From contig JAQGOF010000047.1 of NCBI GenBank assembly GCA_028293745.1, positions 1 through 64,000 on the forward strand: 64,000 nt of DNA, given 5' to 3'. Under the pieces are notes generated by a model. It was given only the letters and a program-made list of their open reading frames with translations, had not been told where the DNA came from and searched no databases. The position numbers were made by a program, and so were the translations under genes. This document shows, in pieces, positions 1 through 64,000 of the stretch (the first letter of the stretch is position 1; each line of letters opens with the position of its first letter). This DNA is from Gammaproteobacteria bacterium (lineage in GTDB: Bacteria > Pseudomonadota > Gammaproteobacteria > Steroidobacterales > Steroidobacteraceae).

Positions 1-2
1 GC

Positions 3-140
3 CTGCGAGAGGCCTCAGAAGAGCTCAGCGTGAGTCTCAGCACGGTGCGAACGCACCTGAAGAAGCTCTTTGAGAAGACTGGTACCAACCGTCAAGCAAC
101 ACTGCTTCGCGCTTTCCTGATGAGTCCGCGTGACCGATAA
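3..140 (+). CDS. LuxR-type HTH regulator, C-terminal end only
   Basis: This is the last 45 codons of a gene that enters from the left edge. The readable protein contains VSLSTVRTHLKKLFEKTG, the recognition-helix half of a LuxR/GerE-type helix-turn-helix, followed by a short tail ending at TAA. The reading frame starts at base 3 and is open back to the edge. Such domains bind DNA as the output module of response regulators or quorum-type regulators. The input domain lies outside the window, so the signal cannot be named. Two GC-rich hairpins follow within 50 bases and may end the transcript. Confidence 0.75.
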   Translation: MREASEELSVSLSTVRTHLKKLFEKTGTNRQATLLRAFLMSPRDR

Positions 141-150
141 GACAGGATGT

Positions 151-188
151 GACCTCGACGCGAGGTCGGGCCACCTGCATCAGGCCCG
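151..188. terminator. Paired hairpins after the LuxR-type gene
   Basis: Ten bases after the stop codon there is a 7-bp stem (GACCTCG/CGAGGTC, loop ACG, 151-167). It runs into a second 6-bp stem (CGGGCC/GGCCCG, 167-188). No T tract follows, so this is a candidate terminator or mRNA 3' end structure only. Confidence 0.4.
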
Positions 189-475
189 GTAGGCAGCGCA
201 GAGCATCGACCAGCAGGGCGAAGGCCGGCGAAGACTGTCGACTGCTGGCACATACGCCAGGCCGTAACCGGCCAGTGCGGCAGTGAGCATCTGCCTGGTC
301 ATGTTGAAGACCAGCTGACCTTCGACGCGCACGTTCATCTCTGCCCAATGCGCAACTTGGGCCGGGACGCTGCCTTAGGAATGCGTCAACTCCGAAACAA
401 TCCAGACATGGCTGGGAAACTGTGTCATGCGAGGGTTGTCGGAAAGAGGTAACGGTTGATCTACGGAGGACGTTA
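189..475. other. Intergenic stretch without a recognisable gene
   Basis: Together with the hairpins before it, this makes about 335 bases between the LuxR-type gene and hpnM. Open frames on the minus strand here give low-complexity, Ser/Arg-rich translations with no family resemblance. The only supportable element is the ribosome-binding site GGAGG at about 465-469, six bases before the hpnM start. Confidence 0.5.
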
Positions 476-1087
476 ATGTCCCTGATACCTAATATTGTCG
501 CGTCCGTGTGCGTGCTGGGCTTCGCGACGCTGGCCGAGAAAGTGTATGCCGCCCCTAGTGACCCCGCGGCCATTCAAATAGAGAGGCTCCATACTGCGCT
601 GCTCAAATCCATGCGGGCGGGTTCCAGGGTGGCCTTGACGGATCGATACCGGGACCTTCAGCCGGTGATCGAACAGGCTTTCGACTTGCCGCTCATGACG
701 CGGCTCTCCATAGGGCCGCCTTGGGCAGGCTTCTCGCAAGAACAGCAGCAGGTATCGCTCGCGGCTTTCACGCGACTCACGGTTGCCAGCTACGCGGTCA
801 ACTTTCGTGAGTTTGACGGAGAGAAATTCGAAATCGAGGACATCGTCGCAAGTCGAGGTGCGTACAAAGTCGTCCAGGCACACCTCATTTCTCCTCATGA
901 CACCCCTGCGGGTTTGACCTATCAGTTGCACGAGGCAGGCGGAGTTTGGAAGATCGTAGATGTTTATTACGACGGCGTCAGTGAGCTGACCATGCGGCGC
1001 TCAGACTTCGCCGCTGCGCTGGCCTCTGGAGGAACTCCCGTCTTGATAGCGCACCTGAACAGGCTCGGCGATTCTCTCATGCGATAG
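476..1087 (+). CDS. hpnM: HpnM/MlaC-like periplasmic lipid-binding protein
   Basis: A 203-residue protein of the MlaC/Ttg2D family, periplasmic carriers that shuttle lipids between membranes. The HpnM branch accompanies hopanoid genes. The start at 476 is chosen because GGAGG lies six bases upstream and because it begins a signal peptide (hydrophobic core around ASVCVLGFATLA, cut near YAA). A GTG at 422 would add 18 codons with no ribosome-binding site. The body carries the family pattern of an amphipathic N-terminal region, a middle LAAFTRLTVASYAVNF segment and a C-terminal VWKIVDVYYDGVSE motif. The hpnN partner lies on the opposite strand and its 3' end overlaps this gene by about 90-120 bases. 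The symbol rests on that neighbour; a generic MlaC-family assignment is safer on sequence alone. Confidence 0.8.
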   Translation: MSLIPNIVASVCVLGFATLAEKVYAAPSDPAAIQIERLHTALLKSMRAGSRVALTDRYRDLQPVIEQAFDLPLMTRLSIGPPWAGFSQEQQQVSLAAFTRLTVASYAVNFREFDGEKFEIEDIVASRGAYKVVQAHLISPHDTPAGLTYQLHEAGGVWKIVDVYYDGVSELTMRRSDFAAALASGGTPVLIAHLNRLGDSLMR

Positions 1088-3708
1088 CGGGTGTGCTGTC
1101 TGCACGGGTGAACGGCCCATGAGCGCCGGTTGGAACAGCAGCGCCAGGCGAGAGTCCATACCAGGGAGATCATCAGCAGCTCCCCCATGCTGGCAGTTCC
1201 GGGATGGCTGGAGGCCCAGAGGCTCCCGAAGCCCGTGCCGGTGGCGAGCGCACTGAAGAATATGCCCCGGGCAAGGCTCGATGTCAGAAGGTGCGAGCCG
1301 CCCGAACGCCAGGACATCACGAAATAGATGTGGAAAGCAACGCCGATCCCGAACAGCAGGGGCAGGGCGATGATGTTCGCAAAATTCAACGGCTGGCGGA
1401 TCAGTACACAGGTGCCCATGGTCAGAAGCCCGGTCAACACGATGGGCGCCATGGTAATCGCGACATCGCGCACTCGCCGCAATGAGACGAGGAGCAGGGC
1501 AGTGATGGCGACGAATGAAAGCGCGCCCGCCTCGATAAAGGCATCAACCACTGCGCGACCGCCCGCCTGGAGGCTGATCGCCGTGCCGGTGACATCCGGA
1601 GCTATCCTGACGGCGCTGGCAATGAACTGGCTGAGTATCGCATTGTCGTTGGAGTCACCTCGCGCTGAAATCGAAATTCGTGCGCGCCCGTCGGGTGTCT
1701 GCCATTTGCGTACTATCTCGGGCGGGAGAGTTCCGATCGTAATGAGCTGCGGCTGCAACAACTGGCGTATCTGATCGAGAACCGTCGTAAAACCGGGTAA
1801 CAGCACTCGAGCTGCCTTGGCTCGCGCTGCGGGGCTGCCGCGGGCCAGCTCGCTGAGCTCGTCGGCGAGCCGGCGTGTATCCGAATCCATTGCGTGATCA
1901 ATCGACGCTCGTCGCAGCTTCGCAGCGATACGTTTCAAGCTGTCAGCAACCTGCAAGTCGTTGGGGGTAGGCGCAACCGCCACCGGATTGAGTGTGAGAT
2001 CCAGAAAACTCGCCGCGTCGGCGATGAGCGCAATCTTTTCCGGCTGGCCGGTGGGAATAAAACTCGAAAGAGTGTGCGCGCTCGCGACCGCGGGGTCGGC
2101 CCTGAATCTGGCGGCAAGCTCGTCTGCCGCCTCGAGGTTGGATCGGATGACTTCCAGGGTATTAGGCGACTCGTCCGGGTCGCGCATCAGCTCAATGAGC
2201 GTTGCAACCGATTCCGCTTCTGTGCTGCGCAGGTGCATTGGATTGAAGTCAAAGCGCACGAGCGGCAGCAGGGCTGCACAAATGACTGCCGCGATCACGC
2301 CGGTGCCCAGTACCAGGCGCCGATGCCTGAGCACATATTTGTCGATGAGGCTCAAGCGCACACTCGTTCGGCGATCAGGTGCTCGCGGCGCTCGAGTGAG
2401 TCCAATCAGAGCTGGCAACACTGTGAGGTTGAGTGCGAGGGCCGTGAAAATACCGAGGCCGGCGATCACTCCGAGTTGCGACACTCCGTAATAGGCGGTG
2501 GGCCCGAAGGCCAGAAAGCCGACGCCGATCGCGGTGGCCGCCAAGGTCAGCGAGCCGCCCATTTCGTGTCCCGTCGCAACGAGAGCAGCGCGCACGTCTT
2601 GCGTTGCTCGCTGTTGCGCCCGATAGCGAACGCTGAACTGAATGCCGATATCGATTCCCAACCCGACGAATAGAGGGATGAAGGCGACCGAGATCACGTT
2701 GAACCGATGGAAGACCGCCAGGCCCAACGCAGTGGCTATCATCAAGCCCAGCAAAGTCGTCGCCAGAATGGAGGCGATCAGCCGCAGCGACCGTACCGCA
2801 AACCAAAGCATCAGGATCATCGCCCCGCTCGCAAGACAGGCGATCAAACCGGCGCGCTGGGCCAAAGTGGCGAATTCCTCATCCTGTAGCGGCACCGGGC
2901 CTGTCAGGCGCACGCGGACACCGTGAGCAGCATCGAGCTGCAGCCGATTGGCGGTGGCGCGGATAGCACCAATTGCCAGCTTACCGGGCTCCAGTTGGGT
3001 AAAGTCGAGCTTCGGGTCGACCAGGATGATATGCCGCAGCTCGCGTGGGTCTGGTTGGTGCGCGGCAATCAGCGAGCTCCAGGAAAGAACGGCGGGGTTG
3101 TTGGCAGCAAGTCCTTGCAACGCGTCAGCCAGCGCTCGGATTGGAGTGTGAAGATCTTGCAGCGAGGCCTGGCCCCCATTGACGCCTTGGAGCGCTAGCG
3201 ACAGTGCACTCGCAAGCCCTCGTAGCGATGGATCGGACGCCATCGGGCCGAGAAAAGGCTGGGCTTTCAGGAGTTGAGCCGTTGCGGCCTTCACCTCCCC
3301 GGTCGAAGCAAAGAGCAGTCTGTTTTTCGCCCAAAATGGTCCACCGTCTGGCCGCTCGACCGAGCGGAACAAGCTGCGTTGGGCGCTCAGATGGGCGGCG
3401 AGCTCAGCAGCAGCCTCCTCGCCCAATTCCGGTGTTTGAGCGTCTATGACCACGACGACATTGGCGGCGTCCTGCGGGAATGCCACATTGAAGGCCGTCT
3501 CCCGAATTCGCCAGCCGAGCTTGGGCGACAATAGTGCGTAGGTATCGGTCGTCATCGCGAAATGCGCGACGACGTAGTTGGTGATCGCTACGCCGAGAAT
3601 GACTGCCAGTGCTACGACGATCCAAGCGCGTTCCACGCACAAAGTAACAAGGCGTGCGAACGCACAAGATCCGAAGTTCAAATCGGCAGATACCAGGCTC
3701 GGTCCCAC
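967..3708 (-). CDS. hpnN: HpnN-type RND/MMPL transporter (apparent 3' frameshift)
   Basis: A 913-residue RND-superfamily inner-membrane protein of the HpnN (MMPL) type, thought to move hopanoids or related lipids to the outer membrane. It shows the expected plan. There is an N-terminal helix (WIVVALAVILGVAI), a large periplasmic domain and a block of helices including FIPLFVGLGIDIGIQFSVRYR. A second periplasmic domain and a second helix block with PLLFGIGVAFHIYFV follow. The protein becomes non-membrane after SLVWT. In a neighbouring frame the DNA encodes LALLFQPALMGRSP, which looks like the missing last helix and would end at 1001. A one-base loss near 1145-1160 would explain this. The GTG at 3708 is a weak start, and a TTG near 3680 is an alternative. 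Confidence 0.85.
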   Translation of the reverse strand: MGPSLVSADLNFGSCAFARLVTLCVERAWIVVALAVILGVAITNYVVAHFAMTTDTYALLSPKLGWRIRETAFNVAFPQDAANVVVVIDAQTPELGEEAAAELAAHLSAQRSLFRSVERPDGGPFWAKNRLLFASTGEVKAATAQLLKAQPFLGPMASDPSLRGLASALSLALQGVNGGQASLQDLHTPIRALADALQGLAANNPAVLSWSSLIAAHQPDPRELRHIILVDPKLDFTQLEPGKLAIGAIRATANRLQLDAAHGVRVRLTGPVPLQDEEFATLAQRAGLIACLASGAMILMLWFAVRSLRLIASILATTLLGLMIATALGLAVFHRFNVISVAFIPLFVGLGIDIGIQFSVRYRAQQRATQDVRAALVATGHEMGGSLTLAATAIGVGFLAFGPTAYYGVSQLGVIAGLGIFTALALNLTVLPALIGLTRAPRAPDRRTSVRLSLIDKYVLRHRRLVLGTGVIAAVICAALLPLVRFDFNPMHLRSTEAESVATLIELMRDPDESPNTLEVIRSNLEAADELAARFRADPAVASAHTLSSFIPTGQPEKIALIADAASFLDLTLNPVAVAPTPNDLQVADSLKRIAAKLRRASIDHAMDSDTRRLADELSELARGSPAARAKAARVLLPGFTTVLDQIRQLLQPQLITIGTLPPEIVRKWQTPDGRARISISARGDSNDNAILSQFIASAVRIAPDVTGTAISLQAGGRAVVDAFIEAGALSFVAITALLLVSLRRVRDVAITMAPIVLTGLLTMGTCVLIRQPLNFANIIALPLLFGIGVAFHIYFVMSWRSGGSHLLTSSLARGIFFSALATGTGFGSLWASSHPGTASMGELLMISLVWTLAWRCCSNRRSWAVHPCRQHTRYRMRESPSLFRCAIKTGVPPEASAAAKSERRMVSSLTPS

Positions 3709-3802
3709 AGGACGGGGATTCTAGGGACGAGTCTTGTTCCGTTGATGTCCGATTCGAGACTATCGAAATAAAATGTGTGCGTGTTGTAACAAACGGGCCG
3801 GG

Positions 3803-4495
3803 TCATCTGAGGCAGCGGGCGAAGAAGCTGAAAGTGCGATCCCACGCTTGCTGCGACCAGACGGGGTCGTACTGGGTTTGTGGGATGCGCCCCGGCCCCA
3901 CGGCGGTCTCGTTGGCAAAGGCATGGTGTGCGAGATAGCGGTGGAAGTCGAAGCTCACGCCGGCTTCGCGCAGTTTGTCCTGCAGCGGATCGATGGTGGC
4001 AATGGGGAAGAACTGGTCCTGCGTGGCCCAATGCCCTTGCAGCGGCGCCCGGATCTTGGTGGCGTCGATGTACTCCAGCGGCGGGCAACCATACCAGACC
4101 ACGCCGGCGTCGATCTCAGGGGACATGCACAAGGCCAGCAGCGTCAACGCACCCCCCATGCAAAAGCCAGTTATCCCGACTTTGCCGCTGCGGGTCTTCA
4201 GGAACTGCACGGCGCCACGAATATCCTGCGAAGCTGCATCGGCGAAGTTCAGACCCGTCATCAAGTGATTCGCTTCTTCGGCCTCAACCGTCGACTTGCC
4301 GCGGAAGAGGTCGGGCACGAGCGCGATGTAGCCCGCGCTCGCCAGACGGTCAGCGACTCCACGGATTTGTTCGTTGACACCCCACCATTCCTGGATGACG
4401 ACGATTGCCGCAGCACCAGCAGTGTGCTCCGGCTCGGCCAGGTAACCCTGAACAGCTTGTCCGTCGGGACGCTTGAAGGTGACTGTTGTTGCCAT
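3803..4495 (-). CDS. Dienelactone hydrolase family protein
   Basis: A 230-residue alpha/beta hydrolase of the dienelactone hydrolase family. It has the full catalytic signature: E36 in IQEWWG, nucleophile C112 in GFCMGG, D160 in WATQDQFFP, and His in LAHHAFANET (H190/H191). Family enzymes open lactones such as dienelactone in aromatic degradation, but many members hydrolyse other small esters and no aromatic pathway genes are nearby. There is no signal peptide, so it is cytosolic. It is transcribed toward hpnN with a 94-base gap, so co-transcription is possible but not demonstrated. The length is normal for the family. Confidence 0.9.
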   Translation of the reverse strand: MATTVTFKRPDGQAVQGYLAEPEHTAGAAAIVVIQEWWGVNEQIRGVADRLASAGYIALVPDLFRGKSTVEAEEANHLMTGLNFADAASQDIRGAVQFLKTRSGKVGITGFCMGGALTLLALCMSPEIDAGVVWYGCPPLEYIDATKIRAPLQGHWATQDQFFPIATIDPLQDKLREAGVSFDFHRYLAHHAFANETAVGPGRIPQTQYDPVWSQQAWDRTFSFFARCLR

Positions 4496-4689
4496 TGATA
4501 GATTCCAAGTTGGGTGTGTAGAGCAAGATTTGGAGCATACCTTCGCCTGCTAGGGCGGGACACCGTCGCACCGCGACCATTTGTCTCAGCTGGGCCTTCA
4601 CAGGCAGCCCAACGCTATATAGTCGCCTCGGCAGCCATCTTCGTCGATAGCCCGAAGGGGCCAGGCGGGAAGGTCCCTTCTGCGCAGTA

Positions 4690-4710
4690 GGGCCGCCGGG
4701 TTGTCGGCCC
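4690..4710 (-). terminator. GC-rich hairpin after the winged-helix regulator
   Basis: A 6-bp stem GGGCCG/CGGCCC with a 9-base loop lies 41 bases past the stop of the leftward regulator. No T tract follows, so it is a weak terminator candidate. The rest of 4496-4750 shows nothing else supportable. Confidence 0.3.
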
Positions 4711-4750
4711 GCACCGGCGACCCGGGCGCGACGGCGCTCACTCTTGGCGA

Positions 4751-5323
4751 CTACGTCGAGCGTTTCGCGTGATCGGCTGGCTGCCGACGATGAGTGGCTG
4801 CGGCGCGAGCAGCCTGGGCGTATATGCCTGTCATGAGCTCAAGCGTGCGCGTGGCCTCCTCGAGGCGATGAGCAAGCTCCGGCACGCTCTTGATTGCATC
4901 GATCAATAGCGTGGCGCGCACGCCCGCATAACGGTCGGTTACGTCGAGCCCGAGCGGCGTTACCTCGTATAACACGCCCGCTCGTCCGCTACCTCTGCGT
5001 ACGACAAACCCCGCTTTGATCAACTTGCGAAGGCTGTACTGGATGTTCGGAATGTCCTCGCGATTCGTCATATGGGCGAGATCGTGAATGCTCTTGGGGC
5101 GGTCGTTCATTCTGATGATATGCAGCAGCGCGTTTTCGGGTCCGCTGGCAACGAGGTCGACTACGTTGGCAAGGCATTCGGCTTGCCAGCGTCCGAATGC
5201 CTCGAATGATCGCATCAGTGCATATTCGAGCTCTGCGACGTCGACTTCGAGGGGAGTTCGCGCCAGGTGCCAGCGCCGGTCAAGGGCACGGGACTGCGCT
5301 TGGGACGGCTTGCGTCGTGGCAT
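4751..5323 (-). CDS. MarR-like winged-helix transcriptional regulator
   Basis: A 190-residue predicted winged-helix protein of the MarR-like group. The DNA-binding part is about residues 55-120: NRPKSIHDLAHMTNRED-like helices, the recognition helix NIQYSLRKLIKAGFV, and a wing RRGSGRAGVLYEVT. A C-terminal helical segment probably dimerises. The start at 5323 (MPRRK) is preferred over an upstream ATG because GAGGAG sits six bases before it. It is divergent from the flavin monooxygenase at 5427, with a 103-base AT-rich intergenic region, so it most likely controls that gene. The family typically responds to small phenolic or xenobiotic ligands; the ligand here is unknown. Confidence 0.8.
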   Translation of the reverse strand: MPRRKPSQAQSRALDRRWHLARTPLEVDVAELEYALMRSFEAFGRWQAECLANVVDLVASGPENALLHIIRMNDRPKSIHDLAHMTNREDIPNIQYSLRKLIKAGFVVRRGSGRAGVLYEVTPLGLDVTDRYAGVRATLLIDAIKSVPELAHRLEEATRTLELMTGIYAQAARAAATHRRQPADHAKRST

Positions 5324-5379
5324 TCGGATCTCCTCGGTCAAGGGGTAGCGGGCCGGCACTTGCAATGCCCTTCGAACTA

Positions 5380-5415
5380 ACGATAGACTTTCTATTAAAA
5401 CTTATATCTTAAAAC
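5380..5415. promoter_or_regulatory. AT-rich island between divergent regulator and monooxygenase
   Basis: The segment from about 5380 to 5415 is much more AT-rich than its surroundings and contains TATTAAAACTTATATCTTAA. It lies just before the rightward start codon. It is a plausible promoter/operator region for the divergent pair, but no clean inverted repeat was found. Confidence 0.35.
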
Positions 5416-5426
5416 GGGGTCGGGCA

Positions 5427-6533
5427 ATGAGCTCATCTACCAACCGCATGTTCGAGCCCGACAGCTTCCTGCTCGGGACATTTGCCTCCAACTGCTCGAG
5501 CGGCATGACGGTGACCAAGGTGCCTGACCGCTGGGACAATTCCTGGGCCAACAATCTGCGGCTGGCAAAACTGCTCGATGATGCAGGAATCGATTTCATG
5601 CTGCCGATTGCCCGTTGGATCGGATATGGCGGCGAGACCAATTTTCATGGCAGCGTACTCGAGACAATGACGTGGGCCGCCGGCCTGCTCGCGCAGACCC
5701 GCGCCATCAATGTCTTCGCCACGATCCACACGGTCGCGAACCACCCGGTAGTCGTCGCCAAGCAGCTTGCAACCCTTGACCAGATCAGCGGCGGTCGCGT
5801 TGGTCTCAACATCGTGGCAGGTTGGAACAAGCCGGAGTACGAGGCACTCGGCCTGAACCTGCCCGATGACCACGAGACCCGCTATGGCTATGCCCAGGAA
5901 TGGTTCGACGTTGTCACGGCGCTGTGGAGTCGAACGGAGAGCTTCGATTGGGAGGGGCGCTACTTCAAGCTCAAGAACGTGCTCAGCGAGCCTCGACCGT
6001 CCACCCGGCTGCCGATACTCAATGCCGCAGGTTCTGAGCAAGGGCGCAAATTCGCGGTGCGCAATGCCAATTTCCTCTTTACGCCGGCAATTGACCCCGC
6101 GCGCTCGAAGCACGAGGTGGCGGCACTGAAGGAGCAGGCAACGATCAGTGGGAGATCCGTCGACGTGCTCACTTTCGCGCACGTAGTTTGTCGTCCAACC
6201 GAGAGGGAAGCCAAGGAGTATCTCCAATATTGCGCGCAGACGCACGCTGACTGGGATGCGGTGGACAACCTCGTTCGGCTCCAGTTCGCGCACGCACAGT
6301 CCTTCCCCCACGATATGCTGGCACTGATCCGCGATCGGATGGCGGCTGGCCACGGGGGTTACCCGTTGACCGGCACACCGGAGCAGGTGGCGGAGGGGAT
6401 CATTTCGCTGTACGAGGCGGGCTTTCGAGGCACAACCCTGTCATTCGTTGACTACGTCGAGGAGTTTCCCTACTTCCGCGACAACGTGCTGCCCATCCTC
6501 GAAGCCCATGGAATACGCCGGGCTCAGCGGTAA
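5427..6533 (+). CDS. LLM-class flavin-dependent monooxygenase
   Basis: A 368-residue luciferase-like (LLM) TIM-barrel monooxygenase, using reduced FMN or F420-type flavin and oxygen. Recognisable family segments are FASNCSSGMTVTKVP near the N terminus, the strand-loop LDQISGGRVGLNIVAGWNKPEYEALG around residues 128-155, and the C-terminal GTPEQVAEGIISLYEAG. It most resembles the pyrimidine monooxygenase RutA and sulfone/alkanesulfonate monooxygenase branches, but no rut or ssu/sfn genes are adjacent, so the substrate is unknown. The MarR-like regulator diverges from it. The following DUF1993 gene starts 77 bases downstream in the same direction and could be co-transcribed. Confidence 0.88.
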   Translation: MSSSTNRMFEPDSFLLGTFASNCSSGMTVTKVPDRWDNSWANNLRLAKLLDDAGIDFMLPIARWIGYGGETNFHGSVLETMTWAAGLLAQTRAINVFATIHTVANHPVVVAKQLATLDQISGGRVGLNIVAGWNKPEYEALGLNLPDDHETRYGYAQEWFDVVTALWSRTESFDWEGRYFKLKNVLSEPRPSTRLPILNAAGSEQGRKFAVRNANFLFTPAIDPARSKHEVAALKEQATISGRSVDVLTFAHVVCRPTEREAKEYLQYCAQTHADWDAVDNLVRLQFAHAQSFPHDMLALIRDRMAAGHGGYPLTGTPEQVAEGIISLYEAGFRGTTLSFVDYVEEFPYFRDNVLPILEAHGIRRAQR

Positions 6534-6610
6534 GGGGAAATCGAGCGGCCGTCACATTCTCCCGCTAAAGTTGCGCCGATCGAATTCATTAAATCCCCCG
6601 GGGGTGTCAC

Positions 6611-7120
6611 ATGTCCGTGTCTCTATATGACGTATCCATTCCGATCTTCACTCTCAGCCTGAACAATCTCGCCGTAATCCTCGACAAGGCGGCCAGCCAC
6701 TCCGAGAACAAGAAGGTGGACCCCAAGGTATTCCCCGCGGCACGCCTCATCATCGATATGCTGCCACTGTCGAGCCAGATCCAGATTGCCTGCGACACTG
6801 CCAAAGGCGCCGCGGCCCGCTTGGCTGGTGTCGAGATCCCCAAGCACGCGGACACCGAGGCGACACTCGATGAGCTCAAGGCGCGCGTGGCCAAGACCCT
6901 GGACTTCATCAAGACCATCAAGCCCGAGCAGCTCGAGGGAGCGGAGGCGCGGGAAATCGTTTTGCAATTCCCGCAGAGCACTTTGAAGTTCACCGGCGTC
7001 AACTACCTTACCAATTTCGCGCTGCCGAATTTCTTTTTTCACGTGACGACCGCATACGCGCTATTGCGAAAGAACGGCGTCGACCTCGGCAAACGTGATT
7101 TCCTTGGGCCTATACAGTGA
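6611..7120 (+). CDS. DUF1993 family protein, copy 1
   Basis: A 169-residue cytosolic helical protein of family DUF1993, function unknown. It shows the family hallmarks: N-terminal LNNLAVILDKAASH, central DTAKGAAARLAGVEIP, and C-terminal FFFHVTTAYALLRKNGVDLGKRDFLG. The fold resembles DinB-like four-helix bundles, with histidines that could bind metal; that comparison is inference. A second copy (54977-55480) shares nearly every motif. It follows the LLM monooxygenase and precedes the toxin-antitoxin genes. Confidence 0.85.
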   Translation: MSVSLYDVSIPIFTLSLNNLAVILDKAASHSENKKVDPKVFPAARLIIDMLPLSSQIQIACDTAKGAAARLAGVEIPKHADTEATLDELKARVAKTLDFIKTIKPEQLEGAEAREIVLQFPQSTLKFTGVNYLTNFALPNFFFHVTTAYALLRKNGVDLGKRDFLGPIQ

Positions 7121-7157
7121 GGAGAACCGGGCACCGGTACGAGTCGCTAGACATCTG

Positions 7158-7183
7158 ATGCGTGATGCGTTAGCATCTGGTGC
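7158..7183. promoter_or_regulatory. Palindromic operator candidate of the toxin-antitoxin genes
   Basis: GATGC-GTTA-GCATC (7164-7177) is a perfect 5-bp inverted repeat ending seven bases before the antitoxin ATG. A further GATGCG copy lies just upstream. The position fits autoregulation by a ribbon-helix-helix antitoxin. Confidence 0.5.
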
Positions 7184-7426
7184 ATGCGAACGACACTCGA
7201 CATAGCCGATGACGTACTTCAGGCCGCGAAGGAGCGGGCGCAGCGCGAACGAAAGACTATCGGAGAGATGATTTCCGAGCTGGCCCGGCGCGCTCTGATG
7301 ACCCCCCCGGAGCCGCTTTCCGTAAAGGAGCCGAAGGCAGTCTACGGTCTTCGGCCGTTCGCGCAGCGCGGCGGTATTGTCACGAATGAGTTGATCGATA
7401 AGCTTCGCGAAGACGATGCGTATTAG
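7184..7426 (+). CDS. VapB-type ribbon-helix-helix antitoxin
   Basis: An 80-residue protein starting MRTTLDIADDVLQAAKERA, the beta-strand plus two-helix ribbon-helix-helix DNA-binding domain of the VapB/CopG-type antitoxins. The C-terminal half (GLRPFAQRGGIVTNELIDKL) is the segment that usually wraps around a PIN-domain toxin. A PIN-domain gene follows 81 bases downstream, a longer gap than in most VapBC pairs. A small hairpin (CCTCCC/GGGAGG, 7427-7440) sits directly after the stop and could set the antitoxin-to-toxin ratio. Autoregulation through the upstream palindrome is expected. Confidence 0.85.
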   Translation: MRTTLDIADDVLQAAKERAQRERKTIGEMISELARRALMTPPEPLSVKEPKAVYGLRPFAQRGGIVTNELIDKLREDDAY

Positions 7427-7440
7427 CCTCCCCCGGGAGG
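7427..7440 (+). terminator. Hairpin between antitoxin and toxin genes
   Basis: CCTCCC-CC-GGGAGG is a 6-bp stem starting at the base after the antitoxin stop codon. The two-base loop is tight, so the end pairs may open. It could be an attenuator or a processing site in the bicistronic message. Confidence 0.35.
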
Positions 7441-7507
7441 ATCGCCGTACGCACCCGGCAGGCGCCGTGCGGGCGGTCCGTTGCTCGAGTTCGAAGGGCT
7501 TGGATTA

Positions 7508-7936
7508 GTGCGCGCGCTGTTGGACGTCAACGTGCTGATCGCATTGCTCGACTCCGATCATACGTCGCACGGGGTTGCAATGAGTTGGTTTGCGAAACAC
7601 GCGCGTGAAGGGTGGGCTTCCTGCCCGATCACTCAAAACGGGTGTGTCCGTATCATGTCGAACCCGAGCTATCCGAACGCATTGCCGGTCCAGGCCGTTA
7701 TGAAACATCTTGCCGGCGCTTGTGAGGAAGACGTTCACGAATTCTGGTCGGATGAAGTCAGCCTGTTGGATGAGGGCGCTTTTGATTCGACGCGAATCCA
7801 TGGCCCCCGGCAACTTACCGACATATACCTCCTTGGCCTTGCCGTTCAGCATGCAGGAAGATTTGTCACGTTCGACACTGGGATTCCTCTCGCGGCGGTT
7901 CGGAAGGCTACGACACGTAATCTGGTAGTCCTGTAG
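7508..7936 (+). CDS. VapC-type PIN-domain toxin with Gln at the second acidic site
   Basis: A 142-residue PIN-domain protein. The GTG at 7508 is chosen because GAAGGG lies about nine bases upstream and the product then begins VRALLDVNVLIALLD, the usual PIN start; a TTG at 7481 is the alternative. PIN nucleases use four acidic residues to hold metal and cut RNA, often tRNA. Here D6, D105 (LTDIYLL) and D123 (FDTGI) are present. The second acidic residue, normally Glu in CPxTENG, is Gln43 in CPITQNG (codon CAA). The enzyme may therefore be weakened or inactive. The antitoxin gene is immediately upstream. Confidence 0.85.
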   Translation: MRALLDVNVLIALLDSDHTSHGVAMSWFAKHAREGWASCPITQNGCVRIMSNPSYPNALPVQAVMKHLAGACEEDVHEFWSDEVSLLDEGAFDSTRIHGPRQLTDIYLLGLAVQHAGRFVTFDTGIPLAAVRKATTRNLVVL

Positions 7937-8019
7937 CCGCGGACTGCCGGCTCTGACGAGCTCGTGGCTGACGATGTCGCCGCTGCCCGGCAGCGGCACC
8001 TCGTGGGCGTCGAATGCGA

Positions 8020-8412
8020 TTACATCCTTTCGCCTTTTGGGGTCTTCACGCTTTCCGGCGTGCCAATGATGGCGCGCACTGCACCCAGCAGACCGATGCG
8101 GGTCAATGGCTTCGCAATGACCTGCTGTACCCCGAGAGTCTGTGCGATTGCGCCGTTGGCCGAGAGCCCGGGAAGAAACTGTCCGGAGATCGCGATCAAC
8201 GGCGTTCCGGGATGCGTTGCCTGTACTTTACGCACGAACTGCGCGCCTGCGTGTCTGGGCATGTACACGCTGACGATGACGAGATCCGCGGGGCTGCCTC
8301 TGTGCACATCGAGCGATGTAGTCGCATGGACACGATAGCCTGTTTCGCTCAGCCATTCCTTGAGCAGCGCGCGCATGAGGTCATTTTCCTCGTATATCGC
8401 AATGTCTGACAT
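8020..8412 (-). CDS. Small receiver-like protein lacking the phospho-acceptor Asp
   Basis: A 130-residue single-domain protein with a response-regulator receiver fold. The start at 8412 (MSDIAIYEEND) begins the first beta strand. Upstream in-frame codons give non-receiver sequence. The acidic pair is represented by E9/N10/D11, and the conserved Lys is in VIAKPL. The strand that should end in the phosphorylated Asp reads DLVIVSVYMP, with Ser48 in that position. No output domain is attached. It is divergent from the RND efflux operon, 242 bases away. It may act as a phosphorylation-independent receiver or protein-binding module. Confidence 0.75.
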   Translation of the reverse strand: MSDIAIYEENDLMRALLKEWLSETGYRVHATTSLDVHRGSPADLVIVSVYMPRHAGAQFVRKVQATHPGTPLIAISGQFLPGLSANGAIAQTLGVQQVIAKPLTRIGLLGAVRAIIGTPESVKTPKGERM

Positions 8413-8494
8413 TCTTCCGGCCCGTATAGCCCTCTCAGGAGGGCCTTCACTGGGTTGTGTACCGTGGATTATGGGCGGGGTGTATAGACAGCCT

Positions 8495-8529
8495 GTTTCG
8501 CCGCCAACAGGCGGTATTTCAGGCGAAAC
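8495..8529. repeat. Nested inverted repeats upstream of the efflux operon
   Basis: GTTTCGCC (8495-8502) pairs with GGCGAAAC (8522-8529), and a shorter stem CCGCC-AACA-GGCGG lies inside. The two pairings overlap, so this could fold in alternative ways. It sits between the receiver-like gene and the RND permease. Confidence 0.4.
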
Positions 8530-8539
8530 GCGCAATGCA

Positions 8540-8555
8540 CGTTTCAATTGAAACG
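8540..8555. promoter_or_regulatory. Perfect 16-bp palindrome, operator candidate for the RND operon
   Basis: CGTTTCAATTGAAACG is a perfect palindrome about 100 bases before the permease start and 128 bases before the divergent receiver-like gene. Palindromes of this size are typical of TetR-type operators at efflux pumps, but no TetR gene is adjacent. The half-sites GTTTCAA/TTGAAAC recur, spaced apart, upstream of the PQQ dehydrogenase (54929-54964). Confidence 0.5.
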
Positions 8556-8654
8556 CGATTCGGACCGAGCTGCAATCGCCCGCACATTCCCCATCGATAG
8601 GGTTACCATCAGTCCAAAACGCGACGACCGTCAACTTCGGCAGGGGTGGGAGCC

Positions 8655-11600
8655 ATGTGGATCGCCAAGATCGCTTTGCAACGCCCATATACGTTTGTCG
8701 TGCTGGCGCTGTTGATCCTGCTGTTGGGCATCTTCACCACGTTGCGCATCCCCATCGATATCTTTCCCAGCATCAACATCCCGGTAGTCGCCGCCATCTG
8801 GAGCTACACCGGGTTGTCGCCGGATGATATGGCGAATCGCATCGTTCTCCTCACCGAGAAGACCGCGCAGACGGATATCTCCAACGTCGAGCACACGGAG
8901 TCGCAGTCGCTGAACGGCATTGCGGTCGCCAAGTACTTCTTTCAACCCAACGTGAACGAGGATCTGTCCTACGCGCAGATCACAGGCGTCTCCCAAACAC
9001 TGCTGAAGAGTACGCCGCCGGGTACCACACCACCCTCCATCCTGGCTTACAACGCCTCCACGGTACCGGTCATCCAGCTGGCGCTGTCCAGCTCGACGTT
9101 GTCCGAAACGCAGATCTTCGACCTTGGCTCGAATGTAGTTCGCACCAACCTCGCTACGGTAGCCGGCGCTGCCATCCCGTTTCCTTATGGCGGCAAGCTG
9201 CGCCAGATCCAGGTGGACCTCGATCCGCAGGCTCTGCGCGCCCAGGGTCTCTCCGGTACCGACGTGACTGCTGCCATTGCCGCGCAGAATCTGATTCTCC
9301 CAGCCGGCACGCAAAAGGTCGGCACGCTCGAGTACTTCGTACGGCTGAACGCAAGCCCGGTCAAGGTCGCGCAATTGAACGACCTGCCGGTCGCCACGCG
9401 CAACGGTACCGTCATTTACGTCCGTGACGTCGCGCACGTGCGCGACGGCTCACCGCCGCAAACCAACATCGTGCGCCAGGAGGGTCATCGCGCGGCGTTG
9501 ATGAGCATTCTCAAGACGGGCACGAGCTCGACGCTCGACGTGATCAATGGCATCAAGCAGAAGCTGCCGCAGGTACAGGCCCTGCTACCCCCTGGACTCA
9601 AGATTCAAGTGCTGGGCGACCAGTCTATCTTCGTCCGTTCAGCCCTCTCGGGTGTGGTGCGCGAAGCAACCATAGCGGCGGTGCTGACTGGCTTGATGGT
9701 TCTGCTATTCCTGGGCAGCTGGCGCAGCACGATCATCATCTTTGTCTCCATCCCGCTATCGATCCTCGCCTCGATCGTGTGCCTGTCGGCACTGGGTCAG
9801 ACCATCAACATCATGACCCTGGGCGGGCTCGCGCTGGCAGTCGGCATTCTGGTGGACGATGCCACGGTGACCATCGAAAGCATCAATACCCACCTGGAGG
9901 AGGGCAAGGAGGTCGAGCCCGCCATTCTCGAGGGTGCACAGCAGATTGCCCTGCCGAAGCTCGTCTCCACGATCGCCATCTGTATTGTGTTCATACCCAT
10001 GTTCATGCTCGCCGGTGTTGCCGGATACTTGTTCGTGCCATTCGCCGAAGCTGTCGTGTTCGCCATGCTGGCGTCTTACCTGTTGTCGGTGACGCTCGTG
10101 CTGACCCTGGCCAAGTACTGGTTGAAGCCGCATGCGGCGCACGCCGGAGGTCACGGGATCCTGGCGCGCTTCGGCTCAGGTTTCGATTGGCTGCGGACCC
10201 GGTATCACGATGTGTTGCAGGCCGCTCTGCGCAGCGGTCCGCGCTTCGCCGGCATCTTTCTGCTCGCGATGGCGGGCACGGCGATCCTCGCATTTCCACT
10301 GGGATCCGATCTCCCGGGTCTGGGGCAGGATTTCTTCCCGACTGTCGACTCCGGGCAGATCCTGCTCCATGTGCGAGCCAGAACAGGACTACGCATTGAG
10401 GAAACGGCTGCGCTGTGTGATGCAGTAGAAGCGTCGATCCGTCAGACCATTCCACCTGCCGAACTCGCCAGCGTTGTAGACAACATTGGCCTGCCCTACA
10501 GCGGTATCAACCTCGCTTACAGCACGTCCGCTCCGATTGGGCCGGGCGACGCCGACATCTATCTGACACTGACCCCGAACCACAAGCCGACGGCCAACTA
10601 CGTGGGTCTACTCCGTAAAAAGCTCAACTCACTATATCCGTCTACGACCTTCGCGTTCCTGCCCGCAGATATCAACAGCCAGATCCTGAATTTCGGGCTC
10701 CCCAGCCCAATCGATATTCAGGTATCCGGACCAAACTTGGACGCGAACCGCCGATACACGGATGCCTTGCTGCAGAAGGTGCGGGCAATCCCGGGGGCGG
10801 TGGACGTGCGCATTCAGCAGGCGTTTGACTATCCACAGCTCAACGTGGATGTCGACCGCAGCAACGCGCAGCTGCAGGGTCTGACTCAGAGCCAGGTTGC
10901 GTCCAATCTCCTGGTCTCGCTGTCGGGCAGCTTCCAGACCTCACCCTCGTTCTGGATGGATCCCGCCACCGGTACGCAGTACAGCGTCGCGACGCAGACC
11001 CCCCAGTACCGCCTCAGCACACTGAACGATCTCGCAACGACTCCGCTGCGGTCGGGTAGCGGCGGGCCTTCGCAGATGCTCTCCAACGTGGCAATGTTCC
11101 ATCGTAGCGCTGCCTCCGGCGTCGTCAGCCATTACAACGCAATGCCGGTGATCGACATCTATGGCTCCGTCCAAGGGAGCGACCTCGGCTTCGTGTCGAC
11201 GCAGGTGAGCAATGTCATCGCAGCGTCCAAGCACGATCTTCCCCGAGGCACCCAGGTGTCGGTGCGCGGCCAGGTGCAGACAATGAACGCTTCATTCAAC
11301 GGACTGCTCGTCGGCCTGATCGGCGCGATCGTGCTCGTATACCTGTTGATGGTGGTCAACTTCCAGTCTTGGCTCGATCCTTTCATCATCATCACGGCAT
11401 TACCCGCGGCACTTGCCGGTATCGTCTGGATGCTGTTCCTGACACATACATCCGTGAGCGTGCCCGCGCTCACAGGCGCGATTATGTGCATGGGCGTAGC
11501 CACGGCCAATAGCGTGCTGATAGTCAGCTTTGCGCGCGAACGCATGATCGCTGGTGATGATGCCTTCTCTGCGGCATCCCAAGCAGGCTTCGCGCGCCTA

Positions 11601-11804
11601 CGTCCGGTGTTGATGACGGCACTCGCGATGATTATCGGCATGGTGCCGATGGCGGTCGGGCTCGGAGAGGGCGGCGAGCAAAATGCGCCCCTCGGCCGAG
11701 CGGTGATCGGCGGCCTGTTGTTCGCGACTGTTGCGACGCTGCTCTTTGTGCCGACCGTGTTTCGCCTGATTCACGGCCGGCAGAACCTGCCCGCGACCAC
11801 TTAA
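8655..11804 (+). CDS. RND efflux permease (AcrB/HAE-1-like)
   Basis: A 1049-residue inner-membrane proton-driven efflux pump subunit. ATG 8655 is chosen over the GTG at 8646 because GGTGGGAG then forms the ribosome-binding site. It shows the first helix (YTFVVLALLILLLG), the periplasmic porter and docking domains, and the helix-4 proton relay pair D401/D402 in ILVDDATVTIES. The lysine of AcrB helix 10 is not present: the region reads GVATANSVLIVSF. This seems to be characteristic of this permease branch, recalled from related sequences rather than tested here. First gene of a three-gene operon; substrates cannot be predicted. Confidence 0.93.
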   Translation: MWIAKIALQRPYTFVVLALLILLLGIFTTLRIPIDIFPSINIPVVAAIWSYTGLSPDDMANRIVLLTEKTAQTDISNVEHTESQSLNGIAVAKYFFQPNVNEDLSYAQITGVSQTLLKSTPPGTTPPSILAYNASTVPVIQLALSSSTLSETQIFDLGSNVVRTNLATVAGAAIPFPYGGKLRQIQVDLDPQALRAQGLSGTDVTAAIAAQNLILPAGTQKVGTLEYFVRLNASPVKVAQLNDLPVATRNGTVIYVRDVAHVRDGSPPQTNIVRQEGHRAALMSILKTGTSSTLDVINGIKQKLPQVQALLPPGLKIQVLGDQSIFVRSALSGVVREATIAAVLTGLMVLLFLGSWRSTIIIFVSIPLSILASIVCLSALGQTINIMTLGGLALAVGILVDDATVTIESINTHLEEGKEVEPAILEGAQQIALPKLVSTIAICIVFIPMFMLAGVAGYLFVPFAEAVVFAMLASYLLSVTLVLTLAKYWLKPHAAHAGGHGILARFGSGFDWLRTRYHDVLQAALRSGPRFAGIFLLAMAGTAILAFPLGSDLPGLGQDFFPTVDSGQILLHVRARTGLRIEETAALCDAVEASIRQTIPPAELASVVDNIGLPYSGINLAYSTSAPIGPGDADIYLTLTPNHKPTANYVGLLRKKLNSLYPSTTFAFLPADINSQILNFGLPSPIDIQVSGPNLDANRRYTDALLQKVRAIPGAVDVRIQQAFDYPQLNVDVDRSNAQLQGLTQSQVASNLLVSLSGSFQTSPSFWMDPATGTQYSVATQTPQYRLSTLNDLATTPLRSGSGGPSQMLSNVAMFHRSAASGVVSHYNAMPVIDIYGSVQGSDLGFVSTQVSNVIAASKHDLPRGTQVSVRGQVQTMNASFNGLLVGLIGAIVLVYLLMVVNFQSWLDPFIIITALPAALAGIVWMLFLTHTSVSVPALTGAIMCMGVATANSVLIVSFARERMIAGDDAFSAASQAGFARLRPVLMTALAMIIGMVPMAVGLGEGGEQNAPLGRAVIGGLLFATVATLLFVPTVFRLIHGRQNLPATT

Positions 11805-11820
11805 TCTCGGGGAGACTTCG

Positions 11821-13035
11821 ATGCTCACTTCTACAGATCCCAGTGCCAGGAATACGAGACCGCATCGTGCGCGACGCTACGGGCTCGTGGCGCTCGTGAT
11901 TGCCCTGAGTCTTGCCGCTTGGGGAATTGTCAGCCGGGTATCCGAGCGCGCGACGCTGGCAACGGACACCGCTGAACTTGCGATCCCGACGGTCAGCACG
12001 ATCAAGCCCATGCCGGGCGCTGCCGCGGAGGAGCTGGTGTTGCCCGGAAGCGTACAAGCCTACTACGAGGCGATGATCTTCGCGCGTACGAACGGTTATG
12101 TCAGGAACTGGTACACCGATATCGGAACACGGGTGAAGAAGGGCCAGCTGTTGGCTGAGATCGATACGCCGGAGGTGGACCAGCAATTGCGGCAGGCGCG
12201 GGCGGATTTTTCCACGGCACAGGCGAATTTCCAGCTTGCGCACACTACCGACCAGCGCTGGCGGGAGCTGTTGGCTACCAACTCCGTCTCGCACCAGGCC
12301 GCAGAGTCAGCAGCGGGCGATGCGTCGGCGAAGAAGGCGGCGCTGGCTTCGGCGCAAGCCAATGTTGCGCGGCTGAGCGACCTCGAGTCTTTCAAGCACG
12401 TGGTGGCGCCGTTCGATGGCGTAGTCACGAGCCGCAACACCGACATCGGCGCGCTGATCAATGCGGGGCAGGGAAGTGCGCTGTTCCGCGTCGCGGATAC
12501 GAGCAAGCTGCGGGTGTACGTACTGGTGCCGCAGCTTTATGCCGCCAACACGACGCCGGGCCTGGACGCCGATCTGACGTTTCCAGAGCGACCGGGGAAA
12601 AATTACCCGGCGCAGGTGGTGGGTACCGCCGATGCACTCGATCCCGCCTCGCGTACGCTGCAGGTGCAGTTGCTCGTCGATAACTCGACTGGCCAGCTCT
12701 TTCCAGGCGCCTACGCGCAGGTGCATTTCAAGCTCCCGCGAGGGGCTGGGAGCGTGAGTGTGCCTGCCAGCGCCGTGCTGTTTCGGTCAACGGACCTGCA
12801 GGTCGCCGTCGTGGGAGCGGACCATCGGGTCACACTCAAGAGCATCACTACGGGCCGCGATTTCGGCACTTCCTTGGAAGTACTCACGGGGCTGAGCCCG
12901 GGTGAAGACATCATTGCGAATCCCCCGGATTCGTTAGCGACAGGCGCGCTCGTGCGCGTAATTCAACCGCCGTCGAATCCGCCACCGCCAGCACCTCAGT
13001 CGGCAGCGCGCGTGACATCGGCCGGGAGAGGGTAG
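11821..13035 (+). CDS. RND efflux periplasmic adaptor (membrane fusion protein)
   Basis: A 404-residue HlyD/AcrA-type adaptor joining the permease to the outer-membrane channel. It has an N-terminal membrane anchor (LVALVIALSLAAWGIV), a lipoyl-like half (ARTNGYVRNWYTDIGTRVKKGQLLAEIDTPE) and an alpha-helical hairpin of about 75 residues rich in Ala and Gln. The second lipoyl half (VVAPFDGVVTSRNTDIGALI) and a beta-barrel domain follow. The C terminus is Pro-rich. It starts 16 bases after the permease stop and ends two bases before the channel gene start, so the three are co-transcribed. The order permease-adaptor-channel is less common than adaptor-permease-channel. Confidence 0.92.
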   Translation: MLTSTDPSARNTRPHRARRYGLVALVIALSLAAWGIVSRVSERATLATDTAELAIPTVSTIKPMPGAAAEELVLPGSVQAYYEAMIFARTNGYVRNWYTDIGTRVKKGQLLAEIDTPEVDQQLRQARADFSTAQANFQLAHTTDQRWRELLATNSVSHQAAESAAGDASAKKAALASAQANVARLSDLESFKHVVAPFDGVVTSRNTDIGALINAGQGSALFRVADTSKLRVYVLVPQLYAANTTPGLDADLTFPERPGKNYPAQVVGTADALDPASRTLQVQLLVDNSTGQLFPGAYAQVHFKLPRGAGSVSVPASAVLFRSTDLQVAVVGADHRVTLKSITTGRDFGTSLEVLTGLSPGEDIIANPPDSLATGALVRVIQPPSNPPPPAPQSAARVTSAGRG

Positions 13036-13037
13036 TC

Positions 13038-14528
13038 ATGAAACCAAAGCTGCTTCTGTTTGCACTGGCCGTCGTTGCCACGGTATCCGCATGCTCGCTC
13101 GCGCCGACTTATCGGACCCCCGTCACGGCGCCACCCGCGGCCTCGTATAAAGAAGCCGCTGGCTGGCAGCCGGCGCAGCCGGCCGATGCGCAGCCCCGCG
13201 GCCCCTGGTGGAGCGTCTTTCATGACAGCCAGCTCGATGAGCTCGAAGCGCAAGTCACCACCTCCAACCAGAATCTCAAAGCCGCATTCGCGCGGCTGGA
13301 GCAGGCGCGTGCGCAGATGCGCTACGCGCGGGCCAGCTACTTGCCGACTATTACGGGATCCGCCGATGCCTCTCGTACGCGGACCTCGGTCAATGCACCC
13401 CAGTTCAGCGCCGTCAAGCCGGCCACTCAGAACAACCTGCTGCTCGAGAGCGACCTGTCCTACGAAATCGACGTGTTCGGGCGAGTGCGCAACACGGTTG
13501 CAGCCGCGCGCGCCAGTGCACAGGCCAGTGCCGCTGACCTTGCGGTGGTTGACTTGAGCATGCATTCAGAGCTGGCGCTCGACTATTTCACGCTTCGCAG
13601 CGAAGACGCGCAGCAGTCATTGTTGGATCGGACCGTCACGGACTATACCCGAGCGCTCGAGCTGACACAGAACCTGTACAAGGGTGGGGCCGTTCCACTG
13701 GCCGACGTCGCACAGGCGCAGGCGCAGTTGGAGACGGCCCGCACTCAGGCCGAGGATGTTCGCTTACGACGGGCACAGACAGAGCACGCGATCGCGGTAC
13801 TCGTGGATCAGCAGGCCTCGCGGTTTCATCTGGATCCCCAGCCGTTGTTGGCGGACGTGACTCCTCCCCCCGTCGATACAGGACTACCGTCGCAGCTACT
13901 GGAACGGCGGCCCGATGTTGCCGGCGCCGAGCGCCGCGTCGCCTCGGCCAACGCAAGTATCGGCGTCGCGCGCGCCGCCTATTTCCCGGTATTCAGTCTT
14001 GGCGCGGCGGTGGGTTTCGAGAGTACGCACGGTTTCAGCTTGATCGACGCGCCCAGTGCACTTTGGGCACTGGGCTCATCGGCGGTGGTAACTATTTTCG
14101 ACGGCGGTCGCCGTCACGCCCAAACGGACCAGGTCCGCGCCGCCTACGACGAGCAGGTCGCCAACTATCGGACCACCGTCGTTACCGCCTACAGCGAAGT
14201 GGAGGATTGGCTCGCCGCTTTGCGGCAGCTGGAACGGGAGAGCGCCAGCGAGTCCGCCGCGGTCGAAGCCACTACTACCGAGCTCGAACAAGCCAACTAT
14301 CGCTACAAGGCAGGCGCGGCGACATACCTCGAAGTAGTCATAGCAGAGAACGCCTCGCTCGCAGCGCAGTTGTCGGCGACTGATATTCAAGTGCGACGCA
14401 TGACTGCCAGCGTGCTGTTGGTGAAGGCGCTCGGAGGCGGTTGGGAGGATACCAAGGAGACCCCCACGCCTGCCGGCAGGGTGGCGGCCGGTGACGTGCG
14501 GCGGGGCGACGGGGCGGCTCCCGAGTGA
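13038..14528 (+). CDS. NodT-family outer-membrane efflux lipoprotein
   Basis: A 496-residue TolC-like channel of the NodT/OprM lipoprotein group. The signal peptide ends in the lipobox VSAC, so C19 is the predicted lipidation site. SLAPTYRTP after it is typical. Two repeats of the TolC fold are visible, with AQAQLETARTQAEDVRLRRAQTEHAIAVL in the first and YRYKAGAATYLEVV in the second. LLERRPDVAGAERRVASANA marks the start of the second repeat. The last 12 or so codons fall in a G+C-rich imperfect tandem repeat, which probably created the current C-terminal tail. It forms the exit duct for the upstream permease and adaptor. Confidence 0.92.
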   Translation: MKPKLLLFALAVVATVSACSLAPTYRTPVTAPPAASYKEAAGWQPAQPADAQPRGPWWSVFHDSQLDELEAQVTTSNQNLKAAFARLEQARAQMRYARASYLPTITGSADASRTRTSVNAPQFSAVKPATQNNLLLESDLSYEIDVFGRVRNTVAAARASAQASAADLAVVDLSMHSELALDYFTLRSEDAQQSLLDRTVTDYTRALELTQNLYKGGAVPLADVAQAQAQLETARTQAEDVRLRRAQTEHAIAVLVDQQASRFHLDPQPLLADVTPPPVDTGLPSQLLERRPDVAGAERRVASANASIGVARAAYFPVFSLGAAVGFESTHGFSLIDAPSALWALGSSAVVTIFDGGRRHAQTDQVRAAYDEQVANYRTTVVTAYSEVEDWLAALRQLERESASESAAVEATTTELEQANYRYKAGAATYLEVVIAENASLAAQLSATDIQVRRMTASVLLVKALGGGWEDTKETPTPAGRVAAGDVRRGDGAAPE

Positions 14529-14585
14529 AAGTGCGGCGGGCGCGCCGGGGCGGCTGCCCGGTGAAGTGCGGCGGCACGGCTGGGC
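14496..14585. repeat. Imperfect 35-bp tandem repeat over the channel gene stop codon
   Basis: Two adjacent 35-bp units (14496-14530 and 14531-14565), each starting GTGCGGCGGG and containing CGGGGCGGCT, are followed by a partial third unit starting GTGCGGCGG. The channel gene's TGA (14526-14528) lies at the end of unit 1. The array fills the gap to the convergent kinase gene. Confidence 0.6.
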
Positions 14586-14596
14586 CACGTTCTCCG

Positions 14597-17500
14597 CTAC
14601 CTGCCCGCCTGCAGTGCCCGCGAGACCGGCACCGCGATATCTCGACGGACCAGCGGTTTGCGGAGCACGTCGATGACCTCCGCAGCCTGCGCTCGTTCGT
14701 TCAGAAGCGCGCCGCTGTAGCCGCTCATTAGAATAATGGGAATATCGGGCCGTAACTGCCGCATCGCGCGCGCAAGCTCGGTGCCCGTGAGGTCGGGCAT
14801 CGTCTCGTCGGTCAGCACCAGATCGAAGCGCTTCGGTTCCGCGCGAAGCGCCTTCAAGGCGGCGAGGCTCGAGTCAAACCCCACCGGCTCGTAGCCAAGC
14901 TCGGCAAGCGTCTCTTCCGCGAGCGCAACGAGCGCAGGTTCGTCGTCTACGACCATGACGGTCTCACCGTTGCCCCGCGGCAGCTCGCTCGCGGGTTCTG
15001 CCAGGAGCGTTGGCATTTTGCCAGCCGCGGGCAGCCAGATCGTGAAAGTCGTGCCCACGCCTACCTGCGTCGCCACGTCGATTACACCGCCGAAGTCGGC
15101 CACGATGCCGTGCACCAACGCTAGGCCAAGGCCGGTGCCATCGCCGATACGTTTGGTGGTAAAGAACGGATCGAACATGCGCTCCAGCACTGCGGTCGGG
15201 ATGCCACTGCCGGTATCTGCGACTGAGAGGCGCACGTACGGGCCGGCGCTCAGCGTGCCGTGTGAAAGTAAGCGGCGCTCGCCGACCGCCGCACGCTCAA
15301 TTACCACCGTGAGCACGCCGCCCCGCGCCATTGCGTGTATCGCATTCGTGCAGAGATTCATGACGACTTGGTGGAACTGGGTGGGGTCGCCCATAACCGC
15401 TATGTCGACCGCATCGAGTCGACTCTCGAGACGCACGTCACCGGGCAGGGATGCTGTGAGCAACTCGAGCGTCTCGTCCACGACCGACTGCACCTGCACC
15501 GGCAGGCGCTCCCCCACCCCGCTGCGGCTAAAGGCGAGGATACGGTCGACGAGTCCCTTTCCACGCGCGCCTGCCTGCATCACCTGATCGATCTGCCGGC
15601 GGGTGGCGCCGCCTTCGCCCAGGTTGTTCTGCGCTAGCTCCCCATAACCGAGAATCGCGCCGAGGATGTTGTTGAAGTCATGCGCTATGCCGCCGGCTAG
15701 CCGCCCGATCGCCTCCATCTTTGCCGCCTGTTGCAGCTGCCGCTGCATCTCCTCGCGCTCGCGCTCCTGCACTTTGCGCGCTTCCCTCGCGAGTGTGCGG
15801 CGGGTGATGTCCATCACTGTCCCGACGAACTCGAGCTCGCCCGATTCGTCCTCCAAGGCACGGGCCACCACCTGGACATGCTTGATTGAGCCGTCCCGCA
15901 TGAGCAACCGGTACTCCAGATCCCAATCCTTCTTCTCGTGTCGTGCGCGATCCAGTGTTTGCTCGAGGAGCTCTTTGTCCTGCGGATGCGTTTGTTGGAC
16001 TATTCGCGCGAGGTTGGCTGGAATCGCCTGGTCAAATTCATAGATCCGAAAGGTCTCCGCCGACCAGTAGATTTCATCGGTTGCGGTTTTCCAGCCGAAA
16101 CTGCCCGTGTGGCTCAAAATCTGCGCTTGAGCCAGGTAGGCCTCGCTGCGCCGTAAAGCCTCTTCGGCGCGCCGACGCTCGCTGTTCTCCTGCTTCAGGT
16201 CGGTATACAGATAGGCGTTCTCCAGCGAGATCGCGGCCTGCGAGGCGATCAGCTTCAGTACTGTGCTCCGCGCGGGCGTGAACACGCGGGAGGTCAGCTT
16301 ATTCTCGAGGTAGAGCACACCGATCAGTGTGGCCTGCTTGATCAGAGGCAGACAGAGAACGGAGCGGACGCGATTGTGGCGGATGTACTCATCGGCGGAA
16401 AACGCGCTCTGCGCCGAGGCATCGTCCAGAAGGACACTCTCCTGTGTCCGCAACACGTAGTGGAGGACGGAGTCAGGCAGTTCCGCCGCTGACACGCTCG
16501 CTTGGCGGAAGCGGACAGTGATGGCGTCGCCGCTCGTCGTGGCTTCCGCCTCGACACGCTGCGCGCCACCGTGCGTAACAATCAAAAGCCCGCGCTGCGC
16601 TCCCGCGTGCTCGAGCGCGGTTCGCATCAGCGTGTCGATCAATTTTTCCAGAACGATCTCGCCCGAGACCGCTTGGGAGACTTTGACAACGGTCGCGAGA
16701 TCCAGGTGTTCGAGTGGCGCCCCGATCGTGGTCGTCGAAGGGGGCGCAGATAGTTCCGTCCGCAGGTATGGGTAAGACTCATCCAATTGCCGCACTTTGC
16801 CGTCGGCTCCCCAACGCAGATAGCAGTACCGGGCGTTGCGCAGGTAGGCCTGGGCCGTAGTCTCCAACCCACGTGCTGCGTAGAACCGCGCGGCGAGCTC
16901 GCCAGCGACGCCTTCGTTCTGGACGAACCCGTGCTCGCGCGCCAGCTTGATGGACTCTTCGTAGAGGCGCTCGGCGTCGAGGTGCCGCCCTTCGATACGG
17001 GCGATTTCGGCGCTGACCAACGCCGTGCGGTTTCCGAAATTCTCAGGGCAGTGCTGCGCCCAGATCTCGAGTTGCCGATGGTGTGCGGCTAGAGCTTTCA
17101 TGTGCGGAGAATGCTCATCGGCCGAGGTCGTGTTGCAGTACGCGGCTCGTGCGAGGGCCGCGTAAAAGCGGTATTCGGCGACCTCAAAGAATGATGGTGA
17201 GGTCCACAGCAACCGTTGCGCCTGCAATTCGGCGTGGATCGCGGACTCATAGTTCTGCGCATGAAAGCGCGCTTGCAACTTGCGAATCCAATACCAACAC
17301 GAGGGAAGTGCAAGGCGCGGATCCGCCTCGAAGTGCTGTTCGAAGCGCCCCTCGTCGAACTGCGCATCGTTGAAGGAGTTGAATGCGGGTGTCAGACCCC
17401 GGAGCGTGAGGATCAGCCTCAACTGGCTGGTGATGATGTCGATGACGAGACCGAACCGTATCTTGCGCGCGAATGCTAGGCCGGCCTCGGCTTCCCGCTG

Positions 17501-20500
17501 GATGTCGGCCAGTGGCTCGCCGGAAGCGAGCAGGTTGGTGATTAGATTGTTGCAGCTGTAAGCCGCAAAGGTGAGGTCGCCCATCTCGTTGGCCGTGTGG
17601 AAAGCGCGCCGCACCAGCGGGCGGCCGGTGCGTACATGCTTCGTCCAGGGATTGACGAGGTTGCCGAAGGACATGTAAACACGGGCCTTGAAGCGGTCCA
17701 GGCCGCGCCGCTCTACCAGCTCGAAGCCGAGCCTGCCAAAGCGGAACGCCGTCGGGTAGTCGTTGAAGTGCGGGCCCACGGTCATGCCGAGCCAGACATA
17801 CGCGAAACACGAGGCTCCACTGTTGCCATGCTCGAGACTGATGTTCGCCATGCGGCAGAGGGCGAGGCACAGCAGATTGTCGTCAGTAAACAAGGCCGGC
17901 GTGACCACTTGGGCGAGAACATCCAGGGTGGCGCGCCACTGCGGGTCACTCATCAGCGGCAGGTCGACCAGCGCCTCGACGGAACCGCTGCCAATGCGTC
18001 GCCAGATCTCATCGTATTCTGTGCGCACTTCCTCCTTCGACGGGTGCGACGACCAGTGCACACCGATGCGCCGCAGATATTCCAGGCACAGCTCGACGCC
18101 GCGGTCGCTCCGATCCAAGGTCGTGTACAGCTCGAGGCGCAAGCACGCTACCTTCGCACTGTCAACCAGGGTCGCAGCATGCGCCGCGAGCATGGCGAGC
18201 CGCTGTTCCGCAGCCGGCAACTGGCTGCTCAAAAACTCACACTCCGCACGGTCGAACTCCAACGCAAACATGAGTCCATAGCGCTGCTGCCAGCTCTCCT
18301 CCGCCGTCAGCAGCGCCCGACCGGCGGCAAAATAGGTCAGCGCTGAAGCATAGGCGGTTGAAGTCTTGGCTCGCTCGCCCGCAATGAGGTTGAGCTCCGC
18401 GACGCGTTCCCGCTCTTCCCGCGAGCTGATCAATACGGCGCCGCGGTTGAGCTGGTTCACGATCTCGAAGATATTGTCTTTGAGCTTCTCGGAGGGTGTC
18501 TGACCCGCAAGCAGCCTGCCGATCCGAAGATGGATCGCGGGGCGCTCGGCTTCGGGGATGAGTCCGTAGGCCGCCTCCTGGACGCGGTCGTGGAGGAACG
18601 CGTAGCCGCCGTCCTGGCGGAAGATGAGCCCTGTGCGCACGGCATGCCAGAGTGCCGCGTGGATTTCCTCTTCTGAGAGCCCCTGAACCAAGGTCAGAGC
18701 GGCGATCTCGGCCACATTCCCGAGACAGGCGAGTTGTTTGAATCGTTCCTGCGTTGTGTCGGGTAACCGCTTCAGCTTCCCGACCATGAGATCCACGACG
18801 TTGTCGGTGTAGCCTTTGGCGCGGATGCGGGGCAAGTCCCAGACCCAGGCGGCGGCGTCTGCATCGAAGCCGAGTAGACCTTCCTCGGCCAGAGCCGTAA
18901 GGAATTGGATCGCAAAAAACGGGTTGCCCAGTGTTTTGTCGTACAGGAGCCGGGCGAGAGGTTCGGCATGTGCGAGCTCACAATGCAGCGTGTCAGCGAC
19001 GAATTGGGTCACATCGTCGACAGACAGAGGCGCGAGAACGATTTCGCGCACCACCGCCTCTGTCCCGCGAATTGCATCAAGCGTCTGCATCAAGGGGTGA
19101 GACGCGCTGACCTCGTTGTCGCGAAACGCTCCGATGATGAGAAGGTGTCGGACGTCAGGGTGCGTGATGAGGTGCTCGAGCAGCTTGAGGGTCGCGGCAT
19201 CGAGCCACTGCAGATCGTCGAGAAAGATGGCCAGCGGATGGTTCTTGTCGGCGAACACCCGCAGAAAGGACCGAAACACCATGTGAAAACGGGTTTCGGC
19301 TTCCGTGGCTGCGAGCTCCGCAACGGGTGGCTGTTTCCCGATGACGAACTCGAGCTCGGGGATGAGGTTTACGATGAGTTGGCCATTCGGGCCAACGGCC
19401 TTGCGTATGGCACTACGCCAGCCCTCAACCTCTGACTCAGTGTCGCTCAAGATCTGCCGAATGAGGGTCCGGAACGCTTGCGCAAGCGTGGCATACGGAA
19501 TATCCCGCTTGTACTGGTCGAACTTTCCGGAGATGAAGATCCCGCGCGGCAGGACGATCGCCTTGTGCAGCTCATGCACGACCGAGGATTTGCCGATGCC
19601 GGAATAGCCACAGACCAACACCAGAACGGCTGTGCCGGTGGTGGTCACCTGATCAAACGCAGCGAGGAGGGTCTCCCGTTCCCGGTCCCGGCCGTAGAGT
19701 TTCTCAGGCATCAGAAGCCGATCTGGGGTGTCGTGCGCGCCGAGGGTGAACGTGTCGACGCGTCCCCGAGCCTCCCATTCGGCGAGGCACCGCCTGAGGT
19801 CGGCTTCAACGCCGGCTGCCGTCTGATAGCGTTCTTCGGCGGTCTTGGCGAGGAGCTGCAAGATGATTGCCGGGACAGGTGCCGGGATGTCCTTTGATCG
19901 CACGCGGGGCGGCACGGGCTCCCTCGCGATGTGACAGTGAACCCACCCCATGGGATCGGAGGCGGTGAATGGCAGGCTGCCGGTGAGCATTTCATACAGC
20001 GTGATGCCGAGTGAATACAGATCGCTACGCGAATCGATCGAACGATTCATTCGTCCAGTCTGTTCGGGCGCCATGTAGGCGAGTGCTCCGGCGAGGACGT
20101 CCGGAGGTTCGGGCGGCTGCCGCTCGCGTGGCAGCCGCGATGCGATACCGAAGCCCATCAGCCACACGTGGCCGGTGGCAGCGTCTACGAGAGCGTTGGC
20201 GGGCTTGATGTCCTTGTGGATGAGACCGTGCTGGTGTACCCGGCAGAGCGCAGCCGACAGTCCAATGGCGAGACGAAGGAATTGTCGCAACTCCATCGGC
20301 GCTCCGACCAGGCGGTCGAGTGGCTCGCCTCCGGGATCCTCCAGCACGAGCACGGGGCGGCCCTGGTGCTGTGCGAGCGCGACAGGGCGAACTGCCCAGG
20401 TGGAATCCAGTTCGTCTCGCAACGAATATTCGTGCTCCATGCGCCGAAGGCTACGGGGAGCTGTGTGCTCCCGGACGGGGATGAGCAGAAGGCGCGAGGA

Positions 20501-20620
20501 GAGGGTACCGTTGGGGTTGCGGCACAGGTTACGGTACAGGCCAAACTCTCCATCTTCACGGAGCGTCTCGCGCCTGCCATCCGCAAGCTCCAGGGCGGCG
20601 GCTTGCCACATCGATTCCAC
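14597..20620 (-). CDS. Giant protein kinase-like/AAA/GAF/PAS/histidine kinase/receiver protein, copy 1
   Basis: A 2007-residue soluble signalling protein. The modules run as follows: Ser/Thr kinase-like domain (about 50-285), AAA ATPase (about 305-560), a long helical TPR-like region (about 600-1290), GAF (about 1305-1475), PAS (about 1490-1620), histidine kinase (about 1630-1870) and a receiver (1886-2007). Visible residues are HKDIKPAN (H135, D137) and Walker A GYSGIGKS (338-345). The Walker B strand is LAIFLDDLQWLD, the H-box His1647 lies in GGIAHDFNN, the receiver Asp is D1938 (LTDETMPD) and its Lys is K1988. The kinase DFG is GFG (156-158), and no glycine loop or VAIK lysine is apparent, so Ser/Thr kinase activity is doubtful. 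The paralogue at 40969-46959 has the same plan and the same GFG. Confidence 0.92.
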   Translation of the reverse strand: MESMWQAAALELADGRRETLREDGEFGLYRNLCRNPNGTLSSRLLLIPVREHTAPRSLRRMEHEYSLRDELDSTWAVRPVALAQHQGRPVLVLEDPGGEPLDRLVGAPMELRQFLRLAIGLSAALCRVHQHGLIHKDIKPANALVDAATGHVWLMGFGIASRLPRERQPPEPPDVLAGALAYMAPEQTGRMNRSIDSRSDLYSLGITLYEMLTGSLPFTASDPMGWVHCHIAREPVPPRVRSKDIPAPVPAIILQLLAKTAEERYQTAAGVEADLRRCLAEWEARGRVDTFTLGAHDTPDRLLMPEKLYGRDRERETLLAAFDQVTTTGTAVLVLVCGYSGIGKSSVVHELHKAIVLPRGIFISGKFDQYKRDIPYATLAQAFRTLIRQILSDTESEVEGWRSAIRKAVGPNGQLIVNLIPELEFVIGKQPPVAELAATEAETRFHMVFRSFLRVFADKNHPLAIFLDDLQWLDAATLKLLEHLITHPDVRHLLIIGAFRDNEVSASHPLMQTLDAIRGTEAVVREIVLAPLSVDDVTQFVADTLHCELAHAEPLARLLYDKTLGNPFFAIQFLTALAEEGLLGFDADAAAWVWDLPRIRAKGYTDNVVDLMVGKLKRLPDTTQERFKQLACLGNVAEIAALTLVQGLSEEEIHAALWHAVRTGLIFRQDGGYAFLHDRVQEAAYGLIPEAERPAIHLRIGRLLAGQTPSEKLKDNIFEIVNQLNRGAVLISSREERERVAELNLIAGERAKTSTAYASALTYFAAGRALLTAEESWQQRYGLMFALEFDRAECEFLSSQLPAAEQRLAMLAAHAATLVDSAKVACLRLELYTTLDRSDRGVELCLEYLRRIGVHWSSHPSKEEVRTEYDEIWRRIGSGSVEALVDLPLMSDPQWRATLDVLAQVVTPALFTDDNLLCLALCRMANISLEHGNSGASCFAYVWLGMTVGPHFNDYPTAFRFGRLGFELVERRGLDRFKARVYMSFGNLVNPWTKHVRTGRPLVRRAFHTANEMGDLTFAAYSCNNLITNLLASGEPLADIQREAEAGLAFARKIRFGLVIDIITSQLRLILTLRGLTPAFNSFNDAQFDEGRFEQHFEADPRLALPSCWYWIRKLQARFHAQNYESAIHAELQAQRLLWTSPSFFEVAEYRFYAALARAAYCNTTSADEHSPHMKALAAHHRQLEIWAQHCPENFGNRTALVSAEIARIEGRHLDAERLYEESIKLAREHGFVQNEGVAGELAARFYAARGLETTAQAYLRNARYCYLRWGADGKVRQLDESYPYLRTELSAPPSTTTIGAPLEHLDLATVVKVSQAVSGEIVLEKLIDTLMRTALEHAGAQRGLLIVTHGGAQRVEAEATTSGDAITVRFRQASVSAAELPDSVLHYVLRTQESVLLDDASAQSAFSADEYIRHNRVRSVLCLPLIKQATLIGVLYLENKLTSRVFTPARSTVLKLIASQAAISLENAYLYTDLKQENSERRRAEEALRRSEAYLAQAQILSHTGSFGWKTATDEIYWSAETFRIYEFDQAIPANLARIVQQTHPQDKELLEQTLDRARHEKKDWDLEYRLLMRDGSIKHVQVVARALEDESGELEFVGTVMDITRRTLAREARKVQEREREEMQRQLQQAAKMEAIGRLAGGIAHDFNNILGAILGYGELAQNNLGEGGATRRQIDQVMQAGARGKGLVDRILAFSRSGVGERLPVQVQSVVDETLELLTASLPGDVRLESRLDAVDIAVMGDPTQFHQVVMNLCTNAIHAMARGGVLTVVIERAAVGERRLLSHGTLSAGPYVRLSVADTGSGIPTAVLERMFDPFFTTKRIGDGTGLGLALVHGIVADFGGVIDVATQVGVGTTFTIWLPAAGKMPTLLAEPASELPRGNGETVMVVDDEPALVALAEETLAELGYEPVGFDSSLAALKALRAEPKRFDLVLTDETMPDLTGTELARAMRQLRPDIPIILMSGYSGALLNERAQAAEVIDVLRKPLVRRDIAVPVSRALQAGR

Positions 20621-20664
20621 GCGGCCTCTCGGTAAAGACCGTCACGAGCGTGACGATCCCACGA

Positions 20665-21867
20665 TTAGACCGCGCCGCGCTCGGTCCCTGCAACAAGCGC
20701 GACAGGACTGCGATCGGTAATCAGTGCGACAACCCAAGCACCGAAGCCCGCAAGCGCGAGCCCACATCCGACCCATCCGGTTGAAGTCCAGCCAAACCCC
20801 GACGCAATCGCCAAACCGCCCAGCCAAGGTCCGAGTGCATTCGCTACATTAAAAGCGGAGTGGTTGAGGGCTGCAGCAAGGCTCTGAGCATCGCCAGCTA
20901 CATCCATGAGCCGCGTTTGAAGAACAGTTGCCAATGCTCCGCAGAAGCCGATGGCGATCACATCCAGCGTTACGGTCCAGAAGTGTGCGGCCGCGGCTGA
21001 GTAAAACGCCAATGTCACCGCTGATCCTAGCAGCAGCAACCCAGCCGCTCTCATGACGGCGCGCTCGGCGAAATAGGGGACGATGATATTTCCTGCGGTC
21101 ATTCCGACACCGAAGGCTGCAAACACGCACGGGATGAAGCGTGCTGGAACGGCTGTCACTGCCGTCAAGGTCGAGGCCAGATACGTGTAAACCGAGAAAA
21201 CGCCGCCAAATCCGATGGCGCCCACGGCGAGTGTCAGCCAGACCTGACTACGCTTCAGGGCACCCAGCTCGCGCGAGGGACTTGCCCCCTTGTCGGGCTG
21301 TTGCTCGGGGGTCAACATTGCCACCAATATCGCGGTGGTCAGTGCCAACGCCGCGACGATTCCGAAGCACCACCGCCAGCCAGCGACTTGGCCGAGCCAA
21401 TTGGCAAGCGGCACGCCCACGATTGTCGCCACCGTGAGGCCGAGCAGGACGTGGCCGACAGCCCGGGCGCGTTGATCCGCGGGAACGACTGACGCCGCGG
21501 TGAGCATTGCGATGCCAAAATAAGCGCCGTGGGGCAGTCCCGTCAGAAAGCGCAAACCCAGCATCCAGGCGTAGGTCGGGGCGATGGCCGACAGGCCATT
21601 GGCGAGCGCATAGAAGCCCATCAGTGCCACGAGAAGTGTCCTGCGCGGCACGCGCGCCGAGAGCACCGCTATCAGCGGCGCTCCCACTACAACGCCGAGC
21701 GCATAGGCGCTGATGACATGCCCTGCAACCGGCACACTGATCTGCAGATCGTGTGCCAGGTCAGGCAAGAGACTCATGGTCGCGAATTCTGTCGTTCCAA
21801 TCGCGAACCCTCCCAATGCCAACACGAGATGAACGAGGGCGGGTGTGGACCTGGCTGCGGTGCTCAC
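20665..21867 (-). CDS. MFS drug/sugar exporter (DHA1-like)
   Basis: A 400-residue 12-helix major facilitator transporter of the DHA1/AraJ-like group, exchanging protons for small molecules at the inner membrane. The N-terminal helix carries GGFAIGTTEFATMSLLPDLAHDL, typical of the AraJ/YdhP branch. Loop 2-3 is LSARVPRRTLLVAL, and helix 4-5 contains RFLTGLPHGAYFGIA. It lies 44 bases upstream of the giant kinase gene in the same direction, so a shared transcript is possible. The true substrate is not predictable from sequence. No regulator is adjacent. Confidence 0.9.
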   Translation of the reverse strand: MSTAARSTPALVHLVLALGGFAIGTTEFATMSLLPDLAHDLQISVPVAGHVISAYALGVVVGAPLIAVLSARVPRRTLLVALMGFYALANGLSAIAPTYAWMLGLRFLTGLPHGAYFGIAMLTAASVVPADQRARAVGHVLLGLTVATIVGVPLANWLGQVAGWRWCFGIVAALALTTAILVAMLTPEQQPDKGASPSRELGALKRSQVWLTLAVGAIGFGGVFSVYTYLASTLTAVTAVPARFIPCVFAAFGVGMTAGNIIVPYFAERAVMRAAGLLLLGSAVTLAFYSAAAAHFWTVTLDVIAIGFCGALATVLQTRLMDVAGDAQSLAAALNHSAFNVANALGPWLGGLAIASGFGWTSTGWVGCGLALAGFGAWVVALITDRSPVALVAGTERGAV

Positions 21868-22084
21868 TTCACTCCGATGATGCGAATTGGCGGCATGCTC
21901 GCAATGTCCGTCCGCCGGGTTAGCCGTCGATGTCCGGAGTCACCAGCTCGCGTTACATTCGTAATTGATTCGGCACTTCATGCAACGGCGTGGAAGCAGC
22001 CGAGGCGCAGTCTGCTGCTTGTAGCGACGATGAGGCCGATGTATGCCACGGCCATGTCAAATCCAGAACACTTGGGAGCGAACT

Positions 22085-22477
22085 GTGGATATTTCACGCA
22101 AAAAGCGGATTCTGATCATATGTGCCGGCCTGGGACCCGTCCTTTGCGGGTTGGGCGGAGTCGCCACCCCGGCTGGTGCGCAGAATGCGGTCTCGCCGCC
22201 AGCGAGCCAGTCATATTCCGTTGCGGTTCCAGCAACGCCAGGCGAAGCCGTGCTGGCGGACGGGGAATTGCAGGAGCGCGTGAAGGCAGCGTTGCATGCC
22301 GACCCGTATTTCTACGACGGACATGTCACAGTATCCGTAGAACACGGCGCCGTAGTACTGCGTGGGTTTGTCTTCAGCGAGTGGGATTTACGAGACGCGA
22401 TTCGCCTTGCCAGCAAGGCTGCCGGTGACAGACGTGTGGTCGACAATTTGTCAATCAAACAGAGCGGACGTCGATAG
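22085..22477 (+). CDS. Exported BON-domain protein
   Basis: A 130-residue protein with a signal peptide (hydrophobic stretch ILIICAGLGPVLCGLGGV, cut near PAGAQ) and one BON domain (about residues 60-125: VKAALHADPYFYDGHVTVSVEHGAVVLRGFVFS). BON domains attach to membranes or peptidoglycan and are common in stress-induced periplasmic proteins such as OsmY. GTG 22085 is taken as the start because GGGAG lies six bases upstream; an ATG 42 bases earlier has no ribosome-binding site. It is monocistronic, with two hairpins following the stop. Confidence 0.8.
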   Translation: MDISRKKRILIICAGLGPVLCGLGGVATPAGAQNAVSPPASQSYSVAVPATPGEAVLADGELQERVKAALHADPYFYDGHVTVSVEHGAVVLRGFVFSEWDLRDAIRLASKAAGDRRVVDNLSIKQSGRR

Positions 22478-22486
22478 ACGGCCCAC

Positions 22487-22530
22487 GTGAGACCTGGGAA
22501 CCAGGCTTACAGACTAGGGGATTTCCCTAG
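22487..22530 (+). terminator. Two hairpins after the BON gene
   Basis: CCTGG-GAA-CCAGG is followed by CTAGGG-GATTT-CCCTAG (22514-22530). Neither has a T tract, but together they make a plausible transcript end between the BON gene and the next reading frame. Confidence 0.4.
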
Positions 22531-22608
22531 ATCGGGATACTCCTAGCTGGATTGCAAGCGCTCTGCGCAACAGGATGAGGGCCTTGTTCTCCTCGAGTGG
22601 TGGTTCAA

Positions 22609-22829
22609 ATGCGAGTAGATCCAGGTGGCGGCGGCGTCAGTGTCAGCCCGGTTCCGCACAATCAGCCCATCGATCAGACGAAGGTGAGCCGCGCCGTGCA
22701 GCAGGCTGAGGTGACCATTCCGTACTCGCAATCGAACCTCGCCAATGTACTGACCAATCCGACTCTCGATCTGAACCAGGCAGAGCGAGACCAGGTCATC
22801 CAGGACCTGGCCCGTCAGGGCGGGCAGCC
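22609..22829 (+). pseudogene. Apparent 5' part of a frameshifted hypothetical gene
   Basis: About 74 codons starting MRVDPGGGG in a frame that carries sensible sequence (LANVLTNPTLDLNQAERDQVIQDLARQGG). The frame then continues to a stop at 23001, but after about 22830 it turns into Pro/Arg-rich out-of-frame translation. The natural continuation appears to be the next frame, MDVLMQGEAASEQG. Joining the two needs a one-base change near 22820-22832. It could be a sequencing error, a broken gene, or two translationally coupled genes. No signal peptide and no family is recognised. Confidence 0.5.
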
Positions 22830-23783
22830 ATGGACGTTCTCATGCAGGGTGAGGCTGCAAGCGAGCAGGGCAGCGCCGCCGAGGCGCTTGCCAACGCCCT
22901 GTGGGCGCGCAATGGCAACCGCGGCACCGATCGAGCCGCGGCGGCCATGTACTACACCTCCGACGCGCTCACCATGCAGAACGATCTCAACACCCCGGTG
23001 AAGCGCCAGGAAGCATTCGAGGCCCTGGTGAGTTTCAACCAGTCCGGCCCATACAGCAATGTTCCGCCCGGCCAGCTCGCCACCGCCTGGAAGAATCAGG
23101 CCATCGCCGCGGAAGCCAACCTGTTCATCGGCAACAGCCGGGAGCTCACCCAGGAGTACACCCTGCGCGACGCAATGCACACTCCGGATACGCAGGTGCT
23201 GGCGAAGTTCATGAGCCAGACAGTCTTCAATCCCAGTGCACAGAATATTCAGCTCAACGACTTCTCCTCGCTCAAGGATTCCTTGCCCAACTCCCTGGCC
23301 AACGTATCCAGCACGCTGATGAGCACCGCGAGGCAGGCACCGCCGGGCTCGCTTCAGGAGCACTATGCAATAGAGGAGTACGGACGGTTGTCCGCCGCCT
23401 TATCCGGCGGCGCGGCCCTGGCGCTGACCAACTACGATGCGCAGGTTCAGGCCAACGATGCTGCCAAGAATCAGTGGGCAGATCTGGTCGGCGGAGTTGT
23501 TGGCAAAGTGATCAAGGTCGAGACGCCGTTCGGTAACCCGGCGGAGGACTTGGCGAAGGAAATCACGAAACAGGTGTACCAACTCATCGTTCACGGACCT
23601 GAGAGGCCGACGGCCTCACTGGCAGACACTCTATACCAACACTACGCACAGAACGTTGAGCAGCTGCGCACGGAGCCGGGCCAGCCAACCGATTTGACGT
23701 CCGACTTCGACTCGACGTACGGCGCTACGCTGCTGAACCTGCAGGGGCAGCTCAACGTCAATCTGGGCGGCCACGCGAATTGA
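22830..23783 (+). CDS. Hypothetical protein, probably the body of a frameshifted gene
   Basis: A 317-residue acidic, mostly helical protein without signal peptide or membrane segments. No family is recognised. It is rich in Asn, Gln and Ala, with one glycine-valine patch (LVGGVVGKVIKV) and a C-terminal DFDSTYGATLLNLQGQLNVNLGG. The ATG at 22830 has only a poor GGGCGGG upstream, and the preceding frame (22609-22829) has matching composition and runs into it, so the protein probably begins upstream. It is isolated from its neighbours. A secreted or contact-dependent effector is one possibility, with no direct support. Confidence 0.6.
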   Translation: MDVLMQGEAASEQGSAAEALANALWARNGNRGTDRAAAAMYYTSDALTMQNDLNTPVKRQEAFEALVSFNQSGPYSNVPPGQLATAWKNQAIAAEANLFIGNSRELTQEYTLRDAMHTPDTQVLAKFMSQTVFNPSAQNIQLNDFSSLKDSLPNSLANVSSTLMSTARQAPPGSLQEHYAIEEYGRLSAALSGGAALALTNYDAQVQANDAAKNQWADLVGGVVGKVIKVETPFGNPAEDLAKEITKQVYQLIVHGPERPTASLADTLYQHYAQNVEQLRTEPGQPTDLTSDFDSTYGATLLNLQGQLNVNLGGHAN

Positions 23784-24148
23784 AGTATCCGGGCCGGTAG
23801 CCCGGGGCTCCCAATCTGAAAGTGGAAATTTGGAGTTGATCGCCTACGTCTTTGGCGATGCCTGTGTGAGAATCTCGCACTAACGTCCCCGTTCGCCGGT
23901 GTGCGCGCCATTGTGCAATGGCCCAAAACGAACCGGATTTTACTGCCGCCCAGGCCACGTTTCGACTATCCCCAACCTTTTCAGCCAATTGCGTGCCACC
24001 TTTGGTAGCGCGGTACATTGTTCAATGCATGGCGCTGGCAACGCCTTCTCGTTCTCCTACGCCGAGATCAGGATATTGCTGACGGGGCCCGGTCCTCCAA
24101 TGTGCGAAATTCATCCTTTCGCGTCGCGACGAGCTATGTCAATTAGCT
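23784..24148. other. Intergenic stretch, 365 bases
   Basis: It contains a 6-bp hairpin CCGGGC-CGGTA-GCCCGG at 23789-23805, six bases after the upstream stop, possibly a terminator without a T tract. Directly before the next gene the 9-mer AGCTATGTC occurs twice, 13 bases apart, around its start codon, and no Shine-Dalgarno sequence is visible. Open frames here look random. Confidence 0.45.
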
Positions 24149-25432
24149 ATGTCTGAGAACAATGCTCCTGGGGCCAGAGGGCCCAAACCACGGCTGTTAT
24201 TCGTCGAGGATGAAGCCACACTGCGCGAGCATTTGGCGCAGAAGCTATCCGACGAATACGTGGTGGACACGGCCGGAAATGGAAATGAAGCTCTGCTTGC
24301 AGTGATGCGGGCCAAGCCCGCGCTCGTGGTAACCGACATCGTGATGCCCGATATGGATGGAGTCGAGTTGCTCAAGACTCTGCGCCAGAGCCCGGGCACG
24401 CGTGCCATTCCGGTGCTGTTAATTTCCGGACGGGCCGCAGATGAATATCGGATCGAGGGGTTCGAGCAGGGAGCGGACGGATTTCTGGCCAAGCCGTACA
24501 CGGAACGAGAGCTCAGAGCGCTGATTCGCGCGATGCTGCGCTCCGCGCGGTCGCGCGCCGAGACCGCCGGCCGCGAGGCGCGCGACCAGGTCGAACAGCA
24601 AGCCGTGATCGAACGGGCCAAACTGAAACGAGCGCTCGCCGAGCTTCACGGCCGCGAAGAGCAACTGACGCTCAACCAACTGCAGCTCGCCGCGCTCAAG
24701 GAGGCAGACCGACGCAAAAACGAGCTCCTCTGTGCCCTCGCGGATGAATTGCGTAACCGGCTGGCGCCCATTCGTAAGGGGCTCGAGATCCTCAGGTCGA
24801 GATCGTCCGACGACGAGTTGTCTCAGCGAACCGTCGATATGATGGATCGGCAGACGTTGGATCTGGAACGTCGGCTCGATAGTCTGCTGGATATCGGCCG
24901 GGTCACACGTGGAAGCATCTCATTGAAGCGCGAGAAGATCATCTTGGCGGACGTGCTCGCGAATGCAGTTGATGCCGTGCGCCCAGTGGTGGAAGCGCGT
25001 GGGCACGAACTGGTGATTGATGTACAGCGCCCCGTCCCGGTTGTTATTGACGGCGACTTCGCTCTCCTTACGCAAGTTTTTTTTAAATTGCTATCGAACA
25101 GTGCGAAATTTACCGATCAGGGCGGCACGATTACGCTCGCGTTGGATTGTCAGGGAGGAGAGGCGGTGGTGAGCGTGCGTGACACGGGTATCGGTATTGC
25201 GCATCACGCGCTCGAGCAAGTGTTTGAAATGGTTTCCCAGGTGCACCTTGATGATGCACGGCCGAACGGCGATCTGGGCATGGGCCTGTCATTGGTCCGC
25301 ACGCTGACGCACTTGCACGGCGGCTCAATCAGCGCGTGGAGCGGAGGTCTGGGCACCGGAAGCGTCTTTACGGTCCGTTTACCCATGGTGGAGGAGAGCC
25401 TCGCAATGTCTGCCCAGGCGGCAGACATGTAG
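24149..25432 (+). CDS. Receiver-histidine kinase hybrid whose H-box His is Asp
   Basis: A 427-residue cytosolic protein. It has an N-terminal receiver (about 14-130; phospho-Asp D63 in VVTDIVMPD, Lys K115 in LAKPYTE), a charged helix (130-190), a dimerisation/H-box region and a HATPase domain. The H-box reads ALADELRNRLAPI, where related kinases have AHELRNPLAPI: residue 199 is Asp (codon GAT at 24743-24745) in place of the phosphorylated His. The ATP-binding boxes look intact: NSAKFT (N box), VRDTGIGIA and LGMGLSLVR (G boxes). It probably cannot autophosphorylate and may bind ATP as a regulator of another kinase. A diguanylate cyclase-type receiver gene follows. Confidence 0.85.
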   Translation: MSENNAPGARGPKPRLLFVEDEATLREHLAQKLSDEYVVDTAGNGNEALLAVMRAKPALVVTDIVMPDMDGVELLKTLRQSPGTRAIPVLLISGRAADEYRIEGFEQGADGFLAKPYTERELRALIRAMLRSARSRAETAGREARDQVEQQAVIERAKLKRALAELHGREEQLTLNQLQLAALKEADRRKNELLCALADELRNRLAPIRKGLEILRSRSSDDELSQRTVDMMDRQTLDLERRLDSLLDIGRVTRGSISLKREKIILADVLANAVDAVRPVVEARGHELVIDVQRPVPVVIDGDFALLTQVFFKLLSNSAKFTDQGGTITLALDCQGGEAVVSVRDTGIGIAHHALEQVFEMVSQVHLDDARPNGDLGMGLSLVRTLTHLHGGSISAWSGGLGTGSVFTVRLPMVEESLAMSAQAADM

Positions 25433-25570
25433 TGGAACCCACCGGCGGCGACCGCGTACTGCCGGTCTCGGACTGCAGTGCAGCGACGGACGAATCCTTG
25501 GATCTGCGGCTGACTTCACGGAACGCGGATTTTGTCACAAGAGTCGCAGTCGAGGACTGTTACGTTCGTC

Positions 25571-25586
25571 CTCACTCTAGAGTGAG
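25571..25586. promoter_or_regulatory. Perfect 16-bp palindrome overlapping the leader of the GGDEF gene
   Basis: CTCACTCTAGAGTGAG is a perfect palindrome ending eight bases before the ATG. As RNA it can form a 6-bp hairpin with a CUAG loop that would cover the purine-rich GAGTGAG leader. It may be a DNA operator or a translational hairpin. Confidence 0.5.
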
Positions 25587-25594
25587 TATCCGAG

Positions 25595-27031
25595 ATGATC
25601 CTTTTGTTGATGGTTGAGGACGACGACGCTGCGGCGGAGCTTACGCTTCGGGCTCTAAACTCGAGCGGCTTGCCCTGTGCCTGCGATCGGGTCGTCAATG
25701 AAGTCGAATTTCGCAGGGCGCTTGATTGCGGACCTGACCTCATCCTGTCCGACTCCAACGTACCCGGCTTTGATGGTTTCGCGGCGCTGTCCATCGCGAA
25801 AGGCGAACGACCCGGGACACCGTTCATTTTCGTGTGCGGACTTCTCGACGAAGCTGTCGCGCGGCGCGCTCTTAAAGCGGGAGCGGCCGATTACGTCGCG
25901 AAGTCGCAGCTCGATCGCCTTGCGCCCGCTGTTCGGTCGGCACTGGACTCAGGACACGGGAGGCTACGCCGTACGTCCGACCGCGGTCAGCCACCAGTCG
26001 GAGCTTTGGACCCAAACGATACGGCCGCGCACTTGCTCGAGCGACGAGACACTCTTGATCGGACGCTGCGTCCTCGGGACGATTCAACACTTTCCGCAGT
26101 TCTGAGCCGCACACCACCCATTCCAGTGGCGTTGGTGATGCTTCGATCCAACTCTGCGCTCGAGCGCTACGTCAAGGTGCTCAACAATGCCGAGATCGAG
26201 ATCGAAGTCGTTCACGACTCCCGTGATGCCATCGGCAGATTGGCTGAACGCACCCATGCGGTGATGTTTACGGATCAACTCGACCTGGTTAGGGAAGCGC
26301 GCCAACTGGAAATGGGGTCCGCGACGCACATCGTGTTCATCGACCGCAGCGACACCGCCGGGCCTTCTGACGCCTTGCGCGCGGGTGCGAATGAGATCGT
26401 CCCGGCAGACGCCCGAGGCGAGCGATTCTGGGCGCACATGACCATCGTGCGGCGTTTGGTCAGCTTTGCAGCTTCGTTGCAATCGGCCATCACCGGCAAT
26501 CGCATTCTCTCCACCATCGACGAACTCACCCGTTGTGGTAATCGACGCTTTTTCGAGCAGCAGTTCCCTCGCGAGGTTGCCCGCGCAATGCGTTTCCGGC
26601 GACCGCTCTCGCTCCTGATGTGCGATATCGATCATTTTAAAGCGGTCAACGACCGGAACGGACATCAGACAGGAGATGAGGTGTTACGCGAGTTCGGCGA
26701 ACGCCTTACCCATGGCCTTCGCCTCGGGCAGGATTGGGCGGCGCGGATTGGAGGCGAGGAGTTTGCTATCGTACTGCCGGAAACAGGGCAATCCGAGGCC
26801 GTGGCAATAGCGCAGAGACTGTGTGAGCGTGTCAGCGCTTCCGCCTTCATCACCTCCGGAGCGGCAATATCGGTCACGGCGAGCTTTGGAGCGTGCGGAG
26901 TGCAGAGCCCGACTTCCGAATGGACGGGATTGCCCGAAAAAATGGTCCTGGCGGCCGATTCCGCACTGTACGAGAGCAAGCGAGCGGGCCGCAATCGAGT
27001 AACGGACGGCACCACGAAGATTGGCGCTTGA
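25595..27031 (+). CDS. Receiver-GGDEF diguanylate cyclase
   Basis: A 478-residue response regulator predicted to make cyclic di-GMP. The N-terminal receiver (1-115) has the phospho-Asp D53 in LILSDSNVPG and Lys K103. A second, degenerate receiver-like segment spans about 175-290. The C-terminal GGDEF domain (about 300-470) carries GGEEF at 386-390, a sequence compatible with activity, and CDIDHFKAVND for nucleotide and metal binding. The inhibitory RxxD site before the motif reads LGQD, so product inhibition may be lost. It lies 162 bases after the His-less hybrid kinase in the same direction, suggesting a functional pair. The partner that phosphorylates it is not obvious. Confidence 0.88.
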   Translation: MILLLMVEDDDAAAELTLRALNSSGLPCACDRVVNEVEFRRALDCGPDLILSDSNVPGFDGFAALSIAKGERPGTPFIFVCGLLDEAVARRALKAGAADYVAKSQLDRLAPAVRSALDSGHGRLRRTSDRGQPPVGALDPNDTAAHLLERRDTLDRTLRPRDDSTLSAVLSRTPPIPVALVMLRSNSALERYVKVLNNAEIEIEVVHDSRDAIGRLAERTHAVMFTDQLDLVREARQLEMGSATHIVFIDRSDTAGPSDALRAGANEIVPADARGERFWAHMTIVRRLVSFAASLQSAITGNRILSTIDELTRCGNRRFFEQQFPREVARAMRFRRPLSLLMCDIDHFKAVNDRNGHQTGDEVLREFGERLTHGLRLGQDWAARIGGEEFAIVLPETGQSEAVAIAQRLCERVSASAFITSGAAISVTASFGACGVQSPTSEWTGLPEKMVLAADSALYESKRAGRNRVTDGTTKIGA

Positions 27032-27040
27032 TTTGCGCTC

Positions 27041-27529
27041 CTATCCTCTGAGCGGCTCGACGTGGTGATCATAGCGAGCATCGACGTCAGGATTGGGACT
27101 GAGATCCAGGGACGCTCGGAACTGATCATAGCGCTGGCTGGCGGCCGCTTCCCGATCGCGCATCCGCGCCCAGACCGGAAGACCAAGGGCTTCTGGATAC
27201 CGAGCCGCGTAAGCACGCAGCGCGGCGACCGCATGTGCGGCATCCGATCGCCAGTGACCACGATATAGCGGATAGCATTCGTCCAAGCGCTTGAAGAAGT
27301 GATTGTATCCAACATTGCACGCGTACAGCGGATCGCAAGTCATCCGGGCAATCGCCTCGGGTGTCAGCACACTGCAGAGGTGCGCGGCGGAAAAGTGAGC
27401 CATCCACCCGAGAATGCAACCTACATCGTCCGAGCACAGTGGAATCCTGTTGGACGTGTAATGATAGCAGCGCGGATTCTTTTCGATGTGATTTGCGGTT
27501 TTCAATACCAACTCTTTGGTAGAGAGCAT
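27041..27529 (-). CDS. Hypothetical protein
   Basis: A 162-residue protein of no recognised family. ATG 27529 (MLSTKELVLK) is preferred because GGGAGG lies seven bases upstream; another ATG six bases earlier is possible. It has no signal peptide or membrane helix. Several Cys and His residues cluster (NPRCYHYTSN, LCSDDVGCILG, MTCDPLYACN), which could bind metal or form disulfides. It ends nine bases from the convergent diguanylate cyclase gene. A longer upstream reading frame gives Pro/Arg-rich sequence and is unlikely to be translated. Confidence 0.6.
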   Translation of the reverse strand: MLSTKELVLKTANHIEKNPRCYHYTSNRIPLCSDDVGCILGWMAHFSAAHLCSVLTPEAIARMTCDPLYACNVGYNHFFKRLDECYPLYRGHWRSDAAHAVAALRAYAARYPEALGLPVWARMRDREAAASQRYDQFRASLDLSPNPDVDARYDHHVEPLRG

Positions 27530-27827
27530 CGCCATACCTCCCCGGGGGCCGGGCCTGAATCCGGACATGTTCGACCGGACGGCGGTGGACGGCCGCCGCG
27601 CCAGCTGCGCCCTGGCTAGTCGATCGAAACCGCAGGCTGACAATTGGCAAATGGACCGCGGAACTGGGGCCGGACCGTCCGCCTGGCTGTCGCGAGGTGT
27701 TCCTTTGCGAAAGAAGTGAATTCTCACGGTTGCTCCAGGTTTATGCAGATGGACCGCGAGTATTGCCGCCGTCAACTTTGCGTTGTAAAGTCAACGCGTG
27801 AGGAAATCCCGGAGATGGCCGCCGCCA

Positions 27828-28280
27828 ATGAGACGCATTTGCGAGTTCGGCCGCGCGCTTGCCTTCGCTTGCGCGCTGATAGGGCCGGCGCAGGCGGCTG
27901 AGCTGAGCGAGCTGGATGGTCTGCAGGGCAGAGTCGTTTATCTGGACTTCTGGGCTTCCTGGTGCGAGCCGTGCCGGCAATCATTTCCCTGGATGCAGCG
28001 AATGAAGCAAAGCTATGAGACGCGTGGCTTGACCATCATCGCGGTGAACCTGGATCACGATCGCGCGGATGCTGAATCTTTTCTGAAGCGTCTCAACCCG
28101 GATTTTGAAATTCGCTTCGACCCGGGCGGGAAATGGGCGGAAAGATTCCAACTTCGTGGTATGCCCACGAGCGTCGTCATAGACCGCCACGGCGTCGTGC
28201 GGTTCACCCACGTTGGATTCCGCCCTGATGATGGGCGGGAGTACGCCCGGCAGATCGAAGAGCTGTTGGCGGAACACTGA
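27828..28280 (+). CDS. TlpA-like periplasmic thioredoxin
   Basis: A 150-residue exported thioredoxin-fold protein. A signal peptide (ALAFACALIGPAQA) precedes the domain. The redox site is WCEPC (C46, C49), and the cis-Pro loop is GMPTSVV. The insert typical of TlpA/ResA proteins is present (VNLDHDRADAESFLKRLNPDF). ATG 27828 is used, although its GGAG is far upstream; GTG 27798 is an alternative. It is the first gene of a cluster with the DUF4266 lipoprotein (17 bases downstream), the DUF3570 protein and an ApbE flavin transferase. A role in reducing periplasmic disulfides for that cluster is inferred from position. Confidence 0.88.
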   Translation: MRRICEFGRALAFACALIGPAQAAELSELDGLQGRVVYLDFWASWCEPCRQSFPWMQRMKQSYETRGLTIIAVNLDHDRADAESFLKRLNPDFEIRFDPGGKWAERFQLRGMPTSVVIDRHGVVRFTHVGFRPDDGREYARQIEELLAEH

Positions 28281-28296
28281 ATGAGGGAGGTCGAAG

Positions 28297-28527
28297 ATGG
28301 CGAGACGCAAATGTATTCTTTTGTGTGAGCTCATCGCGCTGTGCTCACTGACAGTGGGCTGCAGCTCAGTGGGGGTGAAACCGTGGCAGCGCGAGCTGTT
28401 GTCACGCCAGGATATGCGGCCCGCTGGCAACGGTCTGGATGAGGCAATCGATGACCACATGTATTTCAGCAAGGAAGCTTCATCGGGCGGCCGATCTTTC
28501 GGCGGCGGAGGTTGTGGATGCAATTAG
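28297..28527 (+). CDS. DUF4266 lipoprotein
   Basis: A 76-residue predicted lipoprotein with GGGAGG before its ATG. The lipobox LTVGC gives C22 as the lipidated residue. The mature part contains the DUF4266 signature VKPWQRELLSRQDM, DDHMYFSKEASSGG, and the C-terminal GGGGCGCN with two Cys separated by one Gly. The function is unknown. The family is usually encoded next to DUF3570 and ApbE genes, as here. The final codons overlap the start of the DUF3570 gene by 10 bases, so translation is coupled. The terminal Cys pair could bind metal or be a thioredoxin substrate; both are inference. Confidence 0.85.
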   Translation: MARRKCILLCELIALCSLTVGCSSVGVKPWQRELLSRQDMRPAGNGLDEAIDDHMYFSKEASSGGRSFGGGGCGCN

Positions 28528-29834
28528 GCGCCGATGCTGGAAGCCTGCGTCGAAGGTTGATCGCCGCGAGCTGTGCGCTTCTCGGGTCGTCCGCGGCTCG
28601 TGCCGGGCAGGGTTCCTTCACAGAGCAGCTCGGACGGTTGATGGAGGACTGGAAGATCCAGTCGGCACTGGCGTACTACCGGGAGGACGGCCGCATACAG
28701 GCGATCGAGCCGGTTATCAGTGCGGTTCGGGACTTATCCGACGGCGGCAAGCTCGCTCTGAATTTCACCTTCGACAGCCTGTCGGGGAGTAGTCCAAATG
28801 GGGCGCTTCCGAGTCATGTCGCACAGACATTTGCCTCGCCATCCGCCAAGAGCCTCGCGAGTGCGCGCCACTTGTACACGATTTCCCCTGGGCGCTTGCC
28901 GGCAGATCCCCATTACAGTGACGCTCGCGTTGCCGGTGGGGCCGACTGGACACTTGCACTTTCCAGGCTCACACGTCTGAATGTGGGTGGAAAGTTCTCG
29001 TACGAGGATGATTTTTACTCTGCCACTGTCAATGCCGGCGTGGAGCAGGACTTCAATGACAAGAACACCACGGTATCGTTGGGAGTCAGCAGTGAAAATG
29101 ACTTCCTGCAGCCCATCGGCGGAGCTCCCGCGCCGCTCAGCGACTACAGCTTATTCCAAAAGGGCGGGCACGAGACCAAGCGCGGCCAGGGGCTGCTGCT
29201 CGGCCTGACCCAGGTCATGAGCCGCAACTGGCTGTCCGAGGTCAATCTGTCGTTGGATCGATTCTCGGGATATCTGAATGATCCTTACAAGCTCGTCTCG
29301 GTTATCGACGCCGCTGGCGATCCCGCCGCGTACGTTTACGAGAACCGGCCCGGGTCCCGTACCCGAAGAAGCGTTTACCTGGACAATCGTGTCGCCTGGG
29401 AGCGCGCGTCCGTTGGTCTCGCACTGCGCTACATGACCGATACGTGGGGTATCCATTCGGATACTGCGCAGTTCAGACTGCGTTGGTGGGCCCCGGGAAG
29501 GGACCAGTACTTCGAGCCGAGCGTGCGGTGGTACCGGCAGTCGGCGGCGGACTTCTACAGACCCTGGATCGCAGCGGATTCCGCCCAGGAAAACTATGTG
29601 TCCGCCGATTCCCGGCTGGCGGCGTTTCACGCCCTGACATTCGGGCTGAAGTACGGAATCGGGCTGACCGATCGCCTCGGCGGAATTGGCCGGCAAGGAG
29701 CTGAATTCAACGTTCGGCTGGAATATTACCAGCAGACGATTCAGAACGGACCGGTCGCGCCCGCGGCGCTGCAGGGACTCGACCTGTACCCCAGTCTCAA
29801 AGCCGTGCTGCTGCAGATTGGCTTCAACTACTGA
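28518..29834 (+). CDS. DUF3570 outer-membrane-type protein with a flavinylation-like motif
   Basis: A 438-residue exported protein. ATG 28518 is chosen because GGAGG lies six bases upstream inside the preceding gene. The signal peptide runs to about AARAGQG. The mature chain has alternating polar/aromatic strands, ends in GFNY, and looks like a beta barrel. DUF3570 proteins have no assigned function. Residues 86-92 read DSLSGSS followed by PNGA, resembling the D-x-x-(S/T)-G-A-(S/T) site to which ApbE attaches FMN, except that the Ala is Ser. An ApbE gene follows immediately. That this protein is flavinylated is inference. Confidence 0.82.
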   Translation: MQLGADAGSLRRRLIAASCALLGSSAARAGQGSFTEQLGRLMEDWKIQSALAYYREDGRIQAIEPVISAVRDLSDGGKLALNFTFDSLSGSSPNGALPSHVAQTFASPSAKSLASARHLYTISPGRLPADPHYSDARVAGGADWTLALSRLTRLNVGGKFSYEDDFYSATVNAGVEQDFNDKNTTVSLGVSSENDFLQPIGGAPAPLSDYSLFQKGGHETKRGQGLLLGLTQVMSRNWLSEVNLSLDRFSGYLNDPYKLVSVIDAAGDPAAYVYENRPGSRTRRSVYLDNRVAWERASVGLALRYMTDTWGIHSDTAQFRLRWWAPGRDQYFEPSVRWYRQSAADFYRPWIAADSAQENYVSADSRLAAFHALTFGLKYGIGLTDRLGGIGRQGAEFNVRLEYYQQTIQNGPVAPAALQGLDLYPSLKAVLLQIGFNY

Positions 29835-29856
29835 CAGGGATCCTGCAGGTCCTATT

Positions 29857-30729
29857 CTGCTGGAGCAACGCGAGAGCGATGTCATTGCCGTCCGATTCAG
29901 CGCAATGGCCGGTCCTTGCGAGGTGCTGCTGCCCACGACGGAGCATAGCGCGCGCGAGCTGGGCGAGGTCGCAGCTGTTGAAGCATGGCGCATCGAGAGG
30001 AAGTACAGTCGCTATCGTAAGGACAGCGTCCTGGCCTGGATCCACGCCCAGCGGGGGTCCACTGTACGCCTCGATGAGGAGACCGCCTCGCTCATCGACT
30101 TCGCCCAACAATGTTTTGAGATCAGTGATGGGCTGTTCGACATTACCTCCGGAATCCTGCGGCGCGCGTGGAAATTCGACGGTTCCGACCGTGTTCCGGA
30201 TGCCGCCGCCGTGCAGAGTCTTCTGCCCCTCATCGGGTTCAATAAGCTTCGCTGGCGCAGCCCGTTCCTGACGGTACCCGATGGGATGGAGCTGGATCTG
30301 GGGGGCCTGGGCAAGGAGTATGCAGTCGACACGGCCTATGACCTGCTCATGGCCCGCAGTCCCGTGCCATTCCTGGTCAATTTCGGCGGCGATCTGCGCG
30401 CCAGCAGGCCATTGCCCCATGGACCCTGGAAAGTAGGAATCGAGCGCCCGGGTGCTGTCCAGAACGCCGCGATGATGTTGGATCTCGAATACGGAGCGCT
30501 TGCAACCAGCGGCGACTCGCACCGATTTCTCCTCAAAGATGGCGTGCGCTTCGGCCACGTGTTGGATCCGCGCACGGGCTGGCCGGTCCCGGATGCGCCG
30601 CGTTCGGTCACAGTCGCAGCCAGCAGTTGCACTGAAGCGGGACTGCTGTCCACGCTTGCGATGTTGAAGGGGGCTCAGGCACAGCGGTTTCTTCAGGAAC
30701 AGGCAGTACGATACTGGCTGCTCCGCTGA
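29857..30729 (+). CDS. ApbE-type FAD:protein FMN transferase, start uncertain
   Basis: A roughly 290-residue ApbE-family enzyme that transfers FMN from FAD to Thr/Ser of target proteins outside the cytoplasm. Family motifs are LDLGGLGKEYAVD, NFGGDLRA, ATSGDSHRF and HVLDPRTGWPV; the metal/flavin region near CTEAGLLSTLAML is also present. The first ATG in frame is 29905, but family-like sequence (DVIAVRFSAMAGPCEV) extends before it. No ATG, GTG or TTG exists between the DUF3570 stop and that point. CTG 29857 or 29860 with CAGG upstream is the best guess, so the entry begins there. No signal peptide is visible. It is the last gene of the redox cluster. Confidence 0.82.
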   Translation: MLEQRESDVIAVRFSAMAGPCEVLLPTTEHSARELGEVAAVEAWRIERKYSRYRKDSVLAWIHAQRGSTVRLDEETASLIDFAQQCFEISDGLFDITSGILRRAWKFDGSDRVPDAAAVQSLLPLIGFNKLRWRSPFLTVPDGMELDLGGLGKEYAVDTAYDLLMARSPVPFLVNFGGDLRASRPLPHGPWKVGIERPGAVQNAAMMLDLEYGALATSGDSHRFLLKDGVRFGHVLDPRTGWPVPDAPRSVTVAASSCTEAGLLSTLAMLKGAQAQRFLQEQAVRYWLLR

Positions 30730-30896
30730 CCCATTGTGCCTGTGTGAATCGGCCCGGTGTCAGCCCGCCGCGTTCGAACTGCCGGAACTTGCAGGCCCGT
30801 GGGGCTGTCCAAAAGCGCGCCGATCAGGGAACCGCTCGAGGCGCAATGTTTCATAAGAAGACCCCATTGCAACAAACTGTTACGGTTTACCCCGCA

Positions 30897-30927
30897 GAAA
30901 CACATTGGAAACTGTTTCGGCGGTTTC
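30897..30927. promoter_or_regulatory. GAAAC/GTTTC repeat cluster upstream of the OmpR-type regulator
   Basis: GAAAC occurs at 30897 and 30908 and GTTTC at 30914 and 30923, so the region holds an inverted repeat (GAAAC-T-GTTTC) with outer copies spaced about one DNA turn. It lies 41 bases before the regulator ATG, a plausible autoregulatory site for an OmpR-family protein. Confidence 0.4.
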
Positions 30928-30967
30928 GTGCACGTCGGGGCGGCGAGCCTGCGTGTAATTGACCGCA

Positions 30968-31684
30968 ATGCCCTCACGTATTCTCATCGTGGAGGACGAT
31001 CTGCGCGCACGTGCGCTGCTCGAAGAGTTCCTGGTACGGCACGGACTGTCGGTCACCACCCTTGGCAGTGGGGAGCAGGTCGCCGAGGTTGTCTCCCGAG
31101 AGTGCGTCAGTCTCGTATTGCTCGACGTCATGCTTCCGGGGGAGGACGGCTTGTCGATCTGCAAGCGTCTGCGCGCAACCGGCGCCAAAGTCCCTGTCAT
31201 CATGTTGACCGCCAAAGCAGAGACCGTGGATCGGATCGTAGGCCTGGAAATCGGTGCCGACGACTACGTGGTCAAACCCTTCGAACCTCGGGAGCTGCTT
31301 GCCAGAATTGGGGCGGTACTGCGCCGGCATGACGGGCGCGCCACCCCGGACGCACCTGGCCATTCACGCCTGGTGCATAGCTTCGGACCTTTCGAGCTCG
31401 ATGTGGACCGGCGCAGGCTGACCAGGTCGGGACAGGTCATCGTACTGACGAAGGGAGAGTTCGCCGTACTCGAGGTCTTGAGCAGTCATCCGCGCCAACC
31501 GCTGTCGCGGGAGCGCTTGTTCAAGCTTTCGCGTCATCGCAGCTTCGTCATCGCGGATCGCAGCATGGATATTCAGATCTCCCGGCTGCGCCGCCTGATC
31601 GAGGTTGACGTTTCGCGGCCCTGTTATATCCAGACCGTGTGGGGCTTCGGATACGTATTCGTTCCGGAGGGGGACGCACAGTGA
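30968..31684 (+). CDS. OmpR-family response regulator
   Basis: A 238-residue response regulator. Its receiver has acidic pair E9/D10/D11, phospho-Asp D53 in LLDVMLPGEDG, Thr in MLTAK and Lys in VVKPFEP. The C-terminal winged helix (FELDVDRRRLTRSGQVIVLTKGEF; VWGFGYVF at the end) is of the OmpR type. ATG 30968 begins the receiver strand; the TTG nine bases upstream is less likely. Its stop overlaps the GTG of the sensor kinase gene. It follows the redox cluster by 238 bases and is the best candidate to regulate it, though that link is positional only. Confidence 0.93.
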   Translation: MPSRILIVEDDLRARALLEEFLVRHGLSVTTLGSGEQVAEVVSRECVSLVLLDVMLPGEDGLSICKRLRATGAKVPVIMLTAKAETVDRIVGLEIGADDYVVKPFEPRELLARIGAVLRRHDGRATPDAPGHSRLVHSFGPFELDVDRRRLTRSGQVIVLTKGEFAVLEVLSSHPRQPLSRERLFKLSRHRSFVIADRSMDIQISRLRRLIEVDVSRPCYIQTVWGFGYVFVPEGDAQ

Positions 31685-32976
31685 GACGCATATCCAATCG
31701 TCTCCTGGTCCGGACAGCGTTGTTGTTTGCCCTGCTGCTGATAATCAGTCAGGTCGCGTGGATTGCCGTGGGCAGCCTCATCTTTCTCAAACCGCTGCGC
31801 GTCGGGTACGTGACGCAACTGGCAACGTACGTGAAGCTGGCTCGGTCGGCGCTGGCGTCAATGCCCCGCGACGCCCGTCCTGCGTTTCTGGAACAGGTGA
31901 ACGGGCAGTCCAGCATCAGGGTCATGCCCATCTACCCCCCGTACGGTGAGGCGGCGGCGCCGGACCGGGAATTCCCCCCACCCATGGCGACGAGTCTGCG
32001 CAGCATAGCGGGCAATGACGTGAGCGCGAGAATGGGCAATCCGGAAGCGAATACGTGGATTCGTTTCGTGGCCGATAGCCAGCCCTATTGGCTCGTCGTT
32101 TCCCCAGGCCGTCCCCGGTTCCCGGTCCCACTGATCACATCGGTCGTGATCGCATTGGTCGTTTCAAGCGGTGGCGCCTACTTGTTGCTCGCCCCGTTGA
32201 ACCGCCGGCTACATGCGGTGTTGGATGCCTTTCGCGCCATCGGCAGGGGGGAAATACCTGCGAAGGTGGCGGTCGAAGGTCCGGAGGAAATACGGGAACT
32301 GAGCCGGGGTTTCAATCAAATGAGCGAAGGACTTCAGCGACTGGATGCCGAGCGCCGACTCATGCTGGCCGGGATCTCGCATGACCTGCGCTCGCCGCTC
32401 GTGCGGTTGCGCCTCAATGTCGAGTTGAGCAAGCCCGGGCTGGATTCCACCACTGCCGGTGCGATGGTCAGGGACATCAAAGAGATCGATGCGATTCTTG
32501 GTCAGTTTCTCGAGTTCGCACGCGACGAGTCGGGCGAGCCTTCGCAACAATGTGACGTCAATGCCGTCGTGTCAGAGGTATGCGCTGGTTATCAACTGTC
32601 CGGCCACGATGTCAATACGGTGCTCCGGCCGGTAGGGCTTGCAAATCTGCGCGTGGTCGGCGTCCGGCGTCTGGTCACGAATCTCGTGGATAACGCGGTG
32701 CGTTACGCAGAGAAGGAAATAGAGGTTGCGACGAGCCGGAACGACGACGACCACATTGTTGTGACCGTCGAGGATCGGGGCCCCGGCATTCGAACTGTCA
32801 GTCCCGATGCGCTGATCAAACCTTTCGCGCGGGAAGATGTTTCCCGCAGCAAGCCCGGTTCGGGACTCGGACTGACCATGGTCGACAGGATAGCGCGCGC
32901 ACACGGGGGTTCCGTCAAGCTCATGAACCGTCCCGACGGGGGGCTCCTGGTTGTCGTGACCCTGGGCGCCCAATAA
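31681..32976 (+). CDS. EnvZ-like sensor histidine kinase
   Basis: A 431-residue inner-membrane sensor. GTG 31681 overlaps the regulator's stop (GTGA). It has helix 1 (TALLFALLLIISQVAWIAVGS), a periplasmic region of about 110 residues, helix 2 (PLITSVVIALVVSSGGAYLLL), a HAMP domain, an H-box with His234 in GISHDLRSPL, and a HATPase domain (NLVDNAVRYA, DRGPGI, GSGLGLTMV). This layout matches EnvZ and relatives. The periplasmic sensor region is Pro-rich and has no named domain. Partner of the OmpR-type regulator. Confidence 0.93.
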   Translation: MRRISNRLLVRTALLFALLLIISQVAWIAVGSLIFLKPLRVGYVTQLATYVKLARSALASMPRDARPAFLEQVNGQSSIRVMPIYPPYGEAAAPDREFPPPMATSLRSIAGNDVSARMGNPEANTWIRFVADSQPYWLVVSPGRPRFPVPLITSVVIALVVSSGGAYLLLAPLNRRLHAVLDAFRAIGRGEIPAKVAVEGPEEIRELSRGFNQMSEGLQRLDAERRLMLAGISHDLRSPLVRLRLNVELSKPGLDSTTAGAMVRDIKEIDAILGQFLEFARDESGEPSQQCDVNAVVSEVCAGYQLSGHDVNTVLRPVGLANLRVVGVRRLVTNLVDNAVRYAEKEIEVATSRNDDDHIVVTVEDRGPGIRTVSPDALIKPFAREDVSRSKPGSGLGLTMVDRIARAHGGSVKLMNRPDGGLLVVVTLGAQ

Positions 32977-33010
32977 TGTGGTGGAGTCCGGTAAGAGCGG
33001 AGTGTACGCC

Positions 33011-33039
33011 ATGCGCCGGGGGAATCGCCCCCGGCGCAT
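33011..33039. terminator. Strong bidirectional hairpin terminator
   Basis: ATGCGCCGGGGG-AATCG-CCCCCGGCGCAT is a perfect 12-bp stem with a five-base loop, between the convergent sensor kinase and DUF4397 genes. There is no T tract, but stem strength and position support a shared transcript end. Confidence 0.7.
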
Positions 33040-33068
33040 CGCCACTCGAGGCCTGTTGGGTCCGATGC

Positions 33069-34385
33069 TCAGCGGTCCTTGCGCAGAGTCCCATTCACTG
33101 GCGAGCTTCCGCCGCCCGCCATGAACATCGTGTACACCCCGGCGGCGTCCAGTGTGAGGGTCGTCTTGGTCAACAGGGTGGCAGACGTGGTTGTATCGAT
33201 GACATCCACCTCGTTGTTCGTCCCGCTGGCGAATTGCGCCAGGGTGGAAGCCGTTCCCAGCGTCACACCCGTGGCGCCCGTCTGGAAGTTGACCAACAGA
33301 GTCAGCGGGTCTCCGAGCCCGGACATGCCATTGAGCATCCGCACCCTGGACTTGCTGGCGAGGCTCGCGGGCAAGGTGTTATCATCGGCGATCAGGGTCG
33401 TCTGCGTGCCGCTCGAATTGCTCCAAACCAGGAACGTGTAATCTCCGCCCGCCGCGAGTGTCTGATTCGGGACAGTAACCGCCGTGCCGTCCACGTTGAG
33501 AGTGAACGGCAGGCTGCCAGCATTGACCAGGGTATACGTACCGCCGATAACGCCGACCGTGGCGTTAGTCAGTATGTTCGCACCGCTGACGGTGACATTG
33601 ACGGCCGTTCCGTTTGCGATGCCTACTGCGCCACGAACGCGCGCTTGCGTAGTGTTATATGTCGTGAGAGAGCCTTGCTGAGGCAGGAGAGACACGTTGA
33701 CGAGCATGCCTCCCGTGGTCGAAGTGAGTAGCAGCGAATTAACGCTCGTGTCATTGAAGGTCACCTGCGCCACGTCCGCCCGTAAGTCGCTGGTGTTTCC
33801 GGTCCCGATCACGCGCACGCGATAGTTGCCGCTGGTCACCGTTATCGTGGAGGTACCTCCCGCGGCGATGTTGCTGATGAGCGCGGAGGCGTTTACCAGG
33901 TCCGTGGTGCTGTCGGTCAAATACACATCCACGTTGCCGGCTTCGGAGGCGTTGATCACGCTCACCTTGGTGTAGCCGGTGTTTGCGCTGGCCTGATCTT
34001 CGCCTATCTTCACCGTCGCGAAGTTTCCAGAGGAGCCATAGCCCACATACGTGGTATGCGAGCTATCCGTCAGGTTCTCGCTGCCGTCAGTCGCCAGCGC
34101 ACTCGACACGCCATTTTTCCGGAACTCCAGCGAATAGGTGCCCGAACCGATCGCCGCGTAATTGCTGACGGTCTCGTACGCCACCCCCTGCATCTGGGCA
34201 GTGTAGTTCGGAGTGGTGTTACCGTTATTGCTCGCGTACAGGTCGAGCGAAGTGTATCCAGTGCTCACATTCAGCAGACGCACGTTGGCCGTGCCGCTGC
34301 TACCGTTGCCGCAACCGCTGAGGCTTACAACAGCGGCTGCCAGCATCGCGGCGACGCTGATCGGAGGACGAAATGTGCTGCGCAT
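33069..34385 (-). CDS. DUF4397 surface lipoprotein
   Basis: A 438-residue predicted lipoprotein with lipobox LSGC (C25) followed by GNGSSG. The mature part is Ser/Thr/Asn-rich, beta-strand-rich and contains two DUF4397-type repeats (ANVRLLNVSTGYTSLDLYASN; TKVSVINASEAGNVDVYLTDS). The family is found in exported proteins of unknown, possibly adhesive, role. ATG 34385 is taken as the start because it begins the signal peptide; upstream in-frame codons give unrelated Arg/Pro-rich sequence. It is expressed leftward, away from bamA. The unusually high Thr/Ser and low Cys/Trp content fits a secreted protein. Confidence 0.82.
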   Translation of the reverse strand: MRSTFRPPISVAAMLAAAVVSLSGCGNGSSGTANVRLLNVSTGYTSLDLYASNNGNTTPNYTAQMQGVAYETVSNYAAIGSGTYSLEFRKNGVSSALATDGSENLTDSSHTTYVGYGSSGNFATVKIGEDQASANTGYTKVSVINASEAGNVDVYLTDSTTDLVNASALISNIAAGGTSTITVTSGNYRVRVIGTGNTSDLRADVAQVTFNDTSVNSLLLTSTTGGMLVNVSLLPQQGSLTTYNTTQARVRGAVGIANGTAVNVTVSGANILTNATVGVIGGTYTLVNAGSLPFTLNVDGTAVTVPNQTLAAGGDYTFLVWSNSSGTQTTLIADDNTLPASLASKSRVRMLNGMSGLGDPLTLLVNFQTGATGVTLGTASTLAQFASGTNNEVDVIDTTTSATLLTKTTLTLDAAGVYTMFMAGGGSSPVNGTLRKDR

Positions 34386-34504
34386 AGGAGATTTCCATGT
34401 TGGGGTCAGTGGGTATGGGAAACTTGCAGGCCTGCAGCGTTCGGCGCGCGCATCGTTCAGCCGCACCCGTGCGGGACCTTGTGGACATCGGGGGCGAGCA
34501 GCGC

Positions 34505-36940
34505 TCAGAACGCATTGCCGATCGAGAACTGGAAGATTTCGGTCTGGTCTCCCCAGCGGGTCAGGGTGTCGTGCTGATACTTGAGCGGGATGCCGAGGCT
34601 GAACCGGAACAAACCCAGCGGCGCGAGCCACTGCACGGCGATGCCGGCCGAGGTGCGCATCTGATTGAGATCGAACCCGTACTTGATGACATTGTTTTCC
34701 TTGTCCTTGAAGACCGTATTGCCGAGGAAGAACGCCTGTCCGAAATCGAAAAACAGGCTCGCGCGCAGGCTGCTCGCGAACTTGGACGGCACTGGCAGGA
34801 TCGCCTCGAGCTGGCCGGACAATGCGGCATCGCCACCGTAGGGATTGGCGAGCGAGTCGCGCGGACCGAGCGTCAATTCCCTGAAGCCGCGCACCGAATC
34901 TGGGCCGCCCACGAAGAAGTGCTGGTTCGGCGGCAGGGCCGTGGTGGACCCGAGCGCCGTCCCATAGTTGGCGCGGGTGTTGAACATGAGAGGCACGAAT
35001 GACAGGTACGGCAGGTGAAAGAACTGCTGGTACTGGTAGGCGGCCGTCAAGAATTGCACGGACGTACCGGGGATGGTCGAGGTCACCATCAGGCTGCTCG
35101 TGGTACCCGACGTCGGAAAGAGCGTGCGGTTGCGGCTATCGAAGCTCCACCCGGCAGTGAGTTCGACCATGTCCGCACGCGTGCCCCAAACGGCAGCGGT
35201 CCCGTCGGGCCTGAAGTACGAGTTGCCATTCAGGCGGACCCAGTCCTGAATCTGCTGCGATGTATAAGAGGGCGCGAGGTACTCGGCGTGCTGGCCTGAG
35301 ACACCCAGTCTCACGGCTTGCCACTCCGTGATCGGATAGCTGAAGTCGAGCCCTGCCTGGTAGCTCGTACTGGAAAAGCTCGAGAAGGACGAGGTGAGCT
35401 GGCTTTGGTCCATGTAGGACAAGCTGACCGTACGGCTCAATCCGTCAGTGCTCACGTACGGATCTGTCTGCGAGATGCTGTAGACCTTGCTGTAAGCACC
35501 TCCGCTCAGATTGACGGCGACTCGCTGCCCCGTGCCGAGAAAGTTCGCCTCGGTGAAGTTGCCATTGAGCATAATTTTGTAGGCTTGGGAATAACCGATG
35601 CCACCACTCAATTGCGCGCTGGGACCGTCCTGGACCTTGAAGTTCACGTCGACGAGGTCGGGCGAGCCCGTGACCGGAGTCGTCTCGGAGTCCACCGACT
35701 TCACGTACGGCAAGCGCTGGATGCGCTGCTTCGAGCGCTCGAGCGAGGTGTTGGACAGCCAGCCGCCTTCGAGCTGGCGCATCTCCCGCCGCAGTACCTC
35801 GTCGTTGATTTTGTTCGACCCGGAGAACGTGATATTGCGCACGTAGACGCGATTGCCCGGGTCGATGAAGAAGGTGAGCGACACTTGGTGGGTCGCGTTG
35901 TCCGGCGTGGGCACGGGGTCGGCCTTCGCAAACGCATAGCCGTCCTGGCCCAGGCGGTTTTGAATCAGCTCCTGCGTGGAGGTGATGAGCTTCCGGTTGA
36001 AGGTTTGTCCGGGCTGCACCAGCAGCAGCTTCTGAAGCTCCGACCGCGGCACTACGAACGTGCCCGCCATCTTCACATCGGAGACCTTGAAGACGTCTCC
36101 TTCCGAGATGTTCGCCGTGACGAAAATGTCGTCCTTCTCGGGAGCGATCGCCACCTGGGTTGATTCGATCTGGAAGTTCGCGTAGCCGCGATCCATGTAG
36201 AAGTTGCGCAGTCTTTCCAGGTCCCCCTGCAGGGACTCGCGCGAATAGCGGTCGTCCTGCTTGTACCAGGAGAGCCAGTTCGGGGTCTTCAGCTCGAAGC
36301 TGTCCAGGACCTCCTTCTGCGGATACTGCGTATTGCCCACCACGTTGATCTGCCGGATCTTCGCGCGCTTGCCTTCCGTGATGTCGATCTTGATCTTCAC
36401 GCGATTACCGGATTCCTCCTCAACGTGCGTGTCGACTTTTACAGCGTACTTGCCGCGGCTGAAGTACTGGTCTGTGAGGTATTGCGTGACGTCCTCGAGC
36501 ACCGAGCGGTCGAAAGTCTTACCGGCGGCCAACCCAACGTTGCGCAACGACTTCTGCAGGTCCTCGGTCTTGACGTCCTTGTTGCCAGTGATCTCGAAAC
36601 TCTCGATTGAAGGTCTCTCCAGCACGCTTACGATGAGGTTATTGCCATCGCGCCGTAACTGGACGTCGCGGAAGAAACCGGTCGCATATAGCGCGCGGAT
36701 GGACTCGCGCACGCGCTTGATGTCCAGCGTGTCGCCGATGTTCACCGGCAGATAGTTGTAGACCGTGCCTGCGGACACACGTTGCAGACCGTCGATAGTG
36801 ATGTCGGTAACTTTGAAGTTGGCAGGATCCGTGATGGGTGCATCCTGAGAGCGTGCAGCACTGGCATACAGCGCAAGGACCGCTGTGGCGGGCGCGACGA
36901 GCGTCAAAACGCGACGTACGCGCCAGAAAAGAATGCTCAT
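34505..36940 (-). CDS. bamA: BamA outer-membrane assembly factor
   Basis: An 811-residue Omp85 protein that inserts beta-barrel proteins into the outer membrane. A signal peptide (VLTLVAPATAVLALYASAARSQ) is followed by five POTRA domains (about 40-430), the first reading FKVTDITIDGLQRVSAGTVYNYLPV. A 16-strand barrel follows. The loop-6 motif VRGF is at 683-686, and the chain ends in Phe as outer-membrane proteins do. In most Gammaproteobacteria bamA sits with rseP, skp, lpxD and fabZ; none of these are here. It may therefore be a second copy or a relocated gene. A divergent secretin gene starts 198 bases away. Confidence 0.92.
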   Translation of the reverse strand: MSILFWRVRRVLTLVAPATAVLALYASAARSQDAPITDPANFKVTDITIDGLQRVSAGTVYNYLPVNIGDTLDIKRVRESIRALYATGFFRDVQLRRDGNNLIVSVLERPSIESFEITGNKDVKTEDLQKSLRNVGLAAGKTFDRSVLEDVTQYLTDQYFSRGKYAVKVDTHVEEESGNRVKIKIDITEGKRAKIRQINVVGNTQYPQKEVLDSFELKTPNWLSWYKQDDRYSRESLQGDLERLRNFYMDRGYANFQIESTQVAIAPEKDDIFVTANISEGDVFKVSDVKMAGTFVVPRSELQKLLLVQPGQTFNRKLITSTQELIQNRLGQDGYAFAKADPVPTPDNATHQVSLTFFIDPGNRVYVRNITFSGSNKINDEVLRREMRQLEGGWLSNTSLERSKQRIQRLPYVKSVDSETTPVTGSPDLVDVNFKVQDGPSAQLSGGIGYSQAYKIMLNGNFTEANFLGTGQRVAVNLSGGAYSKVYSISQTDPYVSTDGLSRTVSLSYMDQSQLTSSFSSFSSTSYQAGLDFSYPITEWQAVRLGVSGQHAEYLAPSYTSQQIQDWVRLNGNSYFRPDGTAAVWGTRADMVELTAGWSFDSRNRTLFPTSGTTSSLMVTSTIPGTSVQFLTAAYQYQQFFHLPYLSFVPLMFNTRANYGTALGSTTALPPNQHFFVGGPDSVRGFRELTLGPRDSLANPYGGDAALSGQLEAILPVPSKFASSLRASLFFDFGQAFFLGNTVFKDKENNVIKYGFDLNQMRTSAGIAVQWLAPLGLFRFSLGIPLKYQHDTLTRWGDQTEIFQFSIGNAF

Positions 36941-37081
36941 GTCCGGAAGATGATAGGGTGGTGGCGTCCCCGAAGGTGCTTCCCAGTTGCCACGAGTTTG
37001 TCAGCGAGTGTAACGGGAGGAGACGGGAAAACAGTTAGTTGCGATCCGGCCGCATATTGCATCTGTCCGATGGGAACAGGT

Positions 37082-37093
37082 CTCCCATGGGAG
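37082..37093. promoter_or_regulatory. 12-bp palindrome upstream of the secretin gene
   Basis: CTCCCATGGGAG is a perfect palindrome 46 bases before the secretin ATG, in the bamA-gspD divergent region. It may be an operator or a leader hairpin. Confidence 0.3.
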
Positions 37094-37138
37094 CGTCATA
37101 GACACGCTGTCGCGAGAAGCCAGCGGGCCAGGTGCATT

Positions 37139-39184
37139 ATGATTTGTTACGGAGTCGCCCACATTCGAAGAGGACTTTCGAGCCGCGGCATGCTTGGGAC
37201 CCTCATGCTGCTGCTCGTGTCTGCGGCGGTCCGCGGATCGGAGACGCCGGGCCAATACATCACGCCGAACTTCAAGGATGCTGACCTCACGCAGGTTGCT
37301 GAAGCGGTGAGCGTGGCGACCGGCAAGAACTTCATCGTCGATCCTCGCGTGCGCGGCCAGGTGACGATGTTGTCCTCCACCCCGATGAATCCGGCAGCCT
37401 TCTATGAGGCGTTTCTTGCGATCCTGCAGGTGCACGGGTTCATCGCAGTGCCCGCCGGAAACATCATCAAGGTCCTGCCGGATGCCGATGCACGACAGAT
37501 CCCGTCTCTCGATCTGCCGGGGCGGGTGAGCGCCACTTCCGACGAGATCGTGACGCAAGTGATTGACGTCAAGAACGTGAGTGCCGCGCAACTCGTGCCG
37601 ATTCTAAGGCCGATGATTCCGCAGTACGGCCACCTGGCCGCATATCCCGCCTCGAACATCCTGATCATTTCCGACCGCGCCAGCAACGTAAACCGCATGA
37701 TCCGCATCATTCGCCGTGTGGACCAGGTTGGGGACCAGGACGTAGAGATCGTGCCGCTGCAGAACGCCTCCTCGACGGATACCGTGCGCGTGCTCAACTC
37801 TTTGTTTCAACAAGCGGCGGCGACGGAGGGAGGCGTGGCCGTGAAAGTTGTAGCTGACGAGCGCTCCAACAGTGTGCTGATCAGCGGAGACCAGTCGCGG
37901 AGGTTGCGCATCCGCGCGCTGGTGGCGCATCTGGACACCCCGCTGCAGGCCGGCGGCGACACGCAAGTGCGCTACCTCCACTACGCAGATGCGGACAAGG
38001 TCGCTCCGAAACTCAAAGAGTACATCAGCGGAATTGCGCAGGGGACTCCTGGCGGCGCAGGAGGTGCGCAGGGCAGTCCGCAGGCACAGGCCGAAAAAAA
38101 CGCGGTCGTTCTGTCAGATAAGGCGACGAATTCCCTGATCATCATGGCGCCTCCCAAGATCATGCGCGCGATCACTGAAGTCGTGGACAAGTTGGATATC
38201 CGCCGCGCGCAAGTGCTGGTGGAGGCCGTAATCGTCGAAGTGAACGCGGACAAGACATCCGATCTGGGGGTGAATTGGGCGGCGTGGTCCAATGGGTCGA
38301 ATGGAACCCAGATTCCGGCGGGTGGGTTCATCGAGCCGATCGGCGGCTCTTCGCTCACCGACGTTGCCAGCACTGTCCAGAGCATTGCGAATGGCTCAAC
38401 CAGTTCGACCAGCTCGCTGACCGGCACGACGCTGGCGCTCGGGAAAATATCCGCCAATGGCATCAATTTCGGTGCAATGCTGCGGGCCATCAGCGGCGAC
38501 GCCAGTACCAATGTCGTGGCGACACCGTCGGCGATTACGATGGACAATCAGGAAGCGGAGCTGAAAGTTGCGCAGGAAGTGCCCTTCATTACGGGGCAGT
38601 ACGCAACAACGTCGGGGTCTACTACCAGCACCAGCAGCACCGTAAGTCCGTTTACGACGGTCCAGCGTCAGGAAGTGGGCACCATCCTGAAAGTGACGCC
38701 GCAGATCGCTACAGAGAGCGATTCGGTCATTCTCAAGATCAGTATCGAGAGTTCGAGCGTGGCAGCGACGTCTGTTTCGGCTGTAGACATCACCACCAAT
38801 AAGCGCACAGTTTCCACGAGTGTACTGATCGAGGACGGCGGCATCGTGGTGCTCGGCGGGCTCATTTCGGACAGCGTCACCAAGAGTGAGCAGCGCGTGC
38901 CGTTTCTCGGCAGCCTCCCGCTGATCGGGCTCTTATTCAAGACACGCGATTACAGCAGGACCAAGAACAATCTGATGATCTTCATTCGTCCGAAGATCCT
39001 GCACACGGCCGAGCAGACGGCTATCGAGACCGGCGCAAAGTACAACTATATGCTGGATGAACAACGCAGAGCGGACAAGCGGGACGCCACGCCGCTACTG
39101 CCGGGTGAAAAGCAGCCAACGCTGCCCCCGCTGACGGAAATCCCCGTACCAGATGGCTCAGTAGTTCCAGAGCCATCAAAGTAA
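37139..39184 (+). CDS. gspD: Type II secretion secretin GspD
   Basis: A 681-residue secretin forming the outer-membrane channel of type II secretion. A signal peptide (MLGTLMLLLVSAAVRGS) precedes the N0 domain (FKDADLTQVAEAVSVATGKNFIVDPRVRG). Three N1-N3 domains with NVSAAQLVPILRPMIPQYG-type repeats follow. The secretin domain ends VPFLGSLPLIGLLFKTRDYSRTKNNLMIFIRPKIL. A Pro-rich tail closes the protein. ATG 37139 is preferred, since AGG lies seven bases upstream and the signal peptide follows. An upstream in-frame extension to 36782 has no protein-like features and overlaps bamA. No other gsp genes are adjacent, so the rest of the machine must be elsewhere. Confidence 0.93.
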   Translation: MICYGVAHIRRGLSSRGMLGTLMLLLVSAAVRGSETPGQYITPNFKDADLTQVAEAVSVATGKNFIVDPRVRGQVTMLSSTPMNPAAFYEAFLAILQVHGFIAVPAGNIIKVLPDADARQIPSLDLPGRVSATSDEIVTQVIDVKNVSAAQLVPILRPMIPQYGHLAAYPASNILIISDRASNVNRMIRIIRRVDQVGDQDVEIVPLQNASSTDTVRVLNSLFQQAAATEGGVAVKVVADERSNSVLISGDQSRRLRIRALVAHLDTPLQAGGDTQVRYLHYADADKVAPKLKEYISGIAQGTPGGAGGAQGSPQAQAEKNAVVLSDKATNSLIIMAPPKIMRAITEVVDKLDIRRAQVLVEAVIVEVNADKTSDLGVNWAAWSNGSNGTQIPAGGFIEPIGGSSLTDVASTVQSIANGSTSSTSSLTGTTLALGKISANGINFGAMLRAISGDASTNVVATPSAITMDNQEAELKVAQEVPFITGQYATTSGSTTSTSSTVSPFTTVQRQEVGTILKVTPQIATESDSVILKISIESSSVAATSVSAVDITTNKRTVSTSVLIEDGGIVVLGGLISDSVTKSEQRVPFLGSLPLIGLLFKTRDYSRTKNNLMIFIRPKILHTAEQTAIETGAKYNYMLDEQRRADKRDATPLLPGEKQPTLPPLTEIPVPDGSVVPEPSK

Positions 39185-39222
39185 TCATCGGCTGATTGGA
39201 CGGTTCCGGGTTCGACGCTCTT

Positions 39223-40197
39223 TCACACCATCGCCCTCACGTAGCGCTTTCGATAGTCGGCCGGCGTCACGCCCACGTGACGCGCAAAGGCGCGGCGTAG
39301 TGTGTCGCCGTCGGCAAAGCCACACAGCGCCGCAACCTGCTTGGGTGTGCTTTGGCCGTCCTCCAACAAGCGCCGAGCAGCCGTGACGCGCACGGCTTCC
39401 ACCCACGCCGCCGGTGTGATGCCGACCTCGCTGCGAAAGAGGCGAGCGAAGTGACGGGGACTCAGCTTCATGCGTTTCGCCAGGTTTGTAATGCTGTGGT
39501 CTGCGGCCGGATTGGCTGCGACCCAACGCTGTACCTCCTGAAGCGCAGAGCGGCCGGCCGGAGCCGCTTCACCCTTGCGACTGAACTGCATCTGGCCGCC
39601 CGGCCGTTTGAAGAACATCACGAGTTGTGCCGCGACCCTCATCGCGACGTCGCGCCCGAGATCCTCCTCAACGAGAGCCAGGGCCAGGTCCAATCCCGCT
39701 GTGACGCCGGCTGCAGTCCGCAAGCGACCATCCCTGACATGGATGGCGTCCTCATCAACGATGACTGCAGGATAATGCTGAGCGAGCTGCTGAGCGACCG
39801 CCCAGTGGGTCGTCACACGACGACCATCGATCAGCCCGGTTGCGGCCAAGAGGAAGGCGCCGCTGCAAACTGAACCGTAGCGACGTGCGCGCGGGGCCAC
39901 GCGACGGAGCCACTCGACGGCCCTAATATCAGGTCGAACATCCGCCGCATTGGGGCATCCCGCCACAAGCAAGGTGTCGATATTCATTTCCACAGCATCG
40001 CCCATGACAAGATCCGGCACGAGCCGGACTCCCGACGAACTGCGTATATGACCCCCGGTATTGGCTACGATCACAAGCCGATAGACGTCTTTTCGGGCCT
40101 GCACATTGGCCTCGGCAAATACGTCGAGCGGCCCCGACACATCCAGCAATTGGACACCGGGCATTGCGACGACCGCGATGGTCTTGGGTACCTTCAC
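39223..40197 (-). CDS. GlxA-type regulator (DJ-1/PfpI plus AraC HTH)
   Basis: A 324-residue transcription factor of the GlxA/FtrA family. An N-terminal DJ-1/PfpI-like domain (1-190) carries the elbow Cys C111 in GSVCSGAF. A C-terminal AraC pair of HTH motifs (about 225-320: LAKRMKLSPRHFARLFRSEVGITPAAWVE; VAALCGFADGDTLRRAFARHVGVTPADYRKR) follows. Such proteins usually sense small nitrogenous or redox metabolites. It is divergent from the HD hydrolase gene at 40309 with a 111-base gap, making that gene its likely target. Confidence 0.9.
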   Translation of the reverse strand: MKVPKTIAVVAMPGVQLLDVSGPLDVFAEANVQARKDVYRLVIVANTGGHIRSSSGVRLVPDLVMGDAVEMNIDTLLVAGCPNAADVRPDIRAVEWLRRVAPRARRYGSVCSGAFLLAATGLIDGRRVTTHWAVAQQLAQHYPAVIVDEDAIHVRDGRLRTAAGVTAGLDLALALVEEDLGRDVAMRVAAQLVMFFKRPGGQMQFSRKGEAAPAGRSALQEVQRWVAANPAADHSITNLAKRMKLSPRHFARLFRSEVGITPAAWVEAVRVTAARRLLEDGQSTPKQVAALCGFADGDTLRRAFARHVGVTPADYRKRYVRAMV

Positions 40198-40308
40198 CGG
40201 CTCTCCACGTCCGCTTGGGACGGTTTTGGCAGAAAATGCCGTTAAACAGCAATTGCGGACAGACTAGGCGGCGCCTATCATTTTGTCCAACACTGGCAGG
40301 AGATTCCG

Positions 40309-40950
40309 ATGACATTGACAGTACAAGGCGTGAGCGTTCCCGACAGCAAGCTTGCCCGAGAGATAACCGAGCTGGTCCGCGATACGGTATCGCCGTTGCT
40401 CTTCCATCACTCGAGCCGGGTTTATTATTTCGGCGCGCTGGCCGGAAAGCACCGGAACTTGAGCTTCGACCCGGAGCTGCTGTATGCGGGAGCGATGTTC
40501 CATGACATGGGACTTACCCCAAAGCACAGTAGTGCCGACGAGCGCTTCGAGGTCGACGGCGCGAACGCAGCCCGCGAGTTTTTGCGCAGCCGCCGCATCC
40601 CTCAAGCGGATGTTGACACAGTTTGGACGGCGATCGCGTTGCACACGACGCCCGGCATTCCACGACACATGCATCCTGTTGTCGCTTTGGTTACGGCCGG
40701 TGTCGAGATGGATGTGCTCGGCCTGACCTATCCCGAGTACAGCGCCGCCGAGCGAAATGCGGTCGTCGGTGCGCATCCGCGCAGTACTCACTTCAAGGAA
40801 GACATCATCCAGGCCTTCTATGACGGCATCAAGCGCAAGCCGGATACGACGTTCGGCAACGTCAAGGCCGACGTTCTTGCGGACAAGGACGCGACCTTCG
40901 AGCGTGGCAACTTCTGCAGCGTGATCCGCGGATCGGCCTGGCCGGCATGA
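40309..40950 (+). CDS. HD-domain hydrolase
   Basis: A 213-residue HD-superfamily protein. Metal ligands are visible as H33/H34, H65-D66 in MFHDMGLTP and H112/H113-type His in IALHTTPGI. The PRHMHPVVALVTAGVEMDVLGL segment recalls cyanamide hydratase-like and related HD proteins. The reaction is unknown; candidates are hydration of a nitrile-like substrate or phosphohydrolysis. It is divergent from a GlxA-type regulator, which supports a small inducible detoxification unit. Its stop is 19 bases from the 3' end of the convergent giant kinase gene. Confidence 0.82.
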   Translation: MTLTVQGVSVPDSKLAREITELVRDTVSPLLFHHSSRVYYFGALAGKHRNLSFDPELLYAGAMFHDMGLTPKHSSADERFEVDGANAAREFLRSRRIPQADVDTVWTAIALHTTPGIPRHMHPVVALVTAGVEMDVLGLTYPEYSAAERNAVVGAHPRSTHFKEDIIQAFYDGIKRKPDTTFGNVKADVLADKDATFERGNFCSVIRGSAWPA

Positions 40951-40966
40951 TGTGGTATTCCACTCG

Positions 40967-40984
40967 AGTTACAGTTGTAACTGT
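40967..40984. repeat. 18-bp palindromic repeat, left copy
   Basis: AGTTACAGTTGTAACTGT, identical to 47524-47541. Its core AGTTACA-GT-TGTAACT is a 7-bp inverted repeat and contains TACANNTGTA, the pattern bound by BlaI/MecI/CopY-type repressors. It overlaps the stop codon of the giant kinase gene. Confidence 0.6.
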
Positions 40985-43900
40985 TCTGGGCGAGGCAGCG
41001 CGCACGCAACCCGTTCAGCAAGCTCGCGGCGGACAAGCGGTTTGCTGGCCACATCGATGATCCCTGCGGCCTGCGCGCGTTCGCTCAACTGCGCGCCACT
41101 GTAACCGCTCATGAGAATGACGGAAATATCTGGCCGCAACTGCCGGATCTCGCGCGCAAGCTCGGTCCCCGTGAGATCGGGCATCGTCTCGTCGGTCAGC
41201 ACGAGATCGAAGCGTTTCGGGTCCGCGCGAAACGCCTGCAACGCGGCGACGCTCGAATCAAAACCCACCGGCTCGTAGCCAAGGCCCGCAAGCGTCTCTT
41301 CGGCGAGCGCGACCAGCGTGCGCTCGTCGTCCACGATCATCACGGTCTCGCCGTGGCCCCGCGGCACCTCGCCCGCGGGCTCGGCCACGAGCCTTGGCGT
41401 CTCGCCAGTGGCCGGCAGCCAGATCGTGAACGTGGTTCCCGCGCCTGCCTGCGTCGCCACATCGATGACTCCGTCGAAGTCGGCGACGATGCCGTGCACC
41501 AGCGCAAGGCCAAGGCCCGTGCCGTCGCCAACACGTTTGGTGGTGAAGAACGGATCGAACATGCGTTCAAGCACCGCGGGCGGGATGCCGGTGCCGGTAT
41601 CGCTGACTGAGAGCCGCACATAGCGAGCGGTGCAGAGCGTGCCGTGCGAAAGTAAGCGGCGCTCGTCCACCGTTACGCGATCAAGCGCTACGGTGAGTAC
41701 GCCGCCTTGCTCCATTGCCCGCACCGCATTCGTACAGAGGTTCATGGTGACCTGGTGGAACTGCGTCGCGTCGCACAACACCGCCGCATCGACCGCGTCG
41801 AGTCGCCTCTCGAGGCGCACGTCAGCGGGGAGGGACGCTGCGAGCAGTTCGAGTGTTTCTTCCACGACCGACTGCAGGTACACCGGCACGCGCTCGCCCG
41901 TCCCGCTGTGGCTGAAAGCGAGGATGCGCTCGACGAGCGCCTTCCCACGCGTGCCAGCCTGCATGACCTGACCGATCTGGTGGCTCATGGCTCCGCCTTC
42001 ACCCAGGTTGTTCTGCACGAGCTCGCCGTAACCGAGGATCGCGCCGAGGATGTTGTTGAAGTCGTGCGCGATGCCACTGGCGAGTCGCCCGATCGCCTCC
42101 ATTTTTGCCGCTTGCTGTAGCTGCTGCTGCATCTTCTCGCGCTCGCACTCCTGCACTCGTTGCGCTTCCTCGGCGCGTTTGCGCTGGGTGATGTCCATCA
42201 CCGCCCCGACAAACTCGACATCGCCCGACCGGTTCACCAAGGCACGGGCCACCACCCGTAGATGCTTGACCGAACCATCGAGCATCAGGAACCGATGCTC
42301 GAGATCAAAATCCTTCTTTTCGTGTCGTGCGCGATCGAGCGTTTGTTCAAGGAAATCTTTGTCTTCCGGATGTGTTTGTTGAACTATTTGCGCGAGGTCG
42401 GGTGGATTCGCCTGGTCAAATTCAAAGATCCGAAAGGTCTCCGCCGACAAGTAGATCTCATCGGTTGCCGCATTCCAACCGAAACTGCCCGTGTGGCTCA
42501 CGGTCTGCGCTTCAGCCAGGTAGGCCTCGCTCCGCCGCAGGGCCTCTTCGGCGCGCCGACGCTCGCTGTTCTCCTGCTGCAGGTCCGTATAGAGGTAAGC
42601 GTTCTCCAGCGAGACCGCCGCCTGAGAGGCGAGCAGCTTCAACACCGCGCTTCGGGCGGGCGTGAACACGCGGGAGGTCAGGTTGTTCTCGAGGTAGAGC
42701 ACGCCGATCAGTGTGGCCTGCTTGATCAGGGGCACGCAGAGAACGGAACGGACGCGATTGCGCCGGATGTACTCATCGGCGGAAAACGCGTTCTGCGCCG
42801 AGGCGTCGTCCAGAATCACGCTCTGCTGTGTTCGCACGACGTAGTGGACGACTGACTCGGGCAGTTCCGCCGCTGAGATGCTTGCGGGACGGAGTCGGAC
42901 CGTGATGGTATCGCGGCTGGTCGTCGCTTCCGCCTCGAGCCGGTGCGTACCACCGTGCGAAACAATCAAGAGCCCCCGTTGCGCTCCCGCGTGCTCGAGC
43001 GCGGTTCGCATGAGCGTGTCGATTAATTTTTCCAGAACGATCTCTCCCGAGACCGCTTGGGAGACTCTCATAACGGTCGTGAGGTCCAGGTGTTCGACCG
43101 AGGCTCCGATTGTGGTCGTCGGACGGGGTGGTGACGCTTCCTGCAGGTACGGGTAGGACTCATCCAGTTGCCGCACCTTGCCGTCGGCCCCCCAACGCAG
43201 ATAGCAGTACCGGGCGTTGCGCAGGTACGACTGGGCGGTGGCTTCGAATCCACGTGCCGCATGGAACCAGGCGGCGAGCTCGCTGGCGAGCCCCTCGTTC
43301 TGGATGAAGCCGTTCTCGCGTGCCAGCCGGATCGCCTCCTCGTAGAGGCGCTCCGTGTCCTGGTCTCGTCCTTCAAGGCGGGCGATCTCGGCCGACACCA
43401 GTGCGTGCTTGTCGCCGAAGGTCGGTGGATAGTTGTCGGCCCACTCGCGCAATTGTTCGCGGTGCGCCGTCAGGAGGTCGCGCGACCGGGCCTGTTCGTC
43501 GGCGGAGGCGCTCTCATAGCACGCCGCCACTGCCAGCGCGCCATAGTAGAAATAATCGAGCAACTCGATCTGGGCGGTTGCGATCAAAAGGAGCGGCTTC
43601 GCCTTGTCCGCTGCCGCGAGAGCCTCGGCGTAGTCGCCCGACAAGAACCGCGCTTTCAGTTTGAGGATCCAGTAAAAGCAGATCATTAAGGTCATTCGGT
43701 CCCCTGTCAGCTGCGCCTCGAAGGTCGCTTGGTCGAACTGCGCGCCGCTGAAGGTGGAGAAGGTCGCGGTCCGGCCCTGCATGGTCAGGATGAAGCGTTG
43801 CTGGCTCCGGATGATGTCCGCGACGTCGCCGTACTTGGCTTCCCGCGCGAAGTCCAACGCGCCCTCGGACTCGCGCCACACCGCGTCGAGTGGATCGTTC

Positions 43901-46900
43901 CGCAGCAGAAGGCCTGGGACAATTTGGTGCATACCATAGCAAGCGAAGGTCAGATCACCGGTCTCGATCGCGGTACGAGAGGCCGCCCGCATGAAACCGA
44001 TCGCGGTCGCGATCGGCTGCGTCCAGAAGGCAACCGTTCCCATGGCGTGGTAGACCTTCGGCTGGTTGACGATGAAGTTGTGCTTCTCGACCAGGTCGCA
44101 TGCGAGCTTGGCGAAACGATACGCCTCGCTGTAACGATGAAAGACCGGGCCGAGATTAAACCCGAGAATTGCGTAGCCGAGCGCTGAAGCATCGCTCACA
44201 CCGTGCTGCATGCTGACCTTCACCGTGCGGCACGCGAGTAAGCAAAATAAATGAAAGTCCGTAAAGTAGGCGGGGGGACCCAGAACCGACAGCACCTGCA
44301 TGGCCGCCTGTAGTTCCGGATCGGTCATTACCGGCAAATCAATCAGGCTCTCGATCGGGCGCCCGTCGAGGGTCTGCCAGACTCTCTCGTATTCGGCCTG
44401 CACCAGTTCCCAGCCCGGGTGGGCCGGGATGTCAATTCCGAACACGCGCAGGCATGTGAGCGCGCTGGCCACCGCTTGGCTGTTTTCCGACTTCACCGTA
44501 TGCAGTAGCAGCTTGACTTGATAAACGGCCGCCAGGTCGACTTTTGATCGCGCGCGCGCCAGCAACTTCCCAATCAGTTGCTCGGCTGTTTCGAAGTGAC
44601 CGCTCAGAAACTCGCACTCCGCGCGTTCGACCCATAAGCTGAACGTCAACTCGTACTGGCTGGCCCAGTCTCGCTCGTCGAGCAGCGACATGCCGGCCGC
44701 TAAATAGGGGCATGCCGATGCATAGGCAGCCGACGCCTTGGCCTTTCGCCCGGCACGCAGGTTGATCGTTGCTATCTGCACTTTCTCATCCCGCTCGATC
44801 AGCCATGCGGCGCCCCGATTGAACTGGTTTGCAACATCAAACAGATGCTTCGCGAGCTCGTTCGCCTCGATCCTCGAGCGCAGCACACGCCCGAGTGCCA
44901 GGTGCACCTCGGCTCGCCGCTCTTGCGGGATCAGTGAATAAGCCGCCTGCTGGATCCGGTCGTGGAGGAACTTGTAGGCATTATCCAACTGCAAGACGAG
45001 CCCAGCCTGGACGGCTTCCCGGAGTGCGGCGTGTGTTGCGGCCTCTGCTTCTCCGTGAACCAGAGTCAGAATGTCGATCGCCGCGCGGTTACCCAGGCAG
45101 GCGAACTGCTTCACGGCTTCCTGCGTGGGAGCGGAGAGCCGCTTCAGCTTGTCGGCCATGAGATCCACCACGTTGTCGCTGTAGCTTTGGGCGCGGATGC
45201 GATCCATGTCCCATTGCCAAGCGCGTGTGCCTTGGTCGAACGCGAGCAGTCCCTGTTCCTCCAGCGCGCTGAGGAACTGGATCGCGAAGAATGGATTGCC
45301 ACCGGTCTTCTCCCGGACGAGTTGCGCCAAGGGCTGCGCGCGCCCGAGCTCGCAGCGCAGAGCATCCGCGAGGAGCCGGCCGATATCCTCGAGCCCGAGG
45401 GGCGCCAGCACGATCTCCTGCACCCTCCCATCGGCGTTACGGATCGCCTCGAGCGCTCGCATCAGCGGATGCGCGGGGCCGACCTCGTTGTCCCGGTAGG
45501 CCCCGACCAGCAGAAGGTGCCGCACCTCCGCATGCGTGATTAAATACTCGAGGAGGTCGAGCGTCGCGGCATCTAGCCATTGCAAATCGTCCAAAAACAA
45601 CGCGAGCGGGTGCTCCCGGCGCGCGAAGACGCTGAGGAAGCGCCCGAATACCCTCCGAAAGCGGTTCTGCGCATCCCGAGGCGGCAAGTCGGGAATGGGC
45701 GGTTGTTGCCCGATCACCAGCTCGAGCTCCGGGATGATGTTGACGATCAGCTGGCCATTCGGGCCCACGGCCTCGTGCAGCGCATCTCGCCATCGGCGAA
45801 GCTCCGCCTCGCTGCGGCCCAGAAGCGAGCGAACCGTGCTCTTGAAGGCTTGTGCCAGCGTGGCGTAGGGGATGTCGCGTTGGTATTGGTCGAATTTGCC
45901 GGATGCGAACAGGCCCCGCGGCGGAACGAGCACCTTGTGCAGCTCGTGCACCACCGAGGACTTGCCGATGCCGGAATAACCGGAAACGAGCACGAACTCC
46001 GTGGTTCCGTGGGTCACAACGCGGTCGAAGGAAGCGAGCAGAGCTTCGATTTCGCGCTCTCGGCCGTACAGCCGTTCCTGGATCAGCAGCCGACCTGGTG
46101 CATCCTGCGTTGCGAGCGGGAACGGGTTGATCCCCGCGCCTGACTCCCAGGCCGCCAGACACTTCCGAAGATCGGCCTCGACGCCGGCGGCGGTCTGGTA
46201 CCGCTCCTCAGAGGTCTTCGCCAGCAGCTTCATCACGATCGCCGACAGCGGCCCGGGGATCTGTGCCCGCTCGTCGGGCGGCGTCGGCTGTCGGGCAATA
46301 TGGCAATGGACCCACTCCATCGGATCGGTAGCACTGAAGGGCAGTGTGCCCGTCAGCATCTCGTAGAACGTGATGCCCAGAGAGTAGAGATCGCTGCGGG
46401 CATCGATCGAGCGGTTCATTCGGCCGGTCTGCTCCGGCGCCATGTACGCGAGCGTCCCGGCGATCTCTTCGGGTGCTTCAGGGGTCTGACGCTCGCGGGG
46501 CACGTGGACAGCAATGCCGAAGCCAGTGAGCCAGACGGCGCCGCTCGCCACATTCACGAGTACATTCGCTGGCTTGATGTCTTTATGTATGAGACCTCGC
46601 TCATGCACTTCGCGCAGCGCACCCACGAGCGGGATCGCGATGCGTAGAAATTCCGATATTTTCAGGGGTCGGTCGAGCCGCTGATCGAGGGGCTCGCCTC
46701 CCGGGTCCTCGAGCACCAACGCCAGGTGGCCGCGGTAGCGGGACAGCGCGACGGGCCGTGCCGCCCAGCCATCATCCAGCTCGGCGCGGAGCGCATATTC
46801 GTGTTCGAGCCGCTTGAGGCACGCGAGCGAAGTGTCTTTCGCAGTGACGAGCAGGACCGGCGGCAAGCTATCGCCGGAACCTCGGTACAGGGGGAAGTCC

Positions 46901-46959
46901 CCCTTCCGGAGCAGCGAGATCGCGTAGTCCGAAAGCTTGCGCACGAGGGTACCTTCCAT
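40969..46959 (-). CDS. Giant protein kinase-like/AAA/GAF/PAS/histidine kinase/receiver protein, copy 2
   Basis: A 1996-residue paralogue of the protein at 14597-20620, with the same module order: Ser/Thr kinase-like (about 40-275), AAA ATPase (about 295-550), helical TPR-like region, GAF, PAS, histidine kinase and C-terminal receiver (1871-1996). Key residues are HKDIKPAN (H125, D127), Walker A GYSGIGKS (327-334), LALFLDDLQWLD, His1632 in SGIAHDFNN, and receiver D1923 and K1973. DFG is again GFG (146-148). Sequence agreement with copy 1 is close from the GAF domain onward, including long identical DNA runs, and looser in the helical region. The sensing surface may therefore have diverged while the output stayed the same. 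Two identical 18-bp repeats flank the gene. Confidence 0.92.
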   Translation of the reverse strand: MEGTLVRKLSDYAISLLRKGDFPLYRGSGDSLPPVLLVTAKDTSLACLKRLEHEYALRAELDDGWAARPVALSRYRGHLALVLEDPGGEPLDQRLDRPLKISEFLRIAIPLVGALREVHERGLIHKDIKPANVLVNVASGAVWLTGFGIAVHVPRERQTPEAPEEIAGTLAYMAPEQTGRMNRSIDARSDLYSLGITFYEMLTGTLPFSATDPMEWVHCHIARQPTPPDERAQIPGPLSAIVMKLLAKTSEERYQTAAGVEADLRKCLAAWESGAGINPFPLATQDAPGRLLIQERLYGREREIEALLASFDRVVTHGTTEFVLVSGYSGIGKSSVVHELHKVLVPPRGLFASGKFDQYQRDIPYATLAQAFKSTVRSLLGRSEAELRRWRDALHEAVGPNGQLIVNIIPELELVIGQQPPIPDLPPRDAQNRFRRVFGRFLSVFARREHPLALFLDDLQWLDAATLDLLEYLITHAEVRHLLLVGAYRDNEVGPAHPLMRALEAIRNADGRVQEIVLAPLGLEDIGRLLADALRCELGRAQPLAQLVREKTGGNPFFAIQFLSALEEQGLLAFDQGTRAWQWDMDRIRAQSYSDNVVDLMADKLKRLSAPTQEAVKQFACLGNRAAIDILTLVHGEAEAATHAALREAVQAGLVLQLDNAYKFLHDRIQQAAYSLIPQERRAEVHLALGRVLRSRIEANELAKHLFDVANQFNRGAAWLIERDEKVQIATINLRAGRKAKASAAYASACPYLAAGMSLLDERDWASQYELTFSLWVERAECEFLSGHFETAEQLIGKLLARARSKVDLAAVYQVKLLLHTVKSENSQAVASALTCLRVFGIDIPAHPGWELVQAEYERVWQTLDGRPIESLIDLPVMTDPELQAAMQVLSVLGPPAYFTDFHLFCLLACRTVKVSMQHGVSDASALGYAILGFNLGPVFHRYSEAYRFAKLACDLVEKHNFIVNQPKVYHAMGTVAFWTQPIATAIGFMRAASRTAIETGDLTFACYGMHQIVPGLLLRNDPLDAVWRESEGALDFAREAKYGDVADIIRSQQRFILTMQGRTATFSTFSGAQFDQATFEAQLTGDRMTLMICFYWILKLKARFLSGDYAEALAAADKAKPLLLIATAQIELLDYFYYGALAVAACYESASADEQARSRDLLTAHREQLREWADNYPPTFGDKHALVSAEIARLEGRDQDTERLYEEAIRLARENGFIQNEGLASELAAWFHAARGFEATAQSYLRNARYCYLRWGADGKVRQLDESYPYLQEASPPRPTTTIGASVEHLDLTTVMRVSQAVSGEIVLEKLIDTLMRTALEHAGAQRGLLIVSHGGTHRLEAEATTSRDTITVRLRPASISAAELPESVVHYVVRTQQSVILDDASAQNAFSADEYIRRNRVRSVLCVPLIKQATLIGVLYLENNLTSRVFTPARSAVLKLLASQAAVSLENAYLYTDLQQENSERRRAEEALRRSEAYLAEAQTVSHTGSFGWNAATDEIYLSAETFRIFEFDQANPPDLAQIVQQTHPEDKDFLEQTLDRARHEKKDFDLEHRFLMLDGSVKHLRVVARALVNRSGDVEFVGAVMDITQRKRAEEAQRVQECEREKMQQQLQQAAKMEAIGRLASGIAHDFNNILGAILGYGELVQNNLGEGGAMSHQIGQVMQAGTRGKALVERILAFSHSGTGERVPVYLQSVVEETLELLAASLPADVRLERRLDAVDAAVLCDATQFHQVTMNLCTNAVRAMEQGGVLTVALDRVTVDERRLLSHGTLCTARYVRLSVSDTGTGIPPAVLERMFDPFFTTKRVGDGTGLGLALVHGIVADFDGVIDVATQAGAGTTFTIWLPATGETPRLVAEPAGEVPRGHGETVMIVDDERTLVALAEETLAGLGYEPVGFDSSVAALQAFRADPKRFDLVLTDETMPDLTGTELAREIRQLRPDISVILMSGYSGAQLSERAQAAGIIDVASKPLVRRELAERVACALPRPEQLQL

Positions 46960-47112
46960 TGCCAGCGCTCCGCGACGGGGTCACGCCCCCAGCTGCTCCA
47001 CACCTGGGTTCAAGCGACCGGCGCGAAGTCCCTTGCTGTTGCAGCGGAGTGTAGTCCCCAACAGCACAATGTGGGGGCAACTCCTGTCGAGTTTCGCTCA
47101 CGCTTCAATCAC

Positions 47113-47152
47113 GGCGGCGCGGATTTCATTTGAAATCCGGGCTCCGCGCCGC
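47113..47152. repeat. Nested inverted repeat
   Basis: Outer arms GCGGCGCGG (47113-47121) and CCGCGCCGC (47144-47152) enclose an inner 8-bp repeat GGATTTCA-TT-TGAAATCC (47121-47138). The whole can form one long, slightly asymmetric hairpin. It lies 154 bases before the kinase start on its 5' side. Confidence 0.5.
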
Positions 47153-47523
47153 GAAACCATGCCGTAATTGTCCGCTGTCAGTCTGAAAGACGGTGGTAAG
47201 CATTATGAATGTCCCGCCGGCGGCCGGACGCACCACAGGCTGTGGCATGAGCGTTGCGCGAGCAGGGAGTAATGGCTTTCGTCAAGTACAAAAACATTTC
47301 CGGACGTGCCGGAGATCCATACCGAGTTGATCGATCGCCCAAAAAAAAGCCGCTGTGCTGAAGCCCGCCCGATCGCGGGCGACCGTTTCCCATGTGTCAG
47401 GATGACGCATGGGCATGCGGTTGCAACATATGCTGGCATGGGAGCTGAAATTCATGTCGCCGATGAAGGAATTCCCTCCACTAACACCAGGCGTTAGGCG
47501 TCGATGTCCGGAATCGGAATTAA

Positions 47524-47541
47524 AGTTACAGTTGTAACTGT
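47524..47541. repeat. 18-bp palindromic repeat, right copy
   Basis: Identical over 18 bases to 40967-40984, in the same orientation, 6557 bases away. It lies about 150 bases upstream of the small lipoprotein gene and could be part of its promoter. Confidence 0.6.
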
Positions 47542-47691
47542 GAGCCGCGCCGCTGCGGCTCGCGAGATGCCATGGTGCTCTCGGGAGCGCTATGCCGGAA
47601 TGTTAACGTTGTGTGAACAATCGTAGCGCTGCAGAACTTCGCGCCGCATCTGCACTCGTACCATGGACATGGACCCTGGAGGTAATGAGTC

Positions 47692-47925
47692 ATGCGGCGC
47701 GCGAATGATCTGCTCGGAGTTTCTATCGGTTTAATCGTCACACTTCCTGCCCTGCTTGCCGGATGCCTGCAGGGTGATCCGCCGCTGGATTCAGACGGTC
47801 GAGCCGCGTTTGACAACTCAGCTGTTGAATCCAAGGAGTTGCCCGAAGTCGTTATCACTGCATCGCGGCCCAAGTCAAAACCGATCGTGTTGTCAGGGCA
47901 TGAGCCGGGCTCGGTGTCTCATTGA
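47692..47925 (+). CDS. Small lipoprotein with a TonB-plug-like segment
   Basis: A 77-residue predicted lipoprotein. GGAGG lies nine bases upstream, and the signal peptide ends in LLAGC (C24). The mature 54 residues are acidic at first and then contain KELPEVVITASRPKSK. That segment resembles the EVVVTA start of TonB-dependent receptor plug domains, but no receptor follows. No family is recognised. It sits in a gene-poor stretch, alone, downstream of the right 18-bp palindrome. Confidence 0.65.
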   Translation: MRRANDLLGVSIGLIVTLPALLAGCLQGDPPLDSDGRAAFDNSAVESKELPEVVITASRPKSKPIVLSGHEPGSVSH

Positions 47926-48522
47926 GCTGCAGGCTGGGCGTGAGACGTCATGCAAGCTCGGGCTGCAGGGATACCTGCGGCAGCGTCCTCAACTACGAGT
48001 CATTCCTCTACGTTAAAACCCAACTTCCGAGCGGCGAGCTCGTAGCATTGCGGATGAGGATTTCCGATGGTCATATCCTCAGATGTTGCCGGCACCGGCG
48101 GGTGAGTAATGCGTGCGGCCTTCGGATTGCCATGTAAACGAGGCGACGCTCGCGATCGAGCTTGCAAATGACAAAAGGAGCCGCCGACATAACCATCGAG
48201 GCTCGAAGACGAACCGAGGTAGGAAGTTCCTCGCCCCGCATGCATACAATCCAACATCCGACCCCACCGCCGGACGAATATTGAGGATGGCGACGGTCGT
48301 CTGCGCGTCTTCCTGAACCTGCACATTGGTTGTCCGACCGGGAGGCGCAAAAATCGACTTCCTTCGGTAGAATCAAATATGGGAGGTGGGAGCGCATTTT
48401 GCTGCCACGAAATCGCGAGCTTCGACCGAGGCTGTCATGGCGCACGAGGCTTCCTTCATACGAGGAGTCACAGCCGGACACAATGCCAGCACTACGGTCA
48501 AGTCGTCCGAAGGAGGGCAATC
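47926..48522. other. Gene-poor stretch, 597 bases
   Basis: Several overlapping open frames exist on both strands, but none has a ribosome-binding site plus protein-like composition. No repeat or hairpin of note was found. It may hold decayed coding sequence. The segment ends with GGAGG (48512-48516) before the excisionase-like gene. Confidence 0.45.
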
Positions 48523-48729
48523 ATGTGGTCTCAGTACTCCGATGACGAGAAGCTCCTCACGAAAGGAGAGGTCGCTCGGCTGTGCCGCGTGGATGTACGG
48601 ACAGTTGAACGATGGGTCATGGCTGGAAAGGTCGGGTGTCACCGTACCCCCAGCGGCCGCGTGTTGTTCCGGAAGCATGACGTGCTCACGGTAGTCGTTC
48701 CAACAAAGGCATTGCTGCGCGATCACTGA
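48523..48729 (+). CDS. Excisionase/MerR-like small HTH protein
   Basis: A 68-residue DNA-binding protein of the HTH_17 (excisionase/BldC-like) type. The domain runs LLTKGEVARLCRVDVRTVERWVMAGKVGCHRTPSGRVLFRKHDV, a winged-helix excisionase fold. ATG 48523 has GGAGG seven bases upstream. Such proteins act as excisionases of integrated elements or as small transcription regulators. No integrase or attachment site was seen nearby, so a regulator of the following redox genes is equally likely. Confidence 0.8.
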   Translation: MWSQYSDDEKLLTKGEVARLCRVDVRTVERWVMAGKVGCHRTPSGRVLFRKHDVLTVVVPTKALLRDH

Positions 48730-48903
48730 TCGCCAGCAGGCTGCGTCACTCCCGCGACATCTCGCGACATTTCCCGACAGCACGCGTGCTCCATGTTGCG
48801 TGCCACAAGTCTCGCGACTATGTTTCGGACCACTAGCGAATGCTGTTGTAGGCAGGCAAATCAGCCCAGCGACTGAATCGTAGTTGAGCAGGGGAGGGTA
48901 ATC

Positions 48904-50697
48904 ATGCGCGTACTCGTCACCGTGTCCGGCACCTTAGCCATGTGTCTGGGAGCCGCGATCCTATCTAATGCCGTGGCGTGGGAGGGAGAGCCCCCTCCGC
49001 CGATCTATAACCCTTATCCACCTGGGATTCTCCCGCCCGATTTGAACTCAGAGCTCGCCAGGGTTTTGCGGGAGGTGGATGTCATCGAAGGGCGAGCCCT
49101 TCAACGATGGCACGCCTTAACCCCCCCGGTTCTGACTGGGCAACCGCCGACACTGCAGGGCACTGGAACCGAGGCAATAGAAATTCTCGGCGAGCTCATG
49201 AATTACGACAAGACCATATCGCCTAACGAAAATGTGGCCTGCGCGTCATGTCACATGCCCTATGTCGGCTTCAGCGGACCGATCCCGTCGGTGAATCTGA
49301 CGATGGTCGCGTATCCCGGAACGGCTCACTTTCGGGCTGGCAAGCGCACAGCGCAGCGATACCCGTATGCACCGTTTTTTCCTGTGCTGCAGTACAACCA
49401 GGCGCAAAACTCTTTCTTTGGTGGAAACTTCTGGGATTCACGCGCGACGGGATATCTGCTGAGGAATCCCGACGCCGAACAGGCACAGCATCCCCCCGTC
49501 GATACCCAGGAAATGGGCAACCCTGACACTGCTTGCATCGTGTTCAAGCTCTCGAAGGCCAAATACAGACCTCTCTTCGAGCAGGTATGGGGGAAGGGCT
49601 CGTTGGATATCCAGTTTCCAGGCGAGGCTGAGGACATCTGCGAAATCCCCGGAGGTGCTGCAATTTTCGGTTCGAACACCACCCCACTTCGGCTGAGCCC
49701 GGAGGACCGCCTCCGCGCAAACGAGGCCTTCAATCACTGGGGGCAGGCCATTGATGCCTACGAACAGTCTGTGCAGGTCAGCGCTTTCTCGTCGAAATTC
49801 GACGCCTACCTGGAGGGCACGTACACACTGACAGCGGACGAGAAGGCCGGTTACGACCTGTTCCGGGGCAGGGGAAATTGCAACTCGTGTCACCTGGACG
49901 GCAGGTCAACCGCCCCTACGCCACCCCCGCCGCAAGGGACCGCCCCGAACGGTCAAGACACCGGCGCAGCCGCCCTCACAGCGCCTTTGTTCACCTGCTT
50001 CGGCTCGTCCAATCTCGGTCTGCCCCTGAATCCCCGGGATGCGATCTACTATCAGGACAAGCCGGATTCCTTTGGGTTTACGGCCAATCCCGCCGGCTTT
50101 GGCTTCAGGGATTTAGGGTTGGGATCGTTCCTGAGAAGCGTTGCCGCCCCCAACCCAAACTCGACTTGGACACAATTTGCTCCAAAAAGCGATGGCCTGA
50201 TGCAGACGTCTTCGGCGCGCAATGTGGCCATGACACCGTCAAGCTGTCCCACCACCGAAGCGCCAGGGCCTTACTTCCAGAAGGAGTTCTTTCATAACGG
50301 CTACATCAAGAGCCTGAAGCAACTCGTCCACTTCTACAACACGCGCGACAAGCGCGGCTACGCGTTCAACGTCACGTCCGGACACTGCCCGAAAGGAACG
50401 ATCGAAAAGGTAAACTGCTGGCCAAAGCCAGAGGTACCGAACAACCTGGACATGACGATCGGCGATCTCGGCCTGTCGGATCATGAGGAGGACCTGATCG
50501 TTGTCTTTATGCGGACACTCACGGACGGGTTCACGAGACCTTACGCTAACAGCGATACCTATACCGGTGCTTGTAAGACGGGTGGTTCGGCTGCAACGCA
50601 AGGTAATGAGTTCCTCATCCCGACTCCGCCTCTGCCGCCCTGCTCAGCCGGGATCTGCGACGTCCCGCCTGTGCCCGGTCCGTTGCCTATCCCATAG
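48904..50697 (+). CDS. Di-haem cytochrome c peroxidase/MauG-like protein
   Basis: A 597-residue periplasmic protein with a signal peptide (MCLGAAILSNAVA) and two haem c sites, CASCH (C113-H117) and CNSCH (C326-H330). This is the layout of bacterial cytochrome c peroxidases and MauG-like enzymes. It is longer than the usual 320-350 residues because of an N-terminal Pro-rich segment, insertions between the haems and a Pro-rich tail (PTPPLPPC). The closest relatives by feel are the long peroxidase-like proteins found beside copper and methanotroph-type enzymes. Classical peroxidase activity is not assured. The FN3-like gene follows 131 bases downstream. Confidence 0.88.
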   Translation: MRVLVTVSGTLAMCLGAAILSNAVAWEGEPPPPIYNPYPPGILPPDLNSELARVLREVDVIEGRALQRWHALTPPVLTGQPPTLQGTGTEAIEILGELMNYDKTISPNENVACASCHMPYVGFSGPIPSVNLTMVAYPGTAHFRAGKRTAQRYPYAPFFPVLQYNQAQNSFFGGNFWDSRATGYLLRNPDAEQAQHPPVDTQEMGNPDTACIVFKLSKAKYRPLFEQVWGKGSLDIQFPGEAEDICEIPGGAAIFGSNTTPLRLSPEDRLRANEAFNHWGQAIDAYEQSVQVSAFSSKFDAYLEGTYTLTADEKAGYDLFRGRGNCNSCHLDGRSTAPTPPPPQGTAPNGQDTGAAALTAPLFTCFGSSNLGLPLNPRDAIYYQDKPDSFGFTANPAGFGFRDLGLGSFLRSVAAPNPNSTWTQFAPKSDGLMQTSSARNVAMTPSSCPTTEAPGPYFQKEFFHNGYIKSLKQLVHFYNTRDKRGYAFNVTSGHCPKGTIEKVNCWPKPEVPNNLDMTIGDLGLSDHEEDLIVVFMRTLTDGFTRPYANSDTYTGACKTGGSAATQGNEFLIPTPPLPPCSAGICDVPPVPGPLPIP

Positions 50698-50743
50698 GGT
50701 AAAACGGCGGACCCAATGGGACGACTGGAACTGAAACAGGGAC

Positions 50744-50771
50744 GCATGGAGACCCGCCCGGGCCTCCATGC
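50744..50771 (+). terminator. Hairpin between the peroxidase and FN3-like genes
   Basis: GCATGGAG (50744-50751) pairs with CTCCATGC (50764-50771) around a 12-base GC-rich loop with its own CCC/GGG pairing. A T-rich tail is absent. It may attenuate or end the peroxidase transcript. Confidence 0.45.
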
Positions 50772-50828
50772 CTCTGGGCCCGCCTTGCCAGGGAACATCA
50801 ATCGAGTCATTCGGCTGGAGATCTGTCC

Positions 50829-51281
50829 ATGAATAGGCTTCACGTGAAACCGGCGAGTGTGGCTGCGGTCGCCGGCCTGCTGATCTCAAACTCAATCGCT
50901 GGCCAGTCAACGGCCTACAAAGCCGAGGAGCTTCCTCCTGCCGCGAAAGCGGCGCGCGTGCACATCACGCAAGGACCGGAGCTCGAATCGGCTGGCGACA
51001 ATTCAGCCATTATCAGATGGAGAAGCGACAACCCCGGCGGGACGGACGAGCATTACGGGGTTGTACACTACGGTACTAACCCCAGGGAACTTACCCAGAC
51101 AGCGAAGTCGCATATCCGACTGAACCGGAGCCATTCATACACAATTTTTCGCGTGCGCGTGGATGGCCTCGCGCCGCGGACAACGTACTACTACACGGTT
51201 GATTCGATGGAAGCCAACGGTAAGGGCGACGGGGTGAAGAGCGTCGTTAAGCGGTTCACGACTTCTGGCGCCATATCCTGA
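50829..51281 (+). CDS. Exported FN3/purple-acid-phosphatase N-domain-like protein
   Basis: A 150-residue exported protein with signal sequence (VAAVAGLLISNSIAG) and one fibronectin-III-like domain. The signature SAIIRWRSDNPGGTDEHYGVVHYG ... VRVDGLAPRTTYYYTVDS is the pattern of the N-terminal domain of purple acid phosphatases. The catalytic phosphatase domain is absent. It probably binds a partner in the periplasm. It lies between the di-haem peroxidase and the convergent multicopper oxidase; function unknown. Confidence 0.75.
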   Translation: MNRLHVKPASVAAVAGLLISNSIAGQSTAYKAEELPPAAKAARVHITQGPELESAGDNSAIIRWRSDNPGGTDEHYGVVHYGTNPRELTQTAKSHIRLNRSHSYTIFRVRVDGLAPRTTYYYTVDSMEANGKGDGVKSVVKRFTTSGAIS

Positions 51282-51323
51282 GGAGATCCAACGGTGGGCC
51301 GGGCATCGTCCCAGGTCAATTGT

Positions 51324-52829
51324 TCACGCAGCAATTCCGTCATACCTGACCTCCGTCATCATGCCGGTCTGCATGTGATAGAGATTGTGGCAGTGGAATG
51401 CCCACCGGCCCGGATTGTCGGCATCGAAGGCGATCCGCACCCGTGCGGGCCCGGGCATCACGAGCACGGTGTCACGCACGGCGCCCTGGATAGGCCGGCC
51501 GTCGACCGCGACCACTTGGAATGAGTGGCCGTGCAGATGAATCGGATGCGACATCATCGTCCGGTTGACCAGCTCGAACTCCACACGCTGCCCCTGCTTC
51601 ACCATGAGTGGCGTGATGTGCGGCCACATCTCTCCGTCCATGGACCAGGAGTAGGGCTTCATGCTGCCGTCAAGCGAGATGGAGCGGACAAGATCCGCGG
51701 GACGCGTGCGGAGCGGCTCTGCGGCGGCGAGCCGCGTCTCGAGCGAAAGGTCGATCGGTGACGCGATCGGGCCTTGATCCGCAACCCGCGGGATGCGCGA
51801 ACCTGGTCTAGCGAGGATGATTCCTGTCCGGCGTCGTGAGCCTTCGAGCCGCGCGAGCACTGGAAAGGCTCCAGTCCTCGGGAGATCGATCAACACGTCG
51901 AGGCGCTGTGCCATCGCAATCGGGAAGTGTTGGCCTGCGACGGGTCGGACGGCATGGCCGTCGACTGCGACGACGTTTCCGGTGAGCGCGCCGAGATCGA
52001 TCCAGAACTGGCTCGAGGACGCCCCGTTGATGATCCGAAGGCGGACCCGCCCGCTGTGGCCGACGTGCACGACCTCAGGATCGGTGAGGGTCCGGTCGTT
52101 GGCGAGGAACGCATCGAAATCAACGTCATTGAGGTCCATGCGTGGGGCCCCAGCCCCGGTCATCTGCATGGCCGTGGCGTCGCGTCCCATCATGTTCATC
52201 ATGCCGGCCATGGCAGAGTGTTGCGCAATGACGGCGTGGCCGGAACTGTCGTCGGTTCGTTGCGCAAGCTCGCGAGGCCTGCCTGCATTCGTGTTGATGA
52301 GGCTCGCGAGCACCTCCTCGGGACTACGGAAGGTGAAATCGTGCAACATCAGAACGATTTCCTGTCGATCCTCGCGTAGCGCAATTTCATCCTCGACGAT
52401 CAGAGGCGCGGTCATCAGAACTTGTTCCTGCATGCCGTAGTGCGAATGCATCCAATACGTCCCGGGAATGGGAGTGTAGTCGTAGGATTGCACCGCTCCG
52501 TCTGCCAACGGAGGAGTCTCGGGCCACGGGAATCCGTCCTGCGTCCACGGCGGCAACTGGCCGTGCCAGTGGACGAGCGTCTGCTTGCCGCTCTGATTTG
52601 CGAGATCGACACGGAACCGTTCACGCACTCCGAGCCGGATGCCCGGGCGTCCATCCGGTCCGATGAGGCTGTAGACTCTCGCCGCGCGGCCATTTACCTC
52701 AAGTGTTCGCGTTCCGGCGACCAAGCGCTTTTTGGCTTCCGACGCCACGCTCCGCGACACGGGCAATGTGGAGAGAATGCCGGTGGCGACAGTGGCGGCG
52801 AGGAACGTGCGACGGGAGAGTGGACTCAT
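51324..52829 (-). CDS. Tat-exported multicopper oxidase (CopA-like)
   Basis: A 501-residue multicopper oxidase with a Tat signal (SRRTFLAATVATG). Copper ligands are visible in all expected blocks: LVHWHGQL, YWMHSHYGMQ, HPIHLHGHSF and HCHNLYHMQTGM. The last block supplies the type-1 Cys, His and Met ligands. A Met-rich insert (MAGMMNMMGRDATAMQM) suggests binding or oxidation of Cu(I). Related CopA/CueO enzymes protect the periplasm from copper. Its ATG overlaps the stop of the upstream PQQ dehydrogenase (ATGA), so the two are translationally coupled. That pairing is unusual and suggests electron transfer or copper handling shared with the dehydrogenase. Confidence 0.92.
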   Translation of the reverse strand: MSPLSRRTFLAATVATGILSTLPVSRSVASEAKKRLVAGTRTLEVNGRAARVYSLIGPDGRPGIRLGVRERFRVDLANQSGKQTLVHWHGQLPPWTQDGFPWPETPPLADGAVQSYDYTPIPGTYWMHSHYGMQEQVLMTAPLIVEDEIALREDRQEIVLMLHDFTFRSPEEVLASLINTNAGRPRELAQRTDDSSGHAVIAQHSAMAGMMNMMGRDATAMQMTGAGAPRMDLNDVDFDAFLANDRTLTDPEVVHVGHSGRVRLRIINGASSSQFWIDLGALTGNVVAVDGHAVRPVAGQHFPIAMAQRLDVLIDLPRTGAFPVLARLEGSRRRTGIILARPGSRIPRVADQGPIASPIDLSLETRLAAAEPLRTRPADLVRSISLDGSMKPYSWSMDGEMWPHITPLMVKQGQRVEFELVNRTMMSHPIHLHGHSFQVVAVDGRPIQGAVRDTVLVMPGPARVRIAFDADNPGRWAFHCHNLYHMQTGMMTEVRYDGIAA

Positions 52830-54871
52830 CGTGGCCCATTCGTCGGCCCGGCAGCTGCCGTGGAGGGCAGTTTGAAGATTGCGACCGTGTCACCGTAGGG
52901 ATACGTCATCTGGAAGTTGCCGCCTGCGGCCACCGCAACGTATTGCTCGCCATTCACCTGGTAGGTTATGGGCGGAGCGTTGACGCCGGCGCCCAGGTTA
53001 TAGCGCCAAACGCGATCACCGGATTTCGCGTTGAAGGCATCGAACCAGCCGTTGCCTTCACCCATGAAGACGACATTTCCGGCCGTTGCCAGAGCGCCGC
53101 CGATCAGCGGCTGCGGCGCTTTGTATTGCCAGGCAATCTTCCCGGTCTCCACGTCCAGCGCGACGAATGGCCCATCCTGAATTCCGCTTGGGGCGACGTT
53201 CGTGAACGCGCTACCCAGACGGATGAGCCCCGGAGCACTCTGGGCGGGTTTCGTAGTGAAGTGCATCAACTGGTCCATCGCCAGGATGTAGAGATAGTGC
53301 GTCTGCGGAGAATACGCGGGCGGTGACCATTCCGCGCCGCCGTTCGCACCGGGCAGCATGTCAACACCGGCGCGCGTCGGCGTACTGAACATGTTCTTCG
53401 ACATCATGACGTAAGGATCGGATCTGCGGATCAGCTTGCCCGTCCGCCGATCGACTATGTATACCCAACCGACCTTTCCCGCCTCCGCGGCAGCCGGGAT
53501 CGTTTCGCCGTTCTGATGTACATCGAAGAGCACGACATTGCTGACCGCGTCGTAGTCCCAAACATCGTGCTTGACCTCCTGGTAGTACCACTTGAGCTGG
53601 CCGCTGTGTACATCCAGCGCGACGATGCTGTCGCTGTAAAGGTTGTCCCCGCGACGGCCCGTCCCGTCGAGGTCCGGGTTCGGGTTGCCCGTGCTGAAGA
53701 TGACCAGCCCCAGCTGCGGATCGATGGCGGGTGTTGTCCAAACCATCGCGCCGCCCCGTTGCCACGAGCTGCCCGAGTACGTCTTCGGATCAGTCGCCAT
53801 CCAACGCCAGCGCTGCTGCCCGGTCTTCGCGTCGTATGCCGCCACGAAGCCCCGCAACGCCCATTCGCCCCCGGCGCTGCCAACAATGATCATTCCGTCG
53901 TAGATTTGGGGCGCGAGCGTCTCGGAGTAGCCGCCTTGCGAGCTGACGATGCTCGTCTGCCAGACGGTGTGGCCGTCGGTGGAATCGAGTGCCAGGAGGT
54001 GATCGTCGAGCGTAGCGACATATACTTTGCCGTAGCCGACCGCGACGCCGCGATTGACCGGACCGCAACAGACCTGGAATGGCCCGAGATTGTATGTGAC
54101 GTCCCACAGTCGCTCGCCGGTCGCCGCGTTGACCGCCATGATCATCATCTTGCTGTTGACCACCGGCGTCGTGATGTACATCACGCCATTGACGACGACT
54201 GGGGTCGTCTCGAAGCTAGCCGTCATTCCCGTCTGAACGAGTGACACCAGGTTCAGGGATTTCGCGTTGTCGGCCGTGATCTGCTTGAGGGGTGAATATC
54301 GCTGGTTATCGTAGGTACGGCCGTGCAGAAGCCAATTGTTCTCGTCGGATGCCGCATTGAGCATCATCGAGTCCGTGACGGTCACGTTGGCACCGGCCGG
54401 AAGCTGAGCGTAAACCTTGCGGACCGGGGGTGCAGCGCGCACGATTTCGTCGGTGTTAGGTCCGGTCGGGGTCTGGCTGAGGCTTTGCCCCGACATGTGG
54501 ATCTGGCTGAGTGAGCCGAGGTGTAGCGGTGTATTGCCGGAGGCAACGCCATTTCGCGAGAGAACGTATGCAGTTACATCCAGATACTGTTGCTGGCTCA
54601 AGCTCCCAGGCTGATTCTGAGGCATCTGGCGGCTGATGAAGTCATACAGTTGTGCGGCCGTTCCGGCGCCATATGCCTGCCGGAACATCTGACCCATGAG
54701 TGGCGGCCCGGATCCGCCCTGTAGACTTGCACCGTGACATTCCGTGCAGTACTGCGTGTAGGCAGTTGCTCCGCGCGACGCTTGAGCACTCGTGTAACCA
54801 CCGTCCGATTTCGTCTTGGCACCCGCAGAGCTCACTGTAAGCACGGCAACGATAAGTAAGACTGATCGCAT
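52826..54871 (-). CDS. PQQ-dependent alcohol dehydrogenase with N-terminal cytochrome c
   Basis: A 681-residue periplasmic quinoprotein. A signal peptide (VLLIVAVLTVSSAGA) leads to a small cytochrome c domain with CTECH (C42-H46). The eight-bladed PQQ propeller follows. Its hallmarks are the vicinal Cys pair in QVCCGPVNRG, the metal/catalytic segment VWDYDAVSNV and repeats such as ALDVETGKIAWQYKAP. Quinohaemoprotein alcohol dehydrogenases normally carry the haem domain at the C terminus; here it is N-terminal. ATG 54871 is used, and a GTG 12 bases upstream is possible. Substrates could be alcohols or aldehydes. No PQQ biosynthesis genes are in view. Confidence 0.92.
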   Translation of the reverse strand: MRSVLLIVAVLTVSSAGAKTKSDGGYTSAQASRGATAYTQYCTECHGASLQGGSGPPLMGQMFRQAYGAGTAAQLYDFISRQMPQNQPGSLSQQQYLDVTAYVLSRNGVASGNTPLHLGSLSQIHMSGQSLSQTPTGPNTDEIVRAAPPVRKVYAQLPAGANVTVTDSMMLNAASDENNWLLHGRTYDNQRYSPLKQITADNAKSLNLVSLVQTGMTASFETTPVVVNGVMYITTPVVNSKMMIMAVNAATGERLWDVTYNLGPFQVCCGPVNRGVAVGYGKVYVATLDDHLLALDSTDGHTVWQTSIVSSQGGYSETLAPQIYDGMIIVGSAGGEWALRGFVAAYDAKTGQQRWRWMATDPKTYSGSSWQRGGAMVWTTPAIDPQLGLVIFSTGNPNPDLDGTGRRGDNLYSDSIVALDVHSGQLKWYYQEVKHDVWDYDAVSNVVLFDVHQNGETIPAAAEAGKVGWVYIVDRRTGKLIRRSDPYVMMSKNMFSTPTRAGVDMLPGANGGAEWSPPAYSPQTHYLYILAMDQLMHFTTKPAQSAPGLIRLGSAFTNVAPSGIQDGPFVALDVETGKIAWQYKAPQPLIGGALATAGNVVFMGEGNGWFDAFNAKSGDRVWRYNLGAGVNAPPITYQVNGEQYVAVAAGGNFQMTYPYGDTVAIFKLPSTAAAGPTNGPR

Positions 54872-54928
54872 GGCAGCTCTCACCCTTTGACTGTCTCAAG
54901 AGTTTGGCCGCCCGAATGTCACCGCCGA

Positions 54929-54964
54929 GTTTCAAACACTCAGTGTGAAGATTACAGTTGAAAC
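54929..54964. promoter_or_regulatory. Spaced GTTTCAA/TTGAAAC repeat upstream of the PQQ dehydrogenase
   Basis: GTTTCAA (54929-54935) and TTGAAAC (54958-54964) form an inverted repeat around ACACT-C-AGTGT (54936-54946). The arms match the halves of the 16-bp palindrome before the RND operon. It lies about 60-95 bases before the dehydrogenase ATG and just beyond the 3' end of the DUF1993 gene. Confidence 0.4.
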
Positions 54965-54976
54965 GAAAGTCAAGTG

Positions 54977-55480
54977 TCAGGGACCGAGAAAGTCCTTCTT
55001 GCCGATCTCGACGCCATTGTGACGAAGGATGGCGTAGGCGGTGGTGACGTGAAAATGAACGTTCGGCAGCACGTGATTCATTAGATAGGGCAGGGCTTCC
55101 ATGCTTTTGGTGCTGCTGCGCGTCTGCCAGGACACGGTCTTGTCTTCACTACCGTCAATCTGCCCGGGGCGCAGAGTTTCCAGGTATGTGATGGTATTGC
55201 GAATTCGCAGTACCAGCTCTTGAAACGTCGCTTCCTTGTCCTCGTAGACGGGAAATTCCACGCCCGCAAGACGGCCGGCGCCGCTCTTGGCTGTATCCGA
55301 TGCGAGCTGAACCTGTCGTGCCAAGGGGAACATGTCCGGGAATAGACGGCTGCCTAGAAGCACTGCTTCGTCAATCTTGCGTGCCTGCGCGTGCGCGGCG
55401 CCTTTCTCCAGGATCGCGGTCAGATTGTTGAGCGCGCGGATGAACGCCGGGACCGACGCTTGAAACATTGAAATGGTCAT
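54977..55480 (-). CDS. DUF1993 family protein, copy 2
   Basis: A 167-residue paralogue of the protein at 6611-7120, sharing LNNLTAILEKGAAHA, DTAKSGAGRLAGVEFP and VHFHVTTAYAILRHNGVEIGKKDFLGP. It is encoded 106 bases upstream of, and in the same direction as, the PQQ dehydrogenase and divergent from dbpA. The function is unknown. Conserved His residues in the C-terminal helix suggest metal binding, as in DinB-like proteins, by analogy only. Confidence 0.85.
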   Translation of the reverse strand: MTISMFQASVPAFIRALNNLTAILEKGAAHAQARKIDEAVLLGSRLFPDMFPLARQVQLASDTAKSGAGRLAGVEFPVYEDKEATFQELVLRIRNTITYLETLRPGQIDGSEDKTVSWQTRSSTKSMEALPYLMNHVLPNVHFHVTTAYAILRHNGVEIGKKDFLGP

Positions 55481-55556
55481 GGATGCCTCCGAAAACTGAA
55501 CCCGCTACCTTACCGGGTTTTGTGCCCCATTTTTCGAAAGATGCGATCATCTGCGG

Positions 55557-56930
55557 ATGACTGAATTTTCAGCTTTGGCCCTGACCGACCCTCTACAGCG
55601 CAGCCTCAAAGAGGTGGGATATGGGCAGATGACGCCGGTTCAGGCCTCGAGTCTACCGGCGATCCTGGCAGGGCGAGACGTTGTCGCGCAGGCGCGCACC
55701 GGCAGTGGAAAGACCGCGGCGTTCGCACTTGGACTGCTCTCGGCATTGGATGCCACGTCGAGCAAGCTGCGCGGGCTCGTGCTGGTCCCCACGCGGGAGT
55801 TGGCTGACCAGGTCAGTCGCGAGATTCGCCGCCTCGCGAGGTTCATTCCGAACGTGAAAGTGCTGACATTGTGCGGTGGCGTGCCCCTGCGGCCGCATCT
55901 CGCCTCACTATCCCACGAGCCAAATATCGTCGTTGGCACGCCGGGTCGCATTCTCGAGCTGATCCAGAAGGAAGCATTACCGCTCCAAGCCATCCGTGTG
56001 CTGGTACTCGATGAAGCCGATCGCATGCTCGATATGGGATTTGCGGACGATCTGCGCAGTATTCTGAAAGCCACACCGACGCAACGTCAGACACTACTTT
56101 TCTCCGCGACCATCCCGCAATCGATCCGGGAGATCAGTCGAGACCTGCAACGTGATCCCCTCGATATCACGTTGCACAGCGAGCCCGATGAGACAACCAT
56201 CGAGCAGACGTTCTTCGAAGTCGAGGCTAACCAGAAGCTGGCAACGCTTGAAGCGCTGCTTCTGCAGTACCGCCCGGAATCCGCAGTCGTGTTCTGCAAT
56301 ACTCGAGAGGACGTCCGTACTGTTGCCGGAGAGCTTGCCGCTCACAAATTTGCGGTGCTGGCCCTGCATGGGGAACTCGATCAGCGCGATCGCGAGGAAA
56401 TGCTCGTGCGCTTCGCCAATCGCAGTTGCACGGCCCTGATCGCCTCCGACGTCGCGGCGCGCGGGCTCGATATCACCGACCTTCCGATGGTGATCAACTT
56501 CGATATGGCCGCCAACGCGGACCTGCATCTGCATCGCATCGGCCGCACCGGTCGAGCCGGCCGTCGCGGCGTAGCCTTGAGCCTCTGCCTACCGCATGAA
56601 TTGAATCGCGCGAAACTGATCGAGGATCGCCTCGGCGAACCGCTTCGGTGGGAGAACCCGACCTCTCCCACTGATAGTGCGCCGTTGCTCGCTCCGTTCG
56701 TTACAATTGCGGTCGACGCTGGTCGTCAGCAAAAGCTGCGCCCCGGCGATCTGCTAGGCGCGCTGACAGGCGATGCGGCGATTCCAGCTACGGCTGTCGG
56801 AAAGATCGACGTGTTTCCCACACGCACCTACGTTGCTATCGCGCGCGACTGGCATGAAAAGGCATTGCAGGGGTTGCGCGCAAGTAAGATCAAAGGCAGG
56901 ACCATCCGCGTTCGCAGGATCGGCAGTTGA
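55557..56930 (+). CDS. dbpA: ATP-dependent RNA helicase DbpA
   Basis: A 457-residue DEAD-box helicase. Motifs in order are the Q-motif region GYGQMTPVQ, ARTGSGKT (46-53), PTRELADQ, TPGRILE, LDEADRML (DEAD at 152-155), SAT (183-185), DVAARGLDI and HRIGRTGRAG. The C-terminal domain (about 380-457: KIDVFPTRTYVAIARDWHEKALQGLRASKIKGRTIRVRRI) is the DbpA RNA-binding domain. That domain directs the enzyme to 23S rRNA hairpin 92 during large-subunit assembly. The stop overlaps the next helicase's ATG by one base (TGATG). Confidence 0.93.
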   Translation: MTEFSALALTDPLQRSLKEVGYGQMTPVQASSLPAILAGRDVVAQARTGSGKTAAFALGLLSALDATSSKLRGLVLVPTRELADQVSREIRRLARFIPNVKVLTLCGGVPLRPHLASLSHEPNIVVGTPGRILELIQKEALPLQAIRVLVLDEADRMLDMGFADDLRSILKATPTQRQTLLFSATIPQSIREISRDLQRDPLDITLHSEPDETTIEQTFFEVEANQKLATLEALLLQYRPESAVVFCNTREDVRTVAGELAAHKFAVLALHGELDQRDREEMLVRFANRSCTALIASDVAARGLDITDLPMVINFDMAANADLHLHRIGRTGRAGRRGVALSLCLPHELNRAKLIEDRLGEPLRWENPTSPTDSAPLLAPFVTIAVDAGRQQKLRPGDLLGALTGDAAIPATAVGKIDVFPTRTYVAIARDWHEKALQGLRASKIKGRTIRVRRIGS

Positions 56931-58060
56931 TGCCATTCTCCTCGTTAGGGTTATTGCCCGAATTGCTGCGTGCTGTCGGCGAGAGCAACTATCCCGCACC
57001 GACTCCGATCCAGCAGGAGGCGATACCGGCGATCCTCAAGGGCAGGGACGTGTGGGCCTGCGCACAGACCGGATCGGGCAAGACAGCTGCCTTCGCTTTG
57101 CCAGTGCTTCAGAACACGCTGAACCTTGATCGCGCTACACCGCTTCGCGTTCGCACGCTAATACTCGTCCCCACGCGCGAGCTCGCCGCACAGGTAGGGG
57201 AAACGATTCAACTTTTCGCACGCTACCTGCGACAGCCGCCCAAGGTAGTCATTGTCTTCGGCGGCTTATCTATCAATCCACAGATGATGGCGTTGCGCGG
57301 TGGCGCTGACATCGTCGTAGCTACTCCTGGGCGCCTGCTGGATCTGGCGGACAAAAATGCGCTGCGGCTTGCGGACGCAACAACGCTCGTGCTTGACGAG
57401 GCTGACCGACTTCTCGACCTGGGGTTTGCGGTTGAGCTCACAAGCATCATCGAGCGACTGCCACAGCGACGCCAGAACTTGCTGTTCTCCGCAACCTTCC
57501 CGCCCGCTGTCCGAGTGCTCGCGGAACGGTTACTACACGATCCGATACGGATTGACGTGCCTACGACCACTGCTACGCAACCCGACATCCTGCAGCGGTC
57601 CATTCACGTTGACACGGCGCGCCGCACCCAGCTTCTACGTCACCTCATTGAAAAACATGGCTGGACCCGGACTCTGGTATTCGTCGCGACCAAGTATGCC
57701 ACCGGACACGTCGCAGAGAAATTGCGCCGGGCAGGAATACCCGCGGCCGCCTTCAGCGGTGACATGAGTCAGGGCGCCAGAACCAAGGCGCTTGCCGACT
57801 TCAAGGCAGCTCGTGTAAAGGTTCTGATCGCCACCGATGTCGCAGCGCGTGGCATCGATATTGCGCAGTTGGCGGCGGTGGTAAATTACGACCTGCCGCG
57901 CTCGACCACCGAATATGCGCATCGGATAGGCCGAACGGGACGCGCAGGTCAAAGCGGCGTCGCGGTGAGTTTCGTCACTGCCAGCGCCGAGGAGCACTTC
58001 CGATTGATCGAAAAGCGGCAGGGCCTGCGTGTGCTCCGTGAGATCATCGCGGGATTCTAA
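56930..58060 (+). CDS. DEAD-box RNA helicase (RhlE-like)
   Basis: A 376-residue DEAD-box helicase of the RhlE/SrmB-like group. Motifs are TPIQQEAIPAIL, TGSGKT (47-52), PTRELAAQ, TPGRLLD, DEAD (156-159), FSAT, TDVAARGIDI and HRIGRTGRAG. It lacks the long basic C-terminal tail of most RhlE proteins and ends shortly after motif VI. It is translationally coupled to dbpA by a one-base overlap, an uncommon pairing. A shared role in ribosome assembly or cold adaptation is likely. Confidence 0.9.
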   Translation: MPFSSLGLLPELLRAVGESNYPAPTPIQQEAIPAILKGRDVWACAQTGSGKTAAFALPVLQNTLNLDRATPLRVRTLILVPTRELAAQVGETIQLFARYLRQPPKVVIVFGGLSINPQMMALRGGADIVVATPGRLLDLADKNALRLADATTLVLDEADRLLDLGFAVELTSIIERLPQRRQNLLFSATFPPAVRVLAERLLHDPIRIDVPTTTATQPDILQRSIHVDTARRTQLLRHLIEKHGWTRTLVFVATKYATGHVAEKLRRAGIPAAAFSGDMSQGARTKALADFKAARVKVLIATDVAARGIDIAQLAAVVNYDLPRSTTEYAHRIGRTGRAGQSGVAVSFVTASAEEHFRLIEKRQGLRVLREIIAGF

Positions 58061-58107
58061 TCCAAGCGAGCTCTACCGACCGCCGCCCTCGGCAACGCTC
58101 GTACGGC

Positions 58108-58851
58108 TCAGGTTCTCGCCGGGAGGCACGTGCTGTTTATCAATGAACTGACTGTTAGTCTCCATTGGCTGTTGTTTTCGCTGTCAAAGAGGCTTCCATC
58201 GATATCAGCCGCATGCAGGACATTGCCGGAATAAATGACGATCCTGTTGAATGCAGAATCGACCGAGTGCATCCGTTCAAATAGAGCATTGCTGCCGTTC
58301 ATATATTCTCTCGCAGGCGGGCCGAGAGTTTTCATGTTGCGATTCAGGGCAGCTCTGTAGTTGCCTTCATTATCGCCGTTTATTTTTTCATAGCTGGTCG
58401 TTCTATGCCGATAGAACGAGGTTCCGGAATTGGCGCGGTCGAAAAGATAAATGATGGCAGCGAATACTCCCGGATCGGTGGAGTCATAGTGCGGGATTCT
58501 TTGTAGAGGCAGCAAATCCGCACGGCTTTTGTTGACAATGGAGAAGAAGCTGGCATCGTCATGGATATGGCAGCCTTCTTCCAGCATGCCTGTAGAGTGA
58601 AGCGTACGGGTGAGCCATGCGCGGAAAGGCCGTGAGAATTCTGCCGGCAGTCGAGCGCGTACACCAGGATATAGATTGCTGTCGTCTTCGACGAATCTAT
58701 GACCTAGTCCGAATTCAGCCAGCCGTTGTGGGCGCAGGAGAACGTTGTCCGCCACGGTCACTGCGATAGGGCATTTTCCAACACGAGCCGAGCTGACATT
58801 CGCGTTCGGATTGAACGCGAACATACTTTCATCCTGTTCGCGGTCGCTCAT
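58108..58851 (-). CDS. DUF6445 Fe/2-oxoglutarate oxygenase-like protein
   Basis: A 247-residue protein of family DUF6445. It has the metal triad and cosubstrate pattern of Fe(II)/2-oxoglutarate oxygenases: H121-x-D123 in IPHYDSTD, distal H213 in GNVLHAADI and R231 in QWRLTVS. ATG 58851 is used; ATG 58824 has a slightly better GGATG leader and starts nearer the family's conserved N terminus (MFAFNPNANV). It is the last gene of the leftward TonB receptor/halogenase/SapC operon, 25 bases after sapC. The substrate is unknown. Confidence 0.8.
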   Translation of the reverse strand: MSDREQDESMFAFNPNANVSSARVGKCPIAVTVADNVLLRPQRLAEFGLGHRFVEDDSNLYPGVRARLPAEFSRPFRAWLTRTLHSTGMLEEGCHIHDDASFFSIVNKSRADLLPLQRIPHYDSTDPGVFAAIIYLFDRANSGTSFYRHRTTSYEKINGDNEGNYRAALNRNMKTLGPPAREYMNGSNALFERMHSVDSAFNRIVIYSGNVLHAADIDGSLFDSENNSQWRLTVSSLINSTCLPART

Positions 58852-58876
58852 AAATCCGGCATTCCGGCAGCAACTC

Positions 58877-59620
58877 TCATTTCTCGTTATCGCGCCAGGC
58901 GCGATTGAGCGCTTCCCGCTCATTCCTCAGTCGGACGAGGTTGAATATCTGGCCGGTGGAAATAATTACAGAGTAAAGTAACTCCATTACCCCGTCATTC
59001 CATAACATTTCAATCTTATCTTTGCCGAGAGACCTGAAGCGATCTTCGTCTATGCTATACAACCCCTCGACCTGCAGGGGTTTGCCATCCTCAAGAACGA
59101 TATCCAGCACAATCGGACAAAGAAGATCCAGAGATAAAGCCGTGTTGATGAGGCTGCTGGTCTGTTGTTGACCGTCGATCAGCTCGCGCAGGATGGATAA
59201 TATTTCTTTCAGATAGGGTGAATCGCTCCCGTCGCCGTCAACTATGGAGTTTTTTCCGGAAGCGGTGAGGCACGGGCTTTCGATATCTATGCACAGAACA
59301 TTGTCCTTCGCGCCGCTCGCCGTATCGGCCATTCCGACAAAAAAAGGCCGCCGCCGTATGTTGAGCGGAACATAGGCGACATCGAGTTTCGTTCCGGACC
59401 AGAACAGGTTTTCTTCTGGTTCCAAACCATTCAGAACGTAGGGGGCGAAGCGGCCCGTTTCGGGGTTTTTTGCGAAGACGATCGGATACTGTATAGCCGC
59501 TTTGCGAAATTCGCTCGCGACGATGGGTATCAGGTGCTGCCTGGCGGCGGACGCCTCGGCCAGGTCGGGACTTATCTTGAGTTGCGAATGTTCCTCGCGC
59601 GATAGCTCGACTAGGTGCAT
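58877..59620 (-). CDS. SapC family protein
   Basis: A 247-residue SapC-family protein (named from the Campylobacter S-layer locus). Family features are HLIPIVASEFRKAAIQYPIVFAKNPETGRFAPYVLNGL near the N terminus and the central FFVGMADTASG. The C terminus is rich in Leu and acidic residues, and there is no signal peptide. The biochemical function is unknown. Family members recur beside TonB-dependent receptors and tryptophan-halogenase-like flavoproteins, as here. The halogenase stop is 21 bases upstream. Confidence 0.85.
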   Translation of the reverse strand: MHLVELSREEHSQLKISPDLAEASAARQHLIPIVASEFRKAAIQYPIVFAKNPETGRFAPYVLNGLEPEENLFWSGTKLDVAYVPLNIRRRPFFVGMADTASGAKDNVLCIDIESPCLTASGKNSIVDGDGSDSPYLKEILSILRELIDGQQQTSSLINTALSLDLLCPIVLDIVLEDGKPLQVEGLYSIDEDRFRSLGKDKIEMLWNDGVMELLYSVIISTGQIFNLVRLRNEREALNRAWRDNEK

Positions 59621-59641
59621 TTTAATAATCCCGACAGTGTT

Positions 59642-61198
59642 CTAGATCCTTTGCAAGCCAAATTCTTTTATCTTGTTGATGAGACTGCGATTGTTCGGAA
59701 GGGCTTTCGTCCATTTGATCTTCAAGCTCTCATTGCGCGCAAAAGCCTGCTGAACGGCGCTCGCATGACCATTCGGCTCCCGATCCGAGGTATCCATTCT
59801 GAAGCCCATGCCAAAAAGGACATATTGATAACTCGCGGCGGGAAACATTTCCGCATTGCTCGTAAAATCCTGATCGCCGGGCGCTCGATAACGCCACAAT
59901 TCGATCTGATCTTTCAGGCTATCAGGAATGCTCGCGGGATCGCGGTTGTCGATCCAGAACTGCGAGTCCTCGCGCTTGCTGAGGATATAGTGAAGCTTGA
60001 GAAAATCGATGATCCGATCCCACCGATATTGGGTCGTCTCGTTGAAACGTTTTGCGAGCACGTGCATCGTCTCGCGCGTCGCCGGCAACATTCCGCCGAT
60101 CATTTCTGCAGATAGCTCGATCAGCACCAGCGCGGATGCCTCGAGGGGCTCCAGGAAGCCGCCAGCGAGCCCGACGGCCACACAATTGCCCTTCCAGAAT
60201 GTCTGGCGGTGCCCGGCATGAATTTTGATTTCCCTGGGTTGGAGCGATCGGTGTTTCTCGCCGATATACGCTTGCAGTTCGCCGAGCGCGGCATCGGCGG
60301 TAGTATGACTACTGGAAAATACATAGCCCACGCCCCGGCGGCTCTGTAGCCCAATGTCCCAAATCCAACCGTGTTTCTGCGCGGTCGATACCGTATGCGG
60401 AACGATATCGCTGTCCTCGGCGTCGTATGGCACCTGTACGGCCAAGGCGCGATCGATGAACAGCACGTCGCTGCAATCGATGAAGGGGACACCCATCGTT
60501 TCGCCCAGCAGCAGCGACCTGAACCCTGAGCAGTCGATGAAGAGGTCGCCATCGAGTTGTCCCGACTTGCTCGTCTCCACATAGGCGATGTCGCCCGACT
60601 CGCTTCTGATCACACTTGTGACGTCGTCCACGACATGATGGACGCCAAGCCGTTTCACGCAATGATCGCGAATGAACGAAACGAAGCGCCCAGCATCCAG
60701 ATGATAGGCATAGTTGGCGATCCCGGCATATTCGGGAGACGTTATGAGTTTAGGCGCGAGTCCCAGCTCGCATACCGCCTCCTGGTAACTGACCGCATTG
60801 GAGAAAGAAGGAGCGTCTTGGCGCTTTTTCGCATATTCCATCCAGGCCGATGCCAGGTCCAGACTCGGAAAACCTTCGGGCAGCACCAGGGGGTGATAAT
60901 AAAAGTCCGATGGGTCACCGGTTACCCAGCGCGCAAACCTGGCCCCTTGCTTGAATGAGGTATTGCACTCGCGGAAAAAATCGGTTTCCGAAACACCCAT
61001 TTTTTTCAGTGTGGTGCGCATCGTCGGCCAGGTACCTTCGCCGACGCCGATCGTGCCGATCGTATCGCTCTCTATCAGCGTGATCCGGATGCCATGCCCG
61101 TCTTCCGAGCGGCGGTGGCGCGCGGCGATGATCCCGGCTGTGAGCCATCCTGCGGTGCCCCCGCCCACAATGCATATCGATCGAATCACGTGCGGCAT
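59642..61198 (-). CDS. Tryptophan-halogenase-like flavoprotein
   Basis: A 518-residue FAD-dependent protein of the tryptophan halogenase family. The FAD site is CIVGGGTAGW. K83 (in SFKQGARF) matches the catalytic Lys79 of PrnA, and E352 (in EPLEAS) matches PrnA Glu346. The halogenase WxWxIP motif is WIWDIG (277-282): both Trp are kept and Pro is Gly. ATG 61198 is preferred because GGGGA lies eight bases upstream. Family members in TonB receptor loci have not been assigned a substrate. Halogenation is possible but the changed motif also allows another flavin-based oxidation. Confidence 0.88.
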   Translation of the reverse strand: MPHVIRSICIVGGGTAGWLTAGIIAARHRRSEDGHGIRITLIESDTIGTIGVGEGTWPTMRTTLKKMGVSETDFFRECNTSFKQGARFARWVTGDPSDFYYHPLVLPEGFPSLDLASAWMEYAKKRQDAPSFSNAVSYQEAVCELGLAPKLITSPEYAGIANYAYHLDAGRFVSFIRDHCVKRLGVHHVVDDVTSVIRSESGDIAYVETSKSGQLDGDLFIDCSGFRSLLLGETMGVPFIDCSDVLFIDRALAVQVPYDAEDSDIVPHTVSTAQKHGWIWDIGLQSRRGVGYVFSSSHTTADAALGELQAYIGEKHRSLQPREIKIHAGHRQTFWKGNCVAVGLAGGFLEPLEASALVLIELSAEMIGGMLPATRETMHVLAKRFNETTQYRWDRIIDFLKLHYILSKREDSQFWIDNRDPASIPDSLKDQIELWRYRAPGDQDFTSNAEMFPAASYQYVLFGMGFRMDTSDREPNGHASAVQQAFARNESLKIKWTKALPNNRSLINKIKEFGLQRI

Positions 61199-61294
61199 AA
61201 CCAATTTCCCCGCGGACAATTGCTGCCAACCTCGATTCATCAGTCAGGCCGACGAGGGGATCGTAGCGCCAATCAGGCGAAACGAGAATCGAAT

Positions 61295-61325
61295 TGCCGG
61301 GGACGTACGACTTGCGTCCCCGGCA
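61295..61325 (-). terminator. Hairpin terminator after the TonB receptor gene
   Basis: TGCCGGGGACG (61295-61305) pairs with CGTCCCCGGCA (61315-61325): an 11-bp perfect stem with a nine-base loop, 17 bases past the receptor's stop. No strong T tract follows. It may reduce read-through into the halogenase gene, giving high receptor and lower enzyme expression. Confidence 0.6.
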
Positions 61326-61342
61326 GCAACCCATGCAGCAGC

Positions 61343-64000
61343 TCAAAAGCTCGCGCGAAAACCCACCTTGTACCTGGCCCCGCTATCCTCGGCAGAGACG
61401 AACTGGTTCTGATAGTAGGCGTACTTCAGCACTGGGGTATTCGTAAGGTTGACGCCTTCGGCGAAGACCGCGAATTCCTTGCTGATGTGATAGGTGGCGC
61501 TCGCATCCAGCTGGTAACGGGCTCGGACCTGCGTAACGGCCTGTCCAGCGCCGTTGAGTGGAGGCGGCGAGAGGTACTGCAGGAAGTGATCGCGCCAGTT
61601 GACCGCCGCGCGAGCCTCAAACGAGTGCTTATCGTAGAACAGTATGCCGTTGGCCGAGTTGGATAGGCCGGTAAGCGCGAACTTGTTGGTGAGATCAGCC
61701 GTGTTCAGGGCCTTGTCGCTATGCGCGTACGTACCGTTGATCTGGACACCAAAGCCGCTGTCTCCGAAGGCTTGCGTAACCGCCGCTTCTACCCCGTCTA
61801 CGACCGCACTTGGCCCATTCTGGGGAGCTGTGATAGTGAATTGCGCGGGCAATCCCGATGCAGGATCGAGCAGCGGCGCCTTGGCAGTATTGTTGACCGG
61901 TCCGGTTGTTTGATTCAAAACAATGAAATTACTGACGTTTTTGTAGAACAAGCCGAGCGAGACGTAGTTTGACTGACCGTAATAATATTCAAACGACATA
62001 TCCAGGTTGTTGGATCTGAACGGCTTCAGGTCGGGATTTCCGCTGGCGGCCGCGAAATTTCCCGGCCGCAGCGTCACCAGGGTTGTCACCGGGGAAAGCT
62101 GCTCGAGCGTCGGACGCGTCATCGTCTCCGAAGCGGCAAATCGCGCGACGAGGGCATCGGTCAAATCCCACCTGAACGAAAGACTCGGCAGAATATCCGT
62201 ATAGTGGCTCGAGCCCGAGACCGTGCTCGTACCCGAAGTCGTAACCCCGTATTGCGTAGCGTCGTTGGCCAGCTTCGTCAGCGCAACGAACTGCGTCGCC
62301 AGGCCGTTGATATCCGCGTGAGTATCTTCGACGCGCACGCCGACCACGCTGGTGAACTTCCTTCCCGCCAGATTGCCGGCGAACTGCGCCTCCAGATAGC
62401 CGCCAAATACTCGCTCGATGACCAACGCATTGTTCACTTTGGGCGGAGCGAAGGTGAACCCCGGGTTGATCAGTTGCTGTTGAGCGGTGATCGCATCGAA
62501 TAATTGCTGGCCGTCGAACGTGAGCCATTGCGTCGGCAGACGATTCGAGCCGCTTACCCCGGAGAGGAAGTTATTACCGAGGCTGAACACGCCAATCGGA
62601 ACACCCGGGGGCGCCGGGTTATTGTAGCCACAGGTCGTGCAGCCTGTACCGCCATCGTTCGAGTAGAGCGAGGTATCCTTTCTGTCTCGCGAAAAGAATC
62701 CGCCCCAGTGGAGATTGGCCAAGCCTTCGTCCGGGCTGTCGCCCTTGAAGGTGAAGTCGGCGTGCAGCTGACCAACTGTATCCGTGACTCCGTAGCCTCG
62801 AAGGAGCATGACGTGTTGGAAAAGCGGCTGCGAATCGCCCACGACACCGGCGCCATTCTGGATATAGCCGGTCGCGTACGGCAGAATCGCACCGTCCGAC
62901 CGGTAGCGAATCGTCTGCCCGGTATAGCCGAGCAAGGCGAGCTCGCTCTCCTTTCCACCGTTCGGGTCTTCGGTGGCGCGTGAGTAGCTGCCGTCAAGAC
63001 TGAGGTTCACCCGATCCGAAATGTTCCAGTCCGCGTTGAGACCGGTAGTGACCAGATCTGTCTTCTTGTCGTATTTCTTGTCATGGAAGTCGGACGCCTG
63101 GCCGACCGACTGTGTCATATCGATCACCGTCCCATTGGCGTCAGTCACGACGTTACTCAGGTTCGATGCGGTAAACCAGTGTCCATACGATCGCGTGTCG
63201 GTCGTGTTCGTGAACTTCGAATACAGCGTGTCAGACGTTAGCGTCAGATTATCGTTTGCCTTGTATTGCAGGACCAGAGTACCGCCAATACGCTCGCGAT
63301 CCTCGAACTGCGCCTGGCTACCGAAGTCTTGAGGAACGAATAGATTGCCCTGCGGATTGCTGGCGGTTTTCAGTACCCCGGCACCGCCGTTGATCTGCGA
63401 AGTCGGAGTGCCGCCGTTGATGATCCAGCCATCCGTCGTCGCCGCATTGAGCCGGTCTTTGCGTCGTTGATAGCTGCCCGAAAGCAGCGCGCCGAATTGT
63501 CCGTCGGCGAACAAGTCGCTGACGAGGAACGAGGCGTCGGGCGCAGACTTGCCCGAATTCTGGTCACGGTTCACATCGACCGAACCGGAGGCCTTGAAGC
63601 CGGGATAATTGAATGGCCGAGCCGTCTTGACGTTGACAGTCGAGCCGACGCCCCCGGACTGCAGGCGTGAGGTTGATGACTTGTAAACCTCTACTCCGGA
63701 AACCAGCTCGGATGCCAGGGTGTCGAACGAAAACGCCCGCCCACTGGCCTGGCTGGGGTCGGTGGCTGTGGCGATTTGCCGGCCATTGAGCAATACCGTG
63801 TTGAACTCCGGCCCGAATCCGCGAACCGTAATGAAGGCGCCTTCCCCGCCGGAGCGGTCAATGGAGACGCCGGTGATACGCTCGAGCGACTCGGCCAGAT
63901 TCGTGTCGGGCAACTTGCCGATATCCTCGGGCGCGATGGCGTCGACGATCTCCATCGAATCACGTTTGATCGCGCGTGAGGTGGTTATGCTGGAGCGAAT
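61343..64000 (-). CDS. TonB-dependent receptor, N terminus beyond the window
   Basis: The last 885 residues of an outer-membrane TonB-dependent receptor; the frame is open to the right edge. The plug domain is clear (EDIGKLPDTNLAESLERITGVSI, FITVRGFGPEFNTVLLNGRQIA, STVNVKTARPF). The 22-strand barrel runs to the terminal FRASF. The signal peptide and TonB box are missing because of the edge. The plug style matches the CarB/IroN-type receptors of xanthomonads and caulobacters that import sugars, oligosaccharides or peptides. It heads the operon with the halogenase, SapC and DUF6445 genes. Confidence 0.92.
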   Translation of the reverse strand: MRSSITTSRAIKRDSMEIVDAIAPEDIGKLPDTNLAESLERITGVSIDRSGGEGAFITVRGFGPEFNTVLLNGRQIATATDPSQASGRAFSFDTLASELVSGVEVYKSSTSRLQSGGVGSTVNVKTARPFNYPGFKASGSVDVNRDQNSGKSAPDASFLVSDLFADGQFGALLSGSYQRRKDRLNAATTDGWIINGGTPTSQINGGAGVLKTASNPQGNLFVPQDFGSQAQFEDRERIGGTLVLQYKANDNLTLTSDTLYSKFTNTTDTRSYGHWFTASNLSNVVTDANGTVIDMTQSVGQASDFHDKKYDKKTDLVTTGLNADWNISDRVNLSLDGSYSRATEDPNGGKESELALLGYTGQTIRYRSDGAILPYATGYIQNGAGVVGDSQPLFQHVMLLRGYGVTDTVGQLHADFTFKGDSPDEGLANLHWGGFFSRDRKDTSLYSNDGGTGCTTCGYNNPAPPGVPIGVFSLGNNFLSGVSGSNRLPTQWLTFDGQQLFDAITAQQQLINPGFTFAPPKVNNALVIERVFGGYLEAQFAGNLAGRKFTSVVGVRVEDTHADINGLATQFVALTKLANDATQYGVTTSGTSTVSGSSHYTDILPSLSFRWDLTDALVARFAASETMTRPTLEQLSPVTTLVTLRPGNFAAASGNPDLKPFRSNNLDMSFEYYYGQSNYVSLGLFYKNVSNFIVLNQTTGPVNNTAKAPLLDPASGLPAQFTITAPQNGPSAVVDGVEAAVTQAFGDSGFGVQINGTYAHSDKALNTADLTNKFALTGLSNSANGILFYDKHSFEARAAVNWRDHFLQYLSPPPLNGAGQAVTQVRARYQLDASATYHISKEFAVFAEGVNLTNTPVLKYAYYQNQFVSAEDSGARYKVGFRASF

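Follow-up and report, generated by a model that had tools for sequence, protein, structure and literature searches.

Gene clusters that combine DUF3570, DUF4266, a thioredoxin-like protein and ApbE were described by Meheust et al. (2021; PMC8238504) as 'DsbD systems', although in the accessible portion of that paper DsbD is part of only some published DUF3570 clusters. According to the same portion, the DUF3570 protein of Chlorobium luteolum was flavinylated in an ApbE-dependent manner when its cognate ApbE was co-expressed in Escherichia coli, the DUF3570 being mostly in the pellet; this protein and the family logo carry two [ST]GA[ST] motifs, and redox cycling was proposed for the CXC of DUF4266. 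The PMC8238504 survey, as far as its accessible text describes it, limited its search for extracytosolic flavinylation to genes with a signal peptide or a lipidation site. The usual view places ApbE modification of exported proteins outside the cytoplasm.

We analyzed a 64,000-nucleotide stretch of DNA from a Gammaproteobacteria bacterium (contig JAQGOF010000047.1), hereafter the window, whose cluster is this known system, with predicted DUF3570-type flavinylation. The initial annotation had read it as an ApbE-flavinylated DUF3570 redox cluster with TlpA and DUF4266, which fits; it had also called the components uncharacterized, but they had already been described, together with C. luteolum DUF3570 flavinylation, in the part of PMC8238504 available. 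The ApbE in the window shows no visible export signal and has lost a usually conserved active-site residue. Both features suggest that the vitamin B2-derived cofactor may be attached within the cell, ahead of barrel export.

The gene cluster and its neighbors

TlpA, DUF4266, DUF3570 and ApbE form a head-to-tail run on the same strand (+). The first gene (27828..28280) encodes a TlpA/ResA-like thioredoxin (Pfam Redoxin, 6.1e-20) with a signal-like N-terminus and a WCEPC motif, which matched a ResA subfamily model at 2.2e-24 but fell under the model cut-off, and which we propose as the electron donor to DUF4266. The 76 aa DUF4266 lipoprotein that follows (28297..28527; PF14086, 4.6e-20) has an N-terminal TVGC-S that is lipobox-like in sequence and a C-terminal end reading GGGGCGCN. 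Its Cys-Gly-Cys-Asn (CGCN, 28513..28524, +), a candidate thiol/disulfide or metal site, was terminal or one residue short of the end in 98 of 98 DUF4266 rows (not de-duplicated), and the C-terminal CXC was present in every one. DUF3570 (438 aa from ATG 28518; 28518..29834; PF12094, 5e-109) overlaps DUF4266 by 10 bases (28518-28527), and the run is completed by an ApbE gene of a signal-less branch (29854..30729; PF02424, 2.5e-61; start uncertain). These coordinates and Pfam matches agree with the tight packing and 10-base overlap reported initially. The TlpA-DUF4266-DUF3570-ApbE order is kept in 66 of 81 loci.

An OmpR-like response regulator gene (30959..31684, +) lies 229 bases beyond the ApbE stop and is followed by an EnvZ-like sensor kinase gene (31681..32976, +), both recognized by profile matches and located where such a pair had been noted, 3' of the cluster; their link to the cluster is unproven. 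OmpR/EnvZ-related genes were found beside one other stretch (L077) among 20 compared, and membership of the pair in the system is unsupported beyond it. The neighboring genes scanned beside the window cluster included no DsbD and no recognized metal gene. Elsewhere, the genome has a DsbD_TM match (C165), located at a contig end, and a Vibrio plasmid record has DsbD immediately 3' of its cluster.

The predicted flavin site and barrel

The DUF3570 protein carries D86-S-L-S-G-S-S92 (residues 86-92; 28773..28793, +), which the initial annotation had likened to the ApbE target and proposed to align across relatives. Our alignment of high-scoring (type-I) DUF3570 held 89 rows, 87 of which reach the motif, 80 of these distinct. 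Among the distinct proteins D-x-x-[ST]-G-x-[ST] is kept in 77 of 80, with Gly at position 5 and Ser/Thr at position 7 in 80/80, and the strict D..[ST]GA[ST] occurs in 53/80, the window protein having Ser for Ala. Judged from sequence, the motif match is not chance. Because FMN is attached to the final Ser/Thr of the ApbE motif (PMC12052999, in the part available), the predicted acceptor is S92 (28791-28793), and the S89A mutant once suggested for FMN loss addresses the wrong residue, S89 being motif position 4. A second FMN site at P-N-G-A-L was rejected, with Asn and Leu occupying the required positions; within the adjacent place, to which this search was confined, xxGA took the [ST]GA[ST] form in 0 of 80 distinct type-I proteins.

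An AlphaFold model of DUF3570 residues 30-438 (pLDDT 93.8, pTM 0.89) contains 16 long strands, with the motif where strand 3 ends and the longest loop begins, and Foldseek matched the model to outer-membrane channels. DUF3570 is predicted from this model to be a 16-stranded outer-membrane beta-barrel with a signal-like N-terminus, which supports its first description as barrel-like. The signal region (28518..28604, +) is weakly hydrophobic across the type-I family: its median hydrophobicity of 1.93 is below the values for type II (2.38) and TlpA (2.50), a difference that post-translational export would predict; a Cys at residue 19 is found in 63 of 80 distinct type-I proteins. Tat export of a pre-folded flavoprotein was discarded as a general route: the RRx[FILVM] pattern was present at the N-terminus of 19 of 82 type-I DUF3570 proteins, and Tat does not usually carry beta-barrels.

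A signal-less ApbE branch linked to DUF3570

The window ApbE belongs to the ApbE fold family (PF02424, 208 bits versus a cut-off of 25.6), with no ATG, GTG or TTG where its relatives begin; possible starts are ATT 29854 and CTG 29857 or 29860, or else ATG 29905 or the upstream TTG 29686. Signals were called by a crude rule, without SignalP, that was positive for 77/82 TlpA and 73/89 DUF3570 rows of type-I loci. By this rule we recognized no signal peptide or lipobox in the window ApbE and no export signal in 63 of 81 type-I ApbE rows; for the remaining 18 the rule picks only segments within the ApbE fold itself. A search for a signal peptide hidden 5' of the start, reaching at most 90 bases into the DUF3570 end, gave no candidate before the fold.

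The type-I ApbEs form a single group in the tree (support 99/93). For co-occurrence, type-I and type-II DUF3570 were split at 160 bits, where best scores drop from 168 to 154, and the variant ApbE was defined as scoring above 200 bits, where scores drop from 221 to 176, both thresholds having been set after seeing the data. So defined, the variant ApbE occurred in 31 of the 32 sampled genomes that carry type-I DUF3570 versus 3 of 197 others. In the sampled class some DUF3570 was present in 33 of 34 variant-ApbE genomes versus 27 of 195 others, leaving a role for the variant as a general cytoplasmic ApbE unsupported there; one genome (G182) had the variant and zero DUF3570 matches. Among the best 30 class-level variant-ApbE places, 20 had DUF3570 within 1.5 kb, and for the other 10 it was in the wider stretch in 3 and absent from the fetched stretch in 7. 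Eight type-I DUF3570 loci (L116, L126, L135, L140, L144, L150, L159 and L160) had no ApbE in the fetched stretch, several of them ending at contig edges.

The genome also holds a second, divergent DUF3570 locus and, on C214, a signal-bearing ApbE of a kind associated with divergent (type-II) DUF3570 loci. That ApbE, the coupling of a signal-bearing ApbE with DUF3570 in a Hymenobacter cluster, and the missing local ApbE at some type-I loci would all fit flavinylation in the periplasm before barrel assembly, whether by the linked ApbE through an unrecognized route or by a signal-bearing ApbE encoded elsewhere. We regard this as unlikely, since the tree places the C214 enzyme together with the ApbE from L073, a type-II locus (98/88), apart from type I, and since the linked signal-less ApbE, present in 31/32 genomes, would then have nothing to do or would depend on an exporter not yet known.

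Pre-export flavinylation by the linked ApbE faces a different difficulty in the active site. The triad Ser (30508..30510, +; alignment to PDB 7esa) and His (30556..30558, +) are kept, in 78/80 and 79/79 type-I rows, but Gly replaces the canonical Asp (30640..30642, +) in 78 of 78 rows reaching the site, where the other ApbEs compared have Asp. In the accessible parts of the sources, E. coli Ftp uses Asp283 to bind its metal (PMC4767422) and Asp is a member of the proposed ApbE triad (PMC12052999). With the triad Asp absent from every complete row, transferase activity is not assured. The initial annotation was right about a flavin transferase gene 3' of DUF3570 and overlooked both the absent export signal and the lost Asp. 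The type-I ApbE might then have given up FMN transfer to act as a chaperone, to hydrolyze FAD or to work on some other substrate in the cytoplasm, which we judge slightly less likely again than a periplasmic route: Ser and His are kept, DUF3570 retains the substrate motif including the acceptor, the ApbE shows both linkage and co-occurrence with DUF3570, and the position neighboring the Gly is Asp/Glu/Gln-rich (E in 41 rows, Q in 30) and could stand in for Asp.

The proposed relay and its relation to known systems

We give a probability of roughly one half to an outer-membrane flavin/thiol relay with a dedicated cytoplasmic ApbE that flavinylates DUF3570 before export. DsbD would reduce TlpA, which would pass electrons on to DUF4266 through the C-G-C at the lipoprotein's C-terminus. 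The next carrier would be a single FMN held covalently on S92, placed either in the lumen of the DUF3570 barrel or at its outer mouth, so that electrons may cross the outer membrane. The ApbE would remain in the cytoplasm and use the FAD there to modify the DUF3570 precursor while it is still unfolded, ahead of export and barrel assembly. We infer the cytoplasmic timing, the variant enzyme activity, the route and direction of electron flow, and which molecule finally accepts the electrons. This reading is favored by the C. luteolum precedent, the kept motif, the signal-less ApbE with its tree group and co-occurrence, the weak DUF3570 signal hydrophobicity, the gene order, the Vibrio DsbD and a Sec channel reported to widen to about 22 A (PMC5963308, in the part available). 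Against it stand the missing triad Asp, the 7 of the best 30 ApbE places and G182 without DUF3570, the type-I loci without ApbE, the crude signal rule and the signal-bearing ApbEs also in the genome.

Metal handling, in which the DUF4266 CGCN would bind copper or iron, TlpA keep the metal reduced and the flavin barrel reduce or import it, is the most doubtful alternative: an MbnP-family gene near two type-I clusters (cluster C23, L075 and L076), the VIT1 iron transporter in 25 published DUF3570 clusters (PMC8238504, accessible portion) and the invariant CGCN favor it, but the genes scanned adjoining the window cluster held no recognized metal gene and a thiol relay accounts equally for TlpA and DsbD. 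Metal handling opposes the relay part only and is compatible with pre-export flavinylation.

At just under even odds, we tentatively picture an ApbE branch that moved to the cytoplasm as a dedicated pre-export barrel maturase without the Asp; alongside it, the cell may retain a second route, in the periplasm, for the divergent DUF3570, splitting flavin placement by compartment. If pre-export flavinylation is true, an exported chain can traverse the inner membrane bearing a covalent flavin, the type-I branch is not limited by the supply of FAD in the periplasm, and it is no longer safe to assume that signal-less ApbEs serve cytoplasmic substrates only. The one-flavin, 16-strand barrel would be a very small candidate for outer-membrane electron passage, with a defined residue in S92. 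Our literature search found no text on a signal-less ApbE serving an exported barrel, and no report of the triad Asp-to-Gly change plus a missing export signal in type-I ApbEs.

The window ApbE shares its fold family and triad Ser and His with the canonical periplasmic ApbE/Ftp/FmnB, from which it differs in having no signal or lipid anchor, Gly for Asp and a shorter C-terminus. In porin-cytochrome conduits such as MtrCAB, haem proteins form a wire through an outer-membrane barrel. The idea of electron passage across the outer membrane via a barrel is the same, whereas the DUF3570 barrel is itself predicted to bear one covalent flavin. The cytoplasmic ApbE of Klebsiella pneumoniae likewise has no signal peptide, but its substrate is a soluble fumarate reductase and the substrate linked to the window ApbE is an exported barrel (review PMC12052999, in the part available). 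The clusters of Meheust et al. have the same four families, the CXC at the DUF4266 end and DUF3570 as ApbE substrate; they differ in the two sites of C. luteolum DUF3570 versus one in the window protein (adjacent place examined), in the adjoining DsbD that the window cluster does not have, and in the window ApbE, whose lack of a signal and Gly at the triad Asp position are not mentioned in the accessible portion of PMC8238504, the C. luteolum ApbE being compared by its published description.

The type-I cluster and its predicted flavin site

Contig C234 of a 6.9 Mb assembly (259 contigs, 91% complete) contains the window, whose plus strand carries TlpA (27828-28280), a DUF4266 lipoprotein (28297-28527), the DUF3570 barrel (28518-29834) and an ApbE of the FAD:protein FMN transferase family ending at 30729, followed by an OmpR/EnvZ-like pair. 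These coordinates and strong Pfam matches to all four genes confirmed the cluster described in the initial annotation, including the 10-base overlap between DUF4266 and DUF3570. The closest named relatives of the window DUF3570 were gammaproteobacterial MAGs, some labeled Steroidobacteraceae. We scanned named genomes with nine queries of type I (the DUF3570 kind in the window and its close relatives), confirming 158 loci and keeping the best 80 (L085-L164); among these and the window, 66 of 81 loci were ordered TlpA-DUF4266-DUF3570-ApbE, and several of the remaining 15 were truncated at contig ends. DsbD is the next gene after the cluster in a Vibrio plasmid record; in the genome of the window itself, one DsbD_TM match falls at the end of contig C165 and a second, weak one, under the cut-off, on C181. 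An MbnP-family gene sits two genes 3' of the type-I cluster in two compared loci (L075 and L076), a possible copper link. Also nearby on the minus strand of the window are a DUF4397 lipoprotein-like protein (33069-34385) adjoining the EnvZ-like gene and a BamA-like Omp85 with five POTRA matches (34505-36940); Omp85 matches in the genome number five altogether.

The motif in the window DUF3570, D86-S-L-S-G-S-S92, proved conserved across relatives. Of 89 type-I rows, 87 reach it, giving 80 distinct rows; of these, 77 show D-x-x-[ST]-G-x-[ST] (exceptions L094, L111, and L126), with Leu at position 3, Gly at position 5, and Ser/Thr at position 7 in all 80. An S89A mutant had been proposed as a check, but PMC12052999 describes the last Ser/Thr of the motif as the acceptor, so the predicted acceptor is S92. 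The DUF3570 signal region (28557-28586) contains a Cys within A-[ST]-C-x-L-L, unusual for a signal peptide; 63 of 80 type-I relatives share this Cys. Among 98 DUF4266 rows (types I and II, duplicates kept), C-G-C-N forms the C-terminal end, or lies one residue before it, in every row, and 88 have a loose lipobox pattern; the Vibrio homologue has a signal-like start without a lipobox-like pattern.

From 82 aligned DUF3570 sequences, including four of type II, AlphaFold2 produced a model with pLDDT 93.8, pTM 0.89, and 16 strands of at least 11 residues each. In a Foldseek search it matched outer-membrane channels, with a best E of 3.7e-11 and, over the 50 matches listed, a TM to query no higher than 0.51; as modeled, the protein shares their architecture with no close match among those listed. 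The motif (mature numbering 57-63) runs from the last residues of strand 3 into the longest loop (61-104). Short turns and long loops alternate, the pattern expected if the long loops point outward, and the N-terminus of outer-membrane barrels is generally periplasmic. Judging from the model, the flavin should lie at the outer mouth or within the lumen.

An ApbE lineage lacking signal and Asp

The window ApbE fold starts 46 bases 3' of the DUF3570 stop, and no signal peptide was seen ahead of it. A crude signal rule, applied to 81 type-I ApbE rows (74 distinct places), was negative in 63 and flagged only ApbE-fold segments, mostly the first strand, in the other 18; the same rule was positive in 77/82 TlpA and 73/89 DUF3570 rows. 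The proposed catalytic triad of FmnB is Ser257, His273, and Asp301 (PMC12052999), and the aligned Ser237, His253, and Asp281 of PDB 7esa, which we take to be FmnB, differ by a constant offset of 20. Aligned to it, the window ApbE has Ser, His, and Gly. Type-I rows keep the Ser in 78/80 (Gly in the other two) and the His in 79/79, and all 78 covering the Asp position have Gly. The Asp is present in all 32 comparison ApbEs (the 30 top scorers fetched from the order, the same genome's C214 ApbE, and Hymenobacter, whose triad Ser is Ala), and all except L172 have a hydrophobic N-terminal segment. The C183 ApbE of the same genome keeps the Asp and has no obvious signal, so the two features are separable. 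In its locus (L004, 1018-1779 and 1823-2404), this gene adjoins an ORF with a signal-like start and, by eye, an FMN-bind-like D-I-x-x-I-A-G-A-T; the pair may be another instance in which a signal-less ApbE neighbors a substrate that is exported.

We built a tree from 61 hand-chosen ApbEs, in which the 37 of type I form one side of a branch (support 99/93); the Vibrio row has a long branch and an unsure placement, and the remaining 36 group at 100/97. Among 229 genomes of the class, 60 have DUF3570 and 34 have this ApbE, with Gly for Asp in all 30 places fetched. It occurs in 31 of the 32 genomes whose DUF3570 scores high (type I) versus 3 of the 197 others (Fisher p 9e-34, overstated because the genomes are related). 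G200 has the DUF3570 without this ApbE, G204 and G340 have the ApbE with low-scoring DUF3570 only, and G182 has it without any DUF3570.

Type-II DUF3570 loci

The genome carries a second, divergent (type-II) DUF3570 locus on contig C144 (L065), which we compared with 11 others (L066-L074, L083, L084). These operons combine DUF3570 and DUF4266 with small OMPs and mostly TlpA; 11 of the 12 stretches encode a CxxCH lipoprotein of roughly 900 residues, and the one scanned matched HZS_alpha (hydrazine synthase alpha middle domain). The motif site reads S-S-A-S in 10, S-G-A-S in one, and T-S-A-S in the genome's own copy, and falls at strand 3 of a lower-confidence model (17 sequences, pLDDT 81.4) with 16 long strands. 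ApbE occurs in 2 of 12 (L073, L074), both with the Asp and a hydrophobic N-terminus; L073 passes a start-codon signal rule and L074 fails. In the tree of 61, the signal-bearing C214 ApbE groups with that of L073 at 98/88, and with both at only 89/41. Hymenobacter pairs a signal-bearing, Asp-having ApbE with an S-S-A-S DUF3570.

Proposed flavinylation before export and the published system

We favor flavinylation of DUF3570 before export: the linked ApbE would modify the precursor in the cytoplasm, and the flavinylated protein would then be exported and insert as a barrel with FMN already in place. Family knowledge suggests that electrons may pass from TlpA through DUF4266 to FMN. Supporting flavinylation ahead of export, co-expression in E. 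coli flavinylated the Chlorobium luteolum DUF3570, most of it in the pellet (PMC8238504), though its ApbE may or may not belong to the type-I branch. Type-I DUF3570 signal regions are also less hydrophobic (median 1.93) than those of TlpA (2.50) and type II (2.38), kinship among rows being ignored, and the Sec channel reportedly widens to about 22 A (PMC5963308). Against it, the missing triad Asp makes the activity of type-I ApbEs putative, and some type-I loci have no local ApbE.

The cluster is real, and its basic reading as a flavinylated redox system is right; its components are not uncharacterised, as first annotated, having been described in PMC8238504 (Meheust et al. 2021), the one paper in which our literature search found DUF3570 and DUF4266. 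That study reports DsbD clusters typically with ApbE, DUF3570, a thioredoxin-like gene, and DUF4266 (DUF3570 in 227), and a further 316 clusters with these four and without DsbD; its authors suggest that the DUF4266 CXC undergoes redox cycling. They also showed that C. luteolum DUF3570, which bears two sites, is flavinylated by its own ApbE; in the type-I rows compared here, the xxGA adjacent to the motif takes the [ST]GA[ST] form in 0 of 80 distinct rows. What is new is an ApbE lineage, associated with type-I DUF3570, that has neither the signal nor the Asp; it turns flavin acquisition by an outer-membrane barrel into a directly testable question.
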